From Nitrospirota bacterium (lineage in GTDB: Bacteria; Nitrospinota_A; UBA7883; JACRGQ01): a DNA stretch of 29,232 nt. Below, piece after piece: positions 1 to 29,232 of the stretch (position 1 is its first letter; each line of letters opens with the position of its first letter). Under the pieces are notes generated by a model. It was not told the DNA's origin. It saw only the letters and a list, made by a program, of their open reading frames with translations, and made no database searches. The stretch covers positions 1-29,232 of the forward strand of contig JAJRYD010000011.1 of the NCBI GenBank assembly GCA_024275955.1, read 5' to 3'. Both the position numbers and the translations under genes were made by a program.

Positions 1-99
1 GCAAAACTCGTTGAGTATTGCTGATTTGCCATCAATACCGGCTTGCCTGTATCTCTCTCGTATCTTGTTTAGATACTCCTTCTTCGATTTCGTACCCAT
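1..99 (-). CDS. N-terminus of an integrase-type transposase, cut by window edge
   Basis: An open frame of 33 codons runs off the left edge. It reads MGTKSKKEYLNKI then RERYRQAGIDGKSAILNEFC. This basic, helical start resembles the N-terminus of the rve (DDE integrase core) transposases that begin with a KxxYL...I..RY..A....K..ILDEFC pattern before an HTH. The ATG at 99 has a GGAGG six bases upstream; the ATG at 105 sits directly against that GGAGG and is less likely. The catalytic domain lies outside the window, so the IS family and whether the gene is intact cannot be judged. Identification rests on a short stretch and on remembered family pattern. Confidence 0.55.
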   Translation of the reverse strand, partial: MGTKSKKEYLNKIRERYRQAGIDGKSAILNEFC

Positions 100-224
100 A
101 TTCATCCTCCATTAACGGGTTAGATGAAATATGAGGCAATTTGTAGGCGATATATACCTTTACCATTTCTCTGTTTTTTGCTATGCTCCTGCTAAAGCCG
201 AAGTTTATGGGGGTAAACAACCTA

Positions 225-707
225 ATGTTTTTTAGGTGTTTCGTCACTATTTTTGGCATCTTGATAGGCACATCGACAGCGTATGCCGAATTCGGCAACA
301 CTACCTGTAGTGGTTTTACGTTTAAAATTTTAGACGAGAAACAGCTTGGCGCCACTTTGGGTATTCTTAGCATGCATGGTCGGTATAGTGTATCCAACGG
401 AGACAATATCTGTCTTGGCGGGAGCTACAAAGGGACGAAAAGACTATACCGGTACCGATGCTCTGACGGCGAATGGGAATTCGTAAAAACCGTGACAAAA
501 AGTTCTGCCAACTGCAGTTCTGATGGAACCATCGAAATGCGGGCTTATTCTACCGGCAAGATAGTAAAGCAGGTTAACACTATGCAGGTGGATATGCTTT
601 GTAGCCGTAAGTCCGACGAAGAAACCGAGGCGGAGTACCATAAGCGGCTTTTTGAGTGCGATAAAAAATATTATCGTTTTAGCTACAGTTTAGTAGAGCT
701 TAGATAA
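225..707 (+). CDS. Small exported cysteine-rich protein of unknown function
   Basis: I do not recognise the family. The frame is open from 183, but from ATG 225 the protein starts with a good signal peptide (MFFRCFVTIFGILIGTSTAYA, likely cut after AYA). The 183 start would put 14 polar residues ahead of it, so 225 is preferred; the ribosome site is weak either way (a G-run about 11 bases upstream). The mature part is about 139 residues with several cysteines (NTTCSGF, NICLGG, YRCSDG, ANCSS, DMLCS, FECDK), compatible with disulfides in the periplasm or outside the cell. The 3' end overlaps the convergent gene at 700 by 8 bases. Confidence 0.6.
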   Translation: MFFRCFVTIFGILIGTSTAYAEFGNTTCSGFTFKILDEKQLGATLGILSMHGRYSVSNGDNICLGGSYKGTKRLYRYRCSDGEWEFVKTVTKSSANCSSDGTIEMRAYSTGKIVKQVNTMQVDMLCSRKSDEETEAEYHKRLFECDKKYYRFSYSLVELR

Positions 708-1281
708 TCTCGTTAAGGTACAAAGCAAGAAAAGCTGTTCCAAGCAGGTATAAGATGTTTATTCCGTACAGGAGATACCGCACCCATTTTTGGGCGTAAG
801 TTTTTAAGGCAAAGATAGACGCCGCTAATACCAGAACTATCTCCGCCCCCGCGCCGATGATGCCGTAATGCTCCGGGTTCCAGTATGAAACCGGCGATTC
901 GAATTTCCAACCGCTTACCGGGAAGAAATGCGCGTGCGCGTCTTCGCTGTGTACAGGAAAGTCAAACATTGAATGAAGAATCATTCCGGCAAAAAGAGTT
1001 TTGAACCATTCTTTTTTTAGTTCATCAGCAAGAAAATAGAGCAGAAAAATAATGATGAAAGAATGAAACGTATTAAACAGCGTTTGCCATTCCGGCAGGT
1101 AATAACCTATTCCCCATATAAAAATTTCCGGCATTTTAAGCACGAACTTTTGGTACAGGTAGTATAGGTATATCGGTATGTCGGGCAGAACCGCGCCGAT
1201 GACGAGCGGCAAAGCATACTTGGCATTTTCCTTTCTGCCGAGTATCGCAAGGTTTATCGCTATATGTCCGAGGGTATGCAT
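700..1281 (-). CDS. YdjM-like (PF04307-type) membrane-bound metal-dependent hydrolase
   Basis: A 193-residue polytopic membrane protein. It carries the spaced His/Asp signature of the YdjM / 'LexA-binding inner membrane-associated hydrolase' family: TLGHIAINLA at the N-terminus, GAVLPDIP near residue 30, FNTFHSF near 70, and GMILHSMFDFPVHSEDAHAH near 100-120. Hydrophobic segments surround each motif. The family is predicted to bind a metal within the membrane; its substrate is unknown. No clear ribosome site precedes ATG 1281. A terminator at 1363-1400 separates it from aclA upstream, so it probably has its own promoter. The protein at 21274-21774 has the same motif layout. Confidence 0.65.
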   Translation of the reverse strand: MHTLGHIAINLAILGRKENAKYALPLVIGAVLPDIPIYLYYLYQKFVLKMPEIFIWGIGYYLPEWQTLFNTFHSFIIIFLLYFLADELKKEWFKTLFAGMILHSMFDFPVHSEDAHAHFFPVSGWKFESPVSYWNPEHYGIIGAGAEIVLVLAASIFALKTYAQKWVRYLLYGINILYLLGTAFLALYLNEII

Positions 1282-1362
1282 AGCCTGTATGATACCGAAG
1301 AGTGCTATCTTTTACTTAAAGGTTTTTTAAAGCCTAGCCTAACTTTACGGCGGGAATAAATA

Positions 1363-1400
1363 AAAAAAGCCAGCCCGCTTTTAAACGGGCCGGCTTTTTG
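1363..1400 (-). terminator. Rho-independent terminator after aclBA
   Basis: A hairpin with arms 1369-1377 (GCCAGCCCG) and 1386-1394 (CGGGCCGGC), with one mismatch and an 8-base loop. It is flanked by A7 on the left and T5 on the right, so the minus-strand transcript ends in a U-run just past the aclA stop at 1415. The symmetric A/T tracts mean it could also work on the plus strand. Confidence 0.8.
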
Positions 1401-1414
1401 CTTTGGTTTTTTCC

Positions 1415-3244
1415 TTATTTTTCTAGCGGTGGCACTTTCTTTTTGCTTGGAACAGCGTAGTTCACAAGGTAGTTGAATATCCTTATAAGCCTTCCGCCGT
1501 TTCTTTTTTGGTCGGCCCAGTGGCCGATAAGCCCGATTGTTCTTGCCAGTATAAAGAAGCCGTTGAGCGACTCATTCGGGAAGCCGAGGTCGGTAAGTAT
1601 CGCCGCCATACATCCATCGACATTAAGGATAAGGTTATCTTTTTTCGCCGTGGTGGTTGCTTCTACTTTTAGAGCAAAGTCGAGACGCGGCGTATCGAGC
1701 TTTGCCTCACGCACATGCCTTATAAGTTCCTGCACCCGTTTATCGGGGTTTTTAACGCTTTTAACCCTGTGGCCGATACCCGGCACCGGCCCTACGTTCT
1801 TTTTCATCCAAGCAAGGTAGCCCGGAATATCGTCGTTAAAATTCTTACAGCCGTAGTCGAAGTACTTGCCTGCGTCGGTAACAGCTCCACCAAACCTAGG
1901 GCCTATCATTATCATGCCTGCCGCTACCGCCTGCGAAAGCCCTATACCGGCGCAAGCCGCCATGATGGTGGCAAAAGCGCCGGAGACGCATGGCCCGTGA
2001 TCGGCGGAAAGCATGATGATTCTTTTTACAACTTCCGCTTCCTTAGGGCCTATAAGCTTTTTCGTCCATAGAAGGCCAACGACATGCGGTATGTCGTAGC
2101 CGTTGTTAATAAGTTCCGATGCCGGGTAGCCGCAGTATGCCGGCTCCTCGCCTCGGTCGTCAGCGATGGTAGATTTAATAAGAGGCTCCACAAGCATATC
2201 GCCCTGCTCGACGAAATGCTCTACCTTTTTTGGGAGGTTAGGAAGTTCGTCAACCGGAATTTCCTTTTTTTCTGTTATCTCGCCGGATGTAATAAGGTCT
2301 TCGTAAACGGACTTGATAGCCGGCCCAAGCGCGCCGAAAGTTTCTGGAACTATTGCTCCTGCTTTTTTTAACGCTTCGGATTTACCGCGCGCGGAGCCTT
2401 CGCCATGTTTTCCTTCTTTCGCTCCGGCATGACCGAACTTCATGCCGGCAGGGAGCGCTTCCTGACAAAAACCTGCTATAACGCCGATAAGTTTAATCCT
2501 TCGTTTTTTTGCTCCGTACCATTCCGCCGCCGCCTCTTCGAGGTTGCCACCCATCTCGCCGACTATTACTACAGCTTTGGTTTCTGGGTCGTTTTCGAAC
2601 ATTTCAAGGTAGGTAACAAAATCGGAGCATGGGTAGGCATCGCCCCCTATTCCGACAGCGGTTGTAATGCCGTCGGCGAACTGGGAGATAATCCACATTA
2701 TTTCGTTTGAAAGCCCGCCGGACTTTGTAAGAACGCCAAAGGAGCCGGCTCTATAGAGCTTGGAGAGTTTCAGGTTGTTATACTCTCCGCCAATAACGCC
2801 CATCCTGCATTGACCGGCAGACATAACCCCGATAGCAGACGGCCCGTTCATTATCTTTCCGGTCTCTTTCGATTTTTTAATAAGAAGTTTTGCGTCTTTT
2901 TCCGGCACGCCCTCGGTAATCATCGAGAGAGCCTTTATCTGCGGATTGTCAAACGCTTCCATAGCCGCCTTAGTGGCACGGCTTGGTGCCACGAAAACCA
3001 GCGCCGTGTTTGCGTCGGTTTCGTCGGTTGCTTCTTTAAGGCTTTTGTAAATAGGAATGGAAACTATCTGGTTGCCGACAGAAACATCGGCACTTTTCCC
3101 CGCGTCTGGCGGAAAGACAAAAGCTCTTACATAAAAAGGCTTGTTGTTGAGGTGAGAGAACTCGGCCATCCTCTTGGCGGCGCTTATCCCCGCCGGACCG
3201 CCGATTATTACAACGCTTGTGTTTTCATCTACGAATATAGCCAT
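1415..3244 (-). CDS. aclA: ATP-citrate lyase, large subunit
   Basis: 609 residues, close to the roughly 608 of the Chlorobium large subunit. It acts in the cytoplasm with AclB to split citrate into acetyl-CoA and oxaloacetate using ATP and CoA, the diagnostic step of the reductive TCA cycle. The N-terminal half is succinyl-CoA-synthetase-alpha-like (VIIGGPAGIS near 12; VLTKSGGLSNE near 171). The phosphorylated histidine is visible as H272 in KFGHAGAKEGKHGEG. The C-terminal part is citrate-synthase-like, with VPGIGHRVKSVKNPD near 505. ATG 3244 is preceded by GGGGGGA overlapping the aclB stop, giving a 12-base gap and probable translational coupling. A terminator follows directly. Subunit naming follows Chlorobium; some lineages swap A and B. 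Confidence 0.95.
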   Translation of the reverse strand: MAIFVDENTSVVIIGGPAGISAAKRMAEFSHLNNKPFYVRAFVFPPDAGKSADVSVGNQIVSIPIYKSLKEATDETDANTALVFVAPSRATKAAMEAFDNPQIKALSMITEGVPEKDAKLLIKKSKETGKIMNGPSAIGVMSAGQCRMGVIGGEYNNLKLSKLYRAGSFGVLTKSGGLSNEIMWIISQFADGITTAVGIGGDAYPCSDFVTYLEMFENDPETKAVVIVGEMGGNLEEAAAEWYGAKKRRIKLIGVIAGFCQEALPAGMKFGHAGAKEGKHGEGSARGKSEALKKAGAIVPETFGALGPAIKSVYEDLITSGEITEKKEIPVDELPNLPKKVEHFVEQGDMLVEPLIKSTIADDRGEEPAYCGYPASELINNGYDIPHVVGLLWTKKLIGPKEAEVVKRIIMLSADHGPCVSGAFATIMAACAGIGLSQAVAAGMIMIGPRFGGAVTDAGKYFDYGCKNFNDDIPGYLAWMKKNVGPVPGIGHRVKSVKNPDKRVQELIRHVREAKLDTPRLDFALKVEATTTAKKDNLILNVDGCMAAILTDLGFPNESLNGFFILARTIGLIGHWADQKRNGGRLIRIFNYLVNYAVPSKKKVPPLEK

Positions 3245-3256
3245 CTTAAATCCCCC

Positions 3257-4453
3257 CTACTTTCCCAGTGCCATATTGACTATGTCGGTTAACGGAGTGT
3301 AGCGGTCGAACACTTCGATATCGAAGCCTTCGTTTTTCAACTCCCTCATCGCTTCCAGCCCGGCTAGTTCGTTAGGGCCGCCTCGGCGAACCCATATTTT
3401 CACTCCATCCATTTTTCCTTCTTTTCTCACTTTACGAAACCCCGCGATAATTCCAGCAAAGGTTGCTTTAACATCGGTAAAGTTGGCTATAGCGCCGCCC
3501 ACGATTATGTTTTTGATTCCGGGAAGAGAGGCTACCTCGATGGTAAGTGCCTCGACAGCCCACGATGGCGGGTCGCCGGAGTATTCGGAATAGTTGGCAA
3601 GCGTGCCGCCAAGAGTAACAACAGCGTCGGAATAGAAAACCGAAGCGCCGCCGCCGGCAGGCAGTAGAGCGGTAGTGCCACCCTGTATCTCTATAAGCTT
3701 TACAGAGCCTTTAACTTTGCTGTCTATCTCCATTATCTCTTTTTCGGAGCGGGTGTACTCGCGCCCGAAATCGGCGGAGAATGTAAAGTTCCAATCAGGG
3801 TGGCGGAACCTCGCGTCACCGTCAAGGTTTGTTACCGCATCGAGAGCTGTCAGCTCGTTATTTTTAGGGTTAACGATAAGCGGATTTATTTCGATATACT
3901 GCCCGTCTTCGCTGTCGTAACATTCGAAAAACTTCGCCGCGAACTCGGCAATCTTTCCAACAAGCTCGCCGTCGAAACCGGCCTCTTTTGCCAAGTCTTG
4001 AAGCTGGCTGTTTGTAGGCTTTTCGCCCACTTCCACGAATGTCCGTTTTACCTTGTCCCAGTTCTCTTCGACTTCGATACCGCCGAACTTTGCGAGAAGT
4101 ATTTCGGCTCCTTCACGGGTCGATTGAACGGCGATGTAATACTCTTCATCGTGTGGAATCATCTCCGCTATAATTACCTGATTGATTTTAAGGCCTTCAA
4201 CCTCGCGCGTGAGTATCTCCTCGGCCGCCTCCTTCACGCCTTTTATATCTAGGTCTATCTTCACAAGCCCAAGCTTAAATCTGCCGCCGAGTGCTTCATG
4301 GGCTTTTACTACCATCTTGCGGTCGTTCATCCATTTATTCGAGTCGATAAGACTGTCGATTTGCGACGCGTCGGAAATCACGATCTTGTATGGTGTCTTC
4401 ACACCCCATTTTTCAAACAGCCCCATAGCCGGGCCTTCAAGAAGTTTTGCCAC
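3257..4453 (-). CDS. aclB: ATP-citrate lyase, small subunit
   Basis: 398 residues, matching the roughly 397 of Chlorobium AclB. It supplies the ATP-grasp and CoA-binding parts of heteromeric ATP-citrate lyase. It resembles the N-terminal part of animal ACLY: KWGVKTPYKIV near 16, the VKAHEALGGRFKLGLV lysine/glycine stretch near 48, YIEINPLIVNPKNNELTALD near 185, and the glycine-rich LPAGGGASVFYSDA near 265. Start is GTG 4453, with GGAGG six bases upstream and no better upstream start. It is first gene of the aclBA operon, in the same order as Chlorobium, and its promoter is at 4535-4563. No key residue appears lost. Confidence 0.95.
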   Translation of the reverse strand: MAKLLEGPAMGLFEKWGVKTPYKIVISDASQIDSLIDSNKWMNDRKMVVKAHEALGGRFKLGLVKIDLDIKGVKEAAEEILTREVEGLKINQVIIAEMIPHDEEYYIAVQSTREGAEILLAKFGGIEVEENWDKVKRTFVEVGEKPTNSQLQDLAKEAGFDGELVGKIAEFAAKFFECYDSEDGQYIEINPLIVNPKNNELTALDAVTNLDGDARFRHPDWNFTFSADFGREYTRSEKEIMEIDSKVKGSVKLIEIQGGTTALLPAGGGASVFYSDAVVTLGGTLANYSEYSGDPPSWAVEALTIEVASLPGIKNIIVGGAIANFTDVKATFAGIIAGFRKVRKEGKMDGVKIWVRRGGPNELAGLEAMRELKNEGFDIEVFDRYTPLTDIVNMALGK

Positions 4454-4534
4454 TTTTTTCCTCCATATAACGCCAAAAGGGAGTCTCCCACATCCTCATT
4501 GATACTAGGCCTCCGTCAAGCCTCAAACCGTGTT

Positions 4535-4563
4535 AGTTTATGGTTTGGGAAAAAGTCTGTCAA
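4535..4563 (-). promoter_or_regulatory. Sigma-70-type promoter of aclBA
   Basis: On the minus strand a perfect TTGACA (4563-4558) is followed by 17 bases and TAAACT (4540-4535, four of six matches to TATAAT). This places transcription start near 4528 with a leader of about 75 bases. It is the only strong hexamer pair I found between aclB and the divergent gene at 4693. Confidence 0.6.
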
Positions 4564-4692
4564 TTAAAAAAGGGCCTTACTTACAGGGGCTTTAGTCTTT
4601 TTTTTGGGGGATAGGTTGGAGTTTTCTAACAATCTGCAGGTAGCTGTTTTTTTTGGGTTTCCCAGTGTAGGTTTAGCTATAAAGGGGAGCAG

Positions 4693-4944
4693 GTGAACCG
4701 CTGGTTTGTCTATCTTCTTGAGTGCGCTGACGGCAGTTGGTATTGCGGGGCAACTTTAGACATCAGCCGGAGGCTAAAACAGCACAACGAGGGAAAAGGA
4801 GCAAAATATACAAGAGGGCGGCTACCTGTAAAGCTTTTGGTTAAAAGCGGGAAAATGAAAAGAGGCGATGCGCTTAAGCTTGAAGCGAAGGTAAAAAAAC
4901 AGAGAACCAGAGAGCTGAAAAAAGCGCTCGTTTTACGCTCCTAA
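4693..4944 (+). CDS. GIY-YIG nuclease-domain protein (UPF0213/YhbQ type)
   Basis: An 83-residue single-domain protein, the usual size for the family. The GIY-YIG core is visible: FVYLLECADGSWYCGATLDI at residues 5-24, the catalytic arginine in ISRRLKQHN, then GKGAKYTRGRLPV and the metal-binding glutamate in ALKLEAKVKK. The family is predicted to nick DNA; E. coli YhbQ is the nearest well-known relative, and the biological role is unclear. Start is GTG 4693 behind AAGGGGAGCAG. The stop is one base from the MITE copy at 4946, so that element may shape the 3' end of its transcript. Confidence 0.85.
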   Translation: MNRWFVYLLECADGSWYCGATLDISRRLKQHNEGKGAKYTRGRLPVKLLVKSGKMKRGDALKLEAKVKKQRTRELKKALVLRS

Positions 4945-5242
4945 TCGGGCTGTTACCAAAAGAGTTTTTTGAGTATTTTAAAGAAAAATTCGCTTTCTAA
5001 CTCCTTTAGAAATAGAGCCTTTAGATATTGGCAATTTGCTACAGAACCAAGCTTTGTGTCATTCGGCAACAGCCCCCTTATGGGGGGGGGCACCCCAATA
5101 CCTATGATCAAGAGGCTATCTAAACGACAATAATCTGGCTTGTTGCGTTGTGGCGATTAAGTAACCTCCAGCAGATACGATGCCCCCTTTCGTCAGGGGT
5201 AAGGGGGGTAAAAGGGGGCATGGAAAGAAAGTGGAGATACCT
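4945..5242. other. Non-coding stretch: MITE plus G-rich inverted repeats
   Basis: No gene found. After MITE copy A there is a run of ten G at 5082-5091. A perfect 10-base inverted repeat follows, TGCCCCCTTT (5181-5190) and AAAGGGGGCA (5211-5220), with 20 bases between that themselves contain CAGGGG and GGGGGG. It has no U-run, so a terminator role is doubtful; it may be a small dispersed repeat. Confidence 0.5.
4946..5076 (-). mobile_element. MITE copy A (about 131 bp)
   Basis: Inverted copy of the family also seen at 6543, 7416 and 18304. Read on the minus strand it starts GGGGCTGTTGCCGAAT and ends TTTTGGTAACAGCCCG, so the ends are imperfect inverted repeats. It shares the internal AAAGGAGTTAGAAA-like block and AAAATACTCAAAAAACTC near the end with the other copies. 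No exact target duplication is visible; CCTA on the left and CTTA on the right are the nearest match. It encodes nothing. Confidence 0.8.
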
Positions 5243-5422
5243 CTAGGAAGCCTCCTCCATCTCTTTCATTCTTACGCTGGCATCTTCAAAGCTTGAATAG
5301 CCACACTCCACTACGGCAAGCTTTGTCGACTCTATTTCTTTGGATAAATTGCTCTCGCATACTATAAGCCGATTAGTTTGCTCATCTTTGTAAATGCAGA
5401 ACCTAGAAGATATCGTTTTCAT
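5243..5422 (-). CDS. Small 59-residue protein of unknown function
   Basis: Read by eye on the minus strand from ATG 5422 to TAG 5243. A near-perfect Shine-Dalgarno, AAAGGAGG, lies six bases upstream, which is the main reason to believe it. The protein starts MKTISSRFCIYKDEQTNRLI, has cysteines at 9, 22 and 40 (FCIY, IVCES, VECGY) and ends in an acidic helix-like tail RMKEMEEAS. No signal peptide or membrane segment. I do not recognise a family. It lies alone between a MITE and the fhcD 3' end. Confidence 0.6.
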   Translation of the reverse strand: MKTISSRFCIYKDEQTNRLIVCESNLSKEIESTKLAVVECGYSSFEDASVRMKEMEEAS

Positions 5423-5553
5423 AGCAATCCTCCTTTATCGCATGGTGGTTTATCTTCAAGTTACGCCACTATCGCCACCTCTATTATACGGCTTAAAGTC
5501 GATAGGCGGCACGGTTTCTAAGAGAGTTGGCGGTCCGCGGCACTAAGAAAAGA

Positions 5554-5642
5554 TGCGCTAGAGCGCGCGCAGGGGGATATCCTTGCTAGTCCGTAGTCAT
5601 TGCCGTAAGTGGCCTGCGCTAGAGGGAGCGCAGGGGGATATC
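5554..5642. repeat. 28-bp direct repeat duplicating the fhcD 3' end
   Basis: Copies at 5554-5581 and 5615-5642 begin TGCGCTAGAG and end GCAGGGGGATATC, differing at only two bases, with a 61-base period. The second copy contains the last codons and stop of fhcD (DIPLRSL then TAG). Read on the minus strand the first copy would encode DIPLRAL and a TAG. Confidence 0.8.
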
Positions 5643-6500
5643 TATATTTCCAAGCTTACCGCCAAAATTTGCCGCCCCGATTTTTAGCACCCCGCTTGTC
5701 GATGCCGCTGTTATCCCTTTTTTCATCGCTGTTTTGGCAATCTCTAGCGAGGTTGCGTTTATCACTATTTCGAAAATAGCCTCTACCCCCTCTGGTATTT
5801 TTCTGTTTTTGTTGTTGGTGATTGTGGGGCAGTAATCGGCCTGTGTAGATGCTTTCAGGCTTGAATAAGCCGAGCCTATTCTGCTTGGCGATGCCACCAC
5901 CCCGCCGGCAAACGGTAATATAAGCCCTTGCATTTCGGCTATCGCTTCGGCTCCATGCTCCGCCGCTTTTAGGCCGGTTTTGTACGATTTTGCAAAGACC
6001 CAAAAGTTGGCTCCGGCGATGCCACGCCCCATCTTCACGCTTTTCTCCATCATAAATTCGCCAGAGGTTATAGGCACCGAAACAAGGTCGCGGCCGAATT
6101 TTTTTCTGCCCGACTGATAGCTGTCGCCAAACATCGCAACCTTCTCCCCAAGCGGAAAATCTTCTCCTTTTGCAAGCCCGCTGAAAACCGTTACGGTAGG
6201 TGTCGGTAGGCAGACCTGCCCCACCCGTTTTATAAGCTCTTTTTTCAGCCTTTCTTTTGTTCTTGCAAAGAACAGCAGTTCATGCCCCGGCCTTCCATCT
6301 GGCGTGCTGAATGTTTCGCTTCTCGCTTCTATCCCTGCTTCGCACCCGCAACCGATTATAGAGGTGGCGCAACCGACAGATTTTACCGCCGCTTCGTATG
6401 CCCACTTTGCCGAGCGGGCGGTTATGACGAGCCTTGCGTAAAAAGCTTCAAACGCCTCTGCCGAAACGTCGTCTATCGGAACGGGGTTATTATGCATCAC
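5619..6500 (-). CDS. fhcD: Formylmethanofuran:tetrahydromethanopterin formyltransferase (Ftr/FhcD)
   Basis: 293 residues, against about 297-300 for the family. It moves the formyl group between methanofuran (or its bacterial analogue) and tetrahydromethanopterin in the cytoplasm, in the archaeal-type C1 pathway also found in methylotrophs and some other bacteria. Landmarks: SAEAFEAFYARLVITA at 13-28, GCGCEAGIEAR near 51, TPDGRPGHELLFFAR near 66, MFGDSYQSGRKK near 123, GIAGANFWVFAKS near 160, FAGGVVASPSRIGS near 197, DYCPTITNNK near 222, ANFGGKLG near the end. Start is GTG 6500 or the adjoining ATG 6497; AGGGTG abuts them, a poor ribosome site, but the N-terminus fits homologues. fhcA lies 1.9 kb away on the same strand; no fhcB or fhcC is in the window. 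A MITE occupies its upstream region. Confidence 0.9.
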   Translation of the reverse strand: MMHNNPVPIDDVSAEAFEAFYARLVITARSAKWAYEAAVKSVGCATSIIGCGCEAGIEARSETFSTPDGRPGHELLFFARTKERLKKELIKRVGQVCLPTPTVTVFSGLAKGEDFPLGEKVAMFGDSYQSGRKKFGRDLVSVPITSGEFMMEKSVKMGRGIAGANFWVFAKSYKTGLKAAEHGAEAIAEMQGLILPFAGGVVASPSRIGSAYSSLKASTQADYCPTITNNKNRKIPEGVEAIFEIVINATSLEIAKTAMKKGITAASTSGVLKIGAANFGGKLGNIDIPLRSL

Positions 6501-6542
6501 CCTGATTTTACATCATCATGGCGTAAGCATCCTGTTTTTAAA

Positions 6543-6671
6543 GGGGCTGTTGCCGAATGGGATAAATCCGATTTTTCCACAAATCGCCAATCTCTAAAAC
6601 CTCTCTTTTAAAGAAGTTAGAAAATAAATTTCCCTTTTCAATGCTCAAAAAACTCTTTTGGAAACAGCCCC
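6543..6671 (+). mobile_element. MITE copy B (about 129 bp) in the fhcD upstream region
   Basis: Starts GGGGCTGTTGCCGAATGGGA and ends CTTTTGGAAACAGCCCC, so the ends are inverted repeats over about 16 bases. A TTAA flanks each side (6539-6542 and 6672-6675), a likely 4-base target duplication. It fills most of the 191-base gap between the divergent starts of fhcD (6500) and the exported protein (6692), so it may carry or displace their promoters. Confidence 0.85.
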
Positions 6672-6691
6672 TTAAAGTATAATCAAGGGCT

Positions 6692-7324
6692 ATGGGGAAA
6701 TTTCGCACAGCTTTGGCCGTATCTTTTTTATTTTTGCTTGCTTTGCCAGCTTTGGTGATGGGAGCCGATTTCCGTAATACCAAATGGGGTATGTCGAAAC
6801 GTGAGGTAAAAAAAGCCGAGAAGATTCCAAAAGAAGCGAAGTACAGTAAAAACAATATCTCGACACCAGAGAAGCTTGGGGGGCTTCCAGCGATACTTGC
6901 CTACGATTTCAACAAGAAAAAGCTTGTGCGGGGCAGATATTCGTTTGCCGCAAAGCATCTCGACGCGGTTGAATACATTGACGACTATAAAAAGCTCAAA
7001 AAAATGCTGACCATAAAATACGGCAAGCCGAACGCCAGTTTAAAGAACTGGACAGACAGGTCTATGAAATCGTTTCCGCACCAGAGGGGAATGGCTGTAA
7101 GGCTCGGGCATTTGACGCTTCTTTCCATTTGGGATAGAAAAAGAACAAAAATAATGCTGGCACTCTACGGAGAAAAAGAGAGAGTAAAAATGGTGCTGAC
7201 CTACGAAAGCATGAAGCTTCTCCAATCTAGAGAAAAGTTGGCGACAAAAACAGGCTCGCCGCGAAAGCCGAACCTGAAAAAATATAGAAAAAATAAGCTT
7301 GAAGAAGATTTAAAAAAACTTTAG
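6692..7324 (+). CDS. Exported protein, paralogue of 7746-8399
   Basis: 210 residues with a clear signal peptide (MGKFRTALAVSFLFLLALPA, cut near VMGA). I do not recognise a named family. It and the next gene share a block right after the signal (ADFRNTKWGMSKREVKKAE here), then a KKLVRGRYSF strand, a LKKMLTIKYGKP helix, a GMAVRLGHLTLLSIW segment and LALYGE...MVLTYES near residue 155. The C-terminal 40 residues are very basic and end DLKKL. The FR..KWGMS..EV start resembles repeated motifs in deltaproteobacterial periplasmic proteins, recalled and not checked. The ribosome site is a closely spaced AAGGG. It lies next to MITE copies on both sides. Confidence 0.75.
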   Translation: MGKFRTALAVSFLFLLALPALVMGADFRNTKWGMSKREVKKAEKIPKEAKYSKNNISTPEKLGGLPAILAYDFNKKKLVRGRYSFAAKHLDAVEYIDDYKKLKKMLTIKYGKPNASLKNWTDRSMKSFPHQRGMAVRLGHLTLLSIWDRKRTKIMLALYGEKERVKMVLTYESMKLLQSREKLATKTGSPRKPNLKKYRKNKLEEDLKKL

Positions 7325-7745
7325 CTCTCCTAAAATGGGAGAAGCATGCCCGAAGAGAAGGCTGGAAGCGAGCCGATTACAAATTGCTAAATTCTTTCTG
7401 GTTTGGCTTGTTAAATGGAGTTGCCGAATGGTGCAATCTTGATTTCGCTTAAAATTGCCAACCGCTAACCGCTCTATTTTTAAAGAAGTTAGAAAATAAG
7501 CTTTTCTTTAAAATGCTCAAAAAAACTCTCATCGAAAACAGTTCCTAGATGAGGGGAGTTTTGTCGCTACTCTTCTTATCTAGGCTAACTTTGTAACAGT
7601 TTTTATTTTTCGTTTCACAATGTCTCAACTTTTCCCAAGTGAGAAGCTTGCTTTATTTTCTTAAAAGGTAAACTTGCTATTGGTTGGGCCGGTTTTAAAG
7701 TAGAATACCCAATTGGGGAATTTGGATTAAATAGTACGGTGGGGT
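7325..7745. other. Intergenic region between the paralogues
   Basis: Holds MITE copy C and about 200 bases of AT-rich DNA before the next start. No gene or clear terminator was found. A TAGAAT at about 7701-7706 could be a -10 element for the gene at 7746, but I see no convincing -35 at the right distance. Confidence 0.4.
7416..7545 (+). mobile_element. MITE copy C (about 130 bp), degraded ends
   Basis: Most diverged copy: it begins TGGAGTTGCCGAATGG (two bases missing from the end repeat) and ends ATCGAAAACAGTTCC. The core blocks AAAGAAGTTAGAAAATAA and AAAATGCTCAAAAAAACTC match copy B closely. Flanks TAAA and TAGA are a weak three-of-four match to a target duplication. It lies between the two paralogous exported proteins. 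Confidence 0.75.
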
Positions 7746-8399
7746 ATGGCTAGGTTAAGTATTTTATCATTTGTTGCTGTATGTTTTGTCGCGCTCGTTC
7801 CCGGTATTGCCGACAGCGGTGATTTTCGAAAAGCTACATGGGGAATGACCCGGCACGAGATAAAGAAGATGGAGCTTTTCCACCTGCTTTCGGATATCGA
7901 TAAGAACAGCCTTACGTTTAAGGGGAGTATCTCGCGTCTGCCGGTAAAGCTTACCTACGAGTTTAAGGATAAAAAACTTGTCCGCGGTCTTTATGTTTTT
8001 GATCCGGGCAAAAAAAATGAAATTCTATATAAGGAAGATCTCAATAAATATATAGAAGACTGGAAGACGATAAAGCGAAGGCTTGTTAAAAAATACGGCA
8101 AGCCGTTACAGGATTTGGAATTTTGGAAAACGACAGCCTACAGGGATCAGCCTTCCGAATGGGGAACGGCGGTGCAGGTAGGGAACCTTAGTTTTTTTGC
8201 TATGTGGGAAACAGATACAACCCATATCATTTACGCGTTGTACGGCGAAGACTTTAAGCCTACGCTGGCTATTACCTACGAAAGCAAACGGTTCAGAAAA
8301 GCTTACGACGAAATGAAAAAGAAGCAGGCTATTTTGCAGAGAAAACTGAAAGAGGCCGAAGAAAAGGCTCTCGAAAGATCCGACCTTGATAAACTCTAA
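7746..8399 (+). CDS. Exported protein, paralogue of 6692-7324
   Basis: 217 residues, signal peptide MARLSILSFVAVCFVALVPG with likely cleavage near ADSG. The mature protein begins DFRKATWGMTRHEIKKMEL and then follows the order of its neighbour: KKLVRGLYVFDP, IKRRLVKKYGKPL, GTAVQVGNLSFFAMW, YALYGEDFKPTLAITYESKR. The tail is a charged coiled coil (MKKKQAILQRKLKEAEEKAL) ending DLDKL, where the neighbour ends DLKKL. A tandem duplication followed by strong divergence is the simplest reading. A GGTGGGGT precedes ATG 7746. Function unknown; periplasmic location inferred from the signal. Confidence 0.8.
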   Translation: MARLSILSFVAVCFVALVPGIADSGDFRKATWGMTRHEIKKMELFHLLSDIDKNSLTFKGSISRLPVKLTYEFKDKKLVRGLYVFDPGKKNEILYKEDLNKYIEDWKTIKRRLVKKYGKPLQDLEFWKTTAYRDQPSEWGTAVQVGNLSFFAMWETDTTHIIYALYGEDFKPTLAITYESKRFRKAYDEMKKKQAILQRKLKEAEEKALERSDLDKL

Positions 8400-8411
8400 T
8401 CAATACTGCTT

Positions 8412-9671
8412 TTAAGCCCGATTGCCGTTTTTATAAACAATTCTCCCATCCTTTATCACAAATTTAGGCTTTCTAAACAGAGCTTCAAGCTTTGACGAGC
8501 TTATGCTTCCGATATCTCCTTTCGGAATTGGGTAGAGAACGATATCGGCTACCGAGCCTTCGCTTAGGTTTCCTCTTTTTTTCAGGCCGCAGGCGTTGGC
8601 GGGCGAACTTCGTGTAATTTGTGCGATTTCATCCAGCGAAAACTCCCTTGTTAGCGATGGAAGCCTTGAGTTTTTCAACGCTTCCTTGTTTAGCTTGCTG
8701 GCAAATTTGTCTCTTGCCTCTTTGGAGATGAGACAGGCGATGATGTTTGGGTAGCTTTCTATCCCCCCCCCCGACGGAAAGTCTATCGAAAGCGAAGCGT
8801 TGGAAATATCTTTTAGCTCAAGCAAAAGCTCCATGCCGGCCAGCCAGAATGTCGCGTCGATATAGCATTCTTTAAGAAAATTGTATTCCACCGCCATATA
8901 AGGGGAATTTTCAAGTTTCCTTAATTCCTTCTTGTTGCTTTTGGAAATCCTCTCGGCAAGCTCCGCGTAGGCAGTTAAAGAGAAGGTCTTTCCAAAACCT
9001 ACAGGCCCGAGGTCGAAAGATACGTTTTTATTTTTTTCAAGAAGCTTTACAGCTTTTTTTGCCATCGGCACAGGCTTTCCATCTTTTTCGCTAAAGATGT
9101 AATAAGCAAGGTGGGCTAGATGACAGTTTCGTCCGTCTGCTTTTTCCAAAAAATTTTCAAAGGTTTTTATGTTTCCGGGCTTTGCCAAGTGCGGAAGATG
9201 AATATGCGGCGGTATTGTATCAGTATGATTTTTTGATTTCAGGAAACGCTCCACGCCGCTCTCACCGACATATTTAATGGTAAGCGCATTTTCGTGAAGC
9301 GGTTCGTTACTGTCTAACTGCATCAAAGAGAAGTCTATCGGCAGTTTTTCTAGAACTGCTTGGTCTATCTGCGGTCTTGTCAGCCCTGCTTCTACAAAAA
9401 ATGTTATTCCCTGAGAAAGATACCGGCTCGTAAGGCTACGAAGGCTAAAAAGATTGCGCCAAAAACTATTGTGGTTTCGGGCAAAACCGGACGCGCCGAA
9501 GATATGCGTATGTATCTCAATAGCTCCCGGCATGGCAGTTAGTTCCGTTCCGTCAATAACAGCATCATCTGCCGAAGAGTTCACTATCTTCCCGCCTACA
9601 ATTGATATGTCGCCGGGCTTTTTGTGCATGCCGCCGCTTGGGTCGAAAACGGTAACGTTTTTTATCTTCAC
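8412..9671 (-). CDS. fhcA: Compact formylmethanofuran dehydrogenase subunit A-like amidohydrolase (FhcA/FwdA)
   Basis: 419 residues, clearly shorter than the roughly 550-570 of FwdA/FhcA. Landmarks run in family order: MPGAIEIHTHIFGA with the paired metal histidines H54/H56; LTIKYVGESG near 130, whose K133 may be the carboxylated lysine; HIHLPHLAKPGN near 156; NCHLAHLAYY near 182; VSFDLGPVGFGKTFSLTA near 217; AGMELLLEL near 278; LSIDFPSGGGIESYP with D297; REFSLDEIAQITRSSPANAC and GSVADIVLYP at the end. In the family this subunit hydrolyses formylmethanofuran. Start GTG 9671 lies 7 bases past the tonB stop, behind AAGGTAG, suggesting one transcript with tonB. A related amidohydrolase outside the Fhc complex remains possible. 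Confidence 0.75.
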   Translation of the reverse strand: MKIKNVTVFDPSGGMHKKPGDISIVGGKIVNSSADDAVIDGTELTAMPGAIEIHTHIFGASGFARNHNSFWRNLFSLRSLTSRYLSQGITFFVEAGLTRPQIDQAVLEKLPIDFSLMQLDSNEPLHENALTIKYVGESGVERFLKSKNHTDTIPPHIHLPHLAKPGNIKTFENFLEKADGRNCHLAHLAYYIFSEKDGKPVPMAKKAVKLLEKNKNVSFDLGPVGFGKTFSLTAYAELAERISKSNKKELRKLENSPYMAVEYNFLKECYIDATFWLAGMELLLELKDISNASLSIDFPSGGGIESYPNIIACLISKEARDKFASKLNKEALKNSRLPSLTREFSLDEIAQITRSSPANACGLKKRGNLSEGSVADIVLYPIPKGDIGSISSSKLEALFRKPKFVIKDGRIVYKNGNRA

Positions 9672-9678
9672 AAAAAAA

Positions 9679-9939
9679 CTACCTTCGGGTTTTTATCGGG
9701 TTGAACGTTGGTGAGTAATTGAAATTAGCGGTAATATGAATTTTCTTTTTCTTGAGCGTCTCTGGAAATGGGCGAAACGGCACCGCCCGTTCGATAGCTT
9801 TTGCCGAAGCGTCATCAAGTACTTTTTCCCCTGACGAGTTGACAATAGTAACCTCTTCCAGTTCTCCGTTTGCCAGCACGGTAAACCTTATAAAAGCATT
9901 GCCTCCTATGTTGTTCATAATCGCCATATCAGGATAAAA
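9679..9939 (-). pseudogene. TonB C-terminal domain, downstream of the amber codon
   Basis: In the same frame as the N-terminal part at 9940-10767 and separated from it only by a TAG. It reads FYPDMAIMNNIGGNAFIRF, then the typical TonB C-terminal pattern VLANGELEEVTIVNSSG, VLDDASAKAIERAVPFRPFP and the last strand HITANFNYSP. This domain normally contacts the TonB box of outer-membrane receptors. ATG 9927 could restart translation but has no ribosome site, and the product would have no membrane anchor. It ends with TAG, so TAG also serves as an ordinary stop here. Confidence 0.75.
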
Positions 9940-10767
9940 CTAGACAGCCTCTATCGCTTTTCGTATTTCCAGAAAGTAAGAGGCATACTTGAATCTCTTG
10001 GTATTGAGCGACACCACCGCTTCATCGCCTGTTTCATAAAAGGCATGCCTGTTGTTTTTTATCATAATATCTACATCGGCTCCCTTAAGAAGCGGCACTC
10101 CCGCTTGCTCATCATCGACAAGAGGGTTTTTGTGCCCTTGCTCAAGGTCAACTACAGGGCTTACCGCACTCTTTCTAGATTCTTTTATGTTTTTTACGTC
10201 AGCTTTCGGCTCTCTCTTCTCAACGGTAAACCTTGATGTTCCAAAAGCATCCTGAAAGTTATCAGAAACTTTTTTTTCGACCTCTTTTACCTCAGGGCTT
10301 ACCCTCTTATCCGGCAGTTTGGTTCCCGCTTTTTTAACCTTTATCTCTTTTTCGGCGTCTCTGCCGCTTAACCTTATTCGTTCAATAGGAACTTGCTCTT
10401 TTTCCCCCGTTTTAAGCTTTTCGTTACCTTTCGTTTTTGTGCGCGAGTTAATAGCCGCCAGCATAGTTGCGTCGCTGGGAGCTTCTTCCAGCTTTTCCGC
10501 AGAGCTGTCAACAATTTCACCTGCCGGCATATCTTCGTTTGGTGCAATTTTATCTATGATAAGCGATACGGAAATCGGCACATGGCGGTAGCTGGAAACT
10601 CCGATTACAAGCCCGGAAAACAAAGTGAAAACAAAGTGTATCAAAACTGACAGTAGAATATATCTCGGCAGGCGGTTTATGCTTTTTGGCAGTCGCTGGA
10701 AATAGCGCGGCAAAGTGCTGACATATTCCATCGGCTTAATTTTACTTTCTTTATGGTGGTTCGACAA
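9940..10767 (-). CDS. tonB: TonB-like protein, N-terminal anchor and linker, ending at an in-frame TAG
   Basis: 275 residues up to an amber codon. Residues 37-60 form a single transmembrane anchor (ILLSVLIHFVFTLFSGLVIG), followed by a long charged, Lys/Glu-rich periplasmic linker to about 245. It then enters the conserved lead-in to the TonB C-terminal domain: VSLNTKRFKYASYFLEIRKA then IEAV. Homologues usually have a tryptophan at the next position (IxxxW.YP). Here the codon is TAG and FYPD follows in frame, so TGG to TAG is the simplest explanation. Without readthrough the protein lacks its receptor-contact domain. It appears to head an operon with fhcA. Confidence 0.75.
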   Translation of the reverse strand: MSNHHKESKIKPMEYVSTLPRYFQRLPKSINRLPRYILLSVLIHFVFTLFSGLVIGVSSYRHVPISVSLIIDKIAPNEDMPAGEIVDSSAEKLEEAPSDATMLAAINSRTKTKGNEKLKTGEKEQVPIERIRLSGRDAEKEIKVKKAGTKLPDKRVSPEVKEVEKKVSDNFQDAFGTSRFTVEKREPKADVKNIKESRKSAVSPVVDLEQGHKNPLVDDEQAGVPLLKGADVDIMIKNNRHAFYETGDEAVVSLNTKRFKYASYFLEIRKAIEAV

Positions 10768-10898
10768 TCCGGAACTGCCCTGCCGGCTCTTTTTTATCTA
10801 TTTTTTAACTTTTTTAAATAAATTACAGCGATAAAAGTTAAAATTAATCGTGCCTGCCGCCTATTTTGGCTGTTTGGCCGGAAAGTGAGGTTCTTGGG

Positions 10899-12758
10899 TT
10901 GAGAGTCGGCTACCTTAGATATCTTTTGACCGCCGCGGTTTTTCTTGTCTACTGGCAGGTTCGAAATTTCGAGTTTGTGACATGGGACGATAATATCCAT
11001 ATCTATGAAAACAGCTTCCTTTTGAACCCCAGTTTTAATAATGTTCTCTTTTTCTGGAGCAACTTTTACGAGCTTTTATATATTCCAGCCAGCTACACCG
11101 TTTGGTCGGGCTTGGCGATGCTTTCCCAGATGCTTTCTCATGGCGAGGAAGCTAAGAGCCTTAACCCGATGGTTTTCCATCTTGCTAACCTATTCTTTCA
11201 TATTGTCAATACGCTTCTGGTTTTTGGGTTATTGAGGTCGCTCTTGCGGTGCAGGTTTGCTGAGCGTAAAAGGGAAGCAGTTACCGCCGGCCTAAATGTA
11301 GAATATGCCGCTTTTGCCGGCGCGCTCTTTTTTGCTTTACATCCGATGCAGGCGGAATCTGTCTCATGGGCGACAGAGATGAAAGGTCTTCTGTGCGCCA
11401 CTTTTTCGTTTCTCTCTATCAGGCTTTATCTTCGCTTTGTAACGGGGCTGGATGAAAACGGCGTTAAGACCGCTCGGTCTGGCATACGCTATTATTTTTT
11501 GGGTTTTTGCGCTTTTGCTTTCGCGCTTCTTTCAAAACCGACGGCGGTATCCCTGCCGCTGGTTATTGTCGTTATAGACACCTTTGCGTTAGGCCGCCCT
11601 ATTAAGGATGTTTTCCGCTCTACGGCGTTATGGTTTGCCCTTGCTGTAGTTTTTGTATTTCTAACAACCATCGCACAGCCGGGCGAGCTGATAAAGTTTA
11701 ACTCGCCTTTGTGGGCGAGGCCGTTTATTGCCGGCGATGCTCTCGCATTTTATTTTGGCAAAGTGCTGTTGCCTACCAACTTGACGATAGATTATGGACA
11801 CTCCGTGGAAGCTACTTTAGCGAAGGGACAGCTTTACCTCACGGCGCTTGTTCCGTTACTGCTGGGGCTGTTTATATACCGCCTAAAAGATAGGAACGTA
11901 TGGTTTACCACGTTTGGAATTATGACTGCCGCGCTTTTACCTGTGCTTGGTTTTATTCCTTTTGCCTTTCAGTTTTTCTCTACTGTTGCCGACAGATATG
12001 CCTATATAGCTATGCTTGGCCCTGCGCTAGGCGTTTCATCAATATTTCTCACAGTTCAAAAGAAGCAGGTTAAAGTTCTTCTGGCGCTGGTGATTCTTTT
12101 GCTTGGTGCCGGCTCTTTTTTACAGGCGAGGACATGGAAAGACGGAATGTTTCTTTACCTTACCAACCTTAGAATTAACCCCGACAGCTTGGCATGCCGC
12201 ATAAATTTTGGGCATCAGCTTGGCAAGATGGGACTGTTTGACAAAGCATTGAGTGAATACGAATTTGTTCTTAAAAAAATTCCAGACGCGGCGATAATCC
12301 ATTACAACGTCGGTAACATCTACTTTGAGAAAAATGAGTTCGAAAAATCTTTGGCAAGCTACAGGAGGTCTCTGGAGATAGACCCGGCTAATGGAAACGC
12401 GCATAATAATGTCGGCATTCTATTTTTGGAGATGGGAAGGTTTAAAGACGCAAAGGCAAGCTTTGAAAAGGCGGAAAAGATACAGCCGTTTAACGCCGCG
12501 GTAAAAAGAGGGCTAGGGGTAGCCTTTATAGAGCTGAACAGACCGGAAGAGGCGATAGTCTGGCTAACTAAATCTCTGGAGATAGAGCCGGACAACGCCG
12601 CTCCGTATTATCAGCTCGGTCTTGCTTGGCAGGCAAAAAATGAAGAGGAGAAAGCGTTGGAGTTTTTTACACTGTCGTCAAAAAAGGACCCATTGTTCAT
12701 GCCGGCAAGGGAGGCGATAAAAGAGATCATGGCAAAACACGACTCAGGGAAAGAGTAG
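10899..12758 (+). CDS. Multi-pass membrane protein with C-terminal TPRs (TMTC-like, possible glycosyltransferase)
   Basis: About 619 residues. Residues 1-425 hold many membrane spans with the acidic loop motif FVTWDDNIHIYENS near the start, and FHLANLFFHIVNT and FFALHPMQAESVSW further in. These match bacterial TMTC/DUF1736 proteins, related to protein O-mannosyltransferases of the GT-C fold. From about 430 onward come TPR repeats (ALSEYEFVLKKIPDAAIIHY, FEKSLASYRRSLEIDPANGN, FKDAKASFEKAEKIQPFNAA, PEEAIVWLTKSLEIEPDNAA). TTG 10899 is chosen because GTGAGG lies 8 bases upstream; TTG 10866 in the same frame has no such site. Sugar donor and acceptor are unknown. The 3' end overlaps the convergent cytochrome gene by 32 bases. 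Confidence 0.75.
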   Translation: MRVGYLRYLLTAAVFLVYWQVRNFEFVTWDDNIHIYENSFLLNPSFNNVLFFWSNFYELLYIPASYTVWSGLAMLSQMLSHGEEAKSLNPMVFHLANLFFHIVNTLLVFGLLRSLLRCRFAERKREAVTAGLNVEYAAFAGALFFALHPMQAESVSWATEMKGLLCATFSFLSIRLYLRFVTGLDENGVKTARSGIRYYFLGFCAFAFALLSKPTAVSLPLVIVVIDTFALGRPIKDVFRSTALWFALAVVFVFLTTIAQPGELIKFNSPLWARPFIAGDALAFYFGKVLLPTNLTIDYGHSVEATLAKGQLYLTALVPLLLGLFIYRLKDRNVWFTTFGIMTAALLPVLGFIPFAFQFFSTVADRYAYIAMLGPALGVSSIFLTVQKKQVKVLLALVILLLGAGSFLQARTWKDGMFLYLTNLRINPDSLACRINFGHQLGKMGLFDKALSEYEFVLKKIPDAAIIHYNVGNIYFEKNEFEKSLASYRRSLEIDPANGNAHNNVGILFLEMGRFKDAKASFEKAEKIQPFNAAVKRGLGVAFIELNRPEEAIVWLTKSLEIEPDNAAPYYQLGLAWQAKNEEEKALEFFTLSSKKDPLFMPAREAIKEIMAKHDSGKE

Positions 12759-13362
12759 CTTTTAGCTTTTCCTCCGGCAGTATAGATAGAACGGCAGGTG
12801 ACAGGCTTTTGTGGCACGAACGGCACTCCGCGAGCAGTGCTTGCATATTGATGAAATAATATTCTGGGTCGCCCTCTTTGTGGGATTGGTGGCAGAGAAT
12901 ACATGCTGTTTTTATTGCCGGCATATGGGCCGAGGTGGTATGAAAACTTTTCCTGTCGCCTTTTGTTTTAGGTTTGTGGCAAAAAGTACAGTTACTATCC
13001 GGCATTAGTTTTGGGTTGAGATATTTTGGTTCCTTTCCACCTGCCAAAAGATGGTAGAAAGTATTATAGATTTCCAGCGATGTAACGCGAACCTTAAGCC
13101 CAAAAGTTCTCCCTGTATGGCAATCGCTACACGCAAACCGCCTGACTGCCTTTTCTCCAGCGGCTCTATGCGCCGCGCTCATGTTTGAGGGGTTTTCGCT
13201 GGTGAAAGCGTTGTATTTTTCTTCGTGTAGAGCTTTGCCGCCGCCAGCGTGGCACTGAATGCAGAATGAAGTGGTTTCTTTCAGCTTTTCCGATAACAAA
13301 AAGATAGTTGGAGCGGCGATAAAAGTAAGAGCTACGAGAAAGTAGATTTCTTTTTGGGTCAT
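12727..13362 (-). CDS. Membrane-anchored pentaheme c-type cytochrome
   Basis: 211 residues with an N-terminal membrane segment (FLVALTFIAAPTIFLLSE, residues 8-25) that looks uncleaved, as in NapC/NirT-type anchored cytochromes. Five heme motifs are visible: CIQCH 34-38, CSDCH 78-82, CTFCH 125-129, CILCH 154-158, CRSCH 180-184. Extra histidines that could be distal ligands include H65, H104, H141 and H146. Expected in the periplasm, passing electrons from the quinone pool to an unknown partner; no partner reductase is in the window. It follows the pilin gene on the same strand, but a terminator lies between. I cannot assign it to NapC, NrfH or another subgroup by eye. Confidence 0.85.
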   Translation of the reverse strand: MTQKEIYFLVALTFIAAPTIFLLSEKLKETTSFCIQCHAGGGKALHEEKYNAFTSENPSNMSAAHRAAGEKAVRRFACSDCHTGRTFGLKVRVTSLEIYNTFYHLLAGGKEPKYLNPKLMPDSNCTFCHKPKTKGDRKSFHTTSAHMPAIKTACILCHQSHKEGDPEYYFINMQALLAECRSCHKSLSPAVLSILPEEKLKATLSLSRVLP

Positions 13363-13410
13363 AGTAAGGCAACCTTAAAGAGCTGTTGTGAGCACGCTGG
13401 GAAGCGGAAA

Positions 13411-13452
13411 AATTGAAAAAAAACGGGGTATGGGTTTTACCCCATACCCCGT
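13411..13452 (-). terminator. Rho-independent terminator after the pilin gene
   Basis: A perfect 12-base stem: ACGGGGTATGGG at 13423-13434 pairs with CCCATACCCCGT at 13441-13452, with a 6-base loop. On the minus strand it is followed by an unbroken T-run (complement of 13416-13422). It ends the pilin transcript 24 bases after the stop and insulates the cytochrome gene. Confidence 0.92.
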
Positions 13453-13475
13453 ATAGAACCGAATCAAAAACCTGT

Positions 13476-13844
13476 TTACTGTAGGCCGCCCTGTGCAGAG
13501 TCCCATGTATATGTTTTCGAACCACCAGTATGGTAAGCAGTAGCTACAAAGTGGGTAGCAGTCGGGGTACCAGTAATCGCTACGACGGTACCGGTGGACT
13601 GTTTGTAACCGTAGGAACCAAGCGTAGTTGACAATGTTCCCGTCGCGTAGCTGCTGTTGGAAACGTAGTATGCCTCCTGCGAAACAGCCATGTTCCTAAG
13701 GTCGGACGAAGCTGCGGCATCTTTACCTTGCTTCTTGTATGCGGCGAACTGCGGAATCGCTATAGCTACCAGAATACCGATAATCGCAACAACAACGAGA
13801 AGCTCAATCAGTGTAAAACCTTTTTCATCTCTTAATTTCATCAT
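13476..13844 (-). CDS. pilA: Type IV pilin (PilA-like major pilin)
   Basis: A 122-residue prepilin. A short leader MMKLRDEKG is followed by FTLIELLVVVAIIGILVAIA, the N-methylated, hydrophobic N-terminal helix that PilD cuts after Gly9; Glu at mature position 5 is present. The globular part is short (about 90 residues), rich in Ser/Thr/Tyr, and has no cysteine pair, unlike many proteobacterial pilins. ATG 13844 has AAAGGGGGTGA about 7 bases upstream. A sigma-54 promoter and an upstream palindrome precede it and a strong terminator follows, so it is a single-gene transcript, usual for an abundant major pilin. No other pilus assembly gene is in the window. GspG-type pseudopilin is less likely given the size and lone context. 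Confidence 0.9.
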   Translation of the reverse strand: MMKLRDEKGFTLIELLVVVAIIGILVAIAIPQFAAYKKQGKDAAASSDLRNMAVSQEAYYVSNSSYATGTLSTTLGSYGYKQSTGTVVAITGTPTATHFVATAYHTGGSKTYTWDSAQGGLQ

Positions 13845-13908
13845 TTAGTATTCACCCCCTTTCAAAATATAATAAACTTTTTTCCAAACTTTCTTGATAA
13901 CCTATGGT

Positions 13909-13924
13909 GGCAAGAACGATGCCT
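13909..13924 (-). promoter_or_regulatory. Sigma-54 (-24/-12) promoter of pilA
   Basis: Minus strand AGGCATCGTTCTTGCC has GG and GC exactly 10 bases apart and matches the consensus TGGCAC-N5-TTGCW at nearly all positions. It predicts a start near 13897 and a leader of about 53 bases. pilA genes in several lineages use sigma-54 with an NtrC-type activator. Confidence 0.75.
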
Positions 13925-14017
13925 AACTTAACGCAATACTCTAACAGATTAAAAAACAGAGATATAATAATAATTCAACATCAAATTTATCTATATCAGC
14001 ACAGTTTTACCAAGCAA

Positions 14018-14050
14018 AAGTGACAAAAATTGTCACTTTACGACAATTTT
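14018..14050. promoter_or_regulatory. Palindromic upstream site of pilA, possible activator-binding site
   Basis: AAGTGACAA (14018-14026) and TTGTCACTT (14030-14038) form a perfect 9-base inverted repeat with a 3-base centre. Overlapping it, CAAAAATTGTC and GACAATTTTTTG form a second inverted repeat reaching about 14050. It lies roughly 95-140 bases upstream of the sigma-54 promoter, the usual distance for an enhancer-binding activator. No transcript from either side would end here, so a terminator is unlikely. Confidence 0.6.
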
Positions 14051-14249
14051 TTGTAACTCCTAAAAAACTCCGAGACTCAATTATCCCACACTAAAAAAGA
14101 GTAGCCAAACTTAAAAGTTGCTATACTTTCTTCTTTCGCACGTTTTCTTTCGAGCAGTTTTTACAAAACCTTCGTTTCCCAACAATATTTTTTATAACCG
14201 ATCTCTGTTAATATCTGCGTATGACTGCAATTTGTGCCGGAGCTGTGTT

Positions 14250-14525
14250 ATGAAAGCTCCTCTAAAGCTTACCTTGTATACAAAGGCAGACTGCTCACTT
14301 TGCGAAAAGATGGAAGCGGTTATTGACTCTTTGTCTAAGCAGATGCTTCTTAGCCTCTCCAAGATAGATATTGCCGGTGATGAAAAGCTTTTGCTGGAGT
14401 ATGGGGAGGATATACCTGTTCTTTTTTGCGGGGGAACTCGGCTTGGCAGGCACAGGCTCGATAAAAGTGTATTGCAAAAAAAACTTGAGAACCTGTTGGC
14501 GGTAAACAGGTCGGCGAAAATCTAA
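14250..14525 (+). CDS. Glutaredoxin-like thioredoxin-fold protein (DUF836 type)
   Basis: 91 residues from ATG 14250, which has GGAG about 8 bases upstream. The frame is open from 14118, but the extra N-terminus is unlike the family. It begins with strand KLTLYTKADCSLCEKMEAVI, so the redox motif is CSLC. A second strand follows (LSKIDIAGD), then the cis-proline loop EDIPVLFCGG near residue 60. DUF836/Glrx-like proteins are small cytoplasmic thiol-disulfide proteins with poorly known partners. It is followed 17 bases later by an exported TPR protein, probably co-transcribed. Confidence 0.8.
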   Translation: MKAPLKLTLYTKADCSLCEKMEAVIDSLSKQMLLSLSKIDIAGDEKLLLEYGEDIPVLFCGGTRLGRHRLDKSVLQKKLENLLAVNRSAKI

Positions 14526-14542
14526 CATTTGCTGGGTAAATT

Positions 14543-15643
14543 GTGGTCAGCAGATTAGTACGGCCGTTTAAAAAAATTACGGCAGTTTTCTTTTTCATTA
14601 GCTTTGCATTTGTATTGTCACCTCCCGCCGCCAATGCCGACAACCTATTTACCGGACAAGAGGAGATACTAAAAGGCCTTTCGCTCTCCTACCAGCTCAA
14701 GCTCGACGAGGCGGTAGAGGTTTTTTCCACTATAGAAAAGAAATATCCGCAATCGCCAGCAGGCACTTTTTATGTAGCGGTAATGAAATGGGGCTACATA
14801 GAGTCGGGCGCGCGGTGGGGTAAACTGGCAAAGCTGTACGCCTCTAGCCAACCGCCGAGACCGGAATTTCCCCAAGCTAAAAATCTTTTGCAAAAGATGC
14901 GCGACACGATAGATAGGTGCGAAGAGATATTAAAAAGCGAACCGGATAATTTCGAGGCGATTTTTTATATGGCCGGCGCTTATGGCTTTGCCGCGCGGAT
15001 GGAATTTTATCAAGGGTATTATATTTCAGCGATGATGAACGGCAAAAAGTCGGCCGGCTATTTTGATAAACTGCTCGTCGCCTACCCCGACAATGGAGAC
15101 GCTATGCTTGGGCCGGGTGTTTATAAATATTATGTCGGCCGTCTTTCTCCGCCGATGCGCTTTCTCGTTTCTCTTCTTGGCCTAAAAGGAAGTAAGGAGG
15201 AAGGTATTTCTCTTATTCAAAAAGCGAATGAAACCGCCTTGCTTTCTTCCATAGAGTCGGCCGATTTTCTAGCGAGGATATACAGCCGGCACGAGAACGA
15301 TTTTGAAAAAGCGCTTCTTTGGGCCGATAAACTGGAAAGTAAAATACCGCAATCTCCTCTGGCCGACTTTCACCGGCTGATGGTCTTTAACTCTAAAGGC
15401 GAACTGGAAAAAGAAGAAGAAGCGCTTAAAAGCCTTCTGGGCAAAGCTGAAAACTTTCAACAGGAATTTCGGGGGAACTGGAAGTCGCTATTTTTATTTT
15501 CTATCGGTGTTATTCGGGACAAAAACAAAGACCATGAGTCGGCGGAACATTATTTTAAAAAAGTGCTGAAAACCAAAGGGGTAAACGATTGGCTGAAAAC
15601 AGAGATTAAAGCAAGACTAAAGCGGCAAGAGGCGATGCCTTGA
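14543..15643 (+). CDS. Exported TPR-repeat protein
   Basis: 366 residues. The N-terminus has a basic start and hydrophobic stretch (ITAVFFFISFAFVLSP) ending at ANADN, a plausible signal peptide. The rest is helical repeats: LSLSYQLKLDEAVEVFSTIE near 45, DRCEEILKSEPDNFEAIFYM near 120, GYFDKLLVAYPDNGDAMLG near 175, FEKALLWADKLESKIPQSPL near 255, and HESAEHYFKKVLKTKGVNDW near the end. The first two repeats fit TPRs best. Probably periplasmic scaffold or binding protein; partner unknown. Start GTG 14543 gives the signal peptide directly, though no strong ribosome site precedes it. Its stop overlaps the TTG start of the heptosyltransferase by 4 bases (TTGA), so the two are translationally coupled. 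Confidence 0.8.
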   Translation: MVSRLVRPFKKITAVFFFISFAFVLSPPAANADNLFTGQEEILKGLSLSYQLKLDEAVEVFSTIEKKYPQSPAGTFYVAVMKWGYIESGARWGKLAKLYASSQPPRPEFPQAKNLLQKMRDTIDRCEEILKSEPDNFEAIFYMAGAYGFAARMEFYQGYYISAMMNGKKSAGYFDKLLVAYPDNGDAMLGPGVYKYYVGRLSPPMRFLVSLLGLKGSKEEGISLIQKANETALLSSIESADFLARIYSRHENDFEKALLWADKLESKIPQSPLADFHRLMVFNSKGELEKEEEALKSLLGKAENFQQEFRGNWKSLFLFSIGVIRDKNKDHESAEHYFKKVLKTKGVNDWLKTEIKARLKRQEAMP

Positions 15644-16668
15644 GAATACTTATTGTCAAAATAAGCTCACTCGGGGATATCGTCCATAGTTTCGCGTTTA
15701 TAAACGCGCTTTCGCGAAGCAGGCCGGATATCCAGATAGACTACTTGGCGGGAGACAGGTACGCGGACATTGTAAAAAATGTCGGCGGAGTTAGAAAGGT
15801 CTACCAATTCAAGAGAGCAAAATGGGGGAAAGACTGGTGGAGGCTCTCTGTTCTTAAAGAGATGCTCTCGTTGATAACTGAAATAAGAAAAGAGAAGTAC
15901 GATATTTGTTTGGATATGCAGGGACTTTTAAGAAGCGGCTTGATTACATTGTTTTCTGGAGCTAGTGAGAGGGCAGGCTTTGCCGACGCGCGCGAGGGAA
16001 GCCGGTTAATGTACAATAGGCCGATTGATGCCGGAGCGATGACCCATGCGGCAGATAAACTTTTAAAAGCGTTAAAGATTTTTGGTGTCGCGGTACCCAA
16101 AAAACCCGACTTTTCTTTTAGCATACCTAGAGATACAGGGAAAAATGTATCGGAACTGCTGGCCTCTGCCGGTATTAAGGGAAAGTATCTTGTCTTTCAT
16201 ATAGGAGCTAGATGGAAGACCAAACTATGGCCGGAAGAATTTTGGCAGACTGTTGCTGAAGATATCGAAAAGGAAACGGAGTTCTCCATTCTCTTTACAG
16301 GTTCGGCAGACGACTACGGGATGGTGGAGAGGGTAATAGGTTCCGGCGGTAACAGGCTTTTCAATTTTGCCGGCAGGGTAAACCTTACGGAGCTGGCTGT
16401 GGTATTGAAAGGTGCCGAGCTTATGCTCACCGTAGATTCCGGGCCTATGCATATCGCCGCCGCGTTCGGGACTCCTCTTGCGGCGATATTCTGCTCCACC
16501 TCGCCGGAAAAGACCGGCCCGCATTCGCAAGGTTTGGTGAAACTGTTCCAGCCTGTAGCTGCATGCGCGCCTTGCTTTAAAAGAGAGTGCGCACAAAATG
16601 CTGAATGCGCGGGCGAAACGTCTCCAAGCTTGGTGAAAAGCACGATATTCGACATCATAAGAGGCTAA
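15640..16668 (+). CDS. LPS heptosyltransferase (glycosyltransferase family 9, WaaC-like)
   Basis: 342 residues, normal for GT9. The protein opens RILIVKISSLGDIVHSFAFI, the hallmark acceptor-side N-terminus of heptosyltransferases. Other landmarks: DICLDMQGLLRSGL near 87, GFADAREGSR near 113, LVFHIGARWKTKLWPEEFW near 187, FTGSADD near 215, FNFAGRVNLTEL near 237, and the donor-binding TVDSGPMHIAAAFGTPLAA near 262. It would add heptose from ADP-heptose to the LPS inner core at the cytoplasmic face of the inner membrane, hence the diderm inference. WaaC is the closest guess, but WaaF or another GT9 cannot be excluded. It starts at TTG 15640, overlapping the previous stop. Confidence 0.85.
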   Translation: MRILIVKISSLGDIVHSFAFINALSRSRPDIQIDYLAGDRYADIVKNVGGVRKVYQFKRAKWGKDWWRLSVLKEMLSLITEIRKEKYDICLDMQGLLRSGLITLFSGASERAGFADAREGSRLMYNRPIDAGAMTHAADKLLKALKIFGVAVPKKPDFSFSIPRDTGKNVSELLASAGIKGKYLVFHIGARWKTKLWPEEFWQTVAEDIEKETEFSILFTGSADDYGMVERVIGSGGNRLFNFAGRVNLTELAVVLKGAELMLTVDSGPMHIAAAFGTPLAAIFCSTSPEKTGPHSQGLVKLFQPVAACAPCFKRECAQNAECAGETSPSLVKSTIFDIIRG

Positions 16669-16779
16669 GCAAAAACAAACAGCTTATATTTCCAAATTTT
16701 TACCACTCATGCTAACCTAAAGCGAAGTATTTTTGGATTAGCCGGAAATATGTAAAGCCCAAATCGGAGATGGAGGACA

Positions 16780-17718
16780 ATGGGTAGTAGCTCTAGAGGG
16801 AAATCTGTCCTTATTATTTCTGGAGATGCTAAATATCGAGAAGTAATACAGGGTACTCTGCGTCGTAGCGGAATGAATGTTGCCGAAGCGGCAACGGGGC
16901 AGGAAGGGCTGGATCTTTATAATTCTCCCGACCATACGTTTGACCTTGTTCTCTCCAGCCTTACGATGCCGGGTATCAGCGGCGGCGACATCGCGCGCTA
17001 TAATTTTAATAATAAAAAACTTCCGCTAGTTGTATGTTCAGCTTTTTCGGACTCGAAGTTTGGCTTAAAGCTGTTCGATTATGGAGTATATCGCTACATA
17101 GTCAAGCCGGTAGATGCCGAAATATTCCCCCAAGTGATAAAAAACGCGATCGCCTCTAACTATCTGGAGGCAGATTATGACGGCGGGAAGGACGATGGAA
17201 GAAATATGAGCAGGCTTACTATCGATACGAAATTTTCCGACCTTATCCGCATCAATAATTGGATAGCGAGTAAAATTGGGGATAACCTTTCCAGCAACGA
17301 GCGTAGATCGTTTCTGAACTATGCCGGCGAATTTCTGCTAAATGCTCATGAGCATGGGAACCTCGGCATTGGAGAGGAGTTAAAGGGAAAACTTTTAACC
17401 AACGAAACTTTTGACATAGAAGTGGGGCTGAGGGAAAGCAGTTGCGGTAAAAAAATTACGGCAAGCATCTGCTCCTTAAACGGCGAGGTGGCTCTTTCGA
17501 TTATGGACGAGGGCAACGGCTTTGACCATGAAAAATATACGCAGATGACGGAAGTTGATATTGCCAGCAGAATAGAGATGCTTAACGGTAGAGGTATCTT
17601 TATGGGGAGGAACTTTTTTAACTCGGTCGAATACTTTAACGGCGGAACTAAAGTTGTTCTCATAAAGAGAACAGGCATCTCTTACGGCTCTGGGCTTGGA
17701 AAAAGCCTAACTGACTAA
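16780..17718 (+). CDS. Pseudo-receiver domain fused to an anti-sigma-type ATPase domain
   Basis: 312 residues. Residues 8-130 are a CheY-like receiver, but the phospho-acceptor position is serine: DLVLSSLTMPGISGG, where S60 takes the place of the usual Asp. The acidic pair is reduced to D16 (IISGD), while K109 (YIVKPVD) remains. Residues 150-300 look like an RsbW/SpoIIAB HATPase domain: N-box helix YAGEFLLNAHEHGNLGIGEE near 181, ALSIMDEGNGFDHEKY near 235, and the late glycine segment NGRGIFMGRNFFNSVEYFNG near 268. A receiver with RsbW-type output usually belongs to a stress or partner-switching circuit. GGAGG lies 3 bases before ATG 16780. It sits just upstream of the broken sigma-factor locus. 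Confidence 0.8.
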   Translation: MGSSSRGKSVLIISGDAKYREVIQGTLRRSGMNVAEAATGQEGLDLYNSPDHTFDLVLSSLTMPGISGGDIARYNFNNKKLPLVVCSAFSDSKFGLKLFDYGVYRYIVKPVDAEIFPQVIKNAIASNYLEADYDGGKDDGRNMSRLTIDTKFSDLIRINNWIASKIGDNLSSNERRSFLNYAGEFLLNAHEHGNLGIGEELKGKLLTNETFDIEVGLRESSCGKKITASICSLNGEVALSIMDEGNGFDHEKYTQMTEVDIASRIEMLNGRGIFMGRNFFNSVEYFNGGTKVVLIKRTGISYGSGLGKSLTD

Positions 17719-17826
17719 GTCACTATAAGCGTTTATAAGTTTCGACTTATTTTCTTTGAAGATGAGTCATGGCCTCCCTGTTAGAATTGATTAACAACAA
17801 ACAAATTTTAACCAAAAGGAGAAACC

Positions 17827-18025
17827 ATGACCCAGCAACAGCATATCATCAGGCGCAAATTGAACATTGTAGACCTCTCTTCCCAGCTTAGAAACATCAG
17901 CGAAGCATGCAGAAAGTTAGGCGTAAGCCGTCGTCATTATTACGATATTAAGACTGCCCTTGAGGAAGAAGGCGTAGAGGGGCTTCTAGAAAAAGCAAGA
18001 GAAATTCGTCTTCGCCTGCGAGGTT
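17827..18025 (+). pseudogene. N-terminal HTH fragment of a transposase, joined to a sigma-factor remnant
   Basis: Begins at ATG 17827 with an excellent AAAGGAG site 6 bases upstream. It reads MTQQQHIIRRKLNIVDLSSQ, then ISEACRKLGVSRRHYYDIKT and EEEGVEGLLEKARE. This is the N-terminal HTH of an IS481-like rve transposase. The transposase similarity stops near 18002; the frame then runs on to a stop at 18112-18114 over DNA that encodes a sigma-factor region in the +1 frame. The catalytic domain is absent, so the element cannot move itself. A 95-residue hybrid protein could still be made. Confidence 0.7.
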
Positions 18026-18232
18026 ATGGAAGTTATAGAAAAGTGCCTCGAAGCTTTGCCACTTTCCCAAAGAATGGCATTTTCACTACGGGGAATAGAG
18101 CATTTCAGCAATAAGGAAATCTGCGAAATTACAGGCGTAACGGAGTCCAATCTGGGAGTGCTTCAATACCGCGCGAGAAACAGGCTACGCGAATGTATAG
18201 AGAAAAAAGTAAGTTCGGATGGAGAAAAATAG
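18003..18232 (+). pseudogene. C-terminal fragment of an ECF sigma factor (region 4)
   Basis: In the +1 frame relative to the transposase fragment. From about 18003 it reads VFACEVMEVIEKCLEALPLS, then RGIEHFSNKEICEITGV and LGVLQYRARNRLRECIEKK. This is sigma-70 region 4 with its HTH (SNKEICEITGVTESNLGVLQ), as in ECF factors. Region 2, needed to bind core RNA polymerase and the -10 element, is missing and appears replaced by the transposase piece. ATG 18026 has no good ribosome site. The TAG at 18230-18232 lies one base before the anti-sigma ATG at 18234, the usual tight sigma/anti-sigma spacing. Confidence 0.75.
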
Positions 18233-18233
18233 A

Positions 18234-18607
18234 ATGCTTACATGTAAAGAAGTGTAAAAACATTAAGCTCCAGAGAAGAGCTTAGTCTGGTAAAATGTAT
18301 CAATGGGCTGTTGCCGAATGAGATAAATTTGATTTTTCTATAAATTACCAATCCCTAAAGACTCTATTTAAAATAAGTTTAGAAATGAACTTCCCCTTAA
18401 AATGCTCAAAAAAGCTCTTTTGGAAACAGTCCCATCAAGCTAAAGGCACACCTGTTTATCTGCGGACATTGCTCACAATACGCCGAGCATTTAAAAATGA
18501 TGAGGAGTAACCTGAAAAGCTTGCTTACCGCGAAAACAGAACAAAACAAAAACCGTATAGAAGTGCTTGAACTGAAAGTGATAAAAACTCTGCGGAACAA
18601 AAGCTAA
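18234..18607 (+). pseudogene. Zinc-finger anti-sigma-like gene, frameshifted and split by a MITE
   Basis: Starts MLTCKEV, the usual beginning of small HxxxCxxC anti-sigma proteins that follow ECF genes, then hits TAA at 18255. In the next frame from 18254 it continues VKTLSSREELSLVKCI up to the MITE at 18304. After the MITE it resumes KLKAHLFICGHCSQYAEHLK and runs to TAA 18605-18607. Deleting the MITE and one TCAA copy joins the parts exactly in frame (TGT ATC AAG CTA AAG). The zinc motif H...CGHC survives in the second part. One single-base deletion and one insertion therefore inactivate the gene. Confidence 0.8.
18304..18434 (+). mobile_element. MITE copy D (131 bp) inside the anti-sigma gene
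   Basis: Begins TGGGCTGTTGCCGAATGAGA and ends CTTTTGGAAACAGTCCCA. TCAA occurs immediately on both sides (18300-18303 and 18435-18438), a 4-base target duplication confirmed by the reading frame it interrupts. Closely resembles copy B. It encodes no protein, so it must have been moved in trans. Confidence 0.9.
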
Positions 18608-18764
18608 GCTCTACTAAGTTAGGAAACTCTGATTGCAAACAGACAATGCCCAAATAAAAATCTTTTTCTTGTGCGGTGGTAACTCATCCTGCAGGCAGAT
18701 GGCGGAAGGCTGGACAAAATAGCTTAAAAAGCGAAGCGGTAGAATCGTTATCAAGGTGCAGGAG

Positions 18765-19835
18765 CTAGCAACATGCGTCGATGGATGAGCTGTTTTTACC
18801 GCCGTTAGAACTTCCGCTGTTACAGTCGAACAGGCCGTAATGAGTAGCGGTGTCGCCAACAACGTCAAAATGTCCGGCATACCTCGTCTCTGTAATCATC
18901 GACGCGGTGTTACTGCAAACCGGCATAGGCATCCCTGTTCGAAACGTATGATGGTCGTCCAGGAAAAACATGTGCGAAGCTTCGGGAACGGTTCCTTTGT
19001 AGTATGCTACCTGCCCGAAATCTTCGCATCTGTCTTCCAGTCGCGGAAGTTTAAAGACCCTTACCGTATTTGAATAAAAACCTATCATCCCGACCTTCGC
19101 TTCTATTAGAGGATTATCAATAGGAACGCGCCGGCTAAATACCGTCCTTACATCATTGCATCCAAGCTTCATCAAAAGCCTTCTAAAATCTTCTGTATAA
19201 AGAGAACCGCCAAGACATTCCCCAACAAGAAGCGGGTCGGCAGAGAGCTCTTTTGGAATACGGCGGTCTGCAAAAACATCGGAGAAATAAAGTTCGCCGC
19301 CAGGTTTTAAAACCCTCAGTATCTCCGAAAACACCCTCTCTTTATCAGGCGAAAGATTTATCACGCAGTTGGAAACAACAAGGTCGATAGAATTGTCTTC
19401 TATCCCCGCCGACTTGAGATCCTCTATATACCCTTTTAAAAAAGTTACGTTAGGCTCGGAGTAGCCAAACGCTCCGGTATGGTGGTCTACAAACTTCCTT
19501 GCCACTTCAAGCTGTTCGTCTGTCATATCTATGCCTATCACCCTGCCTTTCGGGCCGACAAGCTTGGAGAGGAGATAGCAATCCCGCCCGGAACCGCACC
19601 CGAGGTCTAGCACCGTCAAGCCTTCAAGTTCGTAAGGGAGGGTCGCCCCGCACCCGTAAAACTTTTCGACAACCTCCCTGTGTATAAGCTTAAGTACTTC
19701 CTTATGGCGGGGAGCCATTCCGTTGGAATCGCAACAGGCTCCTGTCTGCAAATCGTCATTGGTTTTAAGAATCTTGCCGTAATACTCCCGTATAGCTTCC
19801 GGAAGGTTTTGCGATGCTTTTAATATTGAGCCCAT
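18765..19835 (-). CDS. arsM: Arsenite S-adenosylmethionine methyltransferase
   Basis: 356 residues, typical of long ArsM proteins. It methylates As(III) with SAM in the cytoplasm. The SAM site is LTVLDLGCGSGRDCYLLSKL near 73, followed by GRVIGIDMTDEQLEVARKFV. The arsenic-binding cysteines are visible: CC in TGACCDSNG near 32, C in VVSNCVINLSPDK near 158, and C in LVGECLGGSLY near 208. The C-terminal half carries more cysteines and ends IDACC. ATG 19835 has GGGGAGAGAG directly upstream. It stands alone; no arsR or arsC is in the window, so control by arsenic is not evident here. Confidence 0.92.
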   Translation of the reverse strand: MGSILKASQNLPEAIREYYGKILKTNDDLQTGACCDSNGMAPRHKEVLKLIHREVVEKFYGCGATLPYELEGLTVLDLGCGSGRDCYLLSKLVGPKGRVIGIDMTDEQLEVARKFVDHHTGAFGYSEPNVTFLKGYIEDLKSAGIEDNSIDLVVSNCVINLSPDKERVFSEILRVLKPGGELYFSDVFADRRIPKELSADPLLVGECLGGSLYTEDFRRLLMKLGCNDVRTVFSRRVPIDNPLIEAKVGMIGFYSNTVRVFKLPRLEDRCEDFGQVAYYKGTVPEASHMFFLDDHHTFRTGMPMPVCSNTASMITETRYAGHFDVVGDTATHYGLFDCNSGSSNGGKNSSSIDACC

Positions 19836-20344
19836 CTCTCTCCCCGATATTTAAAATAAATTCTGTGAAAGACCTAAGTGTACTGCCAAGCAGTGCTGAA
19901 AAACAATTATCAATTATTCGAACCTAAAAAAGTCGTTTATTGTTTAAACGATTATAGAAACCTTTTCCTTTTTAAGAAGGGCAATATGCTCACCCTTCAT
20001 GAATTTAAGTTAGCGGGGGATTATCTCAGTAGCGCAGACATTCCTGTCTGCGACTCAGGCTGGAAAGCCTGAGCTACCGCAAGCGCCACGCAGTGCGTGG
20101 AGGACATATTGCGTAATGCTATGCATACCAACAGGCGGTGCCGCCTGTTCCACCGCAAGCGTTAAACCTGCTGTGTCCAATTGTCCAGACCTGGCCTCAA
20201 CTCCCCGTTACAGCCACTTAACGAGAGATTGCTTCGTCACTTCATTTCTCGCAGTGATGACAAACTGTCGCCCCTCTATCCCCTTCTGCTTCGCAAGGAA
20301 TCAATCATGAATAATTCGGGTTCGGCGTTGTCGCCTCCTCTTTT
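19836..20344. repeat. Gene-free region with a cluster of palindromic repeats
   Basis: No gene supported. Four perfect hairpins lie close together: CGCAGACA/TGTCTGCG at 20033-20052, CTCAGGCT/AGCCTGAG at 20054-20073, CCACGCA/TGCGTGG at 20086-20100 and AACAGGCGG/CCGCCTGTT at 20130-20149. ACCGCAAGCG follows the second and the fourth. A fifth patch at about 20220-20265 (GAGATTGCTTCGTCACTTCA and then CTCGCAGTGATGACA) looks like a common dispersed repeat type. The set resembles REP/RAYT-type elements, from memory; no RAYT gene is present. Confidence 0.75.
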
Positions 20345-21265
20345 TTAGGAAAAGATTCCTTTCTCGCACAAAAACTCGATTCCTTTAACAGCCTCTTTAA
20401 GAGTAACTCTTCTATTAAGCTCCATTACCCGTATCTCACATAGCTCCAGATAACGGTTTACCATATCAAAGTCGATATCGCCGCTTCCCGGAGCGTTGTG
20501 GTCTGTATACCCGCCTTTTACATCGTGCAGGTGGATGCCGAGTATTTGCCCACCAAAAGTTTCGAGCAAAAGCTCTTGAGCCACTCCAAAGAGCGACTCC
20601 TGCACATGCGCGTGGCCGGTGTCGTGCCAGTAATAAAGAGCGCCGCCCTCAAACCTGTTTAAGATTATTCCGATCTCCTCTAAGTTAGGCATTTCAGAAA
20701 AGTAGTAACGGTTTTCCAGCCCCACTTTTATTCCAAGCTTATCGGCTGTGCCGTTTATCTCGTCCAAGCTTTTAAGCATCGACTGGAAAGACTTTTTCCC
20801 GTTCGACATTCTCGCAAGAAGAGCTTTGTGCAGTTCGTCCCTCGATTCATCGCTATTGATTAGCCCAGCGTCGAAAAGCTTCATCATTTTGTAAATCGGT
20901 TCTTCCATATCGACTCTACCGCAATGAAGAACAACAGCCTTCGCGGAAAGCTCTGCCGTGTTCCTGATAGTTTTTAAAACATCTCCAACGCCTGCTTTTC
21001 TTTTGTCCTCATCTTCATCGCTTATAAGAAACCGCTCGGCTCTCACTTTCCCGTCTGTAGCGGTTGACGGGCAGACGGCGTGAAGGGAGGATATACCGAT
21101 ACCGCTACTTTCTATATTGCTTTTAATCTCATCAAAGGCCGAGCCTAACAGCCGAAATTCTAGCTCCAGCATTTTCATGCCGGTTTCCTTCATCGCCTCT
21201 AAAAGAGGCAAGCCCTCCTTTATTTCAGCCGAACGCCACGACGTGGAAATAGAGCAAACATTCAT
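20345..21265 (-). CDS. Sugar phosphate isomerase/epimerase-like TIM-barrel protein
   Basis: 306 residues of the xylose-isomerase-like / AP-endonuclease-2 superfamily. Signs include CSISTSWRS at the start, LELEFRLLGSAF near 34, GISSLHAVCPS near 56, AVVLHCGRVDMEEP near 110, GIKVGLENRYYFSEMPN near 187, LYYWHDTGHAHVQE near 215, GIHLHDVKGGYTDHNAPGSG near 244. These supply the Glu, His and Asp metal ligands of the barrel. The substrate cannot be named. GGAGG lies about 12 bases before ATG 21265, which is 8 bases after the stop of the membrane gene at 21274; the two form an operon. Confidence 0.8.
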   Translation of the reverse strand: MNVCSISTSWRSAEIKEGLPLLEAMKETGMKMLELEFRLLGSAFDEIKSNIESSGIGISSLHAVCPSTATDGKVRAERFLISDEDEDKRKAGVGDVLKTIRNTAELSAKAVVLHCGRVDMEEPIYKMMKLFDAGLINSDESRDELHKALLARMSNGKKSFQSMLKSLDEINGTADKLGIKVGLENRYYFSEMPNLEEIGIILNRFEGGALYYWHDTGHAHVQESLFGVAQELLLETFGGQILGIHLHDVKGGYTDHNAPGSGDIDFDMVNRYLELCEIRVMELNRRVTLKEAVKGIEFLCEKGIFS

Positions 21266-21273
21266 AACCGCCT

Positions 21274-21774
21274 TTAATCCTCCATAACAGCTGTTTTACC
21301 AAGATTGAGCTTAACTGGTGGTTTACGCCTCAAAAGAAAATAAAGGCAAAAAGGATAGCTTAAAAATTCTACCGCGACAGTGAGCGGTTGGCTTAAAAGG
21401 ATGTAGTAACTGTAAATTTTCATCCAAAGACCAAGATGCTCAACCTCCGGCCACGACCCAAGCAGGGGCCAAAAAATGAAGACCGGCGAGGCAAAATCCT
21501 CGGCAATGTGTAGTAACGCCCCTGCGAAAACCGTCATCATAATTTTCCTCTTGGAAGAAAACAGCCTTATCAATAAAAGCGAAAGAGGAGCCATTATTAC
21601 CAGCGAATGGGCTAATCCGCGCCCGGGAAGGCCGAAGAGCATCGCCAACGGTTTGTCTATAATATCCGGCAAAAGCGCGCCGAAAAGCAGAGGCAAAAGA
21701 GGCAAGAAAACCGGAAATTGCTGTTTTAACGGTTCTCTCAACGCGTATGTTGCCGTCAGGTGTCCTAAAATCAT
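21274..21774 (-). CDS. YdjM-like membrane-bound metal-dependent hydrolase (second copy)
   Basis: 166 residues, strongly hydrophobic. Family motifs: MILGHLTATYAL at the start, LLFGALLPDIIDKP near 30, GLPGRGLAHSLVIM near 48, and AGALLHIAEDFASPVFIF near 84, giving the same H / PD / H / H...D order as the protein at 700-1281. The two are similar in layout but not close in sequence. It is the first gene of a two-gene unit with the TIM-barrel isomerase-like gene. Catalytic activity is predicted for the family only. Confidence 0.7.
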   Translation of the reverse strand: MILGHLTATYALREPLKQQFPVFLPLLPLLFGALLPDIIDKPLAMLFGLPGRGLAHSLVIMAPLSLLLIRLFSSKRKIMMTVFAGALLHIAEDFASPVFIFWPLLGSWPEVEHLGLWMKIYSYYILLSQPLTVAVEFLSYPFCLYFLLRRKPPVKLNLGKTAVMED

Positions 21775-21894
21775 ATTTCCAATAGTACACGACCCTGATG
21801 TCTGGTGAATATCGGAAAGATACTATAGAATTGTATCGCAAAGCTATAGTAGTTACTCGGGCCAATTCCAGATGGGGGCAAAAACGAGCAAACA

Positions 21895-23265
21895 ATGCCA
21901 CAAATAGAACAGATACTTGTGGTCGACGACGACAGGGAGATGTGCGCCGCGATTTCCGAAGCACTCGCACGTTCCGGCTACGGGGTGGAAACCGCCCATA
22001 ACGGGGAAGATGCGCTTAGCCGGCTTGAGAACGGCAGTTTTTCCCTTGTGGTAAGCGACGTAAAGATGCCGAGGATGGACGGCCTTGAACTGCTTGAAAA
22101 AATTAAAGCCTCATCGCCGGAAATGCCGGTAATACTTGTTACCGCCTACGGCAAGGAAGCCGAGACAATGGAAAAAGTTAAACATCGGGCCGATGACTAC
22201 CTTTTAAAACCTTTCTCCGCCGAAGAGCTGGAAAGCTCCATAAAAAAACAGCTCAAAGAAAAAGAGGAAACTACAAAACAAAAACCTGTTCCAATGCCTA
22301 ACCCAGCTCACGGGGCATCAAAAGACAGGGAAATAATCACTAACGATTCAAAGATGCTTGAAGTTCTCGACATTCTAAAAAGGACAGCCGCCTCGAAAGC
22401 TTCGGTGCTTATACAGGGGGAAAGCGGAACAGGCAAGGAGCTGATAGCGAGATATATCCATAATAAGAGCGACAGGGCAGATGGGCCATTCGTGGCGGTA
22501 AACTGTGCCGCCCTGCCGGAAGCACTGCTTGAGAGCGAGCTGTTCGGGCATGAAAAAGGGGCATTCACCGGAGCTATTTCCAGAAAAATAGGGAAATTCG
22601 AGATGGCTGACGGAGGGACGATACTCTTAGACGAAATAACCGAAATGCAGGTGGAGCTTCAGGCAAAACTGCTTAGGGTTATACAGGAAAAGGAAGTAGA
22701 CAGAGTCGGCGGAGGGGCGGCTATACCTATAGATGTCCGCGTGGTGGCAACCACGAACCTCGACGCGCAAAAAGCGATTGCCGACGACAAGTTTAGAGAA
22801 GATCTCTACTTCCGCCTAAACGTAATCCCTATTCTAGTGCCGCCGCTTAGGGAACGGCCGGATGACGTTACCCTGCTTTCAAAGTATTTCATGCTTAAGT
22901 TTTCCAACGAGTCGGGGAAAACCGTTACCGGCATAAGCGCGAAAACCGAAGAACTGCTAAGAAAACTAAAGTGGAGAGGCAATGTAAGAGAGCTTGAAAA
23001 CGTCATGGAAAGAGCTGTACTGTTATGTCGAGACGACATAATCGAGCAGGAAGACCTTTTCCTTACATCTACATCGCCGGAAACCAAAGAAACAAAAGAT
23101 GAATCAATATTCGACAGTACATTGGAAGAGATGGAACGCAAAATGATACTCGGCACTCTGGAAAAAGTAGAAGACAACCGCACCAAAGCGGCGGAGATTC
23201 TTGGCATCTCCATAAGAACACTGCGCAATAAACTTAATATCTACAAAGAAGTCGAGCCTAGATAA
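21895..23265 (+). CDS. NtrC-family sigma-54-dependent response regulator
   Basis: 456 residues with all three domains. Receiver 5-125: ILVVDDDRE, phospho-acceptor D55 in LVVSDVKMPRMDG, lysine in DDYLLKPFS. AAA+ domain about 150-385: Walker A GESGTGKE, the sigma-54 contact loop GAFTGA (in HEKGAFTGAISRK), Walker B GGTILLDEI, arginine-finger region FREDLYFRLNVIP, WRGNVRELENVMERAV. C-terminal Fis-type HTH: NRTKAAEILGISIRTLRNKL. The receiver appears fully functional. The C-terminal helix resembles FlrC/PilR-type regulators. Its kinase is not in the window. It is the obvious local candidate to act on the pilA sigma-54 promoter, though 8 kb away. The downstream gene starts 30 bases later. Confidence 0.95.
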   Translation: MPQIEQILVVDDDREMCAAISEALARSGYGVETAHNGEDALSRLENGSFSLVVSDVKMPRMDGLELLEKIKASSPEMPVILVTAYGKEAETMEKVKHRADDYLLKPFSAEELESSIKKQLKEKEETTKQKPVPMPNPAHGASKDREIITNDSKMLEVLDILKRTAASKASVLIQGESGTGKELIARYIHNKSDRADGPFVAVNCAALPEALLESELFGHEKGAFTGAISRKIGKFEMADGGTILLDEITEMQVELQAKLLRVIQEKEVDRVGGGAAIPIDVRVVATTNLDAQKAIADDKFREDLYFRLNVIPILVPPLRERPDDVTLLSKYFMLKFSNESGKTVTGISAKTEELLRKLKWRGNVRELENVMERAVLLCRDDIIEQEDLFLTSTSPETKETKDESIFDSTLEEMERKMILGTLEKVEDNRTKAAEILGISIRTLRNKLNIYKEVEPR

Positions 23266-23294
23266 ACCTCGGCGCTTATGAAGGAACATTAAAT

Positions 23295-24296
23295 ATGGAA
23301 GACAGATTCAATTCTCTGGGAAGGTTTCTTAAAAAAACGTTCGGAGAAAGAGTTCATAGAGCAAATATAAACATACCCGGCAAAAAGTTTGAAACAGAGG
23401 AAACGCCGGAAGGCTACGCGCTCTGCCTGGGAGGCCCTCTGGAAGCTCCTGTATCTACAGGAGAAACATTATCCGTAAAAGAGCAACTGCGAAAAGCAAA
23501 GGAAAGAATAAGAACCAAGTTCAAAATCGGTAAATACATCATACATTTCCATTCGCGTACCGGCGAATATCTAAGCCTCAAGACGATAGAAGATACTATC
23601 GAAACAACCCTTCAGGATAACGAAATAATAGGCCTGAACTTCACTGTGAGGATGAATCATCTCGATAATGATATGACAAGTCTCCTCTCCAAAACTTCTA
23701 AATATATATATCTATGGCTTGAAACCGGCATATACACGGCAAACGATTCGACGCTGGAAAAGCTCGGCGCAAACTTCAGGTTTAGCGATGTGTTAGAAAA
23801 AATGGAAGCTCTAATGAGAAAAAACATACAGGCCTCCCCGCATATAGTTTTAGGTCTACCGGGTGAAACAGACGAAATGATGCGGCAAACGATGGAAAAA
23901 GTTTCGACCATGCTTGTAAAGGGAGTGAACATGCAGCATTTCTGCATGCACAACGGCTCGCCATTCGCGCAAGCATACAATAATAATGAAATAAAACTGC
24001 TGTCGCAAAAAGAATATGTTTCATTAGCGTGCGATTTTATAGAAATCCTGCCTCCGAAAATTGTCCTGCGCAGAATAGTCGGCGAAATGCCTCACCAATC
24101 TCTTCTTGGGCCGGAGTGGACCAAAAACAAACGGGAAAGCATTACCGCAATAAGCGAAGAGATGGAAAGAAGAAACAGCCGTCAGGGATGCAAAAACCGA
24201 TTGTACGAGTACGAGGTTATGAACAGCTATCAAAACGGGGAGCCGGAAAAAAAGGAAACAGTTTTAGAAACAGCAAAGCCGGCGGCGAATGACTAA
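23295..24296 (+). CDS. TIGR01212/YhcC-family protein lacking radical-SAM cluster cysteines
   Basis: 333 residues following the YhcC/TIGR01212 layout along their length: NSLGRFLKKTFGERVHRANI near 6, KYIIHFHSRTGEYLS near 80, YIYLWLETGIYTANDSTLEK near 139, NIQASPHIVLGLPGETDEMM near 175, VNMQHFCMHNGSPFAQAY near 205, LPPKIVLRRIVGEMPHQSL near 245, and LGPEWTKNKRESI near 268. Where relatives carry the iron-sulfur motif (CPNR...GGCxxC after the GERV segment) this protein has KFETEETPEGYALCLGGPLE, with a single cysteine. It should not bind a 4Fe-4S cluster and is probably not a radical-SAM enzyme. AAGGA lies 9 bases before ATG 23295. It appears to be in one unit with the NtrC-type gene. Confidence 0.8.
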   Translation: MEDRFNSLGRFLKKTFGERVHRANINIPGKKFETEETPEGYALCLGGPLEAPVSTGETLSVKEQLRKAKERIRTKFKIGKYIIHFHSRTGEYLSLKTIEDTIETTLQDNEIIGLNFTVRMNHLDNDMTSLLSKTSKYIYLWLETGIYTANDSTLEKLGANFRFSDVLEKMEALMRKNIQASPHIVLGLPGETDEMMRQTMEKVSTMLVKGVNMQHFCMHNGSPFAQAYNNNEIKLLSQKEYVSLACDFIEILPPKIVLRRIVGEMPHQSLLGPEWTKNKRESITAISEEMERRNSRQGCKNRLYEYEVMNSYQNGEPEKKETVLETAKPAAND

Positions 24297-24386
24297 CCTG
24301 CCGCCTGCTATTATCCTAAGCATATACAGCACTACAAAGGAACTCGCAGACTGCGGAAAACTTTTCAAAATCGACTCGGAATAAAA

Positions 24387-25547
24387 GTGACTAGGAAAAT
24401 TTTTCTGTCTCTAGCTGTTTTTTTCATCACCAGCATAACTGTTCACGCTCAAGCAGGCCTGACAGAAATAGACGTACTGCTTGACGGAGAGGCCCCCGGC
24501 GCGAGGCTTTCATCCTCGGATATCATTATCGTAAGGTTTCTCAAAACCGGAAAAAGATTAAACATCGGCAAAGTGAAAAAAATCTCCGTAAAATATCACC
24601 CCAAAGGAGTAATGGTAAACGGTTTGGTGTTTCCGGTAAGAAAGATAAGGGTAGATTCTATCAACAGCACTATCTCTTTTAAAGGAAAACGATACGGAGG
24701 ATATTTTATAATACGCCCTTCCGGAAAAAGACGGGTAGATGTATTAAACCGTGTTGATTTGGAGACCTACGTTAAAGGAGTGGTGCCGGGTGAAATGCCG
24801 GTAAAATGGCCTCTTGAGGCTTTAAAGGCTCAGGCTGTCGCGGCACGGACATACGCCCTTTATCAAAAAACGCAAAGAGATAAAAGCAATTACGACGTTA
24901 TGCCGAACACTAACGACCAAGTTTACACAGGGCTGGAAAAAAGAACCAAGCTTACCGACAAAGCTGTCGACGAAACAAGAGGTATGGTTCTTACATACAA
25001 AAACAGGCTTATCAAAACCTACTATCACTCAACGGCGGGAACGAGAACCGAAAACGGCGGCGCGGTCTTCAAAGACGGCAACGTCCCATACCTCAAAAGC
25101 GTTGTCTGCCCCTACAGCAAGGAATCGCCAGCCTATAGGTGGACAGAAAAAATCCGCTACACCGATATAAAAAAGGCTTTCACTAAAGCAGGAATAAACA
25201 CAGGAACTATTACAAAAGTATCGGCTAAGGGGCGCACAAAGTCTGGAAGGCTAAGGCAGATAATTCTGCACGCCAAGCCGCGCAACATGAAAATGCCGGC
25301 CACGGAGTTTAGAAAAATAATCGGCTCCCAAAAAATAAAGAGTACATGGTTCCGTGTAAAAAACGCTGGCGGCAAGCTGTTGCTCGCGGGAAGAGGGTAC
25401 GGGCATGGCGTTGGCATGTGCCAGTGGGGAGCAAAAGGAATGGCGGAAAAAAAATGGGGCTTTAAAAAAATCCTCCACTACTACTACGCCGGAACGCAAA
25501 TTAAACCTGCAGAGTTTTTAAGCGTGCGGGGTTCGACATCTCGCTAA
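24387..25547 (+). CDS. SpoIID/LytB-domain exported protein (likely peptidoglycan lytic transglycosylase)
   Basis: 386 residues with signal peptide KIFLSLAVFFITSITVHAQA. The SpoIID domain spans about 110-360: LETYVKGVVPGEMP with the catalytic-type Glu, WPLEALKAQAVAARTYALYQ, NTNDQVYTGLE, TRGMVLTYKNRLIKTYYHST, AGTRTENGG, and GRGYGHGVGMCQWGAKGMAE near 345. In sporulating bacteria SpoIID cuts denuded glycan; in diderm non-sporulators related proteins act on cell-wall glycan. Start GTG 24387 yields the signal peptide. Its stop lies inside the likely 5' end of queA. Confidence 0.85.
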   Translation: MTRKIFLSLAVFFITSITVHAQAGLTEIDVLLDGEAPGARLSSSDIIIVRFLKTGKRLNIGKVKKISVKYHPKGVMVNGLVFPVRKIRVDSINSTISFKGKRYGGYFIIRPSGKRRVDVLNRVDLETYVKGVVPGEMPVKWPLEALKAQAVAARTYALYQKTQRDKSNYDVMPNTNDQVYTGLEKRTKLTDKAVDETRGMVLTYKNRLIKTYYHSTAGTRTENGGAVFKDGNVPYLKSVVCPYSKESPAYRWTEKIRYTDIKKAFTKAGINTGTITKVSAKGRTKSGRLRQIILHAKPRNMKMPATEFRKIIGSQKIKSTWFRVKNAGGKLLLAGRGYGHGVGMCQWGAKGMAEKKWGFKKILHYYYAGTQIKPAEFLSVRGSTSR

Positions 25548-25567
25548 AGCTGTCCGACTACCGCTAC

Positions 25568-26563
25568 ATGCTTCCAAAGGAAAGAGTAGCTATCTACCCT
25601 GCGGAAAGGCGGGACGACTCTCGCCTTATGCTACTTCGCAAAGAAGAAAGCTTTAATGCTTTGGATTATTATTTTAAAGACCTGCCGTCGCTCCTATCAG
25701 AAGGAGACGCTCTGGTGCTTAACGAAACAAAGGTTAAACCGCTAAGGATTTTCGGCACCGCCGATAACGGCACTAACGTAGAACTGTTAATCGCAGAATA
25801 TTCCAAAGCGGGGCAGGCAAAGGCGTTGGTAAAAGGCTTGAAAAAACTTAAAAAAGGGATGTTGGTGAACTTTGGTGACGGGTTGAGCGGAGAGTTTCTC
25901 CATAGAGATAACGTTTTTGGAGTTTTTTCTTTTAACATAAAAGAAGAACCGCTAGAAAGATGGCTTAAGAAAAACGGCCATACGCCTTTGCCTCCATATA
26001 TAAACAGAAATGATGAAGAGCTGGATAAAGAACGCTACCAAACCATTTTTGCCAAAAATGGAACCTCTTGCGCCGCTCCTACCGCGGGGCTTCACTTCAC
26101 CGAAAAGCTTTTTAAAGAGCTTAACGCCAAAGGAGTGAAGATACACAAGATATCTCTTCATGTAGGGCCGGGGACATTCCGCCCTGTAACATCGAACGAT
26201 ATCACCAAGCACAAGCTTGACGAAGAGGAGGCAGACGTTCCAGAAGAACTTTTCCGTAAGCTAATGAAGACAAAATCAAAAGGCGGGCGGGTGATAGCTG
26301 TCGGCACCACGACAACCCGCGCTCTGGAAACAACCGCAAGAAACGGCGGAAGCTTTAGAGGGAAAACAGGGCTTTTTATATATCCCGGTTTTGAATTCAA
26401 AATTATAGACGGGCTTATAACAAACTTCCATCTGCCGGAATCATCACTCCTAATGCTGGTATCGGCACTTGCGGGGCGTAAGAATGTTTTAAAAGCGTAC
26501 GAGGAAGCTGTAAGAAAGGAGTACCGTTTCTATTCCTACGGCGACGCGATGCTGATAATCTAA
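25568..26563 (+). CDS. queA: S-adenosylmethionine:tRNA ribosyltransferase-isomerase
   Basis: 331 residues from ATG 25568. It transfers the ribosyl part of SAM to 7-aminomethyl-7-deazaguanine in tRNA, making epoxyqueuosine. Clear landmarks: YPAERRDDSRLMLL near 11, LVLNETKVKPLRIFG near 49, EERYQTIFA-like block KERYQTIFAKNGTSCAAPTA near 154, GLHFTEKLF near 174, SLHVGPGTFRPVTS near 197, GTTTTRALETTAR near 247, FPGFEF-like YPGFEFKIIDGLITNFHLPE near 275, SSLLMLVSALAG. Homologues start a little earlier (KLSDYRY...); in frame upstream there is FDISLKLSDYRY with no ATG/GTG/TTG. Initiation at ATC 25538 or CTG 25550 is possible. It overlaps the next, convergent gene by 4 bases. Confidence 0.95.
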   Translation: MLPKERVAIYPAERRDDSRLMLLRKEESFNALDYYFKDLPSLLSEGDALVLNETKVKPLRIFGTADNGTNVELLIAEYSKAGQAKALVKGLKKLKKGMLVNFGDGLSGEFLHRDNVFGVFSFNIKEEPLERWLKKNGHTPLPPYINRNDEELDKERYQTIFAKNGTSCAAPTAGLHFTEKLFKELNAKGVKIHKISLHVGPGTFRPVTSNDITKHKLDEEEADVPEELFRKLMKTKSKGGRVIAVGTTTTRALETTARNGGSFRGKTGLFIYPGFEFKIIDGLITNFHLPESSLLMLVSALAGRKNVLKAYEEAVRKEYRFYSYGDAMLII

Positions 26564-27246
26564 ATCTCCATCGTCTCGCCGAACCGCAGTACCCTCCCCA
26601 TCGCGCCATTCGTCTCTATCTTTTTCACAAACTCCTTTGGGTCGGCCTGTATTACGGGGAATGTACTATAGTGCATCGGTATAGTAAGGGCTGGGCTTAA
26701 AAATTCTACAGCTTTCACAGCGTCGTCTATCCCCATGGTAAAGTTATCGCCTATCGGAAGGAGGGCAACGTCGATATCATTCCTCTCGCCTATCAGCTTC
26801 ATATCTAGGAACAGGCCGGTATCTCCGGCATGGTAAACGGTTTTGCCGTCAGCGGTTATAAGGAACCCGCATGGGTTGCCGCCGTATTCGATACCATTAT
26901 CTCCCGGTAGGCCGGAGCCGTGATGGGCAATCGTCAGCTTCACCCGCCCGAAATCGAAGCCGTACCCGCCGCCGATATGCATAGGATGTATCTTTTTTAC
27001 CCCTTTCGACTGGGCCAAAAGAGCTGTCTCGAACGGAGCTATCAGTGTCGCGCCGTTATTCTTCGCTATCAACACAGAGTCGCCAAAGTGATCTGCGTGG
27101 GCGTGGGTAAGGAGGATGTAATCTACCTTTATATCTTCCGCTTTTATAGCGGCATTTTCGTTGCCTGTAAGGAATGGGTCTATAATAAGGCGTGCCTTGC
27201 TGGTTTCTATCTCAAAAACATCGTGGCTATGGTAGGTTATTTTCAT
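26560..27246 (-). CDS. UPF0173-type metal-dependent hydrolase (metallo-beta-lactamase fold)
   Basis: 228 residues from ATG 27246, chosen because GAGGAG lies 9 bases upstream and MKITYHSHDVFEIET fits the family start; a longer open frame from 27285 is less likely. Metal site: LLTHAHADHFGD near 46, the later histidine in MHIGG/LTIAHHGSGLPG near 105, VYHAGDTGLFLDMKLIG near 139, and TIPMHYSTFPVIQADP near 190. These cover the expected zinc ligands. UPF0173 proteins are cytoplasmic hydrolases of unknown substrate. It is convergent with queA and shares 4 bases with it. Confidence 0.9.
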   Translation of the reverse strand: MKITYHSHDVFEIETSKARLIIDPFLTGNENAAIKAEDIKVDYILLTHAHADHFGDSVLIAKNNGATLIAPFETALLAQSKGVKKIHPMHIGGGYGFDFGRVKLTIAHHGSGLPGDNGIEYGGNPCGFLITADGKTVYHAGDTGLFLDMKLIGERNDIDVALLPIGDNFTMGIDDAVKAVEFLSPALTIPMHYSTFPVIQADPKEFVKKIETNGAMGRVLRFGETMEI

Positions 27247-27305
27247 TTTGAACCGCTCCTCTATTATTTTTACACCTGTAGGCATATATTAGCAAAAAAA
27301 TGGCA

Positions 27306-27344
27306 AAATTACGCCCTTTGGCATATAATGCCTCCCTTCTCTCG
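27306..27344 (+). promoter_or_regulatory. Possible promoter of the small basic-protein gene
   Basis: A perfect TATAAT occurs in TTTGGCATATAATGCC at about 27324-27329, 17 bases after TGGCAA, a poor -35. Transcription from here would begin near 27337, downstream of the ATG at 27300, which supports the later TTG start of the next gene. Confidence 0.4.
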
Positions 27345-27398
27345 GCGATAGACAGCTGGGCCGATTTTGTAATGTGTAAGCACTCGGAGGAATTAAAA

Positions 27399-27623
27399 TT
27401 GAAGACAGACCTAAAAACAATCGAAGAAAAGCTTGGAAAAGCTAAAGAAGCGCTGAAAGGCAAAGAAAAGAACGAACTAAGGGATGCCCGCAAAAGGGTT
27501 AAAAGGCTTCAAAGAAAGAAAAGCAAGAGAGAGACTGCCGTCAAAAAGGCCGAAATAAAAACCAAAGGCAAGAAAAAAGCGCCGGAAGCAAACGCAAAAC
27601 CTGCCGAAGCAAAAGCAGAATAA
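27399..27623 (+). CDS. Small basic Lys/Ala-rich coiled-coil protein
   Basis: 74 residues from TTG 27399, which has GGAGG 8 bases upstream; the earlier ATG at 27300 lies ahead of the likely promoter and lacks a ribosome site. It reads KTDLKTIEEKLGKAKEALKG, then RDARKRVKRLQRKKSKR, and ends in a Lys/Ala/Glu-rich low-complexity tail (KKAPEANAKPAEAKAE). The first 50 residues could form one charged helix or coiled coil. Very high pI suggests nucleic-acid binding or ribosome association, as an inference only. No family recognised. A 39-base repeat begins 3 bases after the stop. Confidence 0.6.
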   Translation: MKTDLKTIEEKLGKAKEALKGKEKNELRDARKRVKRLQRKKSKRETAVKKAEIKTKGKKKAPEANAKPAEAKAE

Positions 27624-27625
27624 CC

Positions 27626-27769
27626 CCACGCAGGGGCGTGGAGCCGGTTCTCACAGGTGGAGAATAAAACTTTTGGCAGTTCCGAATATATTTCCACAAT
27701 AGCCAAAGGCAAGCAGACACGCAATGCGTGCCACGCAGGGGCGTGGAGCCGGTTCTCACAGGTGGAGAA
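27626..27769. repeat. Two identical 39-bp repeats with internal palindromes
   Basis: Copies at 27626-27664 and 27731-27769 are identical over 39 bases, beginning CCACGCAGGGGCGTGGAGCC and ending CACAGGTGGAGAA. Each contains CCACGC/GCGTGG, and GTTCTC/GAGAA(C) forms a second hairpin. The 66 bases between end in ACACGCAATGCGTG, another palindrome. The CCACGCA-type hairpin recurs at 20086-20100. They look like dispersed REP-type repeats. Confidence 0.8.
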
Positions 27770-27783
27770 CAGCGTAATCTGCA

Positions 27784-28611
27784 ATGACGAGGCACGACAT
27801 TAAACAAGCAACTACCCTCAAGCAGGGACTGGAAAAACTTTACAAACTGTTCGACCGCTCCTTCATCTCCCCCGACCCGCTTGAATGCGTTCCATTAAAA
27901 GGAAATTTTAAAGATAAAGAGCTCTCCGCGTTCATAGCGGCCAGCTTCGCCTACGGCAGGGCGGAGCTTATAGTTAAAACTGTCGGCTATATTTTAGGCG
28001 AGCTGGGTGGCAAACCGCACGCGACACTGATGTCGGGCAGATACAAAACGAAATTCAAAAATTTTAAATACCGTTTCCATAAACGGGCCGACCTCTTATG
28101 GTTTTTGGGGCGGTTAGCAAAAATTTATGCAGAGTATGGAACATTGGAAAAAGCTTTTCTTAAGGGCGGCGATAATCAAAAAGATAGGCTCAGAAATTTC
28201 TCGCAGTTTTTTAACGGTGCTGGAAAGCTGACGCAGGCAAAAAAGTTCCTCGTCCCATCCCCTGCCGGCAGTTCGGCATGCAAACGGCTAAACCTATTCT
28301 TAAGATGGATGGTACGAAAAGATTCGCTCGACCTCGGCCTATGGGAAAAAGCTAGTCCGGCAGACCTTATAATCCCGCTTGATGTTCATGTTCATAGGAT
28401 AGCTACTAGGATAGGCTTAGTGAGCGACGGCCCGGCAAACTATAAACGGGCCGAAGAGCTAACCGCCAACCTTAGGCTTATGAACGCTAACGACCCTGTG
28501 CGGTACGACTTTGCTATCTGCTCGCTTGGCAAGCTTGGGCATTGCGGCAAAACGCTGGTTAAAGAAAAATGTATTAAATGTGTTTTACGAGGGCATTGCT
28601 CGGAAATCTAG
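27784..28611 (+). CDS. TIGR02757 (DUF2400) family protein
   Basis: 275 residues, the usual length for the family. Landmarks: FIAASFAYGRAELIVKTVGY near 50, RFHKRADLLWFL near 98, KRLNLFLRWMVRKDSLDLGL near 167, ASPADLIIPLDVHVHRIATR near 189, DPVRYDFAICSLG near 235, and a C-terminal cysteine set CGKTLVKEKCIKCVLRGHC. The arrangement recalls HhH-GPD DNA glycosylases with a terminal iron-sulfur cluster, but the function of TIGR02757 is unknown to me. ATG 27784 has no obvious ribosome site; it starts 15 bases after the second 39-bp repeat. Confidence 0.85.
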   Translation: MTRHDIKQATTLKQGLEKLYKLFDRSFISPDPLECVPLKGNFKDKELSAFIAASFAYGRAELIVKTVGYILGELGGKPHATLMSGRYKTKFKNFKYRFHKRADLLWFLGRLAKIYAEYGTLEKAFLKGGDNQKDRLRNFSQFFNGAGKLTQAKKFLVPSPAGSSACKRLNLFLRWMVRKDSLDLGLWEKASPADLIIPLDVHVHRIATRIGLVSDGPANYKRAEELTANLRLMNANDPVRYDFAICSLGKLGHCGKTLVKEKCIKCVLRGHCSEI

Positions 28612-28638
28612 TAGGTGAGGGGAAATGCTATAGTAACT

Positions 28639-29211
28639 TTATCTCAAATTTGAATCAATTAGGGCAATGATCTCTTCTGTACGTTCAGAGAGGAAGGATT
28701 CATAGTTGTCATCCCTATATATCTCCTTTTTTGCCGGTAGCAAGTTACTTTCCAGAATATCAATAAACTGACCCTGTGGAACGATGTTTGTAAAATAATC
28801 AGATGGCGCTTTATCAGAAATAATTTTATTTGAGGCTGAAGGTAAGATGCAAAAGTTACACAAAGAACTTCTCTTAGAGGAATCAACCTGCTTTGAACGA
28901 AGAAAGCCATCTGGAAATACATGGTGATATTCTTTCTTATTGAAAGAGGATAGGGAATCTCCTGTATCAACCGTTGAGCCATTCACTAAATCTTTAGACT
29001 GTTTACTTGCAAGGAGAACGATAAAAGCTCTAGAAAATGGGTTACCTTTTAGAAATTTAGTCTCCTTCAAAATCTCTACTGTAACCGAGTGTTTTAACTT
29101 GTAATTCCTCGCAGCTTGCTGCGGGGTGAGATTCCTTATATAAGGAGTGGATGGGAACGCTCCGGCGAAGTAGACATAATGTATATCAAATTCACTATCA
29201 TTTTGTGACCC
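28639..29211 (-). pseudogene. C-terminal remnant of a DUF262/DUF1524 (GmrSD-like) HNH protein
   Basis: The frame is open from the TAG at 29214-29212 down to the stop at 28639, about 190 codons, with no ATG or GTG and only a TTG at 29070. It reads DIHYVYFAGAFPSTPYIRN, LTPQQAARNYKL, FLKGNPFSRAFIVLLA, then the HNH block NKKEYHHVFPDGFL, CNFCILPSASNKIISDKAPS and DYF. In GmrSD-type defence nucleases the N-terminal DUF262 half is required to bind and hydrolyse nucleotide, and the C-terminal HNH half cuts DNA. Only the latter is visible. The TAG may be a true lesion; too little DNA remains beyond it to see whether homology continues. Confidence 0.65.
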
Positions 29212-29232
29212 CTATAAAGTATCGCAAAGGGA

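Follow-up and report, generated by a model that had tools for sequence, protein, structure and literature searches.

Why does an uncultured Nitrospinota-like bacterium carry an amber codon in a tonB gene whose frame is otherwise intact? On the stretch of 29,232 nucleotides analysed here (the window), this tonB-family gene occupies positions 9679..10767 of the minus strand and comprises 362 codons followed by a terminal TAG (9679..9681, minus strand). Another TAG at 9940..9942 (minus strand) forms codon 276, at the place where relatives have TGG, the Trp codon of a W-x-YP motif. The original prediction had described an in-frame amber codon at the expected tryptophan in a frame intact over 362 codons, and both descriptions held. 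Of the three origins it had proposed, a sequencing or assembly error and a fresh nonsense mutation gained support, while amber suppression, including decoding as pyrrolysine, was not supported. We consider it most likely, with a probability of about 0.65, that the TAG is a base error in the consensus, that no decoding system is involved and that the error shares its cause with stray stops elsewhere in the assembly.

The interrupted tonB gene

The frame has starts at 10767 (TTG) and 10731 (ATG) and is open from 10767 to 9679 throughout, apart from codon 276. Its upstream part (9943..10767, minus strand, 275 codons) encodes a membrane anchor and a linker and by itself gave no Pfam match. The downstream part (9682..9939, minus strand), open up to the terminal TAG, encodes the TonB C-terminal domain (PF03544). 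When the gene was read through the amber codon, its product matched TonB_C (PF03544) with 60.4 bits (cut-off 24.6) over residues 277-352, beginning directly 3' of the TAG, and TIGR01352 with 50.5 bits (cut-off 27.1). Hence, the C-terminal domain of the TonB family is present, while the continuous frame from anchor to domain is broken at 9940-9942 and the TAG takes the place of the conserved Trp that borders the domain. A chance open frame behind the TAG was rejected, as another 86 codons follow in the same frame and mostly encode the conserved domain. The 103 nt that start with the TAG showed no significant RNA structure when folded (z -0.56), and readthrough driven by a stem-loop was dismissed on the same ground, the downstream folding being ordinary.

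A second intact tonB gene was not found in the genome. The only other protein with a TonB_C domain is TolA, which is encoded in a tol cluster adjoining TolQ/TolR-like and TolB-like ORFs. Thus, if the TAG were real, no intact TonB would be left. A literature search on the TonB Trp residue gave no match.

The tonB gene in relatives

Orthologues of tonB were searched for in 60 related genomes and obtained from the same family and class. At least 20 relatives possess Trp at the TAG position in an unsplit tonB, the matching codon in the aligned relatives being TGG, and where the contig is complete, their gene is one uninterrupted ORF of about 270-370 aa. Trp in an unsplit gene was also found in five named MAGs (L185-L189; Nitrospinota and one Nitrospirae record), and residues other than Trp occurred in this column only in distant TonB-like proteins. 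A naturally split tonB in relatives, the observation named beforehand as speaking against an unusual amber codon, was looked for among these genomes and not encountered. Interior stops reported in tonB matches of relatives were discarded as they are located outside the aligned region, bar one near the end of L019. A search of the GTDB contig set for this species returned relatives only, so that this exact tonB allele could be viewed in one assembly only. In four genomes of the same family (G003, G004, G005 and G008; contigs C192, C76, C121 and C55), tonB lies near pyrF; in the genome studied here, pyrF resides on a different contig from tonB.

Decoding machinery and stop codon usage

The assembly (2.45 Mb, 56 contigs) is 98.4% complete. 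The original prediction had suggested looking for a CUA-anticodon tRNA and for pyrrolysine genes; neither such a tRNA nor PylS was found. Models of the N- and C-terminal parts of PylS did not yield a match over the cut-off in the whole assembly, the best scores being 13.3 bits for TIGR03912 (cut-off 51.15) and 20 bits for TIGR02367 (cut-off 178.15). Typing with ARAGORN of the 40 tRNAs detected genome-wide disclosed one normal tRNA-Trp(CCA) and no stop-reading anticodon, CUA included, and ARAGORN did not report a CUA or other stop-reading tRNA on 20-kb sample stretches either. The general tRNA model could miss an atypical tRNA-Pyl, and since tRNA-Ile(GAU) and tRNA-Ala(UGC) were not seen, the catalogue falls slightly short of complete.

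RF1 (prfA) is present and scored over its cut-off (481 bits), and there is a second release-factor-like gene. Among 422 long ORFs of a sample, the terminators were TAA in 187, TAG in 134 and TGA in 101 cases. In a genome with reassigned TAG this codon would be rare as terminator and RF1 lost, neither of which applies here. The doubt already cast on recoding, on the ground that fhcD, aclB and tonB itself end in TAG, was justified: all three terminators were verified, and both the frequency of TAG and the normal RF1 point in the same direction.

Interior stops in other genes of the assembly

We scanned stretches of this genome totalling 755 kb after masked bases for in-frame stops flanked on both sides by coding sequence, and tested the candidates by family models and homology. 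The candidates were selected manually and not blind. In guaA, a TAA at codon 418 lies within a full-length match to the GMP synthase model; no interior stop of guaA was found in 34 relatives. In ribBA, a TAA interrupts GTP cyclohydrolase II at a position where the 11 relatives compared all have a Glu codon (GAA or GAG). Stops reported in ribBA of relatives were set aside, as those that could be inspected lie either 5' of the start or beyond the aligned section. The pyrF gene contains a TGA inside OMP decarboxylase (OMPdecase), at a position mostly occupied by Ala or Gly in relatives. Each of these three genes is present in one copy. Additional stops affect fliN (TAA inside TIGR02480), pal (TAA in the linker), a repeat protein (TAA where the parallel repeats read Glu) and a phage terminase-like gene (interior TAG). 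Together with tonB, the interrupted genes are distributed over contigs C6, C10, C23, C29, C33 and C53, none of them at a contig end. The count excludes four uncertain positions (L113:9348, L122:1027, L092:13958 and L098:14223). Random substitutions would yield TAG, TAA and TGA in proportions of 0.39, 0.41 and 0.20, with which the stop types seen are compatible.

A ParA-like gene (L090:9590-10320, plus strand) exhibits an altered P-loop (GGNGKTT) and, besides an in-frame TAG, two changes of frame. It looks like a true pseudogene and is a sign that this genome has undergone some real decay.

As controls, we scanned in the same way 1.096 Mb of sequence from G002 and G005 (same family) and G011 (same class, four contigs). 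This sequence did not contain comparable interior stops, bar one TGA at a Cys position. In ten control candidates, no Pfam domain spanned the stop; tandem genes or gene ends were found instead. The exceptional TGA (G011 L169:18461, minus strand) takes the Cys position in a peroxiredoxin-like motif (FFPKANTSG-TGA-TTEA) and likely encodes selenocysteine. Since it was picked up, the scan is able to detect true recoding. With tonB excluded as the index case, the composition scan gave five cases in the own genome versus none in the controls (one with the selenocysteine candidate). The chance of a ratio of 5 to 0, if stops were even over the scanned bases, is about 0.01, a figure that serves as a guide and not as a formal test because the cases were selected by hand. 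A screen based on homology alone recovered tonB, fliN and the terminase gene in the 203 kb of own sequence that it covered and no convincing case in approximately 362 kb of covered control sequence.

Other features of the window

The fhcD gene is intact at 5619-6500, near a gene for a FwdA-like amidohydrolase (8412-9671, minus strand) whose product of 419 aa, compared with a 556-position model, scored below the cut-off. At 23295-24296 (plus strand), a radical SAM protein of the MnmL/YtqA type is encoded (TIGR01212, 194 bits, cut-off 180). No CxxxCxxC cluster motif was seen in it, and judging from its sequence, it is possibly an inactive paralogue. A short helix-turn-helix fragment of the transposase type at 17827-18114 (plus strand) is apparently a truncated insertion element. 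Adjoining a DUF2400 gene, a repeated stretch at 27509-27807 (minus strand) carries SPPVRTGSTPLRG twice in one translated frame and looks like an intergenic repeat element.

Discussion

The lesions described above have undecayed frames, comprise all three stops and lie in genes that are open in relatives. Base errors fit best because all three stops occur and are scattered over several contigs, and it is the presence of stray stops of three kinds in other single-copy housekeeping genes that makes an error the most likely origin of the tonB TAG, too. The same class of lesion was found in unrelated conserved genes and is absent from relatives, as expected of base errors in an assembly. A suppressor acting on one codon is unable to account for all of them, and the lesions of guaA, ribBA and pyrF together are not easily explained by real mutations. 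Wrong bases in the consensus would account for every one of the lesions. The TAG would then be a base-level nonsense change in the sole TonB gene of this bacterium, and the living cell probably has a Trp codon there as its relatives do. As written, the gene would be translated only up to a point before the C-terminal domain, and the truncated TonB would not contact the outer-membrane receptors.

Several observations speak against a base error. About 3.8% of substitutions create a stop, so that at least eight stops in approximately 656 kb of coding sequence imply some 200 or more wrong bases if these are random. Such a consensus would be poor, yet it is not impossible; for an assembly of 56 contigs and 98% completeness, the implied rate (about 3 or more per 10 kb of coding sequence) is high. 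Missense changes at invariant positions of guaA, ribBA and pyrF were not clearly above those of other genomes, the expected number being small. The parallel copies in the repeat protein have GAG, which is two bases away from TAA unless the ancestor was GAA, and the ParA-like gene with its frameshifts and TAG looks like a real pseudogene.

The main rival to a base error is a real nonsense allele, meaning a population with a broken tonB, either a fresh pseudogene or a segregating allele, that has lost TonB-dependent uptake. We hold this to be unlikely but worth serious consideration. A single G to A change in the gene that is intact in relatives gives the TAG, the remaining frame is undecayed, as expected of a fresh event, and at least the ParA-like gene of L090 is decayed in this genome. 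Cells supplied with iron can manage without TonB. A nonsense allele leaves unexplained, though, the equal lesions in single-copy guaA, ribBA and pyrF, genes that a free-living autotroph is expected to need, and the genome offers no other TonB besides the TolA protein of the tol cluster. If, on the other hand, the sequence is right throughout, the undecayed downstream domains of these single-copy, essential-type genes need to be translated, which might be achieved by a general readthrough: interior stops of three kinds would be tolerated and partly translated, and tonB, guaA, ribBA and pyrF would be functional. This is very improbable, given that all three stops are ordinary terminators, that the genome has RF1 and another release-factor-like gene and no stop-reading tRNA was found, that the sampled genomes of the same family do not show it, and that the sequence behind the tonB TAG lacks significant RNA structure. 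Real stops of three kinds in such genes, combined with general readthrough that works without a dedicated suppressor tRNA, appear even a little less credible.

A decoding specific to UAG, by pyrrolysine or an amber suppressor tRNA, would agree with the C1 enzymes in the window (fhcD and the FwdA-like protein) and with the frame that stays open past the TAG. We give it hardly any credence: in a genome of this completeness, neither a PylS domain over the cut-off nor a CUA anticodon was detected, TAG is a common terminator, and the site is a structural Trp and not the active site of a methylamine methyltransferase. Most of the other in-frame stops, moreover, are TAA or TGA, which speaks against the pyrrolysine and amber suppression considered in the original prediction. 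Just as implausible is a programmed split, in which translation would terminate at the TAG, restart at the ATG five codons further on and so yield the two halves as separate proteins. ATG codons do exist five and eight codons 3' of the TAG, but split genes are absent from the relatives, the sequence preceding 9927 shows no ribosome-binding site at a usable distance, and the C-terminal domain alone would be devoid of an export signal.

As biology, an interrupted gene in an uncultured genome is probably of no weight. The base error that we favour calls for caution in another respect: a lone in-frame amber codon can pass for recoding until the rest of the assembly has been checked, and gene-loss calls from assembly GCA_024275955.1 need care.

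The locus shares with pyrrolysine decoding of UAG an in-frame TAG behind which the frame continues. It differs by the lack of PylS and of a CUA tRNA among the genes found, by the unrelated protein and by a site that is Trp in relatives. With the TonB family (PF03544/TIGR01352) it has in common the membrane-anchored N-terminus, the long linker and the C-terminal domain; in that family the W-x-YP motif is conserved and the orthologues of the same family and class are unbroken, whereas here the Trp is replaced by an in-frame TAG, and the C-terminal domain would not be made without readthrough. What this assembly has in common with unpolished or low-coverage metagenome assemblies is scattered stops of three types in otherwise intact conserved genes, with single-copy genes of the essential type among those interrupted. 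Here, the lesions are mostly of the substitution type, with frame changes mainly in one decayed ParA-like gene.
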